From Fulvivirga lutea (GTDB taxonomy: Bacteria > Bacteroidota > Bacteroidia > Cytophagales > Cyclobacteriaceae): a DNA stretch of 64,000 nucleotides. Positions 1 to 64,000 of the stretch are shown here, piece by piece. The position numbers and the translations under genes are program-made. The notes under the pieces were generated by a model. That model saw only the letters and a program-made list of their open reading frames with translations. It ran no database searches and was not told where the DNA came from. The stretch is taken from assembly GCF_017068455.1 (NCBI RefSeq), contig NZ_CP070608.1:1093488-1157487 (forward strand). The letters are read 5' to 3'. Within the stretch, counting starts at the first letter, position 1, and the number at the start of each line of letters is the position of its first letter.

Positions 1-1
1 A

Positions 2-334
2 ATAGAACATTATACTAATAATTTCATTGACTTATTTATAAATGTTAGCAGTTCAGAGGGAATACCTGTAAGTATTATGGAAGCAATGTCGGCAGGGATA
101 CCTGTGATAGCCACTAATGTTGGAGGTAGTGCTGAAATTGTAAATAACAATAATGGATTTTTGATTGAGAGGGACTTTAATATTGAACAGGCGGCAGAAT
201 TGATTGACCATTATTTCTCCAGACCTGTTGATTATCGTGAACAAAAGAGAGAAGCAGCCTACTCCTATTGGCACAAGCACTATAATGCTAATATTAACTA
301 TCATACTTTTGCACAGGCAATAATTCATGTATGA
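2..334 (+). CDS. Glycosyltransferase family 4, C-terminal part (cut by window start)
   Basis: The reading frame is open from the window edge, so only the last 110 residues are visible. The segment NVSSSEGIPVSIMEAMSAGI followed by PVIATNVGG is the donor-nucleotide-sugar binding loop typical of GT-B fold, GT4-type transferases (the SEG.P...EAMA.G.PVI pattern). It would transfer a sugar from a nucleotide donor during assembly of a surface polysaccharide. The stop overlaps the start of the next glycosyltransferase gene as ATGA, implying translational coupling in one operon. The ATG at 77 is internal to the conserved loop and is not the real start. Acceptor and sugar cannot be inferred. Confidence 0.88.
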   Translation: MEHYTNNFIDLFINVSSSEGIPVSIMEAMSAGIPVIATNVGGSAEIVNNNNGFLIERDFNIEQAAELIDHYFSRPVDYREQKREAAYSYWHKHYNANINYHTFAQAIIHV

Positions 335-1596
335 GAAAAATACTTATAATAAGTTACTTTTTTCCTCCAAGCATTCTCACAGCATCTAATCGAGTTGAAG
401 GGTGGGCCAAGCATTTGGCTAAATTCGGTTATTATCCCATTGTAATAACTAGAAATTGGGACATTCAAGGATCGCAGGAAAAGCAACGGTTGCAAACTAG
501 TGGTAAAAAAATAGAGGTTAACTACCATGATGATTTTGAGGTGCACTATCTACCATATAGATCTTCATTTAGAGATATATGTTTGAATAGAAACTGGAGA
601 TTTTTATCACGCGTGCTCACATTTTTTGAATTGATATTAAGGAATTTTACTGTTCAAATTATACCTTATCGCAACCTGTATTTTTATGCTAAAAAAATAA
701 TTAAAAAAAATACAGATATAACGGGAGTACTCATATCAGCAAACCCTTTTGAGCAATTCCTTTTTGGTTTTAAATTAAAAAAACTATTTCCTGAGTTAAA
801 GTGGATTGCAGAATATAGAGATGAATGGACAACAAGAAAAGAATATGACAGTACAAGAGGCAAAAATTCTCTAGTTAAATTTCTTGAGAGAAGGTCGGAA
901 ACTAAATGGTTGAAAGAAGCTGATTTGGTATTTACAACCTGTTCTTATTTTTCAAATAGAATATCTCAGCTATTGAATCAAAATGTTGAAGTAATACCTC
1001 ATGGGATGGTAGATGCGTTGCTAGCTACAGATGATAGGGAAATTGATAAACAAAAGTTTAAGATTGTTTATGGGGGTACTTTGTATTCAAATCAGCCTGT
1101 CGAAAGCTTTCTTAGAGCCTGGCAGTCTTTCGCTAGAGATAAAGAAGATACAGAACTTTTGTTTTTAGGTGCTAATGTTGATTCATCCGTAAATATACGT
1201 CTGCAGCCTTATGTTTGTGAAAATGTAAAAGTAACCGAACGAATAAAACGAGTAGAATCTGATAAAATGCATCAGGAAGCAGCTATTTTATTGCTTCTAC
1301 CTTATGATAATATGAAGGGTTGGCCCTCAAGTAAATTATATCATTATCTCACCTATAAACGGCCAATTCTACTATTTCCGAATGATCATGATATTATGGA
1401 AGAAGTACTTATGGATACCAAATTAGGAATTATTCCAAAAAGTGAACCTGAACTTGTTTCTATATTAGAATTAAACTATGAAAGTTGGAAGAAAGGTCGA
1501 TTTAATCCTATTAAAGGCGAAAATATTCATAAATATACTCAGGCACAGCAGGCTAAAATACTATCTGAATATTTGAATCAATTAAATGCCAATTAA
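331..1596 (+). CDS. Glycosyltransferase (GT-B fold, GT4-like)
   Basis: A 421-residue protein beginning MRKILIISYFFPPS, the usual first beta strand and nucleotide-fold loop of GT4-like transferases. Further matches are the ISANPFEQFLFG region, EYRDEW (about residue 165) and a C-terminal Rossmann half starting near KIVYGGTLYSNQPVESFL. The classical E-x7-E loop is weakly conserved near MKGWPSSKLYHYLTYKRPIL, as in the family whose N-terminus reads 'SYFFPP'. It overlaps the preceding glycosyltransferase by 4 bases and is 55 bases upstream of the sulfotransferase, consistent with a polysaccharide operon. Likely cytosolic or membrane-associated. Specific sugar unknown. Confidence 0.82.
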   Translation: MRKILIISYFFPPSILTASNRVEGWAKHLAKFGYYPIVITRNWDIQGSQEKQRLQTSGKKIEVNYHDDFEVHYLPYRSSFRDICLNRNWRFLSRVLTFFELILRNFTVQIIPYRNLYFYAKKIIKKNTDITGVLISANPFEQFLFGFKLKKLFPELKWIAEYRDEWTTRKEYDSTRGKNSLVKFLERRSETKWLKEADLVFTTCSYFSNRISQLLNQNVEVIPHGMVDALLATDDREIDKQKFKIVYGGTLYSNQPVESFLRAWQSFARDKEDTELLFLGANVDSSVNIRLQPYVCENVKVTERIKRVESDKMHQEAAILLLLPYDNMKGWPSSKLYHYLTYKRPILLFPNDHDIMEEVLMDTKLGIIPKSEPELVSILELNYESWKKGRFNPIKGENIHKYTQAQQAKILSEYLNQLNAN

Positions 1597-1651
1597 TGGT
1601 ATCCCATTCTATAGTTATAAATTTAGATGAGGTCAAGGCACTAAAACCAGT

Positions 1652-2539
1652 ATGAGGAAAATCGATTTAATGATAATAGGAGCACAAAAAGCTGGTACTA
1701 CTTCGCTAAAAAATTATTTAGCTGAGCATCCAGACATTGGTGTGCATATTACAGAAGAACTAGCTTATTTTCAATCTGAAAATGAATATTCAAAAGGTTT
1801 CGATACATCCTTTAAAAGAAGTTACCTTAAACAAAATGCTAAGGTTATTGTAGCGAAAAATGCGGGCCTTTATGAACGGGAGTTGTATTTAAGTAGATTA
1901 AGCGGACATAATAAAGACTGTAAAATTGTCTTTATCATAAGAAATCCTGTAGATAGGGCATTCTCATCTTATTTAATGGAAAAAAGAGAAGGATTTATTG
2001 ATTTTGATTCTAAAAAACTTGTAGATATAATATCGTCAGATGATCCTTATGACAAGAACTATTTCAGAAAGTTTTTAGGGTTAGGATTGTATTCAATTCA
2101 TTTGCAAAACATATTAGCTCATTTCCCAAAAGAGAATGTACACATATTTACTTTTGAGGAATTAAAGTCAGATGCACAGCAGGTTTGTTCAAAAATATTT
2201 GAGATTCTGAATATTGATCCTACGATTTATATTAACGCAAATAAGGTTTACAACAAAAGAAAACACATACGTTCCAAACGTTTGGCAAGAATATTAAATA
2301 GATTGAAACAAGAGGAGAATCCATTGAAAAGGGTTTCTAAAAAGATTATCCCATATCGATGGTTTTTAAAATTATCAAAACGCATTCAATCAATTAATTA
2401 CACAAAAGAAGAAACCCAGCGTGAAGTATTGAGTGATGATGTTAGAATGCAATTAATTGAATTTTATAAACCCTACAATTTGAAATTGTCAAAAATGATT
2501 GGGAGAGAATTAAGTGATTGGAATAAGGTAAGGAATTAA
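1652..2539 (+). CDS. PAPS-dependent sulfotransferase
   Basis: A 295-residue protein with the two hallmark PAPS motifs of the sulfotransferase superfamily. The 5'-phosphosulfate loop is IIGAQKAGTTSLKNYL at residues 8-23, and the 3'-phosphate site is IIRNPVDRAFSSYLM at about residues 95-109. The family transfers sulfate from PAPS to hydroxyls of carbohydrates or lipids. Located between glycosyltransferases and directly abutting asnB (no bases between the genes), it most likely sulfates a sugar of the capsule, O-antigen or exopolysaccharide, a decoration common in marine bacteria. The acceptor is inferred only from context. No signal peptide is visible, so it should act in the cytosol. Confidence 0.86.
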   Translation: MRKIDLMIIGAQKAGTTSLKNYLAEHPDIGVHITEELAYFQSENEYSKGFDTSFKRSYLKQNAKVIVAKNAGLYERELYLSRLSGHNKDCKIVFIIRNPVDRAFSSYLMEKREGFIDFDSKKLVDIISSDDPYDKNYFRKFLGLGLYSIHLQNILAHFPKENVHIFTFEELKSDAQQVCSKIFEILNIDPTIYINANKVYNKRKHIRSKRLARILNRLKQEENPLKRVSKKIIPYRWFLKLSKRIQSINYTKEETQREVLSDDVRMQLIEFYKPYNLKLSKMIGRELSDWNKVRN

Positions 2540-4387
2540 ATGTGTGGCATAGCTGGTATTTACGGAAATTTCAAGAATCAGGAAATAACTATTAGAAATA
2601 TTACTAATAAGTTGAAACACCGTGGCCCTGATTCTGAAGGCTATTATGTAAATACAACATCAGGAATTGCCTTAGGTCATAGGCGGTTAAGCATCCTTGA
2701 TTTATCAGAGAATGGAAATCAGCCATTCTATTCTCATTGCAAGAGGTATGTAATGGTATATAATGGCGAAGTGTTTAATTACAAAGAAATCGCTTCGAAC
2801 CTGAATATAAACCTTAAAACGAATTGTGATTCCGAAGCAATTATTGAGGCGTTTGTTTTAGTGGGTAAACAATTTGTACATCAATTAAATGGTATGTTTG
2901 CCATTGTAATATATGATACTTTAAAAAATTCGATTTACTTATTTCGGGATAGATTGGGGATTAAACCATTATTCTATTTATATAATCCATCCAACAATCA
3001 GTTTGCTTTTTCATCAGAGATTAAATCACTTAAACCACTACTTTCAGAAAGCCAACCAGATATAAATCAACACTCCTTGGCTGAATTTTTACACTTAGGT
3101 TATATTTCTCAGTCTTCAACAATTTATAGTGACATCCTAAAATTTCCATCTGGTAGTTATGGCGTCTATCATGATAATCATTTAGAAATAGACTCTTATT
3201 GGGAGCCAGAGACCCATATATCAACTGAAGTGATTAAAGATGAAATTGAGGCTAAAGATAGATTAAGTGAATTGCTTACAGATGCTGTAAGAATGAGAAT
3301 GATAGCCGATGTACCGCTAGGTACATTTCTTAGTGGGGGCATAGATTCAAGTATTGTTACTGCCTTCGCACAAAGACTTTCTGACTTGCCTATAAAAACA
3401 TTTTCTATAGGGTTTAAAGACAATAAATATAACGAAAGTGTATTTGCAAAATCTGTGGCAAAACATTTGGGAACGGAACATTATGAATTCATACTTACAG
3501 AGCAAGATGCTTTAGATCAAATTACTAACTTATTGGATATATATGATGAACCATTTGCTGATTCATCTGCAATTCCCACTTTGTTAGTAAGCAGGATGGC
3601 TCGAAAAGAAGTGACCGTAGCTCTTTCTGGTGATGGTGGAGATGAGCAGTTTATGGGTTATGGCATGTATGACTGGTCTAACCGACTGTCAAATCCAATT
3701 ATAAATACATTTAGAAAGCCATTAGCCTATGGTTTAAAAACAGTAGGAAATAACCGTTTAATGCGTGGAGCGGAAGTTTTGAATTATTATTCAAAAAAAA
3801 ATATCGAAAGTCATATATTCTCTCAAGAGCAATATTTATTCTCTGAACGAGAATTGAATTTAATATTAGTTAATCCCCCAGATGAGTTGGCCATTTTTAA
3901 AAATTTTGGAAAAATACCTCGAAAACTAACTGCATCTGAAAAACAATCATTCTTTGATTTAAAATATTACCTAAAAGATGATTTGTTAGTAAAAGTTGAT
4001 CGAGCTTCTATGTTTCATTCATTAGAGGTAAGAGTTCCACTTCTAGATCACAATTTGGTTGAATTTACACTTAATCTTGATGAGAAGTTGAAAATAAAAA
4101 AAGGTATTAAAAAGTACCTGCTAAAACAAGTACTCTATGATTACGTACCTGAAAGCTATTTTAACAGACCCAAATGGGGGTTTTCAATTCCGCTAGAGCG
4201 TTGGCTCAGCACTAGTTTAAAGTATCTTTTAGATGAATATTTGTCTAAAGAAGTAGTGGAAGATTGCGGCATTGTAAACTGGGAGATTGTGAGAGATATC
4301 AAAACACAGTTTTTTTCTGGTAGAGTTTTTTTATACAATAGATTATGGGCACTTATATTAATACATAAATGGATAAAGGCTCAGTAA
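2540..4387 (+). CDS. asnB: Asparagine synthase (glutamine-hydrolysing), AsnB family
   Basis: A 615-residue protein starting MCGIAGIYG, with Cys2 as the N-terminal nucleophile of a class II glutamine amidotransferase domain (residues 2 to about 210). It is followed by an ATP-pyrophosphatase domain with the P-loop FLSGGIDSSIVTAF (about residue 262) and LSGDGGDEQFMGY (about 365). The family amidates a carboxylate using glutamine and ATP. Members inside polysaccharide loci (WbpS-like) are proposed to amidate uronic acids rather than make free asparagine, and this gene sits between a sulfotransferase and a glycosyltransferase. Its start follows the previous stop directly (TAAATG), and its 3' end overlaps the next gene by 19 bases. 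Function in sugar amidation is inference. Confidence 0.88.
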   Translation: MCGIAGIYGNFKNQEITIRNITNKLKHRGPDSEGYYVNTTSGIALGHRRLSILDLSENGNQPFYSHCKRYVMVYNGEVFNYKEIASNLNINLKTNCDSEAIIEAFVLVGKQFVHQLNGMFAIVIYDTLKNSIYLFRDRLGIKPLFYLYNPSNNQFAFSSEIKSLKPLLSESQPDINQHSLAEFLHLGYISQSSTIYSDILKFPSGSYGVYHDNHLEIDSYWEPETHISTEVIKDEIEAKDRLSELLTDAVRMRMIADVPLGTFLSGGIDSSIVTAFAQRLSDLPIKTFSIGFKDNKYNESVFAKSVAKHLGTEHYEFILTEQDALDQITNLLDIYDEPFADSSAIPTLLVSRMARKEVTVALSGDGGDEQFMGYGMYDWSNRLSNPIINTFRKPLAYGLKTVGNNRLMRGAEVLNYYSKKNIESHIFSQEQYLFSERELNLILVNPPDELAIFKNFGKIPRKLTASEKQSFFDLKYYLKDDLLVKVDRASMFHSLEVRVPLLDHNLVEFTLNLDEKLKIKKGIKKYLLKQVLYDYVPESYFNRPKWGFSIPLERWLSTSLKYLLDEYLSKEVVEDCGIVNWEIVRDIKTQFFSGRVFLYNRLWALILIHKWIKAQ

Positions 4388-5598
4388 AACATATACTTTA
4401 TTTGTCTTACGATGGAATGACAGATCCTTTAGGTCAGTCTCAAGTGCTCCCTTATTTAGTTGGTCTTTCAAATAAAGGTTTTAAATTTTCATTGCTCTCA
4501 TTCGAGAAAAAGGTAAATAGTGATAATGAAAAAATAATTAATGAAATTATTAATACGGTTGATATATCGTGGTTTCCACAATCCTATTCGAAAAGACCTC
4601 CTGTACTATCAACAATTTGGGACATCATTAAGATGTATAATGCTTCGAAAAGAATCTTAAAGAAAAACCCTTATGTTATTGTTCATTGTAGGAGTTATGT
4701 GGCAGCCCTTGTCGGTCTAAAGCTGAAAAAGAAATTCGGAATTAAATTCGTATTTGACATGCGCGGGTTCTGGGTAGACGAACGAGTTGAAGGAGGTATT
4801 TGGAAGTTATCCAATCCGTTTTATAAATTAATCTATAGGTTTTTTAAAGAAAAGGAATCTTATTTCTTTAATGATAGTGATTACATAATTTCATTAACCC
4901 AGGCTGGTAAAGAAGAAATAATTAGTAATTATTTATCTAAAAATGTACCTATCGAAGTAATACCATGTTGTGTTAATAGTGATTTGTTTGATTATAAAAC
5001 GGTAAATCATAATAGGCAAATTGGACTACAAAGTACTTTAAAACTTGACACAGATAATTTCATAATCTCATATTTAGGATCTATTGGTACTTGGTATATG
5101 TTGGATGAAATGCTTGAATTCTTTAAAGAGCTTTTAAACAAAAAACCAAATGCAATTTTTCTATTCATAACAGCTGATAATCCTTTAATAATAGAGAGGA
5201 AAGCTAGTGAGTTAGGTATTAATAAAAATCAGATTAGAATTACTAAAGTTACTAGGAAGGAAGTCCCAGATTATTTAGCGCTAAGTGATGTAGCCCTATT
5301 TTTTATAAAACCTGTTTATTCTAAAATCGCTTCATCTCCTACCAAATTAGCTGAAATTATGGCAATGGGGATTCCAATTATTTGTAATGACAATGTAGGT
5401 GACATTAAAAGCATAGTAAATGACGAGGTTGGTTATGTTATTAATCAATTTACTAAATCAGAATATCAAAATGCTATTCGTAAAATACCAAGGCTAATGC
5501 AAAAGGATAAGTTAAAGATTAGAAATCAATCGATAAGACAATTTAATTTGGATCGTGGTATAGACAAGTATGCTAATGCATACAATAAGCTAGTTTGA
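4369..5598 (+). CDS. Glycosyltransferase family 4
   Basis: A 409-residue protein with an N-terminal acceptor domain (LYLSYDGMTDPLGQSQVLPY, the known loop of one GT4 clade; FDMRGFWVDERVEGG near residue 128). Its C-terminal donor domain holds LGSIGTWYMLDEMLEFF, and a loop SSPTKLAEIMAMGIPIICND near residue 323 carries the E-x7-E-like donor binding residues. It overlaps asnB by 19 bases, so the ATG at 4369 is probably translationally coupled; no better start is seen. It is the last gene of the visible polysaccharide cluster: a 50-base gap follows, then an unrelated secreted protein. Sugar specificity is not readable. Confidence 0.85.
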   Translation: MDKGSVKHILYLSYDGMTDPLGQSQVLPYLVGLSNKGFKFSLLSFEKKVNSDNEKIINEIINTVDISWFPQSYSKRPPVLSTIWDIIKMYNASKRILKKNPYVIVHCRSYVAALVGLKLKKKFGIKFVFDMRGFWVDERVEGGIWKLSNPFYKLIYRFFKEKESYFFNDSDYIISLTQAGKEEIISNYLSKNVPIEVIPCCVNSDLFDYKTVNHNRQIGLQSTLKLDTDNFIISYLGSIGTWYMLDEMLEFFKELLNKKPNAIFLFITADNPLIIERKASELGINKNQIRITKVTRKEVPDYLALSDVALFFIKPVYSKIASSPTKLAEIMAMGIPIICNDNVGDIKSIVNDEVGYVINQFTKSEYQNAIRKIPRLMQKDKLKIRNQSIRQFNLDRGIDKYANAYNKLV

Positions 5599-5648
5599 AA
5601 AATAGGGTTACATCCAGTCAAATAATAATATAAATTGAAATTAAAGGT

Positions 5649-8600
5649 TTGACAATTAACTTATCAGAAAATATTCTCAATCTTACCTCAACTCTTTTAC
5701 TGTCGTTAGTGGTACTAAATAGTTATGGGCAATCCGTATTGGATGTTACAGTTAATAATTCAGTATGTATTGAGCAACAGTTGAACATAGAAAACAATTC
5801 AACTGGATTCACTAACTATTTTTGGGATTTTTGTATTGGTGACTTCAATGAAGAGCCCATAATCAATTCCTCTAGTATTACTGGAATGAATTTTGGGTCA
5901 GGCATTGAGCTGGTGGAAGATCAGGGAAACTGGTTTGGGTTTGTGCTGGACCGTGGAGCCGGATTCGAGGTGTTCAGGTTAGACTTTGGTGATAGTCCAT
6001 TGAATGATCCTATAGTTACGGAACTTAATTTAACAGACGGACTCTTCTTAAAACCACCAGATGATATATCAGTTTTAAAATTTAACAACGTTTGGCATGC
6101 TGTAATAGGTTATAGAGAAACAGGTGGGGAAATTATAAGATTAGATTTCGGACCATCATTAACGAATAATAATCCTGTTGAAATAAATCTTGGAAATTTC
6201 GGGTATACAACCAATGCCATTAGAAATGTACAATTGATTGATCAATCTGGTGATTTAGTACTGATGCTAGCTCCAAACACAGGCTTCAGTTTTTGGCGTA
6301 TTAATTATGGTGATTCGTTTGATAATGAAATAGATATATTAACTGATGTGATTAAAACAACAGCTCCTGAAGCTGATTTAAATAGACTCATGGGTTTTGA
6401 TATAAAAATAATAAATGGTGATTATATTCTTCATTGTGTAACAATAAATGCTGCTAAAATTATGCGATTAAATTTTGGTAGTAGTTTAATGAACACCCCG
6501 ACATGGGATGCTATTTATAATTTTACTGGACCTTCAAATTCCCATGATATAGATCTGGTGAGAGATGGCAGTAATTTTTACGGATATGTTAGCAACTCTA
6601 GTCAGTCACCTAAGGTTTTCAATTTTGGCGACCTAACTGCTGTACAACAACCTGCTGAGATTAGTTATAGCGCAACCATACCGACCATTGATGCTATTGA
6701 TGTATTTCGTTTTGATGGACGCTCCTTTATTTACGGGGTTAATAATTCTGTGTTTAACCGTATTGAGCATTATTATAATTGTCCTGTTAATCTTCAAACA
6801 AATGCGGAAAATGAACCTGAAATTTTTTATAACGAGGAAGGCTCTTATGAAATTAGTTTAGAATGTACCGCACCAGAAGGGGTTAGTAATTTCACTGAAA
6901 CGATCACAGTATCTCCCGATATTGCCCCCACTATCTCCTTCGCCAACCAGACCATCTGCCAATCTTCACCCATCCAATTCTCGTCAACCACGGATGGTAC
7001 AGGGTTAACCTATACCTGGGACTTTGGAGATGGAAGTCCAACTTCGGGTGACGCTAACCCAACTCACAGCTATGCCTCTGCCGGAGAATATGAAGTAAAG
7101 TTAAGTATTGAAGATGGCACATGTGGAAACTTTACTAAACAAACCATTACTGTTTACCCAGAACCAGCCCCTGATTTCACAATTCCTAGTGGCAATATCT
7201 GCACCAATCAAAACTACCTATTCACAAATGATACGCCCGGTAATTTCGATGGCCTCATCAGCTACACATGGCAGCTTGATGGTGAAACTGTTTCTACTGA
7301 TGAAGACCTAGGCTTACTATTTACCTCTGGCGGAACCAAGGAACTGAAACTTATTGCTAGCATTCCCGGGTGTGATGTAGAGATAGCTAAAAACCTAACT
7401 GATATTAAGGAAGGATCACTTTCCGAATTTGTTTTCGATGATGCCTGCATTGGTGAACTTGTACAATTTACTAACCAGTCCATTGGAGCTATTACAGATT
7501 TCAATTGGGATTTTGGTAATGGTTTTTCTTCTACACTGGAAAATCCCCAACTTGAGTTTGCTGATGCAGGCACATTTGAGGTAACGCTTGAATTAACAAA
7601 TGCTGATGGATGCGTCACTTCTGATCAGCAATTAATCACCATTCATCCATTGCCAGAAGTGAATTTTGAATCTGATCTGTCATGTGAAAACTTACCCACG
7701 CAATTCAATGATCTTTCATCGGTAACCCTTGACAATTTAAATAGCTGGAGTTGGAATTTTGATGATGGATCTGAACCAGTGACTTCACAAAATACATCAC
7801 ATGTTTTTAGTGAGAATGATAATTACGATGTAAAGCTGATTGTGGGCACCACCTTTGGTTGCCTGGATAGTTTAACACAAACTATTACAGTATTGGAAGC
7901 CCCAGAAGCTGAATTTTCTTTTGATAAATTGTGTGAAGATGTGGTTATCAATTTTTCAGATGAGTCCATACCATTGGCAGATGAGGCTATTACCAATTGG
8001 GCTTGGAATATTGGTGGAGTATTTCGTGGACAGCAAAACCCCTCATACACGTTCGAAGAACCTATAGATTATCCGGTTTCATTAACTATTACTTCAGAAA
8101 ACCTCTGTACTTCCACGATTGAAAAAGTGATAAGTATACCACCTTCACCTTCACCTTCTTTTATAGTTGAAGATAATTGCACCAATGAATTAACACGTTT
8201 AATAGATGTTACTGAGATCTCTGGAGATGAAATTACCAGTTGGAGTTGGACGTATGATGAGCAACAACTAGGGACTGAATCATCCGTAGAAAATTTATTT
8301 AGCGATTCAGGTACATATCTGGTGAGTATGAATTTGCTTACTGCCAATGGATGCGAGTATGAGGTCAGTCAAAACGTTGAAGTGTTTCAGGCACCACAGG
8401 CGTCTTTTAGCCCATCAACAACATTTGGCGCTCCTGAATTGGAGGTTGATTTTGTAAATAACTCGACCGGGGCAATAACTTATCGCTGGGATTTTATGGA
8501 TGGAAACACTTCTGAGGCAATTAATCCAACAAATAATTTTACCTCTATTGGAGAATACGATGTTCAATTGATCGCCATTAATGAACAGGATTGCCGAGAT

Positions 8601-9203
8601 ACAGTATCGCAAAGAATTAGTGTTTTGGAACCTACATTAGATCTTGAAATAACTAGTTTAATGTTGGTTGAACGACCAAATGGAGACGCTATATCTCTAA
8701 CTATTTCAAATAGTGGTAGTATCCGTCATGATAGTCTATTAGTTACACTAGATTTAGGTGGCGAGGCTTCATTTCAACAAATATTACGAAGTGAGTTATT
8801 ACCTCAAGAAACCATCACCAGACAACTTGAATTGGGCCTTACCAACAGAAGGCTTAATTATTTGTGTGCCACGGTTCAGAGTTTTTATGCCATCGAAGAA
8901 GAAAATTCTGATAATAATAACTCATGCATCACTTACAACAATGCCAATCTGGTAACCAGCTTGCCATACCCAAATCCTTCAAACGGAATCGTTACTATTG
9001 ATCTTATAACTACTGAAGAAGCAGACGTACAGATACAAATTGTTAATAGTCAGGGACATTTAATATCTTCATTTTCTGATGTTAAGCCACGAGGTAATAA
9101 TAATCTTGTTCTTGATTTATCAGAATTATCAGGAGGAACGTATCTCATAAGACTCAAACTTCTTGGTACAGAAAAGCTTTACAGGGTGATGATCAGCAAT
9201 TAG
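5649..9203 (+). CDS. Large secreted PKD-repeat protein with T9SS sorting domain
   Basis: A 1184-residue protein. The start is probably TTG at 5649: an in-frame stop lies at 5631 and no ATG occurs before residue 80, and a signal-peptide-like stretch (LTSTLLLSLVVLNSYGQ) directly follows. Residues about 80-390 carry at least four repeats containing an R-L/I-D/N-F/Y-G-D/P/S-S motif (RLDFGDSPL, RLDFGPSLT, RINYGDSFD, RLNFGSSLM), probably beta-propeller blades. Residues about 425-1000 are about seven PKD-type Ig-like domains (YTWDFGDGSPTSGDANPTHS and relatives). The last 80 residues (PYPNPSNGIVTIDL ... GGTYLIRL) form a type A T9SS C-terminal sorting domain, so the protein should be exported and anchored at the cell surface. 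It is likely an adhesin or scaffold; no enzyme domain is seen. Confidence 0.88.
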   Translation: MTINLSENILNLTSTLLLSLVVLNSYGQSVLDVTVNNSVCIEQQLNIENNSTGFTNYFWDFCIGDFNEEPIINSSSITGMNFGSGIELVEDQGNWFGFVLDRGAGFEVFRLDFGDSPLNDPIVTELNLTDGLFLKPPDDISVLKFNNVWHAVIGYRETGGEIIRLDFGPSLTNNNPVEINLGNFGYTTNAIRNVQLIDQSGDLVLMLAPNTGFSFWRINYGDSFDNEIDILTDVIKTTAPEADLNRLMGFDIKIINGDYILHCVTINAAKIMRLNFGSSLMNTPTWDAIYNFTGPSNSHDIDLVRDGSNFYGYVSNSSQSPKVFNFGDLTAVQQPAEISYSATIPTIDAIDVFRFDGRSFIYGVNNSVFNRIEHYYNCPVNLQTNAENEPEIFYNEEGSYEISLECTAPEGVSNFTETITVSPDIAPTISFANQTICQSSPIQFSSTTDGTGLTYTWDFGDGSPTSGDANPTHSYASAGEYEVKLSIEDGTCGNFTKQTITVYPEPAPDFTIPSGNICTNQNYLFTNDTPGNFDGLISYTWQLDGETVSTDEDLGLLFTSGGTKELKLIASIPGCDVEIAKNLTDIKEGSLSEFVFDDACIGELVQFTNQSIGAITDFNWDFGNGFSSTLENPQLEFADAGTFEVTLELTNADGCVTSDQQLITIHPLPEVNFESDLSCENLPTQFNDLSSVTLDNLNSWSWNFDDGSEPVTSQNTSHVFSENDNYDVKLIVGTTFGCLDSLTQTITVLEAPEAEFSFDKLCEDVVINFSDESIPLADEAITNWAWNIGGVFRGQQNPSYTFEEPIDYPVSLTITSENLCTSTIEKVISIPPSPSPSFIVEDNCTNELTRLIDVTEISGDEITSWSWTYDEQQLGTESSVENLFSDSGTYLVSMNLLTANGCEYEVSQNVEVFQAPQASFSPSTTFGAPELEVDFVNNSTGAITYRWDFMDGNTSEAINPTNNFTSIGEYDVQLIAINEQDCRDTVSQRISVLEPTLDLEITSLMLVERPNGDAISLTISNSGSIRHDSLLVTLDLGGEASFQQILRSELLPQETITRQLELGLTNRRLNYLCATVQSFYAIEEENSDNNNSCITYNNANLVTSLPYPNPSNGIVTIDLITTEEADVQIQIVNSQGHLISSFSDVKPRGNNNLVLDLSELSGGTYLIRLKLLGTEKLYRVMISN

Positions 9204-9257
9204 CATTCTGGTAATAATCTAATAATACATCTGTTAAGCTACTATCTTTTTAATTTT

Positions 9258-9265
9258 TATCTTTG
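9258..9265 (+). promoter_or_regulatory. Bacteroidota -7 box TATCTTTG
   Basis: An exact match to the TAnnTTTG -7 consensus used by the Bacteroidota primary sigma factor. It lies 29 bases upstream of the ATG at 9294 in the only gap before the Lrp gene. No good TTG -33 element was found at the expected distance. It supports the ATG start of the regulator over the upstream TTG. Confidence 0.5.
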
Positions 9266-9293
9266 CGCCAAATAAAATTTGGTCAAACTCAAA

Positions 9294-9767
9294 ATGAAGA
9301 ATAAAATTAAATTAGATAAAATCGATCGGAAGATCCTTGAAATCCTTCAGTCGAATGCTAAAATTACGAATGCTAATCTGGCTACTAAAATTGGCCTTTC
9401 TCCAGCTCCTACACTCGAGCGAGTTAAAAAACTGGAGAACTCAGGTATTATTAAAAGCTATCACGCAAAGTTAGATACAGACATTGTAGGGTTAGGTGTT
9501 AGCACATTTGTGATGGTATCTCTGAAAGGGCATAACAAAGACAATATTGACAAGTTCATTGAGAGCATTGCAGAGATAGATGAAATTATTGAGTGCCATC
9601 ATATCACTGGTTCTGGTGATTTTATTCTGAAGATTATCGCTGAAGATATCGCTGCTTATCAACGATTAATGCTCGAAAAGGTGAGTAATATAGATGTCGT
9701 GGATAGTATGCAATCTATGGTAATCTTATCTACATTTAAAGACAGTAAAATAATGCCGCTTCCTTAA
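9294..9767 (+). CDS. Lrp/AsnC family transcriptional regulator
   Basis: A 157-residue protein with an N-terminal winged HTH (LDKIDRKILEILQSNAKITN; recognition part IGLSPAPTLERVKKLENSG, residues about 30-50). A C-terminal RAM/AsnC ligand domain carries the ECHHITGSGDFILKI motif, typical of the amino-acid effector pocket and dimer interface. Such proteins form octameric feast/famine regulators that bind amino acids. I chose ATG 9294 rather than the in-frame TTG at 9279, because an ATG and a -7 box lie at suitable spacing. The next gene (a phosphoribosyltransferase) begins 2 bases after the stop, so the two are surely co-transcribed. Target genes are not evident. Confidence 0.9.
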   Translation: MKNKIKLDKIDRKILEILQSNAKITNANLATKIGLSPAPTLERVKKLENSGIIKSYHAKLDTDIVGLGVSTFVMVSLKGHNKDNIDKFIESIAEIDEIIECHHITGSGDFILKIIAEDIAAYQRLMLEKVSNIDVVDSMQSMVILSTFKDSKIMPLP

Positions 9768-9769
9768 TT

Positions 9770-10276
9770 ATGGTAGAAAGTAAATCACTCGTACTGGATA
9801 ACAAACAGGTTAACCAAAAGATCAGGCGTATGGCCTTCCAAATCTTTGAAAATAATTTCAATGAGAAGGAAATTGTATTGGCCGGAATCAAAAATAAAGG
9901 CTATATACTGGCTCAGTTATTACAGGAGCAACTGAATGAAATAGCTTCATTTAAAACACGCTTAGTGGGCGTTTCTTTAGATAAAGAAGCTCCTACACAG
10001 AGTAATATTTCACTCGATTGTGACGAAAAAGAGGTAAAAAATAAGACAATCATCTTAATTGATGATGTTTCTAACACGGGAAGAACGATGGCTTACAGCT
10101 TAAAGCCATTTTTAAATATTAAGGTTAAAAAGCTGGAAACCTCTGTTTTGGTAAATAGAAGTCATACTCAATTTCCCATTTCAATAAAATATAGCGGTTT
10201 TGAGCTAGCGACAACCATTAAAGAGCATGTAGAAGTTCTTTTAGAAAAGGAAGAGAAATGCGTGTACCTTCTGTAG
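9770..10276 (+). CDS. Phosphoribosyltransferase-fold protein (type I PRTase)
   Basis: A 168-residue protein with the PRPP-binding signature IILIDDVSNTGRTM (about residues 100-113; two acidic residues followed by a T-G-R-T-type loop). This defines the type I phosphoribosyltransferase fold (PF00156). The N-terminal part (IVLAGIKNKGYILAQLLQEQL) resembles PyrR/HPRT-like members. The substrate base is not clear; a PyrR-like regulator or a salvage PRTase are both possible. No pyrimidine gene is adjacent and no PyrR-type attenuator was recognised. Two bases separate it from the Lrp-type regulator upstream. Confidence 0.78.
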   Translation: MVESKSLVLDNKQVNQKIRRMAFQIFENNFNEKEIVLAGIKNKGYILAQLLQEQLNEIASFKTRLVGVSLDKEAPTQSNISLDCDEKEVKNKTIILIDDVSNTGRTMAYSLKPFLNIKVKKLETSVLVNRSHTQFPISIKYSGFELATTIKEHVEVLLEKEEKCVYLL

Positions 10277-10336
10277 TAAGATTCAATTGAAATACTATGA
10301 TGCTACCCTTATCTTGCATGTTCAATTTTAATTCGT

Positions 10337-11872
10337 ATGTCAGTTTCAGAAAAACTTTTAGAGTCTAAGTTGGAAAGAGATAGGGAAAAGCAGGAAATAG
10401 AGAGACTTCGAAGCAAACTGGCCAATCTACAGGAAAGGCTCGAAGTTTACGAAACTGCGGCTGATGGTGCCAATGATGGCTTGTGGGATTGGGATTTCAC
10501 GAAGAACAAACCTTTTGTTTCAAGACCATGGAAAACCATGGTAGGGTTAGACCCTGATTATGATGTAACTCAAATCGATGGTTTATGGGAATCACTGCTC
10601 CATCCTGACGATTTTGAGCGCTGTACAAAGTATTTTTCAGATTTTGTAGAAAGTGAAAATACTTTTTACAGACAAGAATTTCGATTACGGCATACTGATG
10701 GTTCATACCGATGGATACTCTCAAAAGGAAAGGCCATAAGAGATGATAATGGTAAGCTATTGCGATTATCAGGTTCTCATACAGATATTACCGACAGAAA
10801 AGAAGCTGCTGATGCAGTAGTTAAAAGTGAGAAAAAATATAAATCACTGTTCGAGAATTCACTGGTTGGAATGTTCCGCACAGATTTCAAGACAGGTGAA
10901 GTATTAGATAGCAATGAAAAGTTTTGGGAAATACTTGGCGTAGAAAAATACGAAGGAGTTAAAACAGTTGACTTTTACAAATCTGAAAAGGATCGCCAAT
11001 TTGTTATCGATTTAGTTAAAACTACAGGTAGAGCAGAGAATGTAGAACTCGAAATAAAGCGCCATAATGGTGATTTAATTTGGGTGCTATTTAGTATCCA
11101 ACACTACCCTGACGATGGAATTCTGGAAACGGTTCTAATCGACATCACTGAATCTAAAAGTAATTTGTTGGAGCTACAGAAGGTGAATTTCGAGTTGGAT
11201 AGCTTCGTTTATCATGCTTCTCACGATTTAAGATCACCTCTAAGGTCTGTACTAGGTCTGATCGATTTATACCGACTAGAGGATACACCTAAGGTAAAAG
11301 AGCAGTGTATTGAGCGTATTGAAGGCAGCATCAAACGTTTAGATGACCTGGTACAGGAACTGCTAAGCATTTCAAGAAACGACAGGGTAAACGATTCGCA
11401 CTCTGAGCTCAACCTACTGGTGGAGATTAATAACAGTATTTCCAGTTATTTCAATGCAACAGACACCACAGATTTATCGATTGTGGCAAAAGTGTTTCAT
11501 GACAAAAAGTTGATGACTGACGGTACCCGTTTGAGAATTATCTTGAATAACATTATATCCAATGCCATTAAGTATCGCAGCTTCTCCAAAGAAGAGCCAT
11601 ATATTAAAATTGAGGCACAAGTAAATGAAAAAGAGGCAGTTATCACTGTAGAAGATAATGGAGAAGGTATTGAAGAGTCTAAACTTCCTCATATCTTTGA
11701 TATGTTCTACAGGGCTACAGAAAAAAGTACGGGTTCAGGCTTGGGCCTTTATATTGTTAAAAAAGTGGCCGATAAATTGGGAGCTACCATTGAGGTTGAC
11801 AGCGTAGAACTGGAAGGAACAACTTTTAAAATAGTAGTTCCTAATACTTATTATTCTGAAAAAGAAAGCTAA
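10337..11872 (+). CDS. Cytosolic PAS-PAS sensor histidine kinase
   Basis: A 511-residue protein with no membrane segment. An N-terminal coiled coil (residues about 8-45) leads to PAS/PAC 1 ([17 protein letters not shown] to [15 protein letters not shown]) and PAS/PAC 2 ([14 protein letters not shown] to [10 protein letters not shown]). A HisKA dimerisation domain follows with phospho-acceptor His296 in [10 protein letters not shown]. The HATPase_c domain has an N box ([10 protein letters not shown], about 405), G1 ([10 protein letters not shown]) and G2 ([11 protein letters not shown], about 465). No response regulator is adjacent, so the kinase is orphan. The stop is only 5 bases before panB; whether that shared transcript is meaningful is unknown. 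It presumably senses an intracellular ligand through the PAS domains. Confidence 0.9.
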
Positions 11873-11877
11873 GAATC

Positions 11878-12696
11878 ATGTCTGTACACAAGAAGGATAT
11901 CAAAAAAGTTACTACTCACCAACTTCAGGAAATGAAGAACAGAGGGGAGAAAATTGCCATGCTTACTGCATACGACTTTAGTATGGCGCAAATTCTTGAT
12001 GCTGCAGGCATTGATGTGCTTTTAGTAGGTGATAGTGCTTCCAACGTTATGGCTGGTAATGAAACTACCTTACCTATAACACTGGATCAAATGATTTATC
12101 ATGCCAGTTCTGTGGTAAAGGCGGTGCAACGAGCTTTTGTCATTGTAGATATTCCTTTTGGTTCTTATCAAGGTAATTCTTCTGAGGCTTTGCGTTCGGC
12201 CATTCGAATTATGAAAGAATCTGGTGCACATGCTGTAAAGATGGAAGGCGGTAGTGAAATCAAGGAATCTGTGATTCGTATTTTAAGTGCTGGTGTACCT
12301 GTAATGGGTCACTTAGGGCTAACCCCACAATCGATATTTAAATTTGGTACGTATACGGTGCGTGCGAAAGAAGAGGAGGAGGCGGCAAAGTTAATTGAAG
12401 ATGCCAAATTGCTGGAAGAATGTGGTTGCTTCTCGATTGTACTTGAAAAGATACCTGCACATTTGGCTAAGAAGGTTGCAGAAACTGTAAATATTCCAAT
12501 CATTGGAATTGGTGCCGGCCCTGATGTTGATGGCCAGGTGTTGGTGATGCAGGATATGTTAGGAATTACCAAAGAATTTAAACCTCGCTTCTTAAGGCGC
12601 TATGCCGATTTATACACCACTATTTCCGATGCGGTGAGCCACTATATTGAAGATGTGAAGGCCAAGGACTTCCCTAACGAGGAAGAGAAATACTAG
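11878..12696 (+). CDS. panB: 3-methyl-2-oxobutanoate hydroxymethyltransferase (PanB)
   Basis: A 272-residue protein of normal family length. It catalyses the transfer of a hydroxymethyl group from 5,10-methylene-THF to alpha-ketoisovalerate, giving ketopantoate, the first committed step to pantothenate and CoA. Family motifs are visible: [40 protein letters not shown] (metal-binding Asp), [18 protein letters not shown] and [20 protein letters not shown]. It directly follows the PAS kinase (5-base gap) and faces a small membrane protein gene converging from the other strand. Confidence 0.97.
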
Positions 12697-12714
12697 TTAG
12701 TTGCTTAAAACTAA
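12697..12714. terminator. Weak hairpin between convergent genes
   Basis: A 6-bp stem TTAGTT/AACTAA with a six-base loop sits directly after the panB stop and before the convergent stop of the next gene. The following T run is short on both strands, so terminator activity is uncertain. Confidence 0.3.
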
Positions 12715-12715
12715 T

Positions 12716-13000
12716 TTAGGAACCTGCCAAAGGTGTTCCGAACACCCCTACAGCCATTTCAACCCATACAAGTAATAAGCCTGCAATAATCATAAGGCAT
12801 AAGCCAATTCGTTGCTTTTTGTTTTTAATCTTTCTCAATACAAGTTCGCAAGAAAGTCCGGTAGCAAGTAATAAAAATCCCACTATCATGAAATCCGAGG
12901 CAGACCAATTAACTTCTGTAGAAAATTGCATGGCTAAAAAAGGAATAAGCAATAGCAGAGTTATTGCTGCGATAATTCCGATCAGTCGTTTGTTTTTCAT
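12716..13000 (-). CDS. Small membrane protein, unknown function
   Basis: A 94-residue protein with about three hydrophobic segments: IGIIAAITLLLLIPFLAM, FMIVGFLLLATGLSCELVL and IGLCLMIIAGLLLVWVEMAV. A Lys/Arg-rich loop (RKIKNKKQR) separates the second and third. The C-terminus VGVFGTPLAGS looks conserved-family-like. I recognise the general type (short Bacteroidota inner-membrane protein) but no named function. It is the last member of a same-strand group containing a DUF6326 protein, an outer-membrane-like protein and a Crp-type regulator. Confidence 0.65.
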   Translation of the reverse strand: MKNKRLIGIIAAITLLLLIPFLAMQFSTEVNWSASDFMIVGFLLLATGLSCELVLRKIKNKKQRIGLCLMIIAGLLLVWVEMAVGVFGTPLAGS

Positions 13001-13114
13001 AACTGCTTAAACGGGAAATGGAAAGTGAGGTTTATTGTATGGGAGGTGTGTTCAATTAGACTCTCATCTTTGATCAAGAAAATGTACCTCTGGCTTTAAA
13101 TAGTTATTGTTGTA

Positions 13115-13546
13115 TCATAGTTCTACCCGAGGCCATTTCCATGCATAATAAATAATTAGAAAAAGCAGAATTACTTCAACAGTAGCTCCAAATACCATGT
13201 GCATCCAGGCTTCTCCGGCCAGATTAAACAACATAAAAGGGATATTCACCGCAGCTACAATGATATTTGCTGCGCGATTTGCTCTAGCCGGAAGGGCAAC
13301 AGAGAAGTAAATCATCAGTGCTGGAATAGCCACTAAGGCAAGTGCAATTGAAAGAAACATTGGCGAAATATCGAATACAAACACCCTCCCATTCAGAATA
13401 TCTTTTATCATATTCGGCATATACAGGGCAAAATAATCGATATAGATAATTAGAAACATCACACTCGCCCAAAGCGCGGCAAGTTTCAGTTTTACATTTA
13501 CTCTTAGGTCTTCCAGCTTGTTTTGTGGTGTTTTTTGTGAATTCAT
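13115..13546 (-). CDS. DUF6326 family membrane protein
   Basis: A 143-residue protein with four predicted membrane segments (LAALWASVMFLIIYIDYFAL; ISPMFLSIALALVAIPALMI; AANIIVAAVNIPFMLFNLAG; VEVILLFLIIYYAWKW). The N-terminal EDLRVNVKLKLAALWASVMF and the sequence YMPNMIKDILNGR match my recollection of the DUF6326 family. Function unknown. It starts 9 bases after the stop of the next upstream gene (13556-14179), so the pair is probably one transcript from the promoter at about 14210. Confidence 0.7.
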   Translation of the reverse strand: MNSQKTPQNKLEDLRVNVKLKLAALWASVMFLIIYIDYFALYMPNMIKDILNGRVFVFDISPMFLSIALALVAIPALMIYFSVALPARANRAANIIVAAVNIPFMLFNLAGEAWMHMVFGATVEVILLFLIIYYAWKWPRVEL

Positions 13547-13555
13547 AAGTATCTA

Positions 13556-14179
13556 TTAAAAGTTAAATCCAATATGCAGTCCTGGCTCAGGCGTCCATTT
13601 TGGCCACTTGTCATCTTTTTGTTTAAATCCATCCGGCATTTCTGTGTAATAAGGGCGACCAGCTACTCCAAATGATGGCTCAATAAAAAATTGATCTTTG
13701 AAGAGCTTTACATGATAACCAATTCGATAAGTGTTAAACAGATGAAAACCATTCTCTAGTTTGTTTCCATTTTCATCTTTGAATTTTTGCCACATAGGTA
13801 TTAAATGTACAGCAGCGTAGAGACCTTTCCAGAAATATCGCTGATAAGCTAGTCCAATTCCATACTCACGAATATATCCTGGAAATTCCTCTTCTGGCTT
13901 TCCATAGGAATTGTCATAAAACGGGTTAATTCCAAGAGGCCATGCATATTTCCAGGTTATTAATTCAACAGAGATTACATCCTTTCCTGTTATCCGATAA
14001 CCTAGATTCAGCTGAACGAATTCGGGGCTGTTGGTGGAGGCTAAATTTCCCAATAAAAACATAGTGCTGCCCACAAAATGATTTTTAAAGTCACCGTCTT
14101 GTTTAGCGTATTGAGCGTTTGTTGAAATGTTACATGCTAAGAAGCATGCTATTCCCATCCAAAGAATTTTCTTTTCCAT
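13556..14179 (-). CDS. Probable outer-membrane beta-barrel protein, unknown
   Basis: A 207-residue protein with an N-terminal signal peptide (MEKKILWMGIACFLACNIST). It then has alternating hydrophobic/polar aromatic-rich strands such as VQLNLGYRITGKDVISVELI and YRIGYHVKLFKDQFFIEPSF, ending in GLHIGFNF, a barrel-like C-terminal Phe. This suggests a small outer-membrane barrel. No family could be named. A full promoter (TTG and TACTTTTG) lies just upstream. It is co-directional with a Crp-like regulator 81 bases upstream, which may control it (inference). Confidence 0.62.
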   Translation of the reverse strand: MEKKILWMGIACFLACNISTNAQYAKQDGDFKNHFVGSTMFLLGNLASTNSPEFVQLNLGYRITGKDVISVELITWKYAWPLGINPFYDNSYGKPEEEFPGYIREYGIGLAYQRYFWKGLYAAVHLIPMWQKFKDENGNKLENGFHLFNTYRIGYHVKLFKDQFFIEPSFGVAGRPYYTEMPDGFKQKDDKWPKWTPEPGLHIGFNF

Positions 14180-14205
14180 ATCTTATATAATGTGATTAGA
14201 TGCTG

Positions 14206-14213
14206 CAAAAGTA
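14206..14213 (-). promoter_or_regulatory. Promoter -7 box TACTTTTG with TTG at -33
   Basis: On the minus strand TACTTTTG matches TAnnTTTG exactly, and a TTG triplet (complement of 14230-14232) lies 16 bases upstream, close to the Bacteroidota -33/-7 spacing. The ATG at 14179 follows about 26 bases downstream. This is the most complete promoter I saw in the window. Confidence 0.6.
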
Positions 14214-14260
14214 GATGGGTGAATTACTACAAAACGTTCACTTAAGTGAAGAAATAGGGC

Positions 14261-14839
14261 TTAGCTCCCTTTTTCCATGATTCTTGCTCTTAGCCTACTT
14301 AATGATTGAGGTTTGATGCCGAGGTAGCTGGCTAGTTGGTGCTGTGGCACACGCTGAATCAGATCAGGTCTTTTTTGTAGAAGGTTGAGGTATCGCTGCT
14401 CGGGCGATGAAGTCTTAAACTCATCAAAATCTATTTGTTTTTTCACTAACAATTCTTCCGATAACATTCTGCACATGATATCAAACTTTGGAAATTTAGT
14501 GTTTATGGCTACTTCCACATCAGAATTTGAAATAGCAAGAATGCTGTCTTCAACGCAACTAATAAAATATTCAGAAGGAGTTTTGTTTACCGCACAATGA
14601 GGGGTTAATGCATCTAGTTCTGTGTAGAAGGCAGTTGTTTTTTCTTCCCCATCGATAATATAATAAACCCTAATACAGCCTTTTAAAACAAAATAACTCT
14701 CGTGTGACTTCTGTCCTTCTTTAAGTAAAACCGTACCTTTCTTTACTGGATGAAACAGATCTAGTGAAAGTAATGCACTTTTTTCTTCTTCCGTTAAAGA
14801 GATGTATTTTGATATAAAATCAAATAGTATGTCTTGCAT
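14261..14839 (-). CDS. Crp/Fnr family transcriptional regulator
   Basis: A 192-residue protein with an N-terminal cyclic-nucleotide-binding-type beta roll (KKGTVLLKEGQKSHESYFVL, residues 34-53, then GCIRVYYI). A C-terminal HTH follows (VPQHQLASYLGIKPQSLSRL, about 165-184). The phosphate-binding cassette residues of true CAP proteins (RxGE...R..S) are not evident, so it may sense something other than cAMP, as many Bacteroidota members do. It lies immediately upstream of, and co-directional with, an outer-membrane-like gene and DUF6326. Confidence 0.88.
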   Translation of the reverse strand: MQDILFDFISKYISLTEEEKSALLSLDLFHPVKKGTVLLKEGQKSHESYFVLKGCIRVYYIIDGEEKTTAFYTELDALTPHCAVNKTPSEYFISCVEDSILAISNSDVEVAINTKFPKFDIMCRMLSEELLVKKQIDFDEFKTSSPEQRYLNLLQKRPDLIQRVPQHQLASYLGIKPQSLSRLRARIMEKGS

Positions 14840-14971
14840 TGGATTCTCAATTGAAGTGGTTATGATAAAACTAGTATGATTTGGGTTTAGAACCTAGTTT
14901 GCTGATTGATGGTAGGAGCCACAACGACTAGGTCTTCGCATGGTGAAGTCCAAATGCGCTATTACATAATG

Positions 14972-15391
14972 TTACAAGCCTATATTTTTTATTATTGTAT
15001 CAAATATAATTGGCCAACTTAGCAACAAGAGAATGAGTATTATTGAGAAAAATTTGTCTGTCCAATTGAACGTCTTTCGTTTCTTCATATGTCCTGTATA
15101 ATCAACTGAGTACCTGCTGTATAAATGAAAATCACGATTGTATAGTTTATTAGAAATTTGATTGAACAACTCTATCGAGCACCCAATAATTATTGGTCCA
15201 GTAAAAAACCCATAGAGAAAAGAATTATTAAATGGAGTCTTGCCTAAATACAAAGCATAAATAATAATCAATATTGGTAGAGAAGTCAGGATTAACCTAA
15301 TGAGTCTATTAATTCCGTAATTTTTAGAAAGTATAATTGTAACCGAAAGTATATAGCTTAATATGAAAGTTATAGTTTGCTCAGTTGACAT
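14972..15391 (-). CDS. Hypothetical four-helix membrane protein
   Basis: A 139-residue protein with about four hydrophobic stretches: ITFILSYILSVTIILS, LIRLILTSLPILIIIYALYL, FLYGFFTGPIIIGCSIELF and FFSIILILLLLSWPIIFDTI. A basic soluble loop between the third and fourth includes MKKRKTFNW. No family recognised. The local DNA is more AT-rich than its neighbours, and there is no obvious operon partner (73 bases to the CAP gene, 132 to the Crp gene). Confidence 0.55.
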   Translation of the reverse strand: MSTEQTITFILSYILSVTIILSKNYGINRLIRLILTSLPILIIIYALYLGKTPFNNSFLYGFFTGPIIIGCSIELFNQISNKLYNRDFHLYSRYSVDYTGHMKKRKTFNWTDKFFSIILILLLLSWPIIFDTIIKNIGL

Positions 15392-15464
15392 TTAATGGCT
15401 TTTAACACATCGATAACAACCACCGAGTGTTTTTTATATTTTATTACCAGGCAAATCTACCAAT

Positions 15465-16037
15465 CTATTTACAGGTAACTACATTATTTTGCTCATCGGC
15501 CATTTGGCCAAACCATACCACTGCATATTCTTTGTAAATGCCTACACCAACAGCCTGCCATTCAATATCCTTCCAAATGCTGGTGTTAATTAGTAGCGGA
15601 TTGTGCGCAGGGCTTTTCTGCCATCCTTCCAAGCCTTCTTCGGCATTGGCACCTGCAGAGCTATAATAAGCAATTTCATATCCAGGGCTATTGTAACCTG
15701 CTATTTCCATAGGCTTGTCCCACATACACTGTGCTTTCTTGTGGTCATTCGTGTAGCAGCAGCTAGACCATTCTCCTTTTTTAGACCAACTGTGAGGGTT
15801 GCATTTATTGTTCGGATCAAAATCATAATTGTCAGCCAAATCCTTGGCATGTACCTGGGCCACCATACTCAACTTTGCAGAGTAAGGGATTGGCTTTAAC
15901 TTTTTCGATTTTCGGTAATCATTAATAATGGTATATAATTTAGCCTCATCAGTACTCAGGCAAACATCTACATTATTGGGTTGTTCTTCAGCGACTGGAG
16001 CCAGTGCAATAAGCATCGTGAAAAGAAGGTGCAGCAT
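15465..16037 (-). CDS. Secreted CAP/SCP-domain protein
   Basis: A 190-residue protein from the ATG at 16037 (an in-frame TTG lies 39 bases upstream). It has a signal peptide (MLHLLFTMLIALAPVAEE) and a CAP/SCP-PR1 domain. The first helix is EAKLYTIINDYRKSKKL, the central VAQVHAKDLADNY holds a domain His, and GLEGWQKSPAHNPLLINTSI is the CAP signature with the second His (W..S..H...L). AVVWFGQ is the final strand. Several Cys (KCNPHS, SCCYTNDHKKAQC) suggest disulfides, fitting extracytoplasmic location. Bacterial CAP domains are of mostly unknown, possibly lipid- or wall-related, function. Confidence 0.85.
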   Translation of the reverse strand: MLHLLFTMLIALAPVAEEQPNNVDVCLSTDEAKLYTIINDYRKSKKLKPIPYSAKLSMVAQVHAKDLADNYDFDPNNKCNPHSWSKKGEWSSCCYTNDHKKAQCMWDKPMEIAGYNSPGYEIAYYSSAGANAEEGLEGWQKSPAHNPLLINTSIWKDIEWQAVGVGIYKEYAVVWFGQMADEQNNVVTCK

Positions 16038-16178
16038 AATCAGGAATTTTATTTTACTTTCTAAACGACAAACCAATCACTAAGTTATTTTAAACCCTTA
16101 CAAAGCCCATCACACACTTTAAAACCAAGCTGTATTTGCTTAACTTCGCAATCTTCAAAAGGAGCTTTTAACCGCTAA

Positions 16179-18413
<2,235 letters not shown>

Positions 18414-18462
18414 TAAGAATAAATAATTATTGCATATGATGAGTGAAAACCTCTATCATTAG

Positions 18463-18544
18463 GTCATTCTGACGAAGGAAGAATCTCACTCGTTAGTTGA
18501 ACGTACTTCTAATGGAGTGAGATCCCTCGATTCCTTGGGATGAC
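18463..18544. repeat. Imperfect inverted-repeat intergenic element
   Basis: An 82-base element whose ends are GTCAT and ATGAC and whose inner arms TCTCACTC and GAGTGAGA pair exactly, with a purine-rich GACGAAGGAAGAA stretch inside. It lies between convergent genes. From memory, near-identical GTCATTCTGACGAAGGAAGA elements are scattered between genes in many Bacteroidota genomes, so it is likely a dispersed REP/MITE-like repeat. Copy number cannot be checked here. Confidence 0.6.
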
Positions 18545-18578
18545 ATGTTTTAATTAAGAATTTGTCATAGATAATTGT

Positions 18579-18621
18579 CACATTGAGCCTGCCTGTCGGC
18601 AGACAGGCTTGTCTTAATGTG
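18579..18621. repeat. Palindromic GC-rich intergenic element (possible terminator)
   Basis: An 11-bp arm structure GCCTGCCTGTC/GGCAGACAGGC (one mismatch, one G-U) is flanked by CACATT and AATGTG, which also pair. It is clearly more GC-rich than its surroundings. It could act as a bidirectional terminator between icd and the convergent TPR gene, or be a second dispersed repeat type placed next to the first. No strong T run follows. Confidence 0.55.
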
Positions 18622-18656
18622 CAATTGGTGATTTAAAAAGGATTCGTCATCGCGTA

Positions 18657-20255
18657 CTAAATTGCAGCCACCTGCTGCTGCATTCTAAAAACACTCAGAA
18701 TTTCATCCACTTTTTGGGCTTCCTGTATTCTGTCCAGCCTGAGTAAGGCTTCTTTCTTACCTAGCAGTGCTTTAGCTCTGTTTGTTCTGTTCTTTAAACT
18801 AATGTCGAATTGTTCAATGGCTTCTTCGTAACGGCCTTTGGTTAATAACCAATCGCCATATTGCTCAAAGGTCGGGTAGGCAATAAAAGGAGGACCTGAA
18901 TCATACGAGCCGGAAGCCTCTTGTGCAGTGGCTTTCTTTAGAAACTCTTCTGTTTTGGCATCGTCATTTTCAAGTTGGGCAACCAGAGACTCCATTTGAT
19001 AAATAACAGCCTGGGTTTTATCTATACCGGATTGCGAAGGCGCATAACGTGTTGGTCCTGCACTACATAGCGCAATTCCATCATCTGTAACTACCAGTTT
19101 GGCAGCCTCAAGGTGGGTATATAGCGTATCAATTTCCATTTGTATAGAAGCAGCGTCTTTCTTATCAAAGGCCAATAAACTTCTGAAAAAGTGCATCGCT
19201 GATTTTTCTTGTAGCCCTAAACTGCTGTAATCAACATCAACTAGCTCTAAACTTTGTGGCCACTCTCCTGCCTCAATACGTTGCTGATTCTGCATCACAA
19301 TTAAATAAGAATTTGAGCCTGCGGAATCGTAATGAAAACCGATCATATCTTTTAACATGTCAGCGGCTTTATCATAATTACCTTGCTGTAGGTAGCCGTA
19401 GTGCAACCAGGCATACGAATGATAGCCGCGAGCCGTGCCATCCAATTCTTTTCTTTCCATTCTATTTAAACTGGCCTGGTATGAATCTATGTTAGAACTT
19501 ACTACTTCATTCCACATACCCAATGCCACATAAATATGGGAAGGCATATGCAGTGCATGTGCAGCATCAGGGGCAACTTTAGCATAATTGTTCGCAGCAT
19601 TTATAGCCACCTGGGCAAATTCAGGATCGTCATTCGCGTGAATCATGTAGTGTAAAGCGCCAGGGTGAGTGGGGTTTTCTTCAATGATACTGGCAGCCAC
19701 AGCCGATGATTTTTTTAAATTCTCTTCATTATCATAGTCAGCCCACATGAGGCCAAGCGCATAAAACGCAGCAATTTCCTGATGATCGGGGTTGGCTTCA
19801 TACAATGCGGCCATGTGATCCACATACTTTTTGTTTCTTTCTGTTAGTTCACCTTCTCCATACAGATACTCGATGCCCATCCAGAAGTTTGTCTCTAACT
19901 CATTTTCGGCTTTAGCCAATCGTTCCTCCTTGGAAGATCCAAGTTCTTGCATGACAGCACGACCTGCTTCCACATCTTGTAAGCCCCATAAAGCTTTGTA
20001 ATGAGTCATAGCCTCGCCCCAGTAGGCCATAACTTCTTTCGGGTCTGCTTCTTTGGCTTCCATAAATGCATCTCGGGCATCTTCATATTCAAAACTATGC
20101 AGCAGCAATAGCCCTTTGTCGAAATGGGGTTTAGCATTTTCAGAAATGCTGAAGTTGTGACCTAGATCACCTAATTGAGCTTTATCGGATATTTCATTTT
20201 TAGGGGAGCAGGAAAGAGCAAATACCGCAATGGAGAGTAAGTAATAATATTTCAT
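18657..20255 (-). CDS. TPR-rich lipoprotein
   Basis: A 532-residue protein from the ATG at 20255 (a TTG lies 9 bases upstream in frame). It has a lipoprotein signal, MKYYYLLSIAVFALSCSP, with Cys16 in an ALSC lipobox. Tetratricopeptide-like helix pairs follow (HFDKGLLLLHSFEYEDARDA, AYWGEAMTHYKALWG), and a conserved HALHMPSHIYVALGMWNEVV block, which I associate with a Bacteroidota/Proteobacteria TPR protein type of unknown role. C-terminal repeats include YEEAIEQFDISLKNRTNRAK. It starts 31 bases after the RamB-like regulator on the same strand, so both may share a transcript. Likely periplasmic, membrane-anchored. Confidence 0.8.
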   Translation of the reverse strand: MKYYYLLSIAVFALSCSPKNEISDKAQLGDLGHNFSISENAKPHFDKGLLLLHSFEYEDARDAFMEAKEADPKEVMAYWGEAMTHYKALWGLQDVEAGRAVMQELGSSKEERLAKAENELETNFWMGIEYLYGEGELTERNKKYVDHMAALYEANPDHQEIAAFYALGLMWADYDNEENLKKSSAVAASIIEENPTHPGALHYMIHANDDPEFAQVAINAANNYAKVAPDAAHALHMPSHIYVALGMWNEVVSSNIDSYQASLNRMERKELDGTARGYHSYAWLHYGYLQQGNYDKAADMLKDMIGFHYDSAGSNSYLIVMQNQQRIEAGEWPQSLELVDVDYSSLGLQEKSAMHFFRSLLAFDKKDAASIQMEIDTLYTHLEAAKLVVTDDGIALCSAGPTRYAPSQSGIDKTQAVIYQMESLVAQLENDDAKTEEFLKKATAQEASGSYDSGPPFIAYPTFEQYGDWLLTKGRYEEAIEQFDISLKNRTNRAKALLGKKEALLRLDRIQEAQKVDEILSVFRMQQQVAAI

Positions 20256-20286
20256 GGGATACAAATTATCCTATGAAGTTAATCAA

Positions 20287-21774
20287 TTATTCATCAAGTT
20301 TTAGAAGGGCATCAATCACATTCTTTTGAGCTGTTTCCTTTTCAATAACTGTAGGAGGCGCAATTCTATCTTCACAATCAGTCCAACCGCAGCGCTGGCA
20401 AGTGGTGTTTACTATTCTCGATTTAATGGCAGGATCGCTGATGAATTTAATGCGCTTCTTCGAATTGGCATCCACATAGAAACCAATAGTTACACTAATA
20501 CTTTCCGATAAGTTGGACACATTTGGGAAAGCTAAGGTAAGGCACAAGTACTCGTCTTCAGTGCCATAATATTGGGAAATCTGAGCTCCGGCTAATATCG
20601 ATGAAGACTTATCAAGTTTAGTAAGTGATCTCAATTGCTTGATTAAACGTATTGATAACCATCTGCGGCAATAAGTCTCATTCAAAGAGTTAGTGTGTGG
20701 ATTGTGCGAACGTGATAAATGCAATTCTTTGGTAAGATCGTATGATGAAAAATTATCCGTGCCCACAAACCGCAGAAAAAATAGGTTTTTCAGTCCGAAA
20801 TGCTTGGGAAGTATGTTGGTCAATCTTTGCATGATCATTTCGGGCGTAGCCTGGTATTTATCAATAAAGCCGATCATCATGCTTTCATTCCAGGTGTCGG
20901 AAAGGGCCATTTTATTAATGTCTGTAATTACCTCTTGTTCAGGGAGGATGAGCGCTGCACTAAAGTACGAAGCTTTGTAGTTATTCAGTATTCCTTCAAA
21001 ACCATAGGCTTTGTAAGGAGGTGTTTCAGCTGGCCGTTCTTTTAAACCCAATACATGAAATCCCAATTCACGGCCTATTAAAAAAGCTTCCTGCGCAGCA
21101 GTTAGTCCATTATGCAATAAAAGCCGTTTTTCCTTTTTCTGATAAAATGAGCGCAGATCCCTTAGCTCAGGGTAGGATGAGAGCTTTGTTCTATCAATGG
21201 TGATATCAAATTCTTTTTTCAGTAAATCCTCTAAAACAGCCACCGTGTTAGGTAATTGCTTCAGAGAATCGTGTTGCTTGATAAACTTCTTTACTGCAGT
21301 CTCAATGTCAGAAAAATAATTGTCGTTCATTTCCTGATAAGAGCGCAAAGCCGCATAGTGAAAATGCTCCCCTCGCATTTCGTAGTTGCGCGCAATATTG
21401 ATTATTGAATTTATAAATGCATGCACCTTTTCGGGTGAGTTAGAGAGTAATTCAATAATCTTTTGAGGCTCAAGGCCGAATGTATCCAATGGAAACTCTT
21501 TGAAAAAGTCGGACTGAAGCAGGTTGATGATGGGTGTGAGCTTTTTAGATACTTTCAATGATACCAACTCATCATAGGTCACATCCAATGCCTTTGCCAA
21601 TGCCAGAATTTTATCACCCTTAGGGTATTTCTTTCCCTTTTCAATTTCGCTTAGGTAAGAAATTGATAGTCCTGAACTCTCAGAAAGATCTTGAAATGAT
21701 AAATCCTTTTTAACCCTGAGGTCATGGACTTTAAGGCCGAGGATATGTTTTAAGGAAAAATTATCAGATACCAT
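20287..21774 (-). CDS. RamB/ScfR-like short-chain fatty acid regulator (XRE HTH + ImmA-like)
   Basis: A 495-residue protein from the ATG at 21774. Residues about 12-70 are an XRE HTH (LRVKKDLSFQDLSESSGLSI, YLSEIEKGKKYPKGDKILAL). The centre resembles the ImmA/IrrE domain, but the HExxH zinc motif is degenerate (FLIGRELGFHVLG), so peptidase activity is unlikely. The C-terminus ends with a Cys-rich block CQRCGWTDCEDRIAPP, typical of the ScfR/RamB/PrpC-regulator family. RamB of Corynebacterium and mycobacteria controls aceA/aceB and acetate genes in response to acyl-CoA. Here the gene is divergent from aceB-aceA with a perfect palindrome between them, which strongly suggests local control of the glyoxylate shunt. 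A -7 box at 21787-21794 supports this start over the TTG at 21789. Confidence 0.88.
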   Translation of the reverse strand: MVSDNFSLKHILGLKVHDLRVKKDLSFQDLSESSGLSISYLSEIEKGKKYPKGDKILALAKALDVTYDELVSLKVSKKLTPIINLLQSDFFKEFPLDTFGLEPQKIIELLSNSPEKVHAFINSIINIARNYEMRGEHFHYAALRSYQEMNDNYFSDIETAVKKFIKQHDSLKQLPNTVAVLEDLLKKEFDITIDRTKLSSYPELRDLRSFYQKKEKRLLLHNGLTAAQEAFLIGRELGFHVLGLKERPAETPPYKAYGFEGILNNYKASYFSAALILPEQEVITDINKMALSDTWNESMMIGFIDKYQATPEMIMQRLTNILPKHFGLKNLFFLRFVGTDNFSSYDLTKELHLSRSHNPHTNSLNETYCRRWLSIRLIKQLRSLTKLDKSSSILAGAQISQYYGTEDEYLCLTLAFPNVSNLSESISVTIGFYVDANSKKRIKFISDPAIKSRIVNTTCQRCGWTDCEDRIAPPTVIEKETAQKNVIDALLKLDE

Positions 21775-21786
21775 AATGTGCTTTTT

Positions 21787-21794
21787 CAAAAATA
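21787..21794 (-). promoter_or_regulatory. -7 box TATTTTTG for the RamB-like gene
   Basis: On the minus strand TATTTTTG matches TAnnTTTG. It overlaps the alternative TTG start, so the ATG at 21774 is the likely translation start with a very short leader. Confidence 0.5.
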
Positions 21795-21839
21795 CAGAGG
21801 GTTTTTATGATAAATGTTAAAAAAATGAAAAATATCTAG

Positions 21840-21855
21840 TAGCGAAATTTCGCTA
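21840..21855. promoter_or_regulatory. Perfect 16-bp palindromic operator candidate
   Basis: TAGCGAAATTTCGCTA is a perfect 16-bp palindrome in the 134-base divergent space between the RamB-like regulator and aceB. It lies 15 bases upstream of a -7-like TAAATTGC (21871-21878) that could drive aceB, i.e. about the -33 position. This is the obvious candidate binding site for the divergent regulator (inference). Confidence 0.7.
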
Positions 21856-21908
21856 ATAAAGAAAATTTACTAAATTGCATACATATTAGAAATTATAACC
21901 TTATTTAT

Positions 21909-23522
21909 ATGACCACCACAACAGTAAAAACACTTCCTAAAACACACTCCATTCAGGTGTTAGGCAAGTTGAAAACAGGATACGAAGAAATCCTTACCGA
22001 TGAAGCTCTGGCATTTGTGGAGGCGCTTCATAAAAAATTTAATGCTACAAGAAAAGAGTTGCTGGCAGATCGATTGATCAGACAAAAGCGATTTGATGCT
22101 GGTGAAAGACCGTCATTTCTTAGCAAGACCAGCGACATTAGAGAAAGTGATTGGTCGGTAGCCCCTGTTCCTGCTGAAATTCAGGATAGGAGAGTAGAAA
22201 TTACCGGCCCCGTTGAGCGTAAGATGATTATCAATGCACTTAATTCGGGTGCCAAGGTTTTTATGGCTGATTTTGAAGACAGCAATTCACCTAATTGGGA
22301 GAATGTAGTTCAGGGGCAAATCAACCTGAGAGATGCGAATGATAGAACCATCTCTTTCGAAAATCCTACTAGCGGTAAAAAGTATGAATTGAATGATGAA
22401 GTAGCCGTTTTATTTGTCAGACCAAGAGGCTGGCATTTAGAGGAGAAGCACATTGTTGTTAATGGCGAGCAGGTGAGTGGTGGATTTGTGGATTTTGGTC
22501 TTTACTTTTTTCACAATGTAACTACACTCCTTAACAGAGGAAGCGCTCCTTATTTCTACTTACCAAAACTTGAAAACCATCATGAAGCTAGGCTGTGGAA
22601 CGATGTATTTGTGTTTGCACAAGAGTATTTGGGAATTCCTCAAGGTACAATTAAGGCCACAGTTTTAATTGAAACTATTACAGCTGCTTTTGAGCTGGAA
22701 GAAATACTTTACGTGTTGAAAGAGCATAGTGCAGGACTCAACTGCGGCAGATGGGATTACATCTTTTCTTATATCAAGAAGTTTAGAAACGAGCCTGGAT
22801 TTGTAACACCGGACCGCTCACAGATAACTATGGCTACGCCATTTATGAATGCGTATTCACTTGCCGTGATTAAGGCGTGCCATAAAAGAGGAGCCCATGC
22901 AATGGGCGGAATGGCTGCTCAAATTCCAATCAAAGCTGACCCTGAGGCTAATGAAAAAGCATTAGAAAAAGTGATGGCTGATAAAGTGCGTGAAGCAAGA
23001 ATGGGGCACGATGGTACATGGGTAGCCCATCCGGGATTAGTAAAAGTAGCCGAATCAGCTTTCAATAAGTACATGGTTACCAAAAACCAGATTCATATTA
23101 AAAGAGACGATGTGGGTGTTTCAGAAAAAATGCTCTTAGAAAAGCCTTTAGGTACCATAACAGAGCAAGGATTGAGAACCAATATCAACGTTGGAATTCT
23201 ATATATCGAGAGTTGGCTCAGAGGCAATGGAGCGGCTGCATTATACAATTTGATGGAGGATGCAGCAACAGCAGAAATTTCCAGAACACAAGTTTGGCAA
23301 TGGCTAAAAAACGGAGCCAAACTTGACGATGGCAGAACCATAAATGTTGAATTATACGAAGAAATTAAAAACGAAGAGCTCATTAAAATCAAAGAATTGG
23401 TTGGTAAAGACAACTATCAGAATGGGCAATTCAAAAAGGCCATTGAGTTATTCGATGAGCTCGTACTTCAACCAAAATTTAATGACTTTTTAACAACCCA
23501 AGCTTATAACCTAATTGACTAA
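21909..23522 (+). CDS. aceB: Malate synthase A
   Basis: A 537-residue protein of the malate synthase A size class. Motifs include [20 protein letters not shown] (acidic Mg site), [68 protein letters not shown] and [15 protein letters not shown]. It condenses glyoxylate with acetyl-CoA to give malate in the second step of the glyoxylate shunt. Four bases separate it from aceA, so they form one operon. It is transcribed away from the RamB-like regulator. Confidence 0.97.
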
Positions 23523-23526
23523 AACT

Positions 23527-24828
23527 ATGACTAAGGCAGATCAAATCGAAAAATTATACAACGAATGGATGACGAATCCAAGATGGAAAAATGTAAAGCG
23601 TAATTACATTCCTGAAGATGTAGTAAAATTGAGAGGATCCATTGTGGTGGAACATACGTTGGCCCGCAATGGTGCTGAAAAATTATGGAAAAAATTAAAC
23701 TCACAGGACTTTGTGGCAGGTCTGGGTGCACTAACTGGTAATCAGGCCATTCAGGAAGTTACTGCTGGTTTGGAAGCTATTTATTTAAGTGGCTGGCAGG
23801 TGGCAGCAGATGCCAACCTTGCCGGGGAAATGTATCCTGATCAATCACTTTACCCGGCTGACTCAGTTCCTAAAGTGGTAAAAAGAATAAACAACGCATT
23901 AATGCGAAGAGATCAAATTCAAAGTGTTACTGAAGAAGGCGACATCGATTGGATGGTGCCAATTGTTGCCGATGCAGAAGCAGGTTTTGGTGGTAATTTA
24001 AATGCCTTTGAGTTAATGAAGGCGATGATTGAAGCCGGAGCAGCAGGAGTACACTTTGAAGATCAACTTTCATCCGCCAAGAAATGCGGCCATTTAGGAG
24101 GAAAAGTATTAGTGCCAACACAGGAAGCAATTAATAAACTTTCTGCGGCCAGACTAGCAGCCGATGTATGCGATGTACCAACACTCTTAGTAGCTAGAAC
24201 TGATGCAGAGGCCGCTAACTTAATAACTTCAGATGTAGATCCCAGAGATCATAAGTTTATTACAGGGGAAAGAACTAATGAAGGATTCTACCATGTGAAA
24301 AATGGCTTAGAGCAAGGAATTGACAGAGGATTGAGCTATGCACCTTATGCGGATTTAATTTGGATGGAAACTTCTAACCCTGACTTGGGATTGGCAAAAG
24401 AATTTGCGCAAGCCATCAAGGAAAAATATCCTGAGCAAATGCTTGCATATAATTGTTCTCCATCATTTAACTGGGCATCTAAATTATCTGTGAAGCAAAT
24501 GGAAACTTTTAGAGAGAATATTGCTGAGATGGGTTATAAATTCCAGTTCATTACTTTGGCAGGATTCCATGCTCTTAATACATCAATGTTTGAGCTTTCT
24601 AAAGCTTATAGAGAAAGAGGAATGGCTGGTTACAGTGAGCTACAAGAACGTGAATTTGCCCTTCAGGCAGATGGGTTTAAGGCCGTAAAACACCAGACGT
24701 TTGTTGGTACGCAATATTTCGATTCTATTCAGAATGTGGTTCAAGGTGGGCAATCATCAACTACTGCTATGAAAGGAAGTACTGAGGAAGATCAATTTAA
24801 TACCCTGAAAGTGAGAAAAGCGGGATAA
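23527..24828 (+). CDS. aceA: Isocitrate lyase
   Basis: A 433-residue protein from the ATG at 23527; a TTG at 23515 would overlap aceB by 8 bases. Family motifs are present: [39 protein letters not shown], the catalytic [14 protein letters not shown] with its Cys, [13 protein letters not shown] and YNCSPSFNW. It cleaves isocitrate to succinate and glyoxylate, bypassing the decarboxylating TCA steps, so two-carbon compounds can support growth. A strong terminator lies 22 bases after the stop, closing the aceBA operon. Confidence 0.97.
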
Positions 24829-24850
24829 AAAATGTACCCTAAACCAGATG

Positions 24851-24890
24851 AAGAGGCTGTTATAAACTGTTGAGTTGGCAGCCTCTTTTT
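24851..24890 (+). terminator. Rho-independent terminator of aceBA
   Basis: A 9-bp perfect stem AAGAGGCTG/CAGCCTCTT with a 19-base loop is followed by a T tract (TTTTT). It begins 22 bases after the aceA stop. Confidence 0.8.
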
Positions 24891-24938
24891 CATTTAACTA
24901 ACAACTAATTATCTAAAAGTTAGAATCTGATAGTTTAC

Positions 24939-24958
24939 TTCCGCAATCGATTGCGGAA
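24939..24958. promoter_or_regulatory. Perfect 20-bp palindrome, LacI/PurR-like operator candidate
   Basis: TTCCGCAATCGATTGCGGAA is a perfect 20-bp palindrome 77 bases upstream of the T9SS protein gene. Its core GCAATCGATTGC resembles LacI/PurR family operators (GCAAACGTTTGC type). A one-base variant, GCAAACGATTGC, occurs at a similar distance upstream of the porin at 38951. No LacI gene is in the window. Confidence 0.55.
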
Positions 24959-25035
24959 AAGGTTACTTATTGCTAGTTTCAAAGATTCATAACCGACTGA
25001 AAATCATGTAATGTTTTAAATTCAGTCATTCTATT

Positions 25036-25527
25036 ATGGTTAGGCTATTAACAGCTACTATGCTGTTGTACGGGATTGCAGCCAATGCTCAATCTATCAA
25101 ATCTTATTCATTCGCACCGGCAGGGGGTACTTTCAGCACTTCCTCAGTCACAGGTTTGTGGCAAATAGGTGGTATTACCCGAGGTTCTGTAGCCAATCAA
25201 AACTTTACAATTCAACAAGAGTACGTAAAAGGTAGTCAGTATATTGAAGTTACTTCATTTGATAATGCAGGTGTCAATACTGTTAACGTTTATCCTAATC
25301 CAACAGCTAACCATATAAATATCAGCCTCAATGATAAATTTATTGACGCACCGATTGAATATAATTTATATAATTCTCAGGGAGCACTAATTAAAAGTGA
25401 TCCTCTTGGAAATGGTTACACTCACCAAACACTTGATTTAAGTGATATGAATCAAGGAGTGTATTTATTAATACTAACTGATAGACGAACCAGTCAATCA
25501 TTGAAATTTAGAATCATTAAGAACTAA
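25036..25527 (+). CDS. Small secreted protein with T9SS C-terminal sorting domain
   Basis: A 163-residue protein. It has a signal peptide (MVRLLTATMLLYGIAANAQS), a short mature region of about 65 residues (YSFAPAGGTFSTSSVTGLWQ), then a type A T9SS sorting domain from VNVYPNPTANHINISLN to GVYLLILTDRRTSQSLKFRI. The cargo before the sorting domain is too small for a known enzyme. It stops 5 bases before the next gene, a DUF1566 protein, and the two are probably a surface pair. A perfect 20-bp palindrome sits upstream. Confidence 0.82.
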   Translation: MVRLLTATMLLYGIAANAQSIKSYSFAPAGGTFSTSSVTGLWQIGGITRGSVANQNFTIQQEYVKGSQYIEVTSFDNAGVNTVNVYPNPTANHINISLNDKFIDAPIEYNLYNSQGALIKSDPLGNGYTHQTLDLSDMNQGVYLLILTDRRTSQSLKFRIIKN

Positions 25528-25532
25528 AAAAA

Positions 25533-26666
25533 ATGAAACGCATAATTGCCACCATATGTGTCTGTTTTTTATTTGTGCATTCAAATGCACAAACGCCTAA
25601 TTCATTTAGGTATCAGGCAGCAATACAAACTTTAGAAGGTACGCCAATGGCGAATAAAACCGTTGCCTTAAGAATAAGTGTTCTACGCTCAGATGTTAAT
25701 CGTGAGCGCGTATATGCTGAATTTCAGAGCTTATCTACCGATGAATTTGGAATGATTAATTTGCAAATTGGGCAGGGAAATGTGATTTCCGGTAATTTCA
25801 GTCAGATTACCTGGGGTTCAGATGCTCACTTTCTGAGAATTGAGCTGGATGAAAATGGTGGCTCGGAGTTCAAGTTATTAAGTGAAGTGCAATTATTGAG
25901 TGTCCCATATGCATTGCATGCCAAGTCAGCAGATAATGTGGATGATGCCGATGCTGATGCAACGAACGAAATTCAGCAGCTAACCATTGAAGGAAATATC
26001 CTAACAATTAGTAATGGGAATAGTATAACATTACCTGAAGAGGAGGATGGTGATAGTACCAATGAAATTCAGGAGTTATCTATTAATGGCCAGCTTTTAT
26101 CCATTAGCAATGGCAACAGCATAACATTACCTGAAGAACAGGATGGCGATAGTGAAAATGAGTTGCAGCAGTTAAGCATTGAGGGTAATGTCTTAACTAT
26201 TTCTAATGGCAATTCTGTTAATCTGCCTGCCTCTAATTCTGTTGTACCACCTACAGATGGCCCCATACCTGTAGCTTTCAGAGGGGCTCAGATCTTTGCT
26301 CATCCCACTGATAATTCCGTATCAATAAATTTCGGAGCCTTTGCAGGCACTGGTGCAACTTCAGATTCTGACGGTCAAAGTAATACCAGTTCAATTGTCG
26401 CTGCACTGGGTGACGGTAATTATGCCGCCAAATTATGTGATGATTTATCGGCTTTTGGTTTTGAAGATTGGTACCTGCCTTCAAGGGCCGAGTTAGATGC
26501 CTTGTATAAGCAAAACTATCTTTTAGCAGATTACGGGTTAGACGGTTATTGGTCGTCAACCGAAACGGCAAACAATAAAGCCTGGGCCATTAACTTTCTG
26601 GATGGGGGCTTAACTGATCCTACCAAAAATCAAAGTAGACGGTGTTTGTGTGTGAGAAAGGATTAG
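25533..26666 (+). CDS. Secreted repeat protein with DUF1566 (Lcl) C-terminal domain
   Basis: A 377-residue protein. A signal peptide (MKRIIATICVCFLFVHSNAQ) leads to an N-terminal beta-rich region (SFRYQAAIQTLEGTPMANKT) common in Bacteroidota tail-fibre-like proteins. Three 32-residue repeats follow at about 145-235 (NEIQQLTIEGNILTISNGNS and variants, ending in acidic EEEDGDS). A C-terminal DUF1566 domain has AFGFEDWYLPSRAELDALYK, YWSSTETANNKAWAINF and the terminal RRCLCVRKD. DUF1566 has a C-type-lectin/FGE-like fold in several surface proteins, suggesting binding. Translation is probably coupled to the preceding T9SS gene. Confidence 0.85.
   Translation: MKRIIATICVCFLFVHSNAQTPNSFRYQAAIQTLEGTPMANKTVALRISVLRSDVNRERVYAEFQSLSTDEFGMINLQIGQGNVISGNFSQITWGSDAHFLRIELDENGGSEFKLLSEVQLLSVPYALHAKSADNVDDADADATNEIQQLTIEGNILTISNGNSITLPEEEDGDSTNEIQELSINGQLLSISNGNSITLPEEQDGDSENELQQLSIEGNVLTISNGNSVNLPASNSVVPPTDGPIPVAFRGAQIFAHPTDNSVSINFGAFAGTGATSDSDGQSNTSSIVAALGDGNYAAKLCDDLSAFGFEDWYLPSRAELDALYKQNYLLADYGLDGYWSSTETANNKAWAINFLDGGLTDPTKNQSRRCLCVRKD
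25965..26234 (+). repeat. Three 96-bp tandem coding repeats
   Basis: Units begin at 25965, 26061 and 26157, exactly 96 bases apart, the third being shortened. Each encodes NE(I/L)Q.L.I.G..L.ISNGNS..LP followed by an acidic linker. Protein identity is higher than DNA identity, indicating older duplication under selection rather than recent slippage. Confidence 0.85.
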
Positions 26667-26706
26667 GCCTTTTACATACAGAGTGATACCGTAGTATAAT
26701 TAAGTG

Positions 26707-27585
26707 TTATGTAGCCTTTGCGAAATTTTTTTTAATGCTTTCGTACAGTTTCATAACCACAACAGCTAATGCTCCAAGGCATAAACCCACTAAGAAATCA
26801 GCTAGTAATGTAGGCCAAGTGCGCAACAGGTTGTGGATGAAGTCGACATTATGAGCATAGATTCCTCCACCAACCAGTATCATGGCAAGTGTTCCTAATA
26901 CAGTTAAACTACGCACCACCCAAGGTAATAGCTTTACCAATCCACGACCTAATTTGGCTTTGAAACTGCTCTTGTTTTCACTACTTGCGATTAAATTCAA
27001 ACCCAAATTATCCATTCGAACAATGAGAGCCACCAAGCCATAAACGCCAACTGTGGCAAGTAATGCTACTACAGTTACAACAGGTATTTGAATATTGAGC
27101 GGTTGATCGGCAACTGTACTAAGTGCTATAATGATTATTTCAACAGACAATATAAAATCAACAACAATGGCCGATTTAACTTTTTCATTTTCATAGGACG
27201 CAGCTTGTTCGTCATTTTGCAGTAATTGCTTTTTCTTTTCTTTCGATTCACGATGAAACAAGTAAGTATAAACTTTTTCAACGCCCTCATATGCCAGATA
27301 CAACCCACCCAACAATAGAATTGGAATGATAACACCAGGCAAAAAAGCACTGAGTAGAAATGCGGCTGGTAAGATGATTATTTTATTCAGCAAAGAACCC
27401 TTTGCTATTCGCCATAATACAATTAACTCTCGAGAAGCTGAAAACCCCGATGCTTTTTCGGCATTTACCGCTAAATCATCCGCTAAAATTCCGGCTGTCT
27501 TTTGGGTAGCATACTTGCTCATGGTCGCTACATCATCCATGAGTACTGCGATGTCATCAAATACAGCAAAAAACTTTGAAGCCAT
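26707..27585 (-). CDS. DUF808 family membrane protein (YedI-like)
   Basis: A 292-residue protein with the DUF808 pattern: N-terminal FFAVFDDIAVLMDDVATMSK, ATQKTAGILADDLAVNAEK and GSLLNKIIILPAAFLLSAFL, then LLLGGLYLAYEGVEKV. Several further membrane helices follow, ending DFLVGLCLGALAVVVMKL. The family is inner-membrane and of unknown function. It is co-directional with, but separated by 64 bases from, the exonuclease gene upstream, and converges on the DUF1566 gene. Confidence 0.9.
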   Translation of the reverse strand: MASKFFAVFDDIAVLMDDVATMSKYATQKTAGILADDLAVNAEKASGFSASRELIVLWRIAKGSLLNKIIILPAAFLLSAFLPGVIIPILLLGGLYLAYEGVEKVYTYLFHRESKEKKKQLLQNDEQAASYENEKVKSAIVVDFILSVEIIIIALSTVADQPLNIQIPVVTVVALLATVGVYGLVALIVRMDNLGLNLIASSENKSSFKAKLGRGLVKLLPWVVRSLTVLGTLAMILVGGGIYAHNVDFIHNLLRTWPTLLADFLVGLCLGALAVVVMKLYESIKKNFAKAT

Positions 27586-27649
27586 GATTGGGATTATTGG
27601 TTTTGTGAATGCTAATATATCAAACCAAAATCGTTAAGAAGAATCAGTA

Positions 27650-28282
27650 TCACATAATGTGTCTGAGTTGAGTTGCACCTCTCAATTGTTGAATCTTCAC
27701 TAATTTTAAAAATAATAAGGCCGTTGAGTAGGCGTCACCTAAGGCAGTATGTCTTTCCAGGGGTTGGATATCATATTTTGTCAATAAAGTATCCAGGAAA
27801 TAGTCTTTCTTTTCATAATTATGGCGGTCCATCGGAGATGTGTTGAGTCTTATTGCCAAGCGTGCAGTATCCACTAACCGATGACTCTTCGTCATTTTAG
27901 GATTGAATCGATTGAGCATGGCCAGATCAAAAGCGCCATTATGAGCCACCAATACAGATTTTTCAATGTACTTTTCAGTTTTAGACAATGCCTCATTCAA
28001 GCTGATGCCATTTTTGCATTTCTCTAATGTAATCCCGTGTACTTCGATGGATTCCGAAAGTTGAATGTCTTGGTGTTTTATAAAAAGCTCTTTACCGGAT
28101 TCGACTTTAATTTCCAGATTTTGAATAGTTACCAACCCTATTGAAAGTAACTCTGCCTGGGTATGATCGAGTGAAGAGGTTTCTGTGTCTAGACATACAA
28201 ATTTAATATTCTCCAATGGCGTATCATGGGAGATAAGGTTTGGGTTATGATCCTTTCCGAAAAGCTTCTTCCAAAACTCCAT
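27650..28282 (-). CDS. DEDDh 3'-5' exonuclease (DNA pol III epsilon-like)
   Basis: A 210-residue protein with the three exonuclease motifs: ExoI KFVCLDTETSSLDHTQAELL (Asp and Glu metal ligands), ExoII VAHNGAFDLAMLNRF, and ExoIII HTALGDAYSTALLFLKL with the His and Asp of the DEDDh class. Its start overlaps the stop of the cNMP/CBS/DUF294 gene by one base (TAATG), so they are translationally coupled. This same pairing accompanies acetate symporter operons in many Proteobacteria (family knowledge). The link to acetate is unexplained; a nucleotide-processing rather than DNA-repair role is possible. Confidence 0.88.
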   Translation of the reverse strand: MEFWKKLFGKDHNPNLISHDTPLENIKFVCLDTETSSLDHTQAELLSIGLVTIQNLEIKVESGKELFIKHQDIQLSESIEVHGITLEKCKNGISLNEALSKTEKYIEKSVLVAHNGAFDLAMLNRFNPKMTKSHRLVDTARLAIRLNTSPMDRHNYEKKDYFLDTLLTKYDIQPLERHTALGDAYSTALLFLKLVKIQQLRGATQLRHIM

Positions 28283-30174
28283 TAATTAAAATAGCTTAAC
28301 TGAAACCTTACTTCCAGCATTTTTTGTAGCCTGTTTATCGGTTCAAAGGTATTGCGCAAAATTTGCCGCTCTATTTTAGATAATGATTCTATAGAGATAT
28401 ACCGCCCTGAGTTCTTGTTTTGAAAGCCGTTCAACGCCCGAAACCGCATTAGATATTCATAGCTCTCAGCGGCCAATTTATATAGTTCGGCATTATTCTT
28501 ATCGTTTTTCTCGAGCCATTTGTAGCGAACTAAAGTATTACTGCTAATGGATTCACCCGAGTTTAAAGCCAGCACCCTGGCGATATCAACCAAGGGCATC
28601 ATAGCTCTTGCTTTAATGTCGAATCGATCCACATGCTCTCCAGACCTCTCCACAACAAAATTCTTGAAAAAGCTAAGTGGTGGAGGATTTTGCAAACTAT
28701 TTTTCGCCAAGAAATGGATGAAGATATTGCCGCTTTTAATTTCATTTTTCAGATGCTTTCCCAATTCATCTGCCAATTCTTTTGCACCGTACACGTGTCG
28801 GTAATCAAAGAAGATGGTTGAGAGCATCAGGGATTTTTCCTGAGGCTGATGAATCCAGCCTGAAAAGTATTTCTTCCATTGATTGAGGGGCTGACACCAT
28901 TTTTCGTTTCCGCCCATCATTTCGGCAGGGCACATCTCAAAACCGCAAGCTTCTAAGTTGGAATTTATTTTTTGAGCCAACTTTATAAAATAGAGCCGGG
29001 TGGATTCATCCTGATTATCTTCATAAATGAGTGCATTATCCTGGTCAGTTCGGATGAGTTGCTCTTGTCGTCCTTCGCTACCCAAACTTATCCAGGCAAA
29101 TTTTGCCGTTGGCTCCCCAACTTCCTGTAGAGCGCACTCAATGCATTTACTGATGGTGATGTCGTTTATATGGGAGGCTAATGAACTGACCAATTGGATG
29201 GATACATGCTGCTCAAGATAAAAGTTGATTAAAGCATCTGCCTGATTGCGTAATTCAACTAGTTCAGAAAGTTCTGCTGCCTGCTCCATCGTATAGCCCA
29301 ATGTTATGGGGTGATTCTGGCTGGCACCTGTCAAATCGTGATGGCTAAGTATACCAACAGGCAACCCTTTTTTTACCAGACACAAATGATTGATTTTGTG
29401 CTGCAGCATTTTGAGGAGATAGGAGGAGAGCGGTTTGCCTAAGTTCATGGTAATAACATCAGGGGTCATGATCTCCGAAATGGGTTGTGTGACAGCGACT
29501 TTGCCTGTTGCTACCTTCGTTTTAAAGTCTGTTTCAGTAGCAATACCTATGGCTTTTTGTTCGTCATTACAGATAATGATTGAGCCAATTTGCTCCATGG
29601 TCATTAGACCAGCAACATCCTTTATTAAATCGGTTGATTTGCAAGTAATGAGCGCTCTTTTGGGTTCAGCTAGCGGCTTATTCCAATTGAGTAATGATCC
29701 TGATTCTTGAACGGGCACCATTTTTTGAGTGGGCCCCTGTTGAACATCTGATTGCCCTCCTGCCAAGCCTGAAGCAAAGAAAAGAGCAATTTTACTATTA
29801 CTTTCAAGATGCTTTTTAAATTCCTCAATTGGTATTCCATATACCAAAGCCTCTTCCTCACATCGGGCATCAAAAACATAAGGCTTTCCTGATAGCATCG
29901 AGCGCACTCCAAACAAATCACCTTCATCACAGATATCGACAAGTTCTTTAGCACCCGTAGAAGTTTGACGCTCAAGATGCACCAGACCTTCTTTGACTAC
30001 ATAAAGATAGGGAGAGCTTGACTCTCCCTGCTTAAATAAATACTCCCCTTTATTGGCGTATTTTACAATTGCTTTTTCGCATAACATCAACAATTCGGTA
30101 TCTGAAATTTCCTCAAAGGGTGGAAATTTCTTTAGAAAATCCGCAATTCGCGATGCTATGACATTCGCAGCCAT
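28282..30174 (-). CDS. cNMP-binding/CBS/DUF294 nucleotidyltransferase-like protein
   Basis: A 630-residue cytosolic protein. A cyclic-nucleotide-binding domain spans residues about 10-140 (KYANKGEYLFKQGESSSPYL). Two CBS motifs span about 170-290 (ALITCKSTDLIKDVAGLMTM; ISEIMTPDVITMNLGKPLSS). A DUF294 nucleotidyltransferase-like domain has SLGSEGRQEQLIRTDQDNAL near 355-375, with the GS..GR.E and DQD residues. A C-terminal DUF294_C helical domain follows. GlnD-like chemistry is suggested by the fold but unproven. It lies 3 bases after acs and overlaps the exonuclease gene, so it belongs to the acetate operon and may adjust enzyme or transporter activity to nucleotide level (inference). Confidence 0.9.
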   Translation of the reverse strand: MAANVIASRIADFLKKFPPFEEISDTELLMLCEKAIVKYANKGEYLFKQGESSSPYLYVVKEGLVHLERQTSTGAKELVDICDEGDLFGVRSMLSGKPYVFDARCEEEALVYGIPIEEFKKHLESNSKIALFFASGLAGGQSDVQQGPTQKMVPVQESGSLLNWNKPLAEPKRALITCKSTDLIKDVAGLMTMEQIGSIIICNDEQKAIGIATETDFKTKVATGKVAVTQPISEIMTPDVITMNLGKPLSSYLLKMLQHKINHLCLVKKGLPVGILSHHDLTGASQNHPITLGYTMEQAAELSELVELRNQADALINFYLEQHVSIQLVSSLASHINDITISKCIECALQEVGEPTAKFAWISLGSEGRQEQLIRTDQDNALIYEDNQDESTRLYFIKLAQKINSNLEACGFEMCPAEMMGGNEKWCQPLNQWKKYFSGWIHQPQEKSLMLSTIFFDYRHVYGAKELADELGKHLKNEIKSGNIFIHFLAKNSLQNPPPLSFFKNFVVERSGEHVDRFDIKARAMMPLVDIARVLALNSGESISSNTLVRYKWLEKNDKNNAELYKLAAESYEYLMRFRALNGFQNKNSGRYISIESLSKIERQILRNTFEPINRLQKMLEVRFQLSYFN

Positions 30175-30177
30175 GAC

Positions 30178-32073
30178 CTACTTTGCACCATCCTTAATAG
30201 CTTCCACCACTTCCGGATTCAATAGCGTTGATGTGTCACCCAAATTAGCAGTATCCTTAGAGGCTATTTTTCTCAGAATTCTACGCATGATTTTACCAGA
30301 CCTTGTCTTAGGCAATCCGGGTACGATCTGAACTTTATCAGGCTTGGCAATTGGACCGATAATTTTAGTAACCGTATCTCTAATCTCGTTTATCAGGTTG
30401 TCTTCAGTTCTGCCTTCCATATCACAGATCACATACGCATAAATGCCTTGCCCTTTAATATCGTGCGGATAGCCTACAACAGCTGATTCAATTACTTTAG
30501 GATGTTCGTTAATAGCATTTTCTACTTCTGCCGTGCCCATTCTATGGCCCGAGACATTAATCACATCATCTACTCTGCCTAAAATTCTGTAGTAGCCATC
30601 TTCATCACGTTTCACACCGTCACCAGTGAAATACATACCGGGGTAGGTAGAGAAGTAGGTTTGTTTACATCGCTCATGGTCGCCATAAGTGGTTCGCAGC
30701 ATACTCGGCCATGGAAACTTAATACACAGATTTCCTTCCACACTATTGCCTTTCAATTCTTTGCCATCCGCGTCAACAATGATCGGCTGAATGCCGGGTA
30801 ATGGAAGTGTGGCATACGAAGGTTTAGTGGGCGTAATACCTGCAATTGGCGAAACCATAATTCCTCCTGTTTCCGTTTGCCACCAGGTATCTACGATAGG
30901 GCATTTTCCTTTACCAACATGGGCATGATACCAATGCCATGCTTCTTCATTTATTGGTTCACCAACAGAGCCGATAACTTTAAGAGATTTCAATGAATAA
31001 GGTTCAATCGGTTCGGTGCCATAAGCTTGCAAGGCACGAATAGCTGTTGGAGCAGTGTAGAATTGATTGACTTTGTATTTATCTACGATTTGCCAGAAAC
31101 GACCTGCATCTGGGAACGTAGGTACACCTTCAAACATTACTGTGGTCGCACCTGATAGCAATGGTCCGTAAACGATGTATGAGTGACCGGTAATCCAACC
31201 CACATCGGCTGTGCACCAGTAAACATCACCTTTATTATATTGAAATACATTTTCGAATGAATAACTGGTATAAACCATATAACCTGCTGTGGTATGCACC
31301 ACACCCTTAGGTTTTCCGGTTGATCCTGAGGTGTAGAGAATGAACAGCATATCCTCTGCGTCCATTTCTTCTGCTTTGTTCTCTATCGATTGGCCTTCTA
31401 TCGCATCGTGCCACCAGATGTCTCGGCCTTCTTTCATGGTCACGTCTTCACCTGTTCTTTTGAAGACGATTACCTTTTCGATGCTCGAGGACTTTTCAAG
31501 GGCTTCATCCACCACTTCTTTAACAGGAATAGATTTGGCACCTCTAAAATTACCATCTGATGTAAGCACCATTTTCGCAGAACAGTCTTCAATTCTATCG
31601 GCCAATGCACTCGATGAAAAACCTGCAAACACCACTGAATGAATGGCTCCAATTCTAGCGCAAGCTAACATAGCCACAGCGGCTTCAGGAACCATAGGCA
31701 TATAAATAATTACTCTATCACCTTTACCCACGCCCTGCGCTTTCATGGCATTGGCAAATTGATTGGTTTTCTCAAAAAGTTGTCGATAGGTAATTTCCTG
31801 ATTGGGCTCATTTGGGTCGTTAGGTTCCCAAATTATGGCGGTTTTATCTCCCAACGTAAATAAATTTCTTTCGAAGATATTTTCGGTAATATTCAACTTG
31901 GCATTGGTAAACCATTTCACATCAGGACCGTCAAAGTTCCATTCTACCACCTTATCCCATCTTTTTTGCCAATGAAAGGAGTCGGCAATTCTTGACCAGA
32001 ACTCTTCGGGATTGGTTACACTCTTTGCATATTCATGGAAGTACCCGGTAAGGGTTTGTATTTTATTACTCAT
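30178..32073 (-). CDS. acs: Acetyl-CoA synthetase
   Basis: A 631-residue AMP-forming acetate-CoA ligase. Visible motifs are NAKLNITENIFERNL, the A3 loop FILYTSGSTGKPKGVVHTTA, WCTADVGWITGHSYIVYGPL, DTWWQTETGGIM, the hinge RVDDVINVSGHRMGTAEVEN and the C-terminal PKTRSGKIMRRILRKIA, whose Lys is the usual acetylation site. It converts acetate, ATP and CoA to acetyl-CoA, feeding aceBA. It follows the response regulator by 25 bases and is followed by the CBS/DUF294 gene after 3 bases. Enzyme, regulator and sensor thus appear co-transcribed. Confidence 0.97.
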   Translation of the reverse strand: MSNKIQTLTGYFHEYAKSVTNPEEFWSRIADSFHWQKRWDKVVEWNFDGPDVKWFTNAKLNITENIFERNLFTLGDKTAIIWEPNDPNEPNQEITYRQLFEKTNQFANAMKAQGVGKGDRVIIYMPMVPEAAVAMLACARIGAIHSVVFAGFSSSALADRIEDCSAKMVLTSDGNFRGAKSIPVKEVVDEALEKSSSIEKVIVFKRTGEDVTMKEGRDIWWHDAIEGQSIENKAEEMDAEDMLFILYTSGSTGKPKGVVHTTAGYMVYTSYSFENVFQYNKGDVYWCTADVGWITGHSYIVYGPLLSGATTVMFEGVPTFPDAGRFWQIVDKYKVNQFYTAPTAIRALQAYGTEPIEPYSLKSLKVIGSVGEPINEEAWHWYHAHVGKGKCPIVDTWWQTETGGIMVSPIAGITPTKPSYATLPLPGIQPIIVDADGKELKGNSVEGNLCIKFPWPSMLRTTYGDHERCKQTYFSTYPGMYFTGDGVKRDEDGYYRILGRVDDVINVSGHRMGTAEVENAINEHPKVIESAVVGYPHDIKGQGIYAYVICDMEGRTEDNLINEIRDTVTKIIGPIAKPDKVQIVPGLPKTRSGKIMRRILRKIASKDTANLGDTSTLLNPEVVEAIKDGAK

Positions 32074-32098
32074 AATTCATGTGTGTTTTATGGTTATG

Positions 32099-32467
32099 TT
32101 ATTCGATTAATTCTATGGCTAATTCTTTTACTTTATTTACTAAATGTTTAGTGCTAAAGGGCTTGGTAATGTACAGGTCTGCGCCAGCATCATACCCTTT
32201 TTGTATGTCTGCTTCTTTGTCCTTGGCAGATAGAAATATGACCTTCGTACGCCTATTCTTTCGTTTGATGTATTCACATACTTCGTAACCATCAACAAAA
32301 GGCATCATGATATCCAAAATAACAATCTCGGGTTTTTCAGATTCCACTATTGTCATGGCTTCGGATCCATCGCGCGCGATATAAACTTCGTACCCAATTT
32401 TCTTAATTAAGAATTCGAGTGACATTATAATATTCGGTTCATCATCAACAATTAGCACCTTTATCAT
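32099..32467 (-). CDS. Receiver-only response regulator
   Basis: A 122-residue CheY-like receiver with nothing after it. It has the acidic pair in LIVDDEPN (residues 8-9), phospho-acceptor Asp52 in IVILDIMMPFVDGYEV, the switch Ser in VIFLSAKDKE and Lys in LYITKPFSTKHL. Six bases separate it from the transporter-kinase stop, so it is very probably that kinase's partner. The analogous Proteobacterial CrbR and CbrB carry DNA-binding output domains; this one has none, so output must go through protein contacts or another regulator. Confidence 0.93.
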   Translation of the reverse strand: MIKVLIVDDEPNIIMSLEFLIKKIGYEVYIARDGSEAMTIVESEKPEIVILDIMMPFVDGYEVCEYIKRKNRRTKVIFLSAKDKEADIQKGYDAGADLYITKPFSTKHLVNKVKELAIELIE

Positions 32468-32473
32468 ATCCGC

Positions 32474-35182
32474 TTAATTTAATGGTATCAAACATTGAAA
32501 GCGAGCCCCACCGGTTGCGCTATTCTCAACCCAAATTTTACCTCTGTGCAACTCAATTATTTTTTTACTGATCGTTAATCCAAGACCACTACCTTCAGGC
32601 TTTTTGAGTGTCTGATTTTTAGCCTGATAGAAAGCTTCAAAGATTAACTCTCGGCTTTCGGGCGAAACTCCCGGGCCGTTGTCTTCTACTATAAAACTAA
32701 GATTACCATCGCCATTTTGGGCATTGATGATAATTTTTCCATTGATTTCGGGGCAATGCTTGGTGGCATTACTAATTAAATTGATCACCACTTGCATTAA
32801 TCGGTCTTTATTCCCTTTTATCATAGGAAGCTGTTCCTGTATTTGAACGTCCAGATCAATACTCTTTTCTTTAATTACTTGTCTCAATCGGTTTAATGAG
32901 TCGGAAATGATGTCTTCAAATTGGATATCCGACAGTTCAAGATTTAGCTTTCCTGATTCCATTTTTTCCAAATCCAATACCTGAGAAATGAGTCTATCCA
33001 TGCGTTTGGTCTCACTGATAACAGTATCCAGAAATTTGGATCGCTCCTCATCTTCCAAATCCGGGTTGTCATGTATGATTTCTGACATGGCTCGTATAGA
33101 AGTTAATGGTGTGCGCATCTCATGTGTTACTGTAGAGATAAATTCATCTTTTAGCTGGTCCAATTTTTTTAATTCTTCGTTGGCTATTTGTAGTTGCTGA
33201 GTGGCAATTTCTAATTCGTCTGACTTTTCTTTTAATGCCTTATTATCAGATATAAACCTTCTCGATTCCTGAAGAATATCGAAAACTTCATTCATAGAAA
33301 TATTATCTTCTTTAACAACATTGGATATTAGCACTCTGGAAGAAGCAGAGCCCACAACACCGGCAAGTAATTTCTCGGCATAGTTTACCAATCGAAAGTC
33401 TGCACGTAGACTTTCGCTATTGATCTTGTTGTTGATCATGAAATTGCGAAATGCCCTGTTGGTTCGCTCTTCCCCAATGAATTTATTGAGTAAAGATTTT
33501 ATATCCTGTACATAGGCTGTTCCTTTCCAAACAATGGAGCTTTCATAAACTGTTGAGTATTGGAAAATATCTACAAATACTTCGGCCTGATTAATCTCTT
33601 TGCTCGATTGTTTTGATAGTAGGGATACCGCCACATAAGTGAGGAGGTTAATGAAAATGCTCCAGAAAAAACCGTTGGTTATGGGGCTCAGGTTATCTAC
33701 ACCCAAAAAGTTATTAGGACTTAAATAACCAACTCCAAATGGGCCATCAATAATAAACTGCTCAGGAAGAAGTCCCGTACTGACGATTGTTGGCAATACC
33801 AATGTGTAAAACCAAATGGCGAAGCCTGACAAAATTCCTGCAATGGCACCTGTGCGCGTTCCGTTTTTCCAGTACATTCCTAGTAAAACAGCAGGAGCAA
33901 ATTGTGCAACGGCCACAAAGGAAATAAGCCCAATTGAAACAATGGAGAAGCGATCGGAAACGTACTTGAAATAGATATAAGCTAAGAGCAATATGGCAGC
34001 TATCAGGAATTGTCGGCCTCTTAAGAGCACTTGACTTACGTTGTTGTTTTCAGGAGCTGAAAGTTCTGTGTTTTTTACAATGAGTGGTGTTAATATGCTG
34101 TTGCTAAGCATTACACCCAGCGCAGTTGTTGAGACAATAATCATACTGGTTGCTGCTGACAAGCCTCCCAGATAGGTAAGCAAAGCCAAAGGAGTATTGC
34201 TCATTTGAAGCGGTATGGCCAACATATAGGTATCCGCATCTACAGGATTATTTTGAAAAATTAATTTACCTCCAAGCGCTATGGGAATAACAAAAATGTT
34301 AATGAGCAACAAGTAAAGTGGAAAAAGCCACATGGCTTTTTTTAGGTGATTTTCATTCCTGTTTTCTTTTACGGTTACATGAAACTGCCGCGGCAAAAGC
34401 ACAATGGCCAACATGGAAAGAATGTTGAGCCACATCCAGTTGGAATAGCCACTGTCCGAAGGAATGGTTAGCAGCTTCTCGATATCAGGTAGCACTGATG
34501 ACTGCTGAAAAATATCTCCAAAGCCATTAAACAGACCGAAGGTCACATACAAACCAATAAATATAAATGCAGCCAGTTTGAATATCGATTCAAAAGCAAT
34601 GGCAGCAATCAGGCCGTTATTTTTAAGGTTACTATCAACACGATTCGCTCCAAATAAAATGGTGAATATTGCCAATAGAATGGTGATGTAAAAGGCTGTA
34701 TCATTAAAAAAGGCTACTGATGCAGAAGTGTATCCCGGGCTATCTCCGGTTAAAATAAGGAAGCTGTTGGAGATGGCTTTGATCTGTATAGAAATGTATG
34801 GTAATACGCCTACAGCACACACAAAAGCAACCAGCCCGCCAATGAAAATATTTTTTCCATAGCGCGAAGACACAAAATCAGCAATAGTAGTGATGCGCTG
34901 TACTTTACATATTCGAATAATTTTGCGAATGACTATCCACATAAGAGGTGCCATGAGTAGCGGCCCGATGTAGGTGGTCAGAAAATCCAGCCCTTGGTTG
35001 GCCGCTCTACCAACACTGCCATAATAGGTCCAAGCCGTGCAATAAACCGCCATGGACAAAGCATAAATGTAAGGGTTATTCACCCAGCGACTTTCACTGT
35101 TGCGTTCAGCCCAATAGGCGATACCAAAGAGCAAGCCCAAATAAAGAAATGATAGCAATATAACCAGCCACTTAATTTCCAT
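32474..35182 (-). CDS. SLC5/SSS transporter-fused sensor histidine kinase (CbrA/CrbS-like)
   Basis: A 902-residue protein. Residues 1 to about 535 are a sodium:solute symporter-type domain of about 13 helices, beginning IKWLVILLSFLYLGLLFGIA with core VYCTAWTYYGSVGRAANQGL. Residues about 550-640 form a soluble helical region resembling the STAC linker (FIGEERTNRAFRNFM). A coiled coil (SDELEIATQQLQIANEELKK) leads to HisKA with His687 in TVTHEMRTPLTSI. HATPase_c has the N box (about 801-805), EDNGPG (about 833) and GSGLGLTISKK (about 865). The family (CbrA, CrbS) senses carbon source or acetate. It overlaps the upstream 70-residue gene by 11 bases and precedes the receiver gene. Confidence 0.93.
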   Translation of the reverse strand: MEIKWLVILLSFLYLGLLFGIAYWAERNSESRWVNNPYIYALSMAVYCTAWTYYGSVGRAANQGLDFLTTYIGPLLMAPLMWIVIRKIIRICKVQRITTIADFVSSRYGKNIFIGGLVAFVCAVGVLPYISIQIKAISNSFLILTGDSPGYTSASVAFFNDTAFYITILLAIFTILFGANRVDSNLKNNGLIAAIAFESIFKLAAFIFIGLYVTFGLFNGFGDIFQQSSVLPDIEKLLTIPSDSGYSNWMWLNILSMLAIVLLPRQFHVTVKENRNENHLKKAMWLFPLYLLLINIFVIPIALGGKLIFQNNPVDADTYMLAIPLQMSNTPLALLTYLGGLSAATSMIIVSTTALGVMLSNSILTPLIVKNTELSAPENNNVSQVLLRGRQFLIAAILLLAYIYFKYVSDRFSIVSIGLISFVAVAQFAPAVLLGMYWKNGTRTGAIAGILSGFAIWFYTLVLPTIVSTGLLPEQFIIDGPFGVGYLSPNNFLGVDNLSPITNGFFWSIFINLLTYVAVSLLSKQSSKEINQAEVFVDIFQYSTVYESSIVWKGTAYVQDIKSLLNKFIGEERTNRAFRNFMINNKINSESLRADFRLVNYAEKLLAGVVGSASSRVLISNVVKEDNISMNEVFDILQESRRFISDNKALKEKSDELEIATQQLQIANEELKKLDQLKDEFISTVTHEMRTPLTSIRAMSEIIHDNPDLEDEERSKFLDTVISETKRMDRLISQVLDLEKMESGKLNLELSDIQFEDIISDSLNRLRQVIKEKSIDLDVQIQEQLPMIKGNKDRLMQVVINLISNATKHCPEINGKIIINAQNGDGNLSFIVEDNGPGVSPESRELIFEAFYQAKNQTLKKPEGSGLGLTISKKIIELHRGKIWVENSATGGARFQCLIPLN

Positions 35183-35384
35183 GATCTTTATCTTTTAAAA
35201 ACCTGGTGGCGATATACCATAAGATGACAATAACCAGAATCCAGAAAGCTGATAGAAATAAGGTAAGTGGTGGAATAGTCCACGAAAAATTAAGGCGGTT
35301 GAAAATGTGAAGAATAGGAGAGTGAATCACTACAAAAAGTGTGATGAATGTTATGATTAACACCTGATTCACTTTTTTATCCAT
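35172..35384 (-). CDS. CbrX-like tiny membrane protein coupled to the transporter-kinase
   Basis: A 70-residue protein with two hydrophobic helices (QVLIITFITLFVVIHSPIL and LFLSAFWILVIVILWYIATR) joined by an NRLNFSWTIPP turn. Its start shares one base with the previous stop (TAATG) and its end overlaps the kinase by 11 bases, so all three are translationally coupled. Size and position match CbrX, the small membrane protein overlapping cbrA in Pseudomonas, and the small subunits (DUF4212/DUF3311 type) that accompany SSS transporters. Identity to those families is inference from layout and topology. Confidence 0.72.
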   Translation of the reverse strand: MDKKVNQVLIITFITLFVVIHSPILHIFNRLNFSWTIPPLTLFLSAFWILVIVILWYIATRFLKDKDHGN

Positions 35385-35578
35385 TATTCTGAATCGTTAA
35401 AATTTAAGAATTTCAGTTTAACTAAAATTAATAAAACTGACAGTGCAATAACACCAATAAGGATAGAAAAAAGATATGAAACCTGATGAGTGGATTCGTA
35501 ATAGAACCGGAGTAATAATGTTATTGTGCCATAGGCTCCGATAAAATAAATGGAAGCTTTACGTCCTAGTCTGTTCAT
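35384..35578 (-). CDS. Small two-helix membrane protein
   Basis: A 64-residue protein from the ATG at 35578; longer in-frame starts would run into the terminator of the symporter operon. It has two helices (ASIYFIGAYGTITLLLRFYY and YLFSILIGVIALSVLLILVK) and a short basic N-terminus (MNRLGRK). No family recognised. It is the first gene of the sensor-regulator-acs operon and is coupled to the CbrX-like gene by TAATG. A role as an accessory of the sensor is inferred only from position. Confidence 0.6.
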   Translation of the reverse strand: MNRLGRKASIYFIGAYGTITLLLRFYYESTHQVSYLFSILIGVIALSVLLILVKLKFLNFNDSE

Positions 35579-35589
35579 AATAAATAGTT

Positions 35590-35622
35590 TAAAAAGAAAG
35601 GCTAAGAGTATTCTTCTTAGCC
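35590..35622 (-). terminator. Rho-independent terminator after the symporter gene
   Basis: An 8-bp perfect stem GGCTAAGA/TCTTAGCC (35600-35607 with 35615-35622) has a 7-base loop. On the minus strand it is followed by TTTCTTTTT. It lies 21 bases downstream of the SSS symporter stop, so uptake genes and sensor/acs genes are at least partly separate transcripts. Confidence 0.8.
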
Positions 35623-35643
35623 CTTCCATAAGAATTTTGAAAA

Positions 35644-37338
35644 TTAGTGATCCGAAGCGGCTCCTGCTCCTTTAGGGAATCGGATATCTTCTACGATTGC
35701 CTGTACATCAGCAGGTGGTTCAGCAGTTGCTCTTGACACTGCAAAAGAAACTACCAAATTTACAACCATGGCTACTGTGCCGAAACCTTCAGGTGATATT
35801 CCGAACCACCAGTCTTCAGCAGTTCCGCCACCAAAGCCTCCGAGTTTATACTTAATCATGTAGAAAAGCATTAAAAGAATTCCTACAACCATTCCGCTAA
35901 TGGCTCCTTCTTTGTTCATTCGCTTGTCGAAAATACCCAGAATAATGGCTGGGAAGAAAGAAGCAGCGGCCAAACCAAAGGCAAGTGCAACTACGGCAGC
36001 CACAAATCCCGGAGGGTTGATGCCAAAGTAACCGGCAACACACACCGCAACTGCAGCTCCTATACGTGCCCATATCAGTTCCTCTTTTTCAGAGATATTC
36101 GGTTTGATTTGCTTTTTGATCAAATCGTGTGACAAACTGGTAGATATTACAAGTAACAAACCTGCTGCTGTAGAAAGCGCTGCTGCAAGACCACCCGCTG
36201 CTACCAATGCAATTACCCAGTTGGGAAGATTGGCAATTTCAGGGTTGGCAAGCACCATAATATCACGGTCGATAGTAAGTTCATTCTTTTCTGCATCAGC
36301 TACATATTGGATTTTACCATCAGCATTTTTATCGTCAAAGGCAATCAACCCTGTTTTTTCCCAGTTCGAAAACCACTGAGGTACAGAAGCATATTCTTTA
36401 TCTGACACAGTATTGATCAGGTTTGTTCTTGCGAAAGCACCAATAGCAGGTGCTGTTGTATAAAGAATAGCTATGAATACAAGTGCATAACCGGCAGACA
36501 TACGTGCATCACGAACTTTCGGCACAGTGAAGAATCTTACGATTACGTGTGGCAATCCAGCCGTACCCACCATCAAGGCAAAAGTGATAGCAAATACATC
36601 AATCATAGATTTAGAGCCCGAAGTATATTCGGCAAAACCAAGTTCAGTATGTAACTGGTCCAATTTATCTAAAAGATAAACTCCAGAACCATCAGCCATG
36701 GTGCTTCCAAACCCCAATTGAGGAATTACGTTTCCTGTTAATTGTATCGAAATAAAAAAGGCAGGAACCATGTACGCGAATATTAACACGCAATACTGAG
36801 CTACCTGAGTGTAAGTGATACCCTTCATGCCACCCAATACGGCATAGAAGAATACGATAGCCATACCAATGTAAACTCCTGTGTTAACAGGTACTTCAAG
36901 GAATCTGGCGAATACAACACCCACGCCCCGCATTTGGCCGGCCACATAAGTGAACGAGACAATGATGGCACAAACAACGGCCACCGTACGAGCAACATTG
37001 GAGTAGTATCGATCTCCGATAAAATCAGGAACGGTAAACTTTCCAAATTTCCTTAAATACGGAGCAAGCAGTAAAGCCAGAAGTACGTAGCCACCTGTCC
37101 AACCCATGAGGTAAACCGTACCGTCATAGCCCATAAATGAGATCAATCCTGCCATGGAAATGAATGAGGCTGCCGACATCCAGTCTGCGGCTGTAGCCAT
37201 ACCGTTAGCAAGGGGTGAAACACCACCACCTGCCACATAAAAATCTTTCGTTGAACCGGCTCTTGACCATATCGCTATACCGATGTAAAGAGCGAATGTG
37301 ATGCCGACAATTATATAGGTCCAAATTTGAATATCCAT
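35644..37338 (-). CDS. actP: Cation:acetate-type SSS symporter
   Basis: A 564-residue sodium:solute symporter of about 13-14 helices. Visible blocks are FYVAGGGVSPLANGMATAAD with WMSAASFISMAGLISFMGYD, YVAGQMRGVGVVFARFLEVP, VGTAGLPHVIVRFFTVPKVR and AGLLLVISTSLSHDLIKKQI. This pattern matches the ActP/VC_2705 subfamily. A larger insertion (about 330-360, DDKNADGKIQYVADAEKNEL) is typical of the DUF4212-associated type. It follows the DUF4212 gene by 24 bases. The likely substrate is acetate or another short carboxylate, supported by acs, the glyoxylate genes and the sensor nearby. Confidence 0.9.
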   Translation of the reverse strand: MDIQIWTYIIVGITFALYIGIAIWSRAGSTKDFYVAGGGVSPLANGMATAADWMSAASFISMAGLISFMGYDGTVYLMGWTGGYVLLALLLAPYLRKFGKFTVPDFIGDRYYSNVARTVAVVCAIIVSFTYVAGQMRGVGVVFARFLEVPVNTGVYIGMAIVFFYAVLGGMKGITYTQVAQYCVLIFAYMVPAFFISIQLTGNVIPQLGFGSTMADGSGVYLLDKLDQLHTELGFAEYTSGSKSMIDVFAITFALMVGTAGLPHVIVRFFTVPKVRDARMSAGYALVFIAILYTTAPAIGAFARTNLINTVSDKEYASVPQWFSNWEKTGLIAFDDKNADGKIQYVADAEKNELTIDRDIMVLANPEIANLPNWVIALVAAGGLAAALSTAAGLLLVISTSLSHDLIKKQIKPNISEKEELIWARIGAAVAVCVAGYFGINPPGFVAAVVALAFGLAAASFFPAIILGIFDKRMNKEGAISGMVVGILLMLFYMIKYKLGGFGGGTAEDWWFGISPEGFGTVAMVVNLVVSFAVSRATAEPPADVQAIVEDIRFPKGAGAASDH

Positions 37339-37362
37339 TGTTAAATATTTTTAGGTTGATTA

Positions 37363-37623
37363 TTAATCTTCGTGAACATCATACTCCTTATCGAGTTTGT
37401 TCATCCAGTTTACATAAACGAAGATGAGCGCCACGAAAACATAGATTGATCCTTGTTGAGCGAACCAAAACCCAAGTTTAAATCCGCCAATTTTTATAGT
37501 ATTCAGAGCGTCTACAAATAGAATTCCGAATCCATAACTCACTAAAAACCAGATGGAGAGCAGTATTGCCAGAAAGCGCAAATTCTTCTTCCAGTATTCC
37601 GTCATTTTTTCTTGATTGTTCAT
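37363..37623 (-). CDS. DUF4212 symporter small subunit
   Basis: An 86-residue protein with two helices (LRFLAILLSIWFLVSYGFGI and GSIYVFVALIFVYVNWMNKL) and the family signature YWKKNLRFL, GFKLGFWFAQQGSIYVF and KLDKEYDV. DUF4212 proteins are found with SSS-type carboxylate symporters and are regarded as their small subunit. Here it is immediately upstream of that symporter (24 bases) and 17 bases downstream of the porin gene, giving an outer- plus inner-membrane uptake operon. Confidence 0.93.
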   Translation of the reverse strand: MNNQEKMTEYWKKNLRFLAILLSIWFLVSYGFGILFVDALNTIKIGGFKLGFWFAQQGSIYVFVALIFVYVNWMNKLDKEYDVHED

Positions 37624-37640
37624 ATTTTAGTTGATTTATT

Positions 37641-38951
37641 TTATAAGAATATATGTGTTTGAAGTCTCCATTGAGTGACATCACCGTCAGTACCAGGACT
37701 GTCTCTAAAGTCACCTCTGATGGTGTGGTACTCCAAAGTAATTTTGGCATTATGACCGCTTACATAGTAGTTTACACCGATATCCATAGAGCTAATATTG
37801 TCTTCTAATGCATCATAACTACCAGATTGGTAGGCGAAATAAGGCATAATGTTCAGGCTAGGTATGTAATATCCACCCTGTACATATATGTTTGTACCAG
37901 TACCTGCCCATCGGGAAACATAGTTATCTCCGTAATCAAAACTTTGAAAAGCGGCATAGGCATTAATTCCACCGTCACCTAATGGTGCGTCATAAAATAC
38001 ATCTGCTGCGAAGTGTTGAACATTTTCGTGCTCACCTGTAGCAGTATCAAAAGCTCCGTTAGCATGTCTGAAAAACCCTGCTCCAAATCCCAAGATTTTC
38101 TTTTTACCGAAATAGGTACCTACCTGATACGGCAGTTTTGTAGACTCTGTATCGAATAAATTATATCTGAAATAACCTTCAACAATAGTATTTCCTGTAG
38201 GATCACCATCTAAATCTATCTGAGCTGCACCATCGTAAGTAATGGTTGATGCCTCAGAATTAGGGAAGGCTGCTCCATAATTTGCTCCTGCACCTAATGC
38301 ATTTGCTGGGTTTAGTGGATTGTTAATCGCAAATCTATAATCAAATTGTCCAATTTGTCCTTTGGCATATACACCAAAATGGCGTGCAAACTGATCGGTT
38401 ACTCCTAAAGAATGCCAATGGGTAAAAGGCCTTGCCTGATCCATGGTCATAAAGTTTAGTGTTGATGCATTGGCCAGTCGAGTTAAACCCTTCCAATAAT
38501 GTAGGCCTGTACCTATGTGTAATGCATCGTTATTTGATACTTTAAACTCTGTCCAGGCATCATGTAAAAAAAGTTGCGGACCATCACCATTGTTACCTAA
38601 TGAGGTTTGATTGTTGGGGCCGAAGTTGTTAAGCCCAAAGTGCGTTAAGATTAGAAAACGAGGTGAAATTTGAGCAAAAGCGAGCATTCTGCTTCTTCTT
38701 GTAAAGGAAGTGAGTTGCATTTTTAAATCATCAACCTCGCGATTATTAGTCTGCAACCATTGCTGGTGCCAAATAATAAATCGTACATACTTCGATCCTG
38801 AATCATCTAGCTTAAGCGTTAAAGGCTTATAAGAGTGGTCAGGCTTGGCAACAAGATTGTCTGCATCTTTGCCGTTTTCTTCTTGCGCATTGGCCGGAAT
38901 ACACCAGCATACGCTCAATGCCATAAAGACACTTAGTAGTTGTTTTTTCAT
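37641..38951 (-). CDS. Outer-membrane porin
   Basis: A 436-residue protein with a signal peptide (MKKQLLSVFMALSVCWCIPA ... NAQ) and beta-barrel-type sequence throughout: repeated aromatic/Gly strands (AWTEFKVSNNDALHIGTGLH, FGVYAKGQIGQFDYRFAINN, NIMPYFAYQSGSYDALEDN) and a C-terminal strand WRLQTHIFL ending near an aromatic. It resembles the Bacteroidota porin family seen next to carboxylate symporters. It is probably the entry route for acetate or related anions, with DUF4212 and ActP-like genes directly downstream. The promoter region holds several palindromes (38986-39039), indicating tight regulation. Confidence 0.83.
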   Translation of the reverse strand: MKKQLLSVFMALSVCWCIPANAQEENGKDADNLVAKPDHSYKPLTLKLDDSGSKYVRFIIWHQQWLQTNNREVDDLKMQLTSFTRRSRMLAFAQISPRFLILTHFGLNNFGPNNQTSLGNNGDGPQLFLHDAWTEFKVSNNDALHIGTGLHYWKGLTRLANASTLNFMTMDQARPFTHWHSLGVTDQFARHFGVYAKGQIGQFDYRFAINNPLNPANALGAGANYGAAFPNSEASTITYDGAAQIDLDGDPTGNTIVEGYFRYNLFDTESTKLPYQVGTYFGKKKILGFGAGFFRHANGAFDTATGEHENVQHFAADVFYDAPLGDGGINAYAAFQSFDYGDNYVSRWAGTGTNIYVQGGYYIPSLNIMPYFAYQSGSYDALEDNISSMDIGVNYYVSGHNAKITLEYHTIRGDFRDSPGTDGDVTQWRLQTHIFL

Positions 38952-38985
38952 TGTATTGAAACTTTAGTTGTCTGATATTTTGAAA

Positions 38986-38997
38986 AGACGGCCGTCT
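38986..38997. promoter_or_regulatory. 12-bp perfect palindrome upstream of porin
   Basis: AGACGGCCGTCT is perfectly palindromic and strikingly GC-rich for this region. It lies 35 bases upstream of the porin ATG, where a repressor could block transcription. Confidence 0.5.
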
Positions 38998-39015
38998 AAA
39001 ACTTCAACACTTCGA

Positions 39016-39039
39016 ATTTTGCAAAATGCAAACGATTGC
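39016..39039. promoter_or_regulatory. Adjacent palindromes ATTTTGCAAAAT and GCAAACGATTGC upstream of porin
   Basis: ATTTTGCAAAAT (39016-39027) is a perfect 12-bp palindrome, directly abutting GCAAACGATTGC (39028-39039), a LacI/PurR-like near-palindrome related to the site at 24943-24954. Their distance to the porin start (about 65-77 bases) suits activator or repressor binding. Confidence 0.5.
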
Positions 39040-39075
39040 GAAAAAGTGATGTATATTTTTGGTAATTATATAGGT

Positions 39076-39495
39076 TTAGTCTTTAAAGCGATCCCATTTA
39101 ATCACCATGAATTTATCGCCTAATTCTGTAATAAGCATTCCTGAACCCTTTAAATAGCCTGGGGAAGCCATGAGTTCACTCAGTTCAGCATGACTTAATA
39201 TTTTGTATGTGGGGTGATAATCATAGCGTTCGGGAGGTTTAATTTTATATTTTTTTACCCAATTCATAACAGATACATGACTCACTCCCAGTATCCTTTC
39301 AATCTCTCGGTAGCTTATTCCTTCCAGGTATAATTGTAAGGCCTTAATAACAAAATAGGGGTCAATTTCTTTACCTAACTTACTGACAGTGAAATTATAA
39401 GCGCATTTTTTACATTTAAAACGCTGTCGATCGTTGACAATTCCGCTCTTGATAATACTAGTCGATTCACATTTCGGGCAGGTCGGATTACGCAT
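39076..39495 (-). CDS. IS1 InsA-like zinc-ribbon/HTH protein, no transposase domain
   Basis: A 139-residue protein. A zinc ribbon with four Cys (CPKCESTSIIKSG and FKCKKCAYNF) is followed by an HTH (LEGISYREIERILGVSHVSV and MNWVKKYKI), matching the N-terminal half of IS1/IS1595-type transposases (InsA). There is no DDE catalytic domain. A distinct C-terminal segment (SHAELSELMASPGYLKGSGM, LGDKFMVIKW) ends the protein. No flanking inverted repeats or partner ORF were found, so it looks like a domesticated DNA-binding protein. It lies co-directionally 124 bases upstream of the porin and may regulate it (inference). Confidence 0.78.
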   Translation of the reverse strand: MRNPTCPKCESTSIIKSGIVNDRQRFKCKKCAYNFTVSKLGKEIDPYFVIKALQLYLEGISYREIERILGVSHVSVMNWVKKYKIKPPERYDYHPTYKILSHAELSELMASPGYLKGSGMLITELGDKFMVIKWDRFKD

Positions 39496-39709
39496 AACTA
39501 TAGTAAGTTAGCATATATATATTATTTTAGCAATGATTTTTGAGAGGTTTCATTCCACCAAAGATTGATACTCTTTCGCAATTTGATTGGAAAATATGCG
39601 TAATTCAGTTCTAATTGCAACAAATGGAAGATTTTAACTAAAAATTTAATAGGATATCTATCCAAGAAACCTCATCTATCAAAAAAGCTGTTTCGTAATG
39701 CTGTGTGGA

Positions 39710-40453
39710 CTAAAACCAATACTCAGCGCCAACAGCAATTAGGGCTCCGATAACAGCCACCGCTAATTTTCTAGCGTTAAAATGATGGTCGGAGCTTGTT
39801 TCAAAAACAATTGTTGTTGAAATGTGCAGGAAATTACCACTAACAATGGCAAATAGAATAGTGAATGTTTCATCTGCCAGAGCATTATTTTCCACATAAT
39901 AATCACCTACAACCATGCCGATAGGAGAAGCTAGTGCAAAAAGCACTAAGAATATGATCGCGAGTTTATTTCTCTTTAGCTGACAAACGATTATAGACAT
40001 CAACGCAAAAGAAGCAGGAGCTTTATGTAATACAATACCAAACAAAATACTATTGGCATCGTGGTGGGCATGAATTACACTGGGGTGTGCCAATAGGCTA
40101 CCTTCTAAAAGACCATGAACAATCATGGCGCCCAGAACCATTATGGAAGATGCTACACCTCTCTGATGATCATGCTCGTGCTTATGGATATGACCATGTT
40201 CTGCACCTGCCGTGAAATACTCCAATATTTGCTGCAAAAAGAAACCCAGCAACACATATATACCAATGGAGGTTGGGTTTTCTGCCTGAGAAAATAACTC
40301 TGGCATTATATGGATGATCGTAATCGAGAATAAATACGATCCTGCAAACACCAATGCTAACTTATAATTCTTTTGATCAAGGTTGGGGATTGCGAAAACC
40401 AATAACCCACTTAAAAGGGCACTAAAAAAAAGAATGGCGAGACTTATGAGCAT
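39710..40453 (-). CDS. ZIP family metal transporter
   Basis: A 247-residue protein from the ATG at 40453; an upstream ATG at 40495 lies before the -7 box, so it is unlikely. About eight helices are visible, with a His-rich cytoplasmic loop EHGHIHKHEHDHQRG between helices 3 and 4. Helix 4 (IMVLGAMIVHGLLEGSLLAH) carries the H-x3-E metal site, and helix 5 has GIVLHKAPASFALMSIIV. The family imports Zn2+ or Fe2+ into the cytosol. Divergently placed from a small membrane protein; no zinc-uptake operator is recognised. Confidence 0.9.
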   Translation of the reverse strand: MLISLAILFFSALLSGLLVFAIPNLDQKNYKLALVFAGSYLFSITIIHIMPELFSQAENPTSIGIYVLLGFFLQQILEYFTAGAEHGHIHKHEHDHQRGVASSIMVLGAMIVHGLLEGSLLAHPSVIHAHHDANSILFGIVLHKAPASFALMSIIVCQLKRNKLAIIFLVLFALASPIGMVVGDYYVENNALADETFTILFAIVSGNFLHISTTIVFETSSDHHFNARKLAVAVIGALIAVGAEYWF

Positions 40454-40473
40454 GATTGGGTTTGAATGAGTGG

Positions 40474-40481
40474 CAAATATA
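40474..40481 (-). promoter_or_regulatory. -7 box TATATTTG for the ZIP gene
   Basis: TATATTTG on the minus strand matches TAnnTTTG, 20 bases upstream of the ATG at 40453 and downstream of the alternative ATG at 40495. It therefore decides the start. Confidence 0.5.
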
Positions 40482-40533
40482 CAACAGTGTTGCATTTAGA
40501 AAAGAGAGCCAGGCTCTTTCTAATAGATAATTT

Positions 40534-41085
40534 ATGCGATATTCGCATAAAATAATAGACAGATTGAAGAATAAACCCTGGTTATCGTATTTGCTTTTTG
40601 TAAGTCAGGCAGCTGTATTGTCGACTTCATTGATAGTCTTAATTAGCAACTATTTTAGTTATTCTATCATCTACCGAACCATCAGATATCATGTTGGCAT
40701 TGAGGTAGTACTTTCACTATTATTACTTTATTCAATTCGTCATTACATCAACACCATTAGAGCTTCCTCTTCCATGCGAAAGGAAGCAGGAAAAAAGCGT
40801 GAGATTAAATCCAAAAGAATTGAGCTGCTCATTTTCTTTTTAATGATTTCTTTACTCTTTCATTCTCTTTTCATCACCGTTCCTATGAATAAATACCTAC
40901 CTTCTACTATTGAGTGGGGTCTTTTGTTGAGTAATTGTTTGCTACAGTTTATCATGCTTATCAAACTAATTAGCTCGCATGAAGGTGTTAGCGAGGACTT
41001 TGTTAAGTCGAAACAAAGGTATGCTGGGACAGGAGCACTCCTTGGTCTGGCATTGTTTTACACTTATTTTATTATTCTTAACTGA
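40534..41085 (+). CDS. Hypothetical four-helix membrane protein
   Basis: A 183-residue protein with hydrophobic segments at SYLLFVSQAAVLSTSLIVLI, VGIEVVLSLLLLYSIRHYI, ELLIFFLMISLLFHSLFITV, IEWGLLLSNCLLQFIMLIKL and TGALLGLALFYTYFIILN, and a basic loop (RKEAGKKREIKSKRIEL). No family recognised. It is divergent from the ZIP gene and followed by a short hairpin-forming palindrome (41093-41109). Confidence 0.55.
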   Translation: MRYSHKIIDRLKNKPWLSYLLFVSQAAVLSTSLIVLISNYFSYSIIYRTIRYHVGIEVVLSLLLLYSIRHYINTIRASSSMRKEAGKKREIKSKRIELLIFFLMISLLFHSLFITVPMNKYLPSTIEWGLLLSNCLLQFIMLIKLISSHEGVSEDFVKSKQRYAGTGALLGLALFYTYFIILN

Positions 41086-41092
41086 TTGACAA

Positions 41093-41109
41093 CTAACTTA
41101 TTAAGTTAG
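41093..41109. repeat. 17-base palindrome after the 183-residue membrane protein gene
   Basis: CTAACTTATTAAGTTAG is symmetric about its central T, 7 bases after the preceding stop. It could fold as CTAAC/GTTAG around a TTATTAA loop, but no T tract follows. Weak terminator or a binding site. Confidence 0.35.
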
Positions 41110-41208
41110 ACTTCATTCAATTTCCTCATTTTTTAACCAGATTAAGGGTTACTTAGCCCTGCTTGCAGTATCAATTATTGTAATTACAACCAACTAAAAC
41201 TTATTACA

Positions 41209-41760
41209 ATGAGATATCTATTGATCAGCTGTATCATACTTTCAACTAATAGTCTATCACTAGCACAATCAAATGGCTGGCAACAAAAAATAGCGGCAAT
41301 CGAAAAGGAGTTTCAGCAATGCATGTCTTCCGAAAATAAAAATACATGTCAGGGTTATATCGGTATGGCCATGCAAGAGGTTTATAAGTCGAGTGATTTG
41401 AAAGACCCGGCTAGCAATGAATATCTAAGTTTTTCTGAGATAAAAAGACTAGTAAAAGAATCTGATAAATGGCAAATGGTAGGGCATGCTTATGATCAGG
41501 AGGCTTTAAAAAAGGCTCAAAGTATGGCGAATGAAGGAAAGCCGGTGGTAGCTGTGTTTACTGGTGATACTGATGCAGAAACTCATGTGAGTCTTATCCT
41601 TCCAGGTGATTTAGCAGCCTCTGGTTCTTGGGGTATGAGAGTGCCTGATGTCACAGCTTTTTTTACGCACAATCCGTCAAGTTCTTTTTCTAAGAAAAGT
41701 ATGTCTTATGCATATACTAAGAAGATGACTCTTCAAATTGTACTCTATGCAAAAAAATAA
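41209..41760 (+). CDS. Secreted protein, possible NlpC/P60- or CHAP-like amidase fold
   Basis: A 183-residue protein with a signal peptide (MRYLLISCIILSTNSLSLAQ). Two features recall the papain-like NlpC/P60-CHAP superfamily: a Cys at a helix start (NTCQGYIGMAMQEVY, about residue 45) and a His beginning a strand (ETHVSLILPGDLAASGSWGM, about residue 128), preceded by the strand GKPVVAVFTGD. This gives a Cys...His order with the expected spacing. If correct, it would cleave peptidoglycan peptide bonds in the periplasm or outside. The family was not identified with certainty. It ends at a bidirectional terminator and has no obvious immunity or partner gene. Confidence 0.6.
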   Translation: MRYLLISCIILSTNSLSLAQSNGWQQKIAAIEKEFQQCMSSENKNTCQGYIGMAMQEVYKSSDLKDPASNEYLSFSEIKRLVKESDKWQMVGHAYDQEALKKAQSMANEGKPVVAVFTGDTDAETHVSLILPGDLAASGSWGMRVPDVTAFFTHNPSSSFSKKSMSYAYTKKMTLQIVLYAKK

Positions 41761-41790
41761 TCTTGAGGTATTTAACCCCAAGATTATTTC
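41759..41790. terminator. Bidirectional rho-independent terminator
   Basis: A 10-bp stem with one mismatch (AATCTTGAGG with CCCCAAGATT, 41759-41768 with 41776-41785) has a 7-base loop. On the minus strand the hairpin is followed by a run of seven Ts, and on the plus strand by ATTTCTT. It separates the secreted protein gene from the convergent permease gene. Confidence 0.75.
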
Positions 41791-41797
41791 TTAATAA

Positions 41798-44422
41798 TCA
41801 CTCATTTTTTAATGAATTAGTAGGATTCTGAAGTGCAGCCTTTACCGATTGCCAACTCATGGTGCCAAACGCAATGACCGAAATAGCAATGGCCGCTATT
41901 ATAAAAATACCTGCATTTATCGAAGTTTGGTAAGCAAAACCTGCCAACCATTTGTTCATGGCAAACCAGGCAAGCGGTGAGGCAATTAAGAATGCAATCA
42001 CCAGCAGTTTAAATAAATCCTTGGAGAGTAAAAGCACGATCGACTGCACTGAAGCTCCTAATACCTTTCTAATGCCAATTTCTTTGATGCGCTGTGTTGT
42101 GGTATAGGTGGTTAAACCGAACAAACCAAGAAATGCTATGATAATGGCAAGAATAGCAAATGATGCAAATAATTGAGCAAATTGATTGTCGGCACGATAC
42201 TGCTGATCAAAATTATCATCTAAAAAGTAATAGGTAAAGGGCCTTTGAGGGATTAAAGTTTTCCATTTGCTCTCCAATCGCTGGATTGTTTGAAAAACAT
42301 CATCCGTATTAATCTTCAGAGAAAACTTAGCCATGCTAAATGGCTCATACCGCAATGATAAGGGCTCAACTTCTGAATGAAGCGACTTGTAATTGAAATC
42401 ATCTACTACACCTATTACCTTTCCTTCTTTCCCCCACTGACTGAATTTTTTACCAATGACCTCTTCAGGATCTGTATAGCCCCAAAGCTTTACGGCCGCC
42501 ATGTTGATCATTAAAGCTTCCGTAGAATCTGAATAATAATCGTATGAAAAAGGCCTTCCAGACAGCATTTTAATATCATAGAAAGGAATAAAGTCGGGGT
42601 CAATCTCATAGATGGTAGGGCTGTGTGGCTCCATTTCGCCAGCTTTATTTTCTATGAGCGTTCCTGCATTTGGTAAGAAATTACCCGGTACAGCCCGTGA
42701 AGCACTGACCTCCGTTACATCGGGATCATTGCCAAATTCATTCTTTAATGCCTCAATATTTAATTGCACTTGCGTATCGAAACCAAACTCCATTACTAAT
42801 ACCTGCTCTTTAGAAAATCCTAAGTCGTGATTTTGAAGAAACTTTAGTTGATTGTAGATAGTAGTAGTTCCAATAATGAGGGCAATGGTAAGTATGAATT
42901 GAAAAGTGACAAGTCCTTTTCTTAAAATTACGCCTGACGACCCTGTTTTAAAATTACCTTTTAAAACTTTGGACGGTTGAAATTTTGAAAGCAGAAATGC
43001 AGGATAAAATCCTGCCAAAAGTCCAATAATAGCTATTCCAGATACAAAGGTAAGTGCAAACTCAATGTTGAAAATGTCGGTAGATGTAATTTCTACTCCT
43101 GTTAAACCAAAGAAGTTAGGTGCAAGTACAATTACTATGGCAATAGCCAAAACACCTGCAAATAACGAAAGCAAGAAAAACTCAGATAGAAATTGATTGA
43201 CCAATGAAAACTGTCTAGCACCCACTACTTTTCTTATTCCAATTTCTTTAGCTCTTTCCAGAGAACGAGCTGTCGATAAGTTAATGAAGTTTATACAGGC
43301 AATAATTAAAATAAATGCGCCTATTATGGAGAAGATTATCAGATTGGAAATGCTTCCCATTTTTCCCGCTTGTCTTTTAGCTACTGAATTTAAATAGGAG
43401 CCATCCATGGGCTCTACATCGGCATAAAATTTTGATTGCTCCCAATCGGCAGTATATTTTTCAACCACATCTGTAATTCTGGGTTTGATGGCTTCTATTG
43501 TGGTATTCTCTTTAAGGGTGATGTAATTATAAAAATCTACATAGCCCCACGAATCAAAGATGGCAGGTCTTTCATTGTAAAATGTTTTCATGGAGATTAT
43601 GGCGTCAAACCTGAACTGCGAATTAAGAGGCACATCTTCCATAATAGCAGTCACTTTGCACTCAACTGTTTGGTTATAAGTAACAATCTTGCCCATGGCA
43701 TCTTCGTTTCCGAAGTACTTTTTTGCCTGTGATTCTGTTAAAACAATACTGTTAGGCTCAGTTAAAGCTAAATCAGGATTTCCAGCGATAACCTTCCAGC
43801 TGAAGACTTTAAAAGCTGTAGAATCTCCAAAAACTACACCGTCTTCATTGTATAACTCATCATTAACTTTTATAAGCTTCGAATGGCCAGGAGTAAAACG
43901 GCAGAAATGTTCAATTTCCGGAATCTCTTCTTTCAGAGCTGGTCCGATGGGAGCATTACCCCAAAACCGGTATTCTTCCGGTACAGGTGGGGTATCCAAG
44001 TCTTCATTGGCTTTAAAACCCTGCAGAACACGATACGTTCTATCAAGATTTTCGTGATACTGATCGTAAGACAATTCATTCAAGACATAAAAGGCAATGA
44101 AAATGCAGGAAGCAATACCTACTGCTAAGCCAGAAATATTGATGAATGAATAGAACTTTTCTTTAGCGATATGGCGCCACGCCACTTTGTAATAGTTGTT
44201 AATCATAATAAAGTTGTTTGAGTTTGACCTATATTTTTTGAGTGCAAATGGCCGCAGGTAATTCAATACCTGAAACCAATAATTGAGTTTTGCTTTTGTA
44301 ACAGAGGTTTCTTTTAATTTCCGATAGTATTTCTCTTCCAAGTCGCCTAATACCTCTTCGGCTAGTTCTTCTTTGAGAAACCAGTTGATAAACTTTTGCG
44401 CCAGTTGTGGAGGTGACTGCAT
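41798..44422 (-). CDS. MacB/FtsX-type ABC exporter permease with permease-prefix domain
   Basis: An 874-residue protein. Residues 1-60 are a permease-prefix domain (QPPQLAQKFINWFLKEELAEEVLGD region, LEEKYYRKLKE). It then has two MacB_PCD-FtsX halves: a helix near YSFINISGLAVGIASCIFIA, a large periplasmic domain, then RAKEIGIRKVVGARQFSLVN and three helices. The second half ends with the equivalent RIKEIGIRKVLGASVQSIVL. No ATP-binding subunit is adjacent. Its start directly abuts the PadR gene stop, so the regulator and exporter form one operon, a common Bacteroidota arrangement. Substrate unknown (lipids, peptides or drugs are all possible). Confidence 0.92.
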   Translation of the reverse strand: MQSPPQLAQKFINWFLKEELAEEVLGDLEEKYYRKLKETSVTKAKLNYWFQVLNYLRPFALKKYRSNSNNFIMINNYYKVAWRHIAKEKFYSFINISGLAVGIASCIFIAFYVLNELSYDQYHENLDRTYRVLQGFKANEDLDTPPVPEEYRFWGNAPIGPALKEEIPEIEHFCRFTPGHSKLIKVNDELYNEDGVVFGDSTAFKVFSWKVIAGNPDLALTEPNSIVLTESQAKKYFGNEDAMGKIVTYNQTVECKVTAIMEDVPLNSQFRFDAIISMKTFYNERPAIFDSWGYVDFYNYITLKENTTIEAIKPRITDVVEKYTADWEQSKFYADVEPMDGSYLNSVAKRQAGKMGSISNLIIFSIIGAFILIIACINFINLSTARSLERAKEIGIRKVVGARQFSLVNQFLSEFFLLSLFAGVLAIAIVIVLAPNFFGLTGVEITSTDIFNIEFALTFVSGIAIIGLLAGFYPAFLLSKFQPSKVLKGNFKTGSSGVILRKGLVTFQFILTIALIIGTTTIYNQLKFLQNHDLGFSKEQVLVMEFGFDTQVQLNIEALKNEFGNDPDVTEVSASRAVPGNFLPNAGTLIENKAGEMEPHSPTIYEIDPDFIPFYDIKMLSGRPFSYDYYSDSTEALMINMAAVKLWGYTDPEEVIGKKFSQWGKEGKVIGVVDDFNYKSLHSEVEPLSLRYEPFSMAKFSLKINTDDVFQTIQRLESKWKTLIPQRPFTYYFLDDNFDQQYRADNQFAQLFASFAILAIIIAFLGLFGLTTYTTTQRIKEIGIRKVLGASVQSIVLLLSKDLFKLLVIAFLIASPLAWFAMNKWLAGFAYQTSINAGIFIIAAIAISVIAFGTMSWQSVKAALQNPTNSLKNE

Positions 44423-44764
44423 TTAGAATGAGAAATTCAGTTTGTCTGCAAATGCCGGAAACTGATTCCAGAGTGACACTTTAAAATCACGAGAGTTTTC
44501 CAGGGCACGCTGGCCTGCGGCTGTTATTTCATAGATTCTTTTTCTTCTACCACCACGTTCAGCGCTGGCTTCACCCATCTTGGATTCCAAAAAACCTTTA
44601 TCGGCTAGTCGTGTAAGTGTGGAATGTACCGCCCCGATAGAAACGGCTCTTTTGGTTTGTGCTTCAAATTCATCTGCAATATTTAAGGCATAAGCCTGCT
44701 CTCCTAAGATTCCTACGATAAGAAGAATTACTTCTTCAAAATCACCAAGTTTTGTTTCAATCAT
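44423..44764 (-). CDS. PadR family transcriptional regulator
   Basis: A 113-residue protein with a winged HTH (YALNIADEFEAQTKRAVSIG, AVHSTLTRLADKGFLESKMG, RGGRRKRIYEITAAGQRALE), the PadR pattern. It is immediately followed by the FtsX exporter gene and preceded by a long perfect inverted repeat, so it probably represses its own operon until an inducer binds. It has the short length of the exporter-linked PadR subgroup. Confidence 0.93.
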   Translation of the reverse strand: MIETKLGDFEEVILLIVGILGEQAYALNIADEFEAQTKRAVSIGAVHSTLTRLADKGFLESKMGEASAERGGRRKRIYEITAAGQRALENSRDFKVSLWNQFPAFADKLNFSF

Positions 44765-44774
44765 ATATTAACTT

Positions 44775-44827
44775 CTAAATTGTAGAACTAATATACGGGC
44801 CGATTTATTTTTTGTTCTACAATTTAG
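44775..44827. promoter_or_regulatory. 14-bp inverted repeat, PadR operator candidate
   Basis: CTAAATTGTAGAAC (44775-44788) and its exact complement GTTCTACAATTTAG (44814-44827) are separated by 25 bases and lie 11 bases upstream of the PadR start codon. A TATATTAG -7-like box falls in the spacer on the minus strand. The layout fits a repressor covering the promoter from both sides. Confidence 0.65.
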
Positions 44828-44845
44828 TAAGAAATTCTTTTGAGC

Positions 44846-45730
44846 CTAGTTGGAGGTCTTTGCAGGGGCGAAATCGATAATAACGGGAGTAATGGTATAG
44901 CCTTCCTTTTCTAATAAACTCACCAATCCTGATTCGCCTATAATATGAGGTACACCTAACGCGAAAAATGTAGGTTTTGATTTAATGAGTTTAACCACAT
45001 CCGGCAGCCACTTTTCGGTTCTGTTGTCGTAATATACTTCTTTAAATTTCTCGCTTTCATTGGTGGCTTTAAATGTTTCTTCTTTCACTACTTCCATGTT
45101 CTGCTCTTTCATGTAAGCGCGCACCATTTTATTATAATCACTTAAATGGTCGTCAAAATTATTGATAGTATATTTTAGAGCTTCTATCTGATCTTCAATT
45201 GGAAATTGTTCAAATGCAGCAATTTCTTCATCCACATCACTCAGGCTATTGAACTTTAGCCTGTTGTCTTTGGCTATATCTTCAAGCTCCCTTTCCGGAT
45301 AAGTAATGTTGTACTGTAACGTGAGTGCAGTAGTAGCTGTTACTAAAATAATAGGCTGCAACTTGCTGTAGAAATTGTCATAGGCCTGATTTCTGCCACC
45401 ATACTCCTCAATTATTGCTCTGAGCTGCTTTTGCTCTTCTTCAGTTAGGTATTTATTTACTGTACCGTCATTAGGAATTTTAACAGCCTCAGTAAATTTT
45501 TGCTGTGTTTTCCTGCGTAAATCTGTTTTTGTCACAAATACCCTGCTTGCAATAATTGCGTTTTTCACCTCATCCGGCACAAAATAGCCAAATTTGGGTA
45601 AGAAATTAATAGTACCAAACAGGTAAGAAGGTTCATTTAACCCATTACCTTCAATTTTATACAATGCCGATTGATGTTGTGCAGTTAAGGTTGTTGCACA
45701 AATTAAAACCAATAAAAGAGATCTAATCAC
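44846..45730 (-). CDS. TraB/GumN family protein
   Basis: A 294-residue protein with a signal peptide (MIRSLLLVLICATTLTAQHQ). It carries the family's N-terminal motif ALYKIEGNGLNEPSYLFGTI and the C-terminal FFALGVPHIIGESGLVSLLE, with KEGYTITPV closing the domain. The usual N-terminal GT..H block has FGTINFLPKF where many members have FGTMH, so the first His is replaced. TraB/GumN (DUF3352-related) proteins are putative metalloproteases; activity here is uncertain given that change. Not clearly in an operon. Confidence 0.86.
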   Translation of the reverse strand: MIRSLLLVLICATTLTAQHQSALYKIEGNGLNEPSYLFGTINFLPKFGYFVPDEVKNAIIASRVFVTKTDLRRKTQQKFTEAVKIPNDGTVNKYLTEEEQKQLRAIIEEYGGRNQAYDNFYSKLQPIILVTATTALTLQYNITYPERELEDIAKDNRLKFNSLSDVDEEIAAFEQFPIEDQIEALKYTINNFDDHLSDYNKMVRAYMKEQNMEVVKEETFKATNESEKFKEVYYDNRTEKWLPDVVKLIKSKPTFFALGVPHIIGESGLVSLLEKEGYTITPVIIDFAPAKTSN

Positions 45731-45851
45731 AATACTTCAACTTAAATTTCCTTCTAATATAAAAGAATCAATCAGTTGATGCATGCACTTTTTATAAAGA
45801 CGGCATAATTTATCTGTTATTAGCCAAAATTTTCGATAAAAAACAGACATT

Positions 45852-46079
45852 TTACTCATTGCGTAATGACTGAACCGGGTTAGCAATAGCAGCTTTAACT
45901 GTTTGATATCCAACGGATAGCAAAGCAATAAACACAACCGATAAAGCCGCTGTAACAAAGAATAATGGATTCATATCAATCCGATAAGTAAAGGAGTTTA
46001 GCCATCCATTCATAATTAACCAGGCCAAAGGCCATGCAATAATATTGGCTATCAAGACGTAACTAATCAAATAAAATTT
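45852..46079 (-). pseudogene. Relic of an FtsX-type ABC permease (C-terminal end only)
   Basis: The reading frame encodes about 75 residues aligning with the last part of the intact permease at 41798. LIANIIAWPLAWLIMNGWLN matches its LIASPLAWFAMNKWLAGF, and VKAAIANPVQSLRNE matches its VKAALQNPTNSLKNE. The frame is closed upstream by a stop (46080-46082), and no N-terminal domains remain. It is therefore a truncated copy of a once larger permease gene, with a breakpoint near 46079. Confidence 0.85.
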
Positions 46080-46149
46080 TTAAAGTAGATCAAAATTGAG
46101 TTTGACGCATTTGAACTTTATAAGTAAGATTATTAAAACGGCTTGTGAA

Positions 46150-46884
46150 TTATTTTCGGAGATGAAAAATCATGCGATCTGATTCTTCTGCTTGGTAAGG
46201 TGCTAAAGAGTAGTCTCCAAATATATGTTCAATAGATAAACCAGCCTCAAGGAAAAAGTCTAGAAAATCTTTTCTACGTAGTGCTTTCACCTTCTCCTGA
46301 AAATGATATTGCTTACCACCATCATTAAATTCAATGTCTTTTATGATATAGTCATCAGCACTCAGATGTTTCGAAATTTCAAAGACAATTTTACCTATTC
46401 GCTTGGTCTCATTAGGCTTTAGATGATGCACGACCGTGTAAGGATTCAAAAAATCTAATATGAAGATACCGCCCGGTTTGAGGCTATCAGCCACTGATTT
46501 AATTGCTTTTAGATGTTCCTCTTTTGTTTCAAAATAGCCGAAGCTGGTAAAGAGATTTAGTACAAAATCAAACTCTTGATGCGCAAATGACTCACGCATA
46601 TCATGAATATCAAAATGCAATCTTTCATTTTCGTATTGCTTAGCATACTCAATGTTTTGTGAAGATAAATCAACGCCCACAACATCATATCCTTTCTTAT
46701 TTAGATAGATACTATGCCTACCCTTTCCACACGCTAAATCCAGAATCTTGTGCGATTTATTCACCTCAAGATAGTCCGTCAGGTTATCTATAAATGCTTG
46801 CGCTTCTTCATGATCTCTGTGTTTGTACAACACATGATAATAGGGGGAATCAAACCACTCGCCAAACCACTCTTTTTTGCTCAT
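46150..46884 (-). CDS. Class I SAM-dependent methyltransferase
   Basis: A 244-residue protein with motif I KILDLACGKGRHSIYLNKKG (about residues 40-59), motif II YDVVGVDLSSQNIEYAKQ, and the post-motif FVLNLFTSFGYF and LKPGGIFILDFLNPY. The C-terminal FQEKVKALRRKDFLDFF is typical of the Bacteroidota group with an N-terminal EWFDSPYYHVLYKHRD. The substrate is unknown. It overlaps the ApbE gene by 4 bases, so the two are co-translated. Confidence 0.87.
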   Translation of the reverse strand: MSKKEWFGEWFDSPYYHVLYKHRDHEEAQAFIDNLTDYLEVNKSHKILDLACGKGRHSIYLNKKGYDVVGVDLSSQNIEYAKQYENERLHFDIHDMRESFAHQEFDFVLNLFTSFGYFETKEEHLKAIKSVADSLKPGGIFILDFLNPYTVVHHLKPNETKRIGKIVFEISKHLSADDYIIKDIEFNDGGKQYHFQEKVKALRRKDFLDFFLEAGLSIEHIFGDYSLAPYQAEESDRMIFHLRK

Positions 46885-47912
46885 TGTGTCTTTTCAATGC
46901 TATTTTCAATTCCCGCTGTGGCGAAAGCCGATATGCTTCCATCATCATTACTGAACAATAAGTAAGCATCGTATTCTTTATGATTTTCTAAAAACTGAAT
47001 GGTTGTTTCCTTACCCATAACCATAAACGCAGTAGCCAACGCATCGGCCTCATGGCAGGTGGGGGCAAAAACAGAAGCACTCAGCAGCTTATGTTCTATC
47101 GGATAGCCCGTCTTTGGGTCAATGGTATGGCCATACTTTACGCCCTCCACAATATGATAATTAAAGTAATTTCCACTTGTTGCTAATGCCTGATCTTTGA
47201 GCTGAACTATCGCAAAAAATTTCTGTTGCAGCTCATCAGAATCAGGATGTAAAATACCAACAGACCATGACTTATTGCTAGCCACATTTTTACCTTTTAC
47301 ACGAACTTCCCCACCAATCTCAACAAAATAGTTTTCAATGTTTTTTGACTCAAGATATTCAGCCACTACATCTACTCCATAACCTTTAGCCGAAGCACTA
47401 AAACTGATGTTTACTCTTGAATCAGATTTAGTAACAATGTCATTCGTGAATGATACTTTTTCATATCCAACAAATTGACTTAACGAATCTATATAAACGG
47501 AATCTGGGATAAAACCATCCTCCGGGCCAAACCCCCATGCATTGATATAAGGGCCAATACTAGGATCGAAAGCTCCTTCCGTTTTTTCGTAAATGTCTTT
47601 AGACACAGATAGCGCCTCGTAAAAAAAAGGAAGTTTAAATTGGAATTCATCACTTGTATTGAACTTGCTTATTTCTGATGTTGGGATGTAGGTGTTCAGA
47701 CTTTGATTAAACACCACTAAAAGGCTATCAACTTCTTTTTTGAAATTCCTTTTCTTGGGATCTGCGTATTTTACATTGTAGGTAATAGGTCCCATCGTTT
47801 TACCCTGAAACCAGATCAGCTCGGCAGTTTTATCCTGGCGGTAATGCCATACTAAAAACATGGCCGAGAATAAACCTAAAGTGTATAAGATGTTTTTCCA
47901 ACGTAGAGTCAT
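46881..47912 (-). CDS. apbE: FAD:protein FMN transferase (ApbE)
   Basis: A 343-residue protein with an N-terminal hydrophobic helix (LYTLGLFSAMFLVWHY) for export or anchoring. ApbE motifs include FQGKTMGPITYNVKYADPK near the start, ARPS-like VNISFSASAKGYGVDVVAEY, YFVEIGGEVRVKGKN, TSGNYFNYH, and YGHTIDPKTGYPIEHKLLSA with the metal site, then CHEADALATAFMVMG. It transfers FMN to Thr/Ser of exported proteins such as NqrB/C or RnfG. No Nqr genes are in the window. Its transcript continues into the methyltransferase. Confidence 0.93.
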   Translation of the reverse strand: MTLRWKNILYTLGLFSAMFLVWHYRQDKTAELIWFQGKTMGPITYNVKYADPKKRNFKKEVDSLLVVFNQSLNTYIPTSEISKFNTSDEFQFKLPFFYEALSVSKDIYEKTEGAFDPSIGPYINAWGFGPEDGFIPDSVYIDSLSQFVGYEKVSFTNDIVTKSDSRVNISFSASAKGYGVDVVAEYLESKNIENYFVEIGGEVRVKGKNVASNKSWSVGILHPDSDELQQKFFAIVQLKDQALATSGNYFNYHIVEGVKYGHTIDPKTGYPIEHKLLSASVFAPTCHEADALATAFMVMGKETTIQFLENHKEYDAYLLFSNDDGSISAFATAGIENSIEKTQ

Positions 47913-47985
47913 TGCACTAAAATTTGCTGCAAATTAATGAAATTGGAATGGCTAATGTTTACTTTAGCACAGTAAATGCCGGAAT

Positions 47986-49014
47986 ATGAGAGAAGATTAT
48001 CTACAAGCTGATGACGACCATTTTGGACCTGAAGAAAAGGAGTTTGAAAGAGCACTCAGGCCGTTAAGTTTTAGCGATTTCACTGGTCAGCAGAAAGTTG
48101 TAGATAACATCAAAGTATTTGTTCAGGCTGCCAAGAAAAGAGGTGAGCCGTTAGACCATGTACTTTTACATGGCCCTCCCGGTCTGGGTAAAACCACTCT
48201 TTCTCATATTATTGCTAACGAGCTGAACACCAATATTAAAGTTACTTCAGGGCCAATTTTGGATAAACCCGGAGATTTGGCCGGACTTCTCACTAACCTG
48301 GAGGATAATGATGTTCTTTTTATTGATGAAATCCATCGATTAAATCCTATTGTGGAGGAGTATTTGTACTCTGCAATGGAGGATTTTAAGATTGATATCA
48401 TGTTGGACTCAGGGCCCAGTGCGAGAACAGTTCAAATCACGCTATCGCCATTTACCTTAATAGGCGCAACAACGCGCTCTGGTCTATTAACTTCTCCTTT
48501 GAGAGCTAGATTTGGTATCAACTCAAGGTTAGAGTATTACGATGCCGATCTGCTATCAAACATTGTTGAAAGGTCTTGCAGTATTTTAAGCACTTCAATA
48601 GACAGAGATGCTGCCATAGAAATTGCCAGAAGAAGCAGAGGTACACCTAGAATAGCCAACAACTTATTAAGAAGAACACGCGACTTTGCCGAAATAAAAG
48701 GGGATGGTAACATCAACATGGAAATTGCAAAAATGGCACTTAGTGCTTTGGATGTAGATGACCATGGATTAGATGATATGGATAATCGTATTCTTTCGAC
48801 AATCATTGAAAAATTTAAAGGTGGGCCTGTAGGAATTTCTACCATCGCCACTGCTTGTGGAGAAGAGGCTGAAACTATTGAAGAAGTCTATGAGCCTTTT
48901 TTAATTAAGGAAGGTTACATTAAAAGAACATCGCGAGGTAGAGAAGCAACGGAGCTTGCCTATAAACATTTAAAAATTGTTCCTCCTACTCGAACTGGGG
49001 GTCTTTTTGACTAA
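47986..49014 (+). CDS. ruvB: Holliday junction helicase RuvB
   Basis: A 342-residue AAA+ protein. It has the start [20 protein letters not shown], Walker [21 protein letters not shown], Walker [12 protein letters not shown], sensor 1 [20 protein letters not shown], arginine finger region [17 protein letters not shown], and the C-terminal winged helix [20 protein letters not shown] ending [20 protein letters not shown]. It drives branch migration with RuvA/RuvC. Its promoter faces the apbE gene. Confidence 0.98.
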
Positions 49015-49098
49015 TCAAGGAATATTTTTTTCAATTTTTGTTAACATTCTGTAATAATTTTCGTCTAACAGGTACTAACTGATCAAATCAGTAAGAAA

Positions 49099-49302
49099 AT
49101 GAAAACCCAACAACACAGAACTTTAATTATTGTATTAGGCGTGGCGATTGCAGTATGTGTATCCCTATTTACATTAAACTCTAAAGCCGCTGATAAAAAT
49201 GAAGCACAGGTAAATATGCTTTCTAAGTATAAATCTACAGTGCCGTTGATTACTGAACCTTTATATATTTTGGTAAAGGGTCTCAATATCGTGAATAAGT
49301 AA
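49099..49302 (+). CDS. Small exported protein, unknown
   Basis: A 67-residue protein with a convincing signal or anchor sequence ([20 protein letters not shown], then [11 protein letters not shown]) and a short tail with [19 protein letters not shown]. No family recognised. It sits between ruvB and queG on the same strand; both flanking gaps are short (84 and 43 bases), so it may share the ruvB-queG transcript. Confidence 0.5.
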
Positions 49303-49345
49303 TATTTCCATTGCTGGAACAGTTAGAGCGGCTATCTTTGATAAG

Positions 49346-50284
49346 ATGGCTAATTTAACTGCAGATAAGCACACTCGAATAATAAAACAAAAAGCCCATG
49401 AAATGGGCTTTTCTTTTTGTGGTATATCCAAAGCCAGGTACTTAGAAGAAGAAGCAAACAAGTTGGAAAACTGGCTGAAACGAGGCTATCAGGGAAAAAT
49501 GAGTTACTTAGAAAATCATTTTGACAAGCGCCTCGACCCCACAAAGCTAGTACCGGGAGCAAAATCGGTTATCTCATTGGTTTACAACTATTATCCTAAA
49601 GAAGATTTAGCGAATGAAAACACTTATAAAATAGCTAAGTATGCTTATGGTAAAGACTACCATTTTGTTATCAAGGATAAGCTCAAAGGATTTTTAGAAG
49701 ACTTAAGAGAGAATATTGGAGAGATTTCGGGTAGAGTTTTTGTAGATAGTGCTCCTGTGATGGAGCGCCAATGGGCAACACAATCAGGCGTAGGTTGGAT
49801 AGGTAAAAATAGCCTGCTTTTAAATCGCTCTATGGGTAGCTTTTTCTTTTTAGCAGAATTAATACTTGATCTTGAACTTACGTATGATGGACCAGCACAA
49901 GATTATTGTGGCACTTGTACCGCATGTATGGATGCCTGTCCGACAGATGCTATTCCGGAACCTTATGTAGTTGACGGTAGTAAATGCATCTCATACTTAA
50001 CTATTGAATTAAAGGATAATATTCCATCAGAGTTTAAAGGCCAAATGCAGGACTGGATATTTGGGTGTGATATCTGCCAGGATGTATGTCCTTGGAACAG
50101 ATTTTCTAAACCTCATTCTGAGCCTCAGTTTGAACCTCACCATGATTTAAAAGAGATGACTAAATCAGATTGGGAGGAAATGACAGAAGAAGTATTTCGG
50201 AAAGTCTTTAAAAAATCAGCAGTAAAGAGAACGAAGTTTAACGGGCTACAAAGGAATATTAAATTCAATTCCCAGAAAAGTTAA
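49346..50284 (+). CDS. queG: Epoxyqueuosine reductase QueG
   Basis: A 312-residue protein with two ferredoxin-type [4Fe-4S] motifs, [16 protein letters not shown] (about residues 190-205) and [14 protein letters not shown] (about 245-258), and the cobalamin domain [56 protein letters not shown]. It reduces epoxyqueuosine to queuosine in tRNA wobble position 34 using B12. It is shorter than E. coli QueG because it lacks the HEAT-like tail. Codons 15-25 overlap a terminator-like hairpin (separate entry), and its 3' end overlaps the convergent small gene by 4 bases. Confidence 0.95.
49390..49418 (+). terminator. Terminator-like hairpin inside the queG coding region
   Basis: A perfect 10-bp stem AAAAGCCCAT/ATGGGCTTTT has a GAA loop and is followed by CTTTTT, a textbook intrinsic terminator. 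It sits 44 bases after the queG start codon and encodes part of the conserved N-terminal helix. It could end the upstream ruvB/small-gene transcript and attenuate queG (inference). Confidence 0.6.
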
Positions 50285-50463
50285 TGGGTAAAGCACCGCT
50301 GCAATACTAGCTGATGTGATTCTCCATAATTAAAATAGCACCATTTTCTGAGTTCTTCAATTTCTTCTGCTACCAATGATTTTATGGCTTTTTTCAATTC
50401 CTTTTCAAAAAGCTTCAGGTCAAAACTTACTTTATCGAGAATTGTCTTAAAATATTCTAGCAT
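50281..50463 (-). CDS. Small conserved-looking protein, unknown
   Basis: A 60-residue protein, mostly helical and charged ([40 protein letters not shown], then [17 protein letters not shown]). The composition and two spaced Cys look like a real small protein; I recall similar short hypothetical proteins in Bacteroidota but cannot name a family. It converges on queG with a 4-base overlap. The region upstream is divergent from batD. Confidence 0.55.
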
Positions 50464-50544
50464 GATTGATATGGTATTCTGATTGATTTATCAAAATTAA
50501 CAACCTTTAATAAAGTATTCGTTAATGCATTATTAAGATTGCCA

Positions 50545-50552
50545 TACATTTG
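50545..50552 (+). promoter_or_regulatory. -7 box TACATTTG for batD
   Basis: TACATTTG matches TAnnTTTG and lies 34 bases upstream of the ATG at 50587. It overlaps the first codons of the longer open frame beginning at 50539, ruling that start out. Confidence 0.55.
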
Positions 50553-50586
50553 TACGTTAGTAACGATAAGAAGGATTCAAAGAGAT

Positions 50587-52032
50587 ATGAAGAGTTGGAT
50601 ATTTACATTTTGTTTTGTCTTAACCGGACTATGTTCAAAAGTTATAGCTCAGGAGATTGATGTTAAGTTAGGACCCAACGAAATCGGTGAAAATCAGGCC
50701 TGGACAATAACCATCACTGTATCTAACGAGCGATTGCAGAGCTATGATGATTTCCCTGATATTGAAGGATTTCAAAAAAGAGGGACTTCTTCATCCTCCA
50801 GTACGCAAATAATCAATGGCCAGATATCATCATCGCAAAGTATTACCATGACCTATGTGCCACAGCGACAAGGGCAGGTAAATGTACCAGCATTCACGAT
50901 GACAGTAAATGGAAAGAAAATTTCTTCACCCGGTACCACCGTAAAAGTGGGCGCACCAGTACAACGCCAAAGAAGCCGGGATCCTTTCAGAAGTTTATTT
51001 GACAGAGACCCTTTTGATGATTTTGGTGGTCGTGGAGAAACTGAATTTATAGATATTGATGAAGATGCTTTTCTAGCGCTTACCACTAATAAAAAAGAAA
51101 TTTATGTTGGTGAAGGAGTTACGGCTACATTATCATTCTTTGTTGCAGAAAGCAACAGAGCGCCATTGCAGTTTTACGAGTTGGGTAAACAACTATCAGG
51201 GATATTAAAAGACTTGCGCCCAGAAAACTGTTGGGAAGAGAATTTTAATATCGAAAACATCAATGGTGAGTCAGTTGAAATTAATAGAAAGCGATATACT
51301 CAGTATAAAATTTATCAAGGGGCTTTTTATCCACTGAATGCTGAGAACATTAATTTCCCTCAAGTTGGATTAGAAATGATTAAGTATAAGGTTGCTAGAA
51401 ACCCTTCATTCTTTGGCCAGAACAGGCAGGAAGATTTTAAGACATTCTATTCAAAGCCAAAAACAGTAAAAGTCAAACAACTTCCTCCACACCCACTCAA
51501 GGATCAGGTGGCTGTAGGTGATTACCATTTATCTGAGGATATTAATCAAACGGAGACCGAAACGGGCCAGAGCTTTTCTTATCAATTTGGTATATATGGT
51601 GAGGGCAATGTATCTGCGGTAAATAAACCAATGATAGACTCTGACAATAATTTCGATTTTTATGAACCAAACGTCACCCAAAATATAAATAGAAGAGGCG
51701 GCAGAGTTACAGGTTCTAAATCCTTTAGCTATTATGGTATTCCAAAAGAGCCGGGAGAATATAAACTGGGCGATTACTTTCAGTGGGTTTTCTTCAATCC
51801 AAACAACGGCAAATACGATACGCTGAAATCAGAAAAGGTACTCAGTGTGATTGGTGAGAGTAAGAAGAATGAATCAATTCAATCTAATGATCTAGGGTCT
51901 TTCTATGATGAAATAGAATTTGCAGATAATACACTGGAAAGTCTCGATAATGACGATTGGATTCAATTATTGGCCAACCTTTTAATTTTAGGTATGTTAG
52001 TAACCTCTGCGGTAATATTCTTAAAGAAATAA
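50587..52032 (+). CDS. batD: BatD family protein
   Basis: A 481-residue protein. The start at ATG 50587 gives a clean signal peptide (SWIFTFCFVLTGLCSKVIAQ). The exported region has BatD patterns: EIDVKLGPNEIGENQAWTIT, QKRGTSSSSSTQIINGQISS, YVPQRQGQVNVPAFTMTVNG, AFLALTTNKKEIYVGEGVTA and the repeat beginning FSYQFGIYGEGNVSAVNKP. The protein ends in a membrane helix (LLANLLILGMLVTSAVIFL). In Bacteroidota, Bat proteins are associated with aerotolerance and with a MoxR/VWA envelope complex. No BatA/B/C genes are adjacent here. AroC follows after 18 bases. Confidence 0.88.
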   Translation: MKSWIFTFCFVLTGLCSKVIAQEIDVKLGPNEIGENQAWTITITVSNERLQSYDDFPDIEGFQKRGTSSSSSTQIINGQISSSQSITMTYVPQRQGQVNVPAFTMTVNGKKISSPGTTVKVGAPVQRQRSRDPFRSLFDRDPFDDFGGRGETEFIDIDEDAFLALTTNKKEIYVGEGVTATLSFFVAESNRAPLQFYELGKQLSGILKDLRPENCWEENFNIENINGESVEINRKRYTQYKIYQGAFYPLNAENINFPQVGLEMIKYKVARNPSFFGQNRQEDFKTFYSKPKTVKVKQLPPHPLKDQVAVGDYHLSEDINQTETETGQSFSYQFGIYGEGNVSAVNKPMIDSDNNFDFYEPNVTQNINRRGGRVTGSKSFSYYGIPKEPGEYKLGDYFQWVFFNPNNGKYDTLKSEKVLSVIGESKKNESIQSNDLGSFYDEIEFADNTLESLDNDDWIQLLANLLILGMLVTSAVIFLKK

Positions 52033-52050
52033 CTAACAATTAACTAAGTC

Positions 52051-53127
52051 GTGGGAAATTCATTCGGTCAACTTTTTAAAATCACAACATTTGGAGAGTC
52101 TCATGGTGCAGCGATTGGTGTTACCATTGATGGGTGTCCGGCAGGCATTCAGTTAGATGAAAAATTCATTCAATCGGAATTGGATAGAAGGAAACCGGGA
52201 CAATCCAAAATAACCACCCAAAGAAAAGAAGAAGATAAGTTTGAAATTTTATCGGGAGTTTTTGAAGGCAGAAGTACGGGAATGCCAATTGCCATTTTAA
52301 TCCGTAATAAAGATGCGAAGAGCAAAGATTATTCTCATATAGCAGATAAATTCAGGCCCTCTCATGCAGACTATACCTACGAGAAAAAGTATGGCTTGCG
52401 AGATTACCGTGGTGGAGGTAGAAGTTCGGCCAGAGAAACCGCAGCCAGAGTTGCTGCCGGAGCAATAGCGAAACTCTTTTTGAAAAGTATTGGTGTAGAT
52501 GTAAATGCCTATGTTTCGAAGGTTGGAGATGTATCAGCACCTCATTACACCCAACTAGATATATCCAAAACTGAGAGTAATATCGTTCGTTGCCCGGATC
52601 AGAAAACGGCCGATAGAATGATTGAGTTAATCGACTCAGTGCGTAAAGATCAGGATACTATAGGTGGGGTGGTTACTGGAATTATTAAAGGAACTCCTGT
52701 GGGACTTGGTGAGCCGGTTTTTGACAAGCTGCATGCCGAGCTTGGTAAGGCAATGCTAAGTATAAATGCGGTGAAAGGTTTTGAATATGGTAGTGGCTTT
52801 CATGGAACAACTATGAGAGGGTCTCAGCATAATGATGAATATATAAAAGAAGGAAATCAGGTAAAGACAAAAACTAATCACTCCGGAGGAATACAAGGGG
52901 GAATTTCCAATGGAGAAGATATTTACTTTAATGTAGCCTTCAAACCTGTGGCCACGATAATGAAGGATCAGCAGAGCGTAGATAAAGAGGGAAATGAAGT
53001 AACCGTTTCTGGCAAGGGAAGGCACGATCCATGTGTTGTTCCTCGCGCAGTGCCTATTGTGGAGGCTATGGCAGCACTAGTTATTGCTGACTTTTATATG
53101 ATAGGCCAATCGGGTAAATTGCGCTAA
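52051..53127 (+). CDS. aroC: Chorismate synthase
   Basis: A 358-residue protein starting at GTG (52051; [20 protein letters not shown]). It has family signatures [62 protein letters not shown] and [20 protein letters not shown]. It converts EPSP to chorismate using reduced FMN, the last step of the shikimate pathway. The start is 18 bases after batD and a symporter follows after 10 bases, so the three are probably co-transcribed though functionally unrelated. Confidence 0.98.
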
Positions 53128-53137
53128 TTTTTAAAAT

Positions 53138-54556
53138 ATGAAGAACTTACCATTACATACTAAGATCATATTAGGGCTTGTAGCAGGAATTATTTGGGCT
53201 TTTGTCTCAAGTTATTTAGGCTGGAATGAGTTTACAATTGATTGGATTGATCCATTTGGGACAATTTTTATAAGACTTCTGAAATACATAGCCGTGCCAT
53301 TGGTATTGTTCTCAATCATTTCAGGTGTTTCTTCACTCACAGATATTTCAAAATTAGGTAGGCTCGGTGCCAAAACACTTATTTTATATTTGACTACCAC
53401 ATTAATAGCAGTAGGTGTAGGTTTAATATTGGTAAATACTGTTAAGCCGGGTGCCATGCTGGATGAAGAACAGCGCATAAAAAACAGAATATCCTACGAA
53501 AAATGGGTGCAAGATACTCCCGGTGTTCCTCAACCGCGCGATGGCAGAAACTTTTTAGAAGACCCAAATCTTCGCTCTAAGGTTGAAGAAGTGATTAGCG
53601 AAAGTGAACTCAAAAAAATGGACGCAAAAAATGCTTCCATTGAAGACAAAATGAGTACGGCTGAAAAGACTAAACAAAAAAGCCCATTGACTTTTATCGT
53701 GGAGATGGTGCCTGAAAATGTAGTGTTGGCCATCTCGGATAACGGGCTTATGCTTCAGGTAATATTCTTCGCCATATTCTTTGGAATAACACTTGTGTTA
53801 ATTCCCGCAGAACAGGCCAAGCCTGTGATAGATTTTGTAAATAGTATTAATGCTGTGTTCCTAAAGATGGTGGATATGGTAATGAAAGCTGCGCCATTTT
53901 TTGTATTTGCCCTGCTCGCTGGGGTGATAGCTAAAATGGCAGATACACCAGCGGAAGTTTTTGAGATATTTAAAGGGCTAGGTTCTTACTCATTAACTTT
54001 GGTAGCGGGTTTATTTTTTATGGTGTTCGTCTTTTATCCATTGATAATTACAGCATTCATTAAAAAATTATCTTACAAAGAGTTTTTTAAGAACATAAGC
54101 CCGGCCCAGTTTTTGGCATTTTCAACAAGCTCAAGTGCAGCAACACTACCGGTTACAATGGAGTGTATTGAAGATAATATGGGTGTATCCAAAAACATCA
54201 GCAGCTTTGTGTTGCCTATTGGTGCAACAGTAAATATGGACGGTACAAGTTTGTACCAGGCTGTAGCTGTAATATTTATGGCGCAAATGCACATGGTAGA
54301 CTTATCCTTGGGTCAACAATTAACGATAGTTTTAACGGCTACATTAGCTTCCATTGGCGCAGCTGCTACACCAAGTGCTGGTTTAGTAATGATGATTATT
54401 GTACTACAATCGGTAGGGTTAAATCCTGCATGGATAGCAATTATATTTCCTGTAGATCGAATCTTAGATATGTGCCGTACGGTTGTGAATGTTACAGGTG
54501 ACGCTACAGTTTCGACCCTTGTGGCGAAATCAGAAGGAGAATTGAGTAAATATTAA
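53138..54556 (+). CDS. Dicarboxylate/amino-acid:cation symporter (DAACS family)
   Basis: A 472-residue protein with about eight helices, beginning LHTKIILGLVAGIIWAFVSS and YIAVPLVLFSIISGVSSLTD. The family hallmarks are the serine-rich hairpin FSTSSSAATLPVT (about residue 325-337), LPIGATVNMDGTSLYQAVAV, ASIGAAATPSAGLVMMIIVL and DRILDMCRTVVNVTGDATVS. It imports glutamate, aspartate or C4-dicarboxylates with Na+/H+. A hydrophilic insert (residues about 105-175, EEQRIKNRISYEKWVQDTPG) is longer than in GltP. A weak hairpin near 54569-54582 with a T-rich tail may end the transcript. Confidence 0.93.
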   Translation: MKNLPLHTKIILGLVAGIIWAFVSSYLGWNEFTIDWIDPFGTIFIRLLKYIAVPLVLFSIISGVSSLTDISKLGRLGAKTLILYLTTTLIAVGVGLILVNTVKPGAMLDEEQRIKNRISYEKWVQDTPGVPQPRDGRNFLEDPNLRSKVEEVISESELKKMDAKNASIEDKMSTAEKTKQKSPLTFIVEMVPENVVLAISDNGLMLQVIFFAIFFGITLVLIPAEQAKPVIDFVNSINAVFLKMVDMVMKAAPFFVFALLAGVIAKMADTPAEVFEIFKGLGSYSLTLVAGLFFMVFVFYPLIITAFIKKLSYKEFFKNISPAQFLAFSTSSSAATLPVTMECIEDNMGVSKNISSFVLPIGATVNMDGTSLYQAVAVIFMAQMHMVDLSLGQQLTIVLTATLASIGAAATPSAGLVMMIIVLQSVGLNPAWIAIIFPVDRILDMCRTVVNVTGDATVSTLVAKSEGELSKY

Positions 54557-54568
54557 ATACCACGAACT

Positions 54569-54590
54569 AATCTGATCGGATTTTGTTTTT
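54569..54590 (+). terminator. Weak terminator candidate after the symporter
   Basis: A short 5-bp stem (AATCT/GGATT with one G-U) around GATC is followed by TTGTTTTTG, 12 bases after the stop codon. Confidence 0.35.
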
Positions 54591-54608
54591 GATCTAAATT
54601 GAAATTTT

Positions 54609-55196
54609 ATGCAATCAACGAGTATACAATCGACAAGAGCTGTTAACATTTACATGGAGGCCAACCCGAATCCTAACTCCTTAAAATTTGTAGCGAATTT
54701 TATGTTGCTACCCGATGGTGTTAGTTTAGATTTTCCAAATGTTGAGGAAGCATCTAACTCGCCTTTAGCGCAAGAGCTTTTTAAATTAGATTTTGTTGAT
54801 CGCGTGTTCTTTATGGCCAATTTCGTTACAGTTACCAAAAAGGAGGACATTGATTGGATTGAGGTACGAGATAAAGTAAAGGAGATTATCAAAAATTATC
54901 TTGAAGCCGGAAAGAGAGTAGTTGAAGAAATTAATGATGCCAACGAAATCAATGAAAATGATTCGGAGACAGTAAAAAAAATCAAAGGCATTTTAGATGA
55001 ATATATTAGACCTGCCGTAGAGCAAGACGGTGGCGCCATCACCTTCCATTCTTTCGAAAATGGCATTCTTAAGGTTTTATTACAAGGTTCTTGCAGCGGC
55101 TGTCCTTCGTCAACAGTTACCTTAAAAGCGGGTATCGAAAATCTGATGAAACGTATGCTTCCAGAGGTTCAATCAGTTGAGGCTGAAGGCGTTTAA
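54609..55196 (+). CDS. NifU-like Fe-S scaffold/carrier protein
   Basis: A 195-residue protein with an N-terminal Nfu_N domain (NIYMEANPNPNSLKFVANFM, LAQELFKLDFVDRVFFMANF) and a C-terminal NifU domain (LDEYIRPAVEQDGGAITFHS) carrying Cys162 and Cys165 in GSCSGCPSSTVTL. Nfu proteins carry [4Fe-4S] clusters to apo-enzymes such as aconitase. It stands alone between a symporter and a GAF/PAS sensor; no Suf genes are nearby. Confidence 0.93.
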   Translation: MQSTSIQSTRAVNIYMEANPNPNSLKFVANFMLLPDGVSLDFPNVEEASNSPLAQELFKLDFVDRVFFMANFVTVTKKEDIDWIEVRDKVKEIIKNYLEAGKRVVEEINDANEINENDSETVKKIKGILDEYIRPAVEQDGGAITFHSFENGILKVLLQGSCSGCPSSTVTLKAGIENLMKRMLPEVQSVEAEGV

Positions 55197-55264
55197 GGCT
55201 TTATTCTGCCAATCGTTAAATTGTAAATATTCTTCTTTGTAGTTATCTTGGTTACCGTTTATTA

Positions 55265-55280
55265 AATTACACGTGTAATT
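55265..55280. promoter_or_regulatory. Perfect 16-bp palindrome just before a start codon
   Basis: AATTACACGTGTAATT is perfectly palindromic around CACGTG and ends 9 bases before the ATG at 55290. It is followed by ACTTTTTT, so it could be a short-stem terminator of the nifU-like gene, an operator, or a structure near the ribosome binding site. Confidence 0.55.
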
Positions 55281-55289
55281 ACTTTTTTC

Positions 55290-57455
55290 ATGCAAGAAAC
55301 AAGTGCAATACCCCAAGATAAAATTCAACCTTTCCACAATAAAGTTCATGAAGAAGCTGATGGAATAGTACGCTATTTCATTTATGGCTTTTTCTTCCTG
55401 GGCATTGGCCTGTCAGTATTTTATGACACGTATATTTTGGCGTTTGTCATGGGAGCAATTTCCTTAGGCATATATTTAGGAGCCAGGTCATTAATTGGTG
55501 GTACTATTTGGTTCAGACTCATTGTTAGTTTGCTCCTTTGGAATTTTGCTGTTCAGTTTATTCTCCAAATGCATGGAATGTACGAAATGCATTTTTTCTA
55601 TTTCATTGGGCTTACTGTACTTCTCTTCTATGAAGATTGGCGCGTTCTTGTACCGCTTATAGCCTACGCAGTATTTACATTTCTATACTTATTCTATAGC
55701 CAAATGTCAGGCGGTGAGTTAAATGGCATGTTAGAGAACATACCGGAACTGACTTACAAAAATGTAATTCTACACTTGGGCTTGTTATTGTTTTACGGTG
55801 CATTATGTATTCTGTGGGCAAATTTACAGAAAGGGCAAACCAGAGAATCAGGAATTAATAACATGCAAATGCAAGATCAGTTAAGCCTGATGGATACTAA
55901 CATCAACTTTGCCAACAGCATTAGTAAAGGAAATTTGGCCGCAGAATATGCCGCTGAAAAAGCAGATAAACTGGGCGAGTCGCTCATGAATATGCGTGAT
56001 AGTTTGGTAGAAGCAGCCGAGCGTGAGTCAAAAGAAAAATTTGTAAATGTTGGATTAGCATCCATTGGAGAGATTCTTAGAAATAACACTGATAACCTTG
56101 AAGAGCTATGCGATCAGGTAATTCAGAATTTAGTGAAATACATGCGTGCCAATCAGGGCGGTATTTTCATTCTGCAGAAGGATGAGAATAACGATGAAAG
56201 CTACTTGCAATTAATGGCGTGCCGCGCATATGAAAGAAAGAAATACTTAGAGAAGCGCATTGAGCTTGGACAGGGATTAATCGGGCAGGCAGCAATAGAA
56301 CGAAAGACTATTGTGATGACCGATGTGCCTGATCATTATATTAGCATTACTTCAGGTTTAGGTATTGCCAACCCGAACAGTTTGGTGCTGGTGCCACTAA
56401 AATCTAATGAAGAAATTGTTGGGGTTATAGAATTAGCTTCATTTGATGTTTTTACGGATAATGACATTGAATTCTTAGAAAAGGTGGGTGAAAGCATTGC
56501 TTCTACAATAATTTCAGCGCAAACAAATCAGCAAACCAAAGAATTGCTTGAGCAATCAAGACAAATGACTGAAGAGATGCAGTCGCAAGAGGAGGAGATG
56601 CGCCAGAATATGGAGGAGATGCAGGCTACTCAGGAAGAGATGGGTAGAACACAGAGGGAATTGGGTGAAAAAGAGGCAAATCTAAATGCCTTAATCAACA
56701 ATACAACGGACTCTATTATTACGATGGATAGGAACTATAAGATTCTTATCATGAACAGGGTTGTAAAAGAAAGATACAAAGGCACTCAGTATGAAGATAT
56801 GAGGGAAGGTGCCAATGCCTTGGATATGTTGGGCGATGTACGTGATGAGTGGAAAGGTTACTACGACAGGGCTTTAGCAGGTGAGGCTCTGGATTTTGTT
56901 TTAAAAAGCTCTGTACAAGGTGAGGACACTTATCGTGAGTACTTTATCAATCCAATAAAAGACGATAACGGCTATATCTTAGGGGTTTCTGTATTCTCAA
57001 GAGATGTAACCGATAAAAAACAGTTTGAAATAGCAGTTCAGCAAAAAAGCTCTGTGCTAGATGCCATGGTAAACAATACAGATAATACCTATTTTGCTAT
57101 GGATGTTGATTACAATATTATCTATGCAAATAAGACGCTTAAAGATAGATTTAAAGCCAATGGCCTTGAGCTGAGTGAGGGAATGAGTATACTGGATGTA
57201 CTTTCAGGGGATGCACTAAAAACCTGGAAAGAACGATATGCCAAGACACTTAATGGAGAAGAATTGAGGTTTAAAGAGGATCGTCCTGTGGGAGATAAAG
57301 TACTTAAAATAATAACTGAGTGTTTCCCTGTTAGGGATCAAAAGGGCGCAATCATTGGTGCTGCGGTTATTTCAAAAGATGTTACCTCAGAAGAACGAGC
57401 AAAGGAAAAAGTAGAAGAATTGACAGCTGAGATCGAGAAGTTGAAAGGTAAGTAG
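55290..57455 (+). CDS. Membrane GAF-PAS-PAS sensor without output domain
   Basis: A 721-residue protein. About five to six N-terminal helices (residues 25-185, FIYGFFFLGIGLSVFYDTYI through LLLFYGALCILWANL) lead to a linker and a GAF domain (about 250-415, LGQGLIGQAAIERKTIVMTD). A Glu/Met/Gln-rich coiled coil (MQSQEEEMRQNMEEMQATQE) is followed by two PAS/PAC domains (ALINNTTDSIITMDRNYKIL; AMVNNTDNTYFAMDVDYNII). The protein ends in another coiled coil. No kinase, cyclase, phosphodiesterase or methyl-accepting domain is present. It probably signals through coiled-coil contacts with partner proteins encoded elsewhere. Confidence 0.85.
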   Translation: MQETSAIPQDKIQPFHNKVHEEADGIVRYFIYGFFFLGIGLSVFYDTYILAFVMGAISLGIYLGARSLIGGTIWFRLIVSLLLWNFAVQFILQMHGMYEMHFFYFIGLTVLLFYEDWRVLVPLIAYAVFTFLYLFYSQMSGGELNGMLENIPELTYKNVILHLGLLLFYGALCILWANLQKGQTRESGINNMQMQDQLSLMDTNINFANSISKGNLAAEYAAEKADKLGESLMNMRDSLVEAAERESKEKFVNVGLASIGEILRNNTDNLEELCDQVIQNLVKYMRANQGGIFILQKDENNDESYLQLMACRAYERKKYLEKRIELGQGLIGQAAIERKTIVMTDVPDHYISITSGLGIANPNSLVLVPLKSNEEIVGVIELASFDVFTDNDIEFLEKVGESIASTIISAQTNQQTKELLEQSRQMTEEMQSQEEEMRQNMEEMQATQEEMGRTQRELGEKEANLNALINNTTDSIITMDRNYKILIMNRVVKERYKGTQYEDMREGANALDMLGDVRDEWKGYYDRALAGEALDFVLKSSVQGEDTYREYFINPIKDDNGYILGVSVFSRDVTDKKQFEIAVQQKSSVLDAMVNNTDNTYFAMDVDYNIIYANKTLKDRFKANGLELSEGMSILDVLSGDALKTWKERYAKTLNGEELRFKEDRPVGDKVLKIITECFPVRDQKGAIIGAAVISKDVTSEERAKEKVEELTAEIEKLKGK

Positions 57456-57457
57456 TC

Positions 57458-58231
57458 TTACTTCTCCACAATCAAAAACAAATCAAGAGCTTTATCAGCA
57501 TCATCCTGAAGTAAATAATCAGTGTGATGAATTTCATTTACCAGCGAATCATTGCTTGATTTAAGCTTATTTCTGTTAAATCTATTGAGAATGTCGTAAG
57601 GAATTCTCAGCAATGGAGCGGGCAATCGGTATTGCAAATTTAGAATGTCAAATCGGGTGATTTTCTCTACGGACTTTCTGTTTTTCTCATGATATTCCAT
57701 CACCTTTTCATTACCGCCAATACCTTTCATCTCTACCTTATCAAAAATGGATTTAGCCAAATCGGTGAGTTGCTGCGCAGTGTATTCCCGAATATGCCAG
57801 GGGTTTCTCGATAGTGTCAGCTTAATATTTGGCGTACTGATATATGCTTTACCTCCAGGCTTTAATACACGCTTAATTTCTTGAAGAAAAAGCTTGTCGT
57901 TTTTAATATGCTCTATCACCTGAAAAGTGACAATGCTGTCGTACTGATTATCCTTGATTTTGTTGAATGGAGGAATATTGTCCTGAATAAATGTCGCATC
58001 AGGATATTTTTTTGAAAGAGATTCGATTACTTCATCAATCTTGTCAATGGCCGTAAAAGTGTTGCATTTAGGTTGTAATAAATCAATACCTCTACCTTCA
58101 CCACAACCTACTTCCAGCAAATCGCCCTTTACTAAATCTTCAGCCACATAATATGCTTTAAGTAGTCGCTGATGTATTGGGTTGTCAGATGCTATTTTAT
58201 CAGATGCTATTTCGGTTGTGTATACGCCCAT
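57458..58231 (-). CDS. Class I SAM-dependent methyltransferase
   Basis: A 257-residue protein from the ATG at 58231. Motif I is GDLLEVGCGEGRGIDLLQPK (about residues 32-51), followed by FTAIDKIDEVIESLSKKYPD, SIVTFQVIEHIKNDKLFLQE and VLKPGGKAYISTPNIKLTLS, then WHIREYTAQQLTDLAKSIF. This is the UbiE/Cyc-like small-molecule methyltransferase group; the substrate is unknown. It converges on the GAF/PAS gene with only two bases between stops. The -7 box at 58247-58254 excludes the TTG start at 58249. Confidence 0.87.
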   Translation of the reverse strand: MGVYTTEIASDKIASDNPIHQRLLKAYYVAEDLVKGDLLEVGCGEGRGIDLLQPKCNTFTAIDKIDEVIESLSKKYPDATFIQDNIPPFNKIKDNQYDSIVTFQVIEHIKNDKLFLQEIKRVLKPGGKAYISTPNIKLTLSRNPWHIREYTAQQLTDLAKSIFDKVEMKGIGGNEKVMEYHEKNRKSVEKITRFDILNLQYRLPAPLLRIPYDILNRFNRNKLKSSNDSLVNEIHHTDYLLQDDADKALDLFLIVEK

Positions 58232-58246
58232 GTTAAAAATTTTTTG

Positions 58247-58254
58247 CAAAAATA
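58247..58254 (-). promoter_or_regulatory. -7 box TATTTTTG for the methyltransferase
   Basis: TATTTTTG on the minus strand matches TAnnTTTG, 15 bases upstream of the ATG at 58231 and overlapping the alternative TTG start. Confidence 0.5.
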
Positions 58255-58335
58255 GGTCAATTCAAAAGAAATAACCTGATGCTCTTTTTTTATTTGCCCA
58301 GTATCACCTTAATTTATCAATACAATTGAAAATTA

Positions 58336-59463
58336 ATGCGAGCCATTAGAATAGTAGTATCCGCAGTTTTAATATTTTTTAGTCATACAATTCTGGCTCA
58401 GAATACCGGCAACGTTGGAGTTTCCATGATGTCAGTAACCTCTAATGACTCCTTACATTTATACTTGGAGATAGATTTAGATGCAAAAACATCAAGACTT
58501 TACAACTATAAATTCCAGTTTAGTACTGCTTCTGAAAGTGAAGAAAACCTGATTGCTTATTTGGATAGTGCATACCTGGGCAATAACGGAAATCAGCACT
58601 ACTTTAAATTTTCTTTTCCAAAAAGCGTTCTTAAACCCAAACTAAAAACAAGGCTGATTAAACTTTCCGATGGTTTGACTTTTAATTTCGTTCATGAAAT
58701 CAACGAATCACATCCTTTTATCCTCTTTGATTCAAAAAACTTACCGGTACTCAGGTATTGGGTGAATCCAGGAGGCTATCATACAACAAATAAGAATATT
58801 CACGTATTTTATTATAGCCACAACTTTAGCGTAGCCTTACCTCCAATGACCACCAGAAATGAAGCTCCTTCGCAGGAAATGAGCATCGATTCTTCTTTCG
58901 TTTTTCAGGAGGCGATAGAAATGAAAAGGCCTGGTATATATATGATGCAAAGTGACACTGCCTCTAACAAGGCACTTACCATTAGGGTCGAACCCTATTA
59001 TTACCCAAGGTTTACAACAGTGGAAGAGCTTACTCAGCCTTTAATTTATATTACAGATGATGAGGAGCAGATGACTCTTGCTGAAGTGGGTGATGATAAG
59101 AGGAAGTTTGATAAGTTTTGGTTGCAATTAGCGGGCAACCCAGAACGGGCGAAGAAAATTATTCGACTGTTTTATGATAGGGTCGAATATGTAAATACGA
59201 ATTACACAACCTTTAAAGAAGGCTGGAAAACAGATATGGGTATGATCTATTTGATCATGGGCACTCCGGATAGTATCGAAAAAATTGGGAATAAAGAGAT
59301 ATGGAATTATCAGGAAGATCGACATTTGCCAAAAAGAAAATACCAGTTCATCAAAACATCAACATTATTTTCTCCTGCACATTATGTATTGATTAGGGAG
59401 AAAAAGCATGCTGAATCATGGTACGAAGCCATTAATTTATTAAGAAACGCAATATTTAAATGA
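58336..59463 (+). CDS. GWxTD domain-containing exported protein
   Basis: A 375-residue protein with a signal peptide (MRAIRIVVSAVLIFFSHTIL ... AQ). A beta-rich middle region precedes a C-terminal GWxTD domain: FWLQLAGNPERAKKIIRLFY, DRVEYVNTNYTTFKEG, then WKTDMGMIYLIMGTPDSIEK with the signature Gly-Trp-Lys-Thr-Asp. GWxTD domains are known mostly from Bacteroidota and Acidobacteriota and have no assigned biochemical role. It overlaps rlmB by 4 bases (ATGA), so the two are translationally coupled; the reason for that pairing is unknown. Confidence 0.88.
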   Translation: MRAIRIVVSAVLIFFSHTILAQNTGNVGVSMMSVTSNDSLHLYLEIDLDAKTSRLYNYKFQFSTASESEENLIAYLDSAYLGNNGNQHYFKFSFPKSVLKPKLKTRLIKLSDGLTFNFVHEINESHPFILFDSKNLPVLRYWVNPGGYHTTNKNIHVFYYSHNFSVALPPMTTRNEAPSQEMSIDSSFVFQEAIEMKRPGIYMMQSDTASNKALTIRVEPYYYPRFTTVEELTQPLIYITDDEEQMTLAEVGDDKRKFDKFWLQLAGNPERAKKIIRLFYDRVEYVNTNYTTFKEGWKTDMGMIYLIMGTPDSIEKIGNKEIWNYQEDRHLPKRKYQFIKTSTLFSPAHYVLIREKKHAESWYEAINLLRNAIFK

Positions 59464-60206
59464 AGCATATAAATAAAGATAACCTGGTATTTGGCACACG
59501 CGCAATTCTTGAAACCATTGAAGCAGGCAAAGAAATTGATAAGCTTCTAATTCAAAAAGGCTTATCAAATGATTTGATTAAAGAGCTAATTAAAGTGGCT
59601 AAATCTTATGGGGTACCATTTTCTACGGTGCCTATAGAAAAGTTAAATAGGGTTACTCGAAAAAATCATCAGGGAGCTATTGCCTACATTTCATCCATCC
59701 AGTATGCTTCTTTAGACAACGTAATTAATGAGACTTATCAGAAAGGTAAGGAGCCCCTTTTACTCATGTTGGATAGAGTTACTGATGTGCGAAATTTTGG
59801 AGCGGTAGCAAGAACAGCCGAATGTGCAGGTGTCGATGCTATTATTATACCGTCAAGAGGTGGGGCGGCCATTAATGCCGATGCAATGAAAACTTCTGCC
59901 GGTGCCTTAAACTACATTCCTATTTGCAGAGAAGACAATCTGAAGAAAACGTTAGATTATTTAAAGCAAAGTGGGATTACCATTTTTGCATGTACGGAAA
60001 AGGCCACTGAGTCAATTTATTCGTGTGATTTCAACAAACCGGCAGCTATCATCATGGGCTCTGAGGAAGATGGTATTTCAGAAGAGTATTTGAAGCTTTC
60101 AGATCATCAAATGTTTATTCCCATGTCAGGTAATATTGATTCACTAAACGTTTCTGTCTCGGCCGGCATCGCAGTGTTCGAGGCCGTTCGGCAAAGAAGT
60201 TTATAA
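59460..60206 (+). CDS. rlmB: 23S rRNA 2'-O-methyltransferase, RlmB/TrmH (SPOUT) family
   Basis: A 248-residue SPOUT protein. The N-terminal substrate-binding domain is LVFGTRAILETIEAGKEIDK. The knotted methyltransferase domain has motif 1 LLMLDRVTDVRNFGAVARTA, motif 2 IIMGSEEDGISEEYLKLSDH and motif 3 FIPMSGNIDSLNVSVSAGIA. The expected role is 2'-O-methylation of G2251 in 23S rRNA. It overlaps the convergent mannose-1-phosphate guanylyltransferase gene by 6 bases at the 3' end. Confidence 0.93.
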   Translation: MKHINKDNLVFGTRAILETIEAGKEIDKLLIQKGLSNDLIKELIKVAKSYGVPFSTVPIEKLNRVTRKNHQGAIAYISSIQYASLDNVINETYQKGKEPLLLMLDRVTDVRNFGAVARTAECAGVDAIIIPSRGGAAINADAMKTSAGALNYIPICREDNLKKTLDYLKQSGITIFACTEKATESIYSCDFNKPAAIIMGSEEDGISEEYLKLSDHQMFIPMSGNIDSLNVSVSAGIAVFEAVRQRSL

Positions 60207-61274
60207 ATATTCCTTGCCCTTAGATTTCTTAACATCCGCTACAAAGTCTCGGAATTTCTGCTCATTATCTCTCCTGCAAATAAGTAGCACATTGTCACAC
60301 TCAGTTACCATATAATTTTGCAGGCCTTGTACAATAATCAACTTTTCTTTTGGGCCTTTAATGAGTGTATTTTTCGTGTCATAAACCAATGCGTTAGCCT
60401 GAACAACATTGTCGTTAGAGTCTTTCTCGCTATGTTCATGTAGGGCATTCCAAGAACCTAAATCAGACCAGGTAAAATCTGAAGGAACAACATAGACTGA
60501 GGCAGCACTCTCCATGACACCAAAGTCAATAGAAATATTAGTGCACTGTGAATAAACGGTGGATATTACGGCAGCCTCATCGGGCGTACTTAATTTAGGA
60601 AGGGCTTCTTCAAAGAGTTCACTCATTTCAGGTAAACATTCTTCAATGGCGTTAATGATGGCCTGAACGCCCCAAATAAAAATGCCAGAGTTCCACAAAA
60701 AATCTCCGCTTTCAATAAATTTTTCTGCTAACGCTCTTTCGGGCTTTTCAGTAAATGTTTTTACTTTTTTTAAACTGCCCTTTTCATCTAAAAACTGAAT
60801 ATACCCAAAGCCGGTTTCTGGTTTGTTGGGTTTCAGGCCTAGTGTTATTAATTTCTGCTGATCTTCGGCAGCGTTCAATGCTTTTTCCCAGAATGTATGA
60901 AACTCACCTTCATTTACAATCAAGTGATCAGAAGGGGCAATAGTAATGATTGCATCTGGGTCTTTTTTAGATATTTTATAAGATGCATATGCGATGCATG
61001 GCGCTGTGTTTCTTCTAAGTGGCTCCAAAAGAATTTGGTCGCTTGTTAGTTTAGGAAGTTGATCCTTCACTAAATCGCCATAGTCCTGATGAGTTACAAC
61101 ATAAATATTTTCTTCAGGCACTTTGCTTTTAAAGCGGTCGTAGGTCATTTGAATTAATGTACGACCTGTGTTTAAAATGTCTAAAAATTGCTTTGGCTTT
61201 GTAGTTCTACTGTAGGGCCAAAAACGGCTGCCTACTCCACCTGCCATTATTACAACGTAATTATGTTTATTCAT
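60201..61274 (-). CDS. manC: Mannose-1-phosphate guanylyltransferase
   Basis: A 357-residue protein from the ATG at 61274 (an in-frame TTG at 61289 would overlap kdsD). The nucleotidyltransferase signature is VVIMAGGVGSRFWPYSRTTK plus PKQFL, with LEPLRRNTAPCIAYASY, TIAPSDHLI and KTFTEKPERALAEKFIESGD, then FLWNSGIFIW. It makes GDP-mannose from mannose-1-phosphate and GTP, the precursor for mannose and fucose units in surface glycans. It lacks the C-terminal isomerase domain of bifunctional ManC. It follows kdsD by 11 bases, so both envelope-sugar enzymes share an operon. Confidence 0.93.
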   Translation of the reverse strand: MNKHNYVVIMAGGVGSRFWPYSRTTKPKQFLDILNTGRTLIQMTYDRFKSKVPEENIYVVTHQDYGDLVKDQLPKLTSDQILLEPLRRNTAPCIAYASYKISKKDPDAIITIAPSDHLIVNEGEFHTFWEKALNAAEDQQKLITLGLKPNKPETGFGYIQFLDEKGSLKKVKTFTEKPERALAEKFIESGDFLWNSGIFIWGVQAIINAIEECLPEMSELFEEALPKLSTPDEAAVISTVYSQCTNISIDFGVMESAASVYVVPSDFTWSDLGSWNALHEHSEKDSNDNVVQANALVYDTKNTLIKGPKEKLIIVQGLQNYMVTECDNVLLICRRDNEQKFRDFVADVKKSKGKEYL

Positions 61275-61285
61275 CGGATTGGTTA

Positions 61286-62251
61286 TCAAATGATACCTTC
61301 TTTTAATAGGTCGTGAAGGTGAACAAAGCCGGCTACTTTATTGCCATCCATTACAATTACCTGACTAATGTTATTTTGCTGCATCACATTTAGTGCCTTT
61401 ACCGCAAAGTCTCCCTTTTCAACTTGCTTTGGATTCACGGACATTATCTGTTCAGCTACCACTTTATCTAAATCAATGCCTTTTTCTATACCTCGCCTTA
61501 GATCGCCATCAGTTACAATACCTATTAACTCATCATTTTTTAGCACGGCAGTTGCTCCTAATCGCTTAGAAGAAATTTCAAGAATAGTTTCTTTAAATCC
61601 TGCATCGTGTTGTACAATAGGCACCTCATTATGCGAAATAATATCATCTACTTTTAAATAAAGCTGCTTACCTAAAGCTCCACCCGGATGATACTTAGCA
61701 AAATCTTCACTTGTAAAACTTTTAAGCTCCATTAAGCAAACAGCCAATGCATCGCCCATGGCCATGTGGGCCGTAGTGCTTGTTGTTGGAGCTAAACTAT
61801 TGGGGCAAGCTTCATCGGCTATGGTGGCATTTAATACATAGTCGGCTTGCTGGCCTAAATAAGAATCAACATTACTAACCAGCCCAACAAGTTTGCAATT
61901 GGTACGCTTGATTAACGGAACCAAAACTTTTATTTCAGGTGTATTTCCGCTTTTAGAGATGCATATAACAATGTCATTATCCTGGATCATTCCTAAATCA
62001 CCATGAATGGCATCGGCTGCATGCATAAAGAGTGAAGGAGTTCCGGTAGAATTTAATGTAGCCACAATTTTACTTGCCACAATCGCACTCTTGCCTATTC
62101 CTGTAATAACCACTCTGCCTTTCGAATTATAGATTGCCTCTACGCATTCTTCAAATTGATCGTCAATATAATTGGCTATATTGTTTAATGCCTCAGACTC
62201 ATTTATGAGTACTCTTTTGGCGATATTCTGGATATTTTTTGCTAACTTCAA
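61286..62251 (-). CDS. kdsD: Arabinose-5-phosphate isomerase (KdsD/KpsF)
   Basis: A 321-residue protein with an N-terminal SIS domain (GRVVITGIGKSAIVASKIVA, TGTPSLFMHAADAIHGDLGM, IVICISKSGNTPEIKVLVPL, NSLAPTTSTTAHMAMGDALA). Two C-terminal CBS domains follow (VDDIISHNEVPIVQHDAGFK; QIMSVNPKQVEKGDFAVKAL). It interconverts ribulose-5-phosphate and arabinose-5-phosphate for KDO synthesis in lipopolysaccharide. Its start is 76 bases from the divergent recQ. Confidence 0.94.
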   Translation of the reverse strand: MKLAKNIQNIAKRVLINESEALNNIANYIDDQFEECVEAIYNSKGRVVITGIGKSAIVASKIVATLNSTGTPSLFMHAADAIHGDLGMIQDNDIVICISKSGNTPEIKVLVPLIKRTNCKLVGLVSNVDSYLGQQADYVLNATIADEACPNSLAPTTSTTAHMAMGDALAVCLMELKSFTSEDFAKYHPGGALGKQLYLKVDDIISHNEVPIVQHDAGFKETILEISSKRLGATAVLKNDELIGIVTDGDLRRGIEKGIDLDKVVAEQIMSVNPKQVEKGDFAVKALNVMQQNNISQVIVMDGNKVAGFVHLHDLLKEGII

Positions 62252-62327
62252 TGTCCTTTAAGATTAGTAATCAGGGCGCGTCAAAGATAGTAAATCGAAT
62301 CGAAATGGCACTTTAAAATTGACCTGG

Positions 62328-64000
62328 ATGCTCGCAGAACAGACCGATATATTACGTGGAAAATTAAAAGAGGTTTTTGGCTACAGCCAATTCCGTGGAA
62401 ATCAAGAGGGTATCATCAGACATATCCTGGAGGGGAAGAATACGTTCGTGATTATGCCGACAGGTGCCGGTAAGTCATTGTGTTATCAATTACCTTCTTT
62501 AGTGGCAGATGGTTTGGCGGTGGTTATATCTCCACTCATCGCATTAATGAAGAATCAGGTAGATCAGATGAATGCCTTTGGTATTAATGCACAATACCTG
62601 AATTCTACGCTAACCAAAACTGAAATTAACAGGGTTAAGAAAGAGTGCTTGAATGGTGAAATTCAATTACTTTATGTGGCCCCAGAATCATTAACAAAAC
62701 CTGATAATGTAGATTTTCTTAAGAAAGTAGACATAGCCTTTGTAGCTGTTGATGAAGCTCACTGTATTTCAGAATGGGGGCATGATTTCCGACCTGAATA
62801 CAGAAGGATAAAAGAAATTATTGCGCAGATAGGCCAACTTCCTATCATAGCCCTAACTGCTACTGCTACGCCCAAAGTGCAGCTCGATATTCAGAAAAAT
62901 TTGAATATGGAGAATGCCAGTGTGTTTAAGTCATCATTTAACCGGACTAATCTGTTCTACGATGTTCGACAAAAGAAACATGCCAAAAAACAGGTAATTG
63001 AGTTTCTTAAAAAGAATAAAGGTAAGTGTGGTATTGTCTATTGCCTGAGCAGAAAGAAGGTGGAAGAAATTGCTGAGCTACTTAGTGTGAACGGCTTTAA
63101 TGCAGTGCCATATCACGCAGGGCTGGAGCCAGCTGTTCGTGAAAAAAATCAGGATGATTTTCTGAATGAGAATGTTGATATCGTTGTAGCGACCATCGCA
63201 TTTGGTATGGGTATTGATAAGCCCGATGTTCGATTTGTTATTCACTATGATGTTCCGAAATCCCTTGAAGGGTACTATCAGGAAACGGGCAGGGCAGGTA
63301 GAGATGGCTTGGAAGGCCACTGTTTAATGCTCTATAGTCATAACGATATTAATAAACTGGAAAAGTTTAATAAAGACAAGCCTGTGCAGGAGCGTGAAAA
63401 CTCAAGGGTTCTGCTTCAGGAAATGTCGTTTTACGCTGAATCACCAGTGTGCAGAAGAAAACAGTTGTTACATTACTTTGGAGAGGAATTTACTGTAGAC
63501 AATTGTGGTGGTTGTGATAATTGCGTAACCCCTAAAGATAAATTTGAAGGACAGGAATATGTCTCATTGGTGCTTCAAGCTGTACAGCAGACGGGCGAGC
63601 GATTTGGATTGAATCACATTGCTCATGTGTTGCGAGGCATCAGCAATGCCCATACCCAATCTTATGATCATGATAAACTCGATATTTTCGGTAAAGGTGA
63701 TGAGGAAGGTGAGGATTTCTGGAAGACAGTAATTCGTCAAACACTGATTTACGAATACCTGGAAAAGGATATTGAGAATATTGGCGTACTAAAGCTATCT
63801 GAGAAAGGGAAGAAGTTTCTAAAAAGCCCTGAGTCTGTAATGTTGGCAAAAGACCATGAATATACGGTTGGTGAGGAAGAAGAGGAGGCAGAAAGAGTGC
63901 CTGTCAATGCAAAGGCTTATGATGAAGAACTTTTCACTCTTTTAAAAGCACTACGAAAGAAAGAAGGCGATAAAAAGGGTTTACAGCCATGGATAATTTT
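62328..64000 (+). CDS. recQ: ATP-dependent DNA helicase RecQ (cut by window end)
   Basis: The open frame from the ATG at 62328 runs to the window edge with no stop, 557 codons plus two bases. It starts MLAEQTDILRGKLKEVFGYS, with motif 0 FRGNQEGIIRHIL, Walker A VIMPTGAGKSLCYQLPS, the DEAH box AVDEAHCISEWGHDFRPEYR, motif III ALTATATPKVQLDI, motif IV GIVYCLSRKK and motifs V-VI TIAFGMGIDKPDVRFVIHYD, YYQETGRAGRDG. The RecQ zinc-binding Cys cluster (VCRRKQLLHYFGEEF, NCGGCDNC) and the start of the RQC winged helix follow. It is a 3'-5' helicase in recombination and fork repair. Confidence 0.95.
   Translation, partial: MLAEQTDILRGKLKEVFGYSQFRGNQEGIIRHILEGKNTFVIMPTGAGKSLCYQLPSLVADGLAVVISPLIALMKNQVDQMNAFGINAQYLNSTLTKTEINRVKKECLNGEIQLLYVAPESLTKPDNVDFLKKVDIAFVAVDEAHCISEWGHDFRPEYRRIKEIIAQIGQLPIIALTATATPKVQLDIQKNLNMENASVFKSSFNRTNLFYDVRQKKHAKKQVIEFLKKNKGKCGIVYCLSRKKVEEIAELLSVNGFNAVPYHAGLEPAVREKNQDDFLNENVDIVVATIAFGMGIDKPDVRFVIHYDVPKSLEGYYQETGRAGRDGLEGHCLMLYSHNDINKLEKFNKDKPVQERENSRVLLQEMSFYAESPVCRRKQLLHYFGEEFTVDNCGGCDNCVTPKDKFEGQEYVSLVLQAVQQTGERFGLNHIAHVLRGISNAHTQSYDHDKLDIFGKGDEEGEDFWKTVIRQTLIYEYLEKDIENIGVLKLSEKGKKFLKSPESVMLAKDHEYTVGEEEEEAERVPVNAKAYDEELFTLLKALRKKEGDKKGLQPWII

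Follow-up and report, generated by a model that had tools for sequence, protein, structure and literature searches.

The acetate-use operon of Fulvivirga lutea opens with a gene, here called INSA, whose product is apparently a domesticated relative of InsA, the repressor of IS1, and this protein is likely the DNA-binding output of the signaling system encoded in the same operon. The operon occupies positions 39532 to 27650, read on the minus strand, of a 64,000-nucleotide stretch (the window) of a genome that consists of one contig of 4.14 Mb. The first-pass annotation had described here an acetate locus that includes a transporter-kinase sensor of its own, a description backed by the gene content and by conservation in Bacteroidia. 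The locus is more interesting than first noted: the likely regulator missing from that model adjoins it. We give about even chances to the whole model, in which the kinase works through INSA via a single-domain receiver and a repeated DNA element. A wider reading is more tentative: in Bacteroidia, an IS1-type repressor with its own sites may have become the output of an acetate two-component system, switched by the phosphorylated receiver.

All the features of the operon are on the minus strand. A paired element precedes INSA, with a first unit, TGCTAA-N5-TATA (39518..39532), that is an exact pattern match and a second unit (39499..39513), spaced 19 bp from it, that stops 3 bases short of the INSA start codon; the pair occurs once in the genome. 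INSA (39079..39495), the proposed transcriptional switch, encodes an IS1-InsA-like protein of 139 aa with a zinc ribbon, a helix-turn-helix (HTH), and a small C-terminal part. The gap of 127 bases between INSA and the next ORF contains a degenerate element in reverse orientation (39052..39072). This next ORF encodes a porin-like outer-membrane protein of 436 aa (37641..38951), which matched NCBIfam NF040900 only weakly (60.2 bits, below the cut-off of 150; E = 1.5e−16) and none of the Pfam families searched. It is followed by a symporter of the VC_2705 family with its small subunit, DUF4212 (37363..37623; PF13937, 122.2 bits; TIGR03647, 118.3 bits) and the 564-aa SSS protein (35644..37338; TIGR03648, 872 bits, cut-off 320.75), both above the TIGR cut-offs. 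Next come the ORF of a small membrane protein, S81 (35384..35629), and that of a small protein, S70 (35172..35384), whose end overlaps by 11 bases the start of an SLC5-fused histidine kinase of 902 aa (32474..35182). The operon then encodes the receiver (122 aa, 32099..32467; receiver domain 4-114), an acetate-CoA ligase (acs, 631 aa, 30178..32073; TIGR02188, 957.6 bits, cut-off 724.95), a 630-aa protein with domain matches to cNMP-binding, CBS, and DUF294 (28282..30174), and a DEDDh 3′-5′ exonuclease of 210 aa (27650..28282; PF00929, 70.5 bits). A family was searched for S81 and none was found; many loci of the Flavobacteriaceae carry its homologs between the receiver gene and acs. Among 26 S70 homologs, 7 showed weak DUF3311 matches, and the window copy was without a match. 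Domain searches revealed no DNA-binding protein other than INSA among the operon genes of the window and no recognized phosphotransfer protein in the locus.

From the porin to the exonuclease, the successive gaps are 17, 24, 14, −1, −11, 6, 25, 3, and −1 bases, in agreement with the tight packing claimed earlier (genes coupled or at most 25 bases apart). The genes named in the first-pass annotation are all present on one strand, as listed. The interval assigned to them (30178-37623, about 7.5 kb) must be corrected, since it leaves outside the DUF294 and exonuclease genes; with them, the named genes cover about 10 kb (27650-37623). The list itself was right as far as it went but omitted the two genes with which the unit begins, INSA and the porin-like gene.

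The linkage of these genes was counted in 94 distinct same-class kinase loci, 83 of them with 6 kb of upstream flank, after leaving out two duplicates (L058 and L059, of L038 and L039), five Colwellia or Shewanella loci, nine loci outside the class, and one from a MAG labeled Chloroflexi (L125). Close relatives dominate the counts, because of 87 relatives found via short peptide patterns the best 80 were kept. INSA was found upstream of the kinase, on the same strand, in 82 of the 83 loci, which makes it more constant than a recognizable porin (66/83) or the symporter (55/83 for SSS and 55/83 for DUF4212); the symporter slot holds an MFS transporter in L152. Downstream of the kinase, the receiver was present in 90 of 91 loci and acs, counted at over 55% identity, in 75 of 80. 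The DUF294 gene followed on the same strand in 12 and on the opposite strand in 14 of 75 loci, and an exonuclease gene comes after it in many Cytophagales; a same-strand count for the exonuclease (0 of 52) was discarded, being an artifact of the flank cut-off. The neighborhood comparison in relatives that had been called for thus did not find the order lost: it holds for INSA, receiver, and acs, and it is looser for SSS, DUF4212, and DUF294. The one locus without an upstream INSA (L051) belongs to genome G049, in which kinase and receiver are on one contig, without the paired element, and INSA, porin, DUF4212, SSS, and acs are on another. Genome G221 has INSA near acs and no detected kinase, and the genes acs and INSA are divergently oriented in L152 and L057. 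These separations suggest that INSA stays with the acetate genes.

INSA and the kinase also co-occur at the level of genomes. The sample of relatives comprised 58 genomes, including that of F. lutea. INSA was detected (E < 1e−50) in 19 of the 20 other genomes with a full-length kinase, one copy having an in-frame stop (G003), and in none of the 37 relatives lacking the kinase; in the twentieth kinase genome (G001), the contig ends at the porin, before the place of INSA. In a phylum sample of 345 genomes, which overlaps the former (e.g., G045 and G047), the kinase was found in 37 (F. lutea included), 25 of the same class and 12 outside it. INSA was present in all 25 of the former (F. lutea and 24/24 others) and in none of the 12 latter. 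Two genomes of this sample, G221 and G344, carried INSA without a detected kinase, and a third, G246, gave a weak match (41%, in-frame stop) that was entered as INSA-negative in the Fisher test, which ignores relatedness.

The kinase carries H687 in the motif HEMRTP, a HisKA domain (678-744), and an HATPase domain (790-901), and ends at residue 902 without a terminal receiver domain; a domain search found no PAS domain in it. Its SLC5 part is homologous to the SLC5 domain of CbrA (PDB 10ED, E = 1.8e−68), with an alignment that stops at query residue 467, and Pfam gave no STAC model. In the receiver, D8, D9, D52, and K102 are each retained by 95% or more of the 107 aligned sequences (window included). 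In several loci outside the class and of Colwellia (L147, L148, L155, L060, L061, L064, and L117), the gene after the receiver encodes an exonuclease-domain protein of 717 to 723 aa, and in L144 it encodes a PAS-like protein; the Colwellia loci have kinase and receiver without INSA.

A review notes SSS kinases in Bacteroidetes (PMC7918813), and a close functional parallel is CrbS/CrbR (MxtR/ErdR) of Vibrio and Pseudomonas. CrbS is presented as an SLC5-fused histidine kinase tied to acs and acetate uptake (PMC5715377, PMC9100948) and shares with the kinase described here the combination of SLC5 with HisKA/HATPase and the linkage to acs. Nevertheless, CrbS has its own terminal receiver, whereas the kinase here ends with the HATPase domain, and CrbR, like RpuR, is described as a LuxR-type regulator (PMC9100948), whereas the receiver here has 122 aa and no output domain. 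Acetate control of acs, as in CrbS/CrbR, may apply here too, given the linkage to acs. We rejected membership in CrbS/CrbR as defined, because there is neither a kinase-terminal receiver nor a LuxR-type regulator: the locus would work like that system but falls outside its definition. The CbrX-CbrA/CbrB system of Pseudomonas has the homologous SLC5 domain, but CbrB is a sigma-54 activator (PMC13022988) with its own promoter, and here there is only a receiver, next to a kinase that showed no PAS domain. CbrX is reported to overlap the kinase start, to be bound to CbrA in cryo-EM, and to be dispensable for growth on histidine (PMC13022988). S70 is CbrX-like in place, size, and kinase overlap, without a sequence match to solved chains.

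The first-pass annotation had proposed that the sensor sets acs and uptake. The sensor locus is supported, but a step was skipped, since a receiver without an output domain cannot itself set acs. Unlike the LuxR-type or sigma-54 regulators of its relatives, this receiver left the earlier model without a DNA-binding step, and INSA, the gene absent from the earlier list, is the likely candidate to fill it.

Domain and family models identified in the 139 residues of INSA an IS1/IS1595 zinc ribbon and an HTH. The AlphaFold2 model (mean pLDDT 82.7, pTM 0.56) folds the ribbon into two strands and the HTH into three helices, followed by a small beta-alpha-beta-beta end. The profile of the INSA family matched InsA of the E. 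coli K-12 IS1A at positions 5-82 and did not match InsB of the same element, in a search with two target sequences only, which makes the E-value nominal. InsA of IS1 is described as a zinc-finger/HTH protein that binds at both ends of the element; its own promoter overlaps one of these ends and is repressed by InsA (PMC12428005). INSA shares the zinc ribbon and HTH but differs by its extra C-terminal part, the lack of an insB partner, and a single copy in a fixed place at the acetate genes. The mean column identity of sixty copies was 70%, and dN/dS in 52 close pairs had a median of 0.033 and a highest value of 0.056, indicating purifying selection. Among the matches listed, the nearest other homolog, 96% identical, came from a Fulvivirga MAG. 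The family is large, with 2,550 similar protein clusters at E 1e−5.

We analyzed 92 regions upstream of INSA (the window and 91 loci, including the duplicate L059 and the weak L140) and found two TGCWAA-N5-TATA units in 77 of them, one in 9, three in 1, and none in 5; the unit matrix, scored on its own training regions, found it in 90/92. All 79 neighboring unit pairs had a spacing of 19. In 36 of the 87 loci with a unit, a single base separates the last unit from the assumed INSA start, taken as the last methionine preceding the first cysteine motif, and in 30 the distance is 3 bases; this placement (66/87) suggests that INSA would repress itself. A strict form of the pair occurred in 20 of the 345 genomes of the phylum sample, once in each, and a reversed-pattern control gave zero, the pattern having been derived from loci that are partly inside the searched genomes. 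The strict pair lies 3 to 37 bases before the INSA match in 19 of the 20 and between INSA and the porin in G045. All 20 genomes have INSA and the kinase, five other genomes with both are without the strict form, and the pair was absent from the 16 scanned loci without INSA. In L138, the locus of G221, two looser units, 20 bp apart, precede INSA at 63% GC, which speaks against an artifact of AT richness.

Between INSA and the porin, a reverse-oriented TATA-N3-5-TT(A/T)nCA-N2-6-TATA is present in 64 of 90 gaps, where 0.34 would be expected; on the other strand it was seen in 1. This loose pattern was drawn up after inspection of these same sequences, and a search with the upstream-unit matrix found the porin-side element in only 11 of 90 (1.75 expected), which makes it at most a degenerate relative. 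In 20 of the 64 cases its end lies exactly 72 bases ahead of the porin ORF, and its distance from the INSA stop varies between 1 and 188 bases. At acs, an exact unit lies 184 bases upstream in L141, between SSS and acs, and in L057 and L152 a unit lies between INSA and the divergent acs. Where the upstream neighbor of acs is over 60 bases away (27 places), only 5 cases showed so much as a loose unit (these three, L098, and L116), and the acs of L138 had no unit upstream. Single units are not enriched in the F. lutea genome (22 matches, 31 in the control), suggesting that the regulon is probably narrow.

Taken as a mechanism, the SLC5 domain of the kinase would read acetate, and the receiver without output is the predicted phosphorylation target of the kinase. 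The receiver would then pass the signal to INSA by contact and alter the way INSA occupies the repeated element, near its own gene and before the porin-symporter-acs genes. By analogy with IS1 InsA, INSA would bind the paired units and repress its own gene, and it may control the genes from porin to acs from the degenerate site. We infer from these data that INSA binds the element and represses itself, that the receiver acts on INSA, and that acetate is the signal, with a confidence that differs between the parts. Regulation of the operon by INSA through the element, as predicted from sequence, is very probable. Acetate, or a close monocarboxylate, is the probable signal, a reading that comes from the neighboring genes. 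The action of the receiver through INSA, suggested by their co-occurrence and by the lack of another DNA-binding protein among the operon genes, could equally well hold or fail. In favor of the model, we counted the receiver without output, the ribbon and HTH of INSA, the linkage, the co-occurrence, the purifying selection, the rarity of the pair, the G049 split, and the units before an unlinked or divergent acs in L141, L057, and L152. Against it, we counted the negative search for a receiver-INSA fusion, the INSA copies in genomes with no detected kinase, the 12 kinase genomes outside the class that lack INSA, the units at only 5 of 27 acs places (and none at the acs of L138), the porin-side matrix result of 11/90, and the absence of genome-wide enrichment. 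The element could also belong to another factor or be part of the promoter itself.

Several other explanations accommodate part of these data. INSA could be a stand-alone autoregulator that controls the porin, symporter, and acs genes and senses something itself, with the target of kinase and receiver elsewhere, e.g., Acs, the DUF294 protein, or the symporter. We regard this as rather unlikely. G221 and G344, which have INSA although no kinase was detected in them (and G246 with its weak match), suggest that INSA may act alone, the 12 genomes outside the class, together with Colwellia, show that the kinase-receiver pair does not need INSA everywhere, and no receiver-INSA fusion was found. It is opposed by the presence of INSA in all 24 other same-class kinase genomes and in 82/83 loci and, again, by the want of a second DNA-binding protein in the operon of the window. 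Single-domain receivers act in phosphorelays in other bacteria, and the one described here could likewise relay phosphate or signal to a DNA-binding regulator whose gene lies at another place; INSA and its element would then form a separate layer. The F. lutea genome has many further histidine kinases (57 matches, one of them a symporter), but the locus has no recognized phosphotransfer protein and, within the class, INSA accompanies kinase and receiver, making such a relay quite improbable.

That the sensor reads another substrate (pyruvate, propionate, or an amino acid), with acs as only one target, is unlikely given acs downstream in 75 of 80 loci. It draws on the variable symporter slot (SSS in 55/83 loci, MFS in L152) and on related systems, as CbrA is reported to respond to histidine (PMC13022988) and RpuS/R to control a pyruvate symporter (PMC9100948). 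Finally, INSA could be an inactive, hitchhiking IS1 remnant and the element a leftover of IS1 ends. INSA does resemble IS1 transposase models, and one unit of the window matches the IS1A left end in 11 of 12 bases, with 6 of 2,000 shuffles as good; the right end gave a match no better than chance (358/2,000). Related units flank INSA in opposite orientation, with the likeness to the left end in one unit only, and we take this match as a lead about origin, not as proof. Nevertheless, INSA is neither mobile nor multicopy: it is present once in the genome, with the same neighbors in 82/83 loci and a median dN/dS of 0.033, the profile had no InsB match, and none of the 3 matches of the fusion search was a similar protein of transposase length. 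Accordingly, INSA as IS debris was rejected on copy number, partner gene, and selection, and we consider this explanation scarcely credible.

The reading that we favor, with INSA as the output of the kinase and receiver, has a parallel in other transposon proteins. TldR proteins derive from TnpB. They are relatives of transposon proteins turned into RNA-guided transcription factors (PMC13418256), while INSA seems to be an ordinary protein-DNA binder. Among the open-licence PMC papers listed in our searches, none had a title or abstract opening that describes the present arrangement. The 120 clusters of the INSA family listed include several whose source name is IS1 family transposase or transposase-like protein, a label that conceals a probable regulator of acetate use. 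If the model is true, this would be a bacterial case of a transposon repressor turned into the output of a signaling system. Moreover, what single-domain receivers act on would become directly testable with two proteins and a short DNA fragment, since the predicted binding site is sharply defined and its strict form occurs once per genome.

The gene for the InsA-like protein (INSA) at the head of the acetate-use operon has a ZIP-family metal transporter gene immediately upstream (window 39710 to 40495), and a ZIP homologue was again found upstream of INSA in several relatives. INSA, the product of the neighbouring gene, itself contains a zinc ribbon. At one locus (L045, on contig C90 of genome G003), the INSA gene carries an in-frame stop beside an operon that is otherwise similar.

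Directly 5' of the porin-like gene, folding predicted a long hairpin in the leader (window 38953 to 39010, minus strand); the folded segment was 75 bases long and had an energy of -12.9 kcal/mol. The leaders from 11 relatives were also folded, and many of them showed a predicted stem too, but with a different sequence, suggesting that the structure of this leader may be conserved even though its sequence is not.

The content of the operon varied among loci. Six of them (L152, L098, L101, L104, L109, and L113) lacked both the SSS symporter and DUF4212 and carried instead an ORF of about 510 to 560 amino acids; the only one of these tested, that of L152, encodes an MFS transporter in the symporter slot. 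In L153 (11581 to 15441), acs is of double length and comprises two AMP-binding and two ACAS_N regions; acs ORFs of double length (1,231 to 1,290 amino acids) were also seen in Lutibacter-type loci. In the Colwellia loci (L060, L061, L064, and L117), and likewise in L147, L148, and L155, the gene that comes after those for the kinase and the single-domain receiver encodes a protein of 717 to 723 amino acids with an exonuclease domain close to its end. Two of these proteins were tested against Pfam, and neither had a match in its first ~500 residues. This protein could be the target of the receiver in those loci.

The small membrane protein S70 (window 35172 to 35384, minus strand) is conserved, and its gene ends at the kinase start. 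A set of 107 kinase loci yielded 92 distinct ORFs of this type ending at the kinase start, and 7 of 26 S70 homologues weakly matched DUF3311. In Bacteroidota, S70 may correspond to CbrX, the small protein coupled to the CbrA kinase in Pseudomonas.
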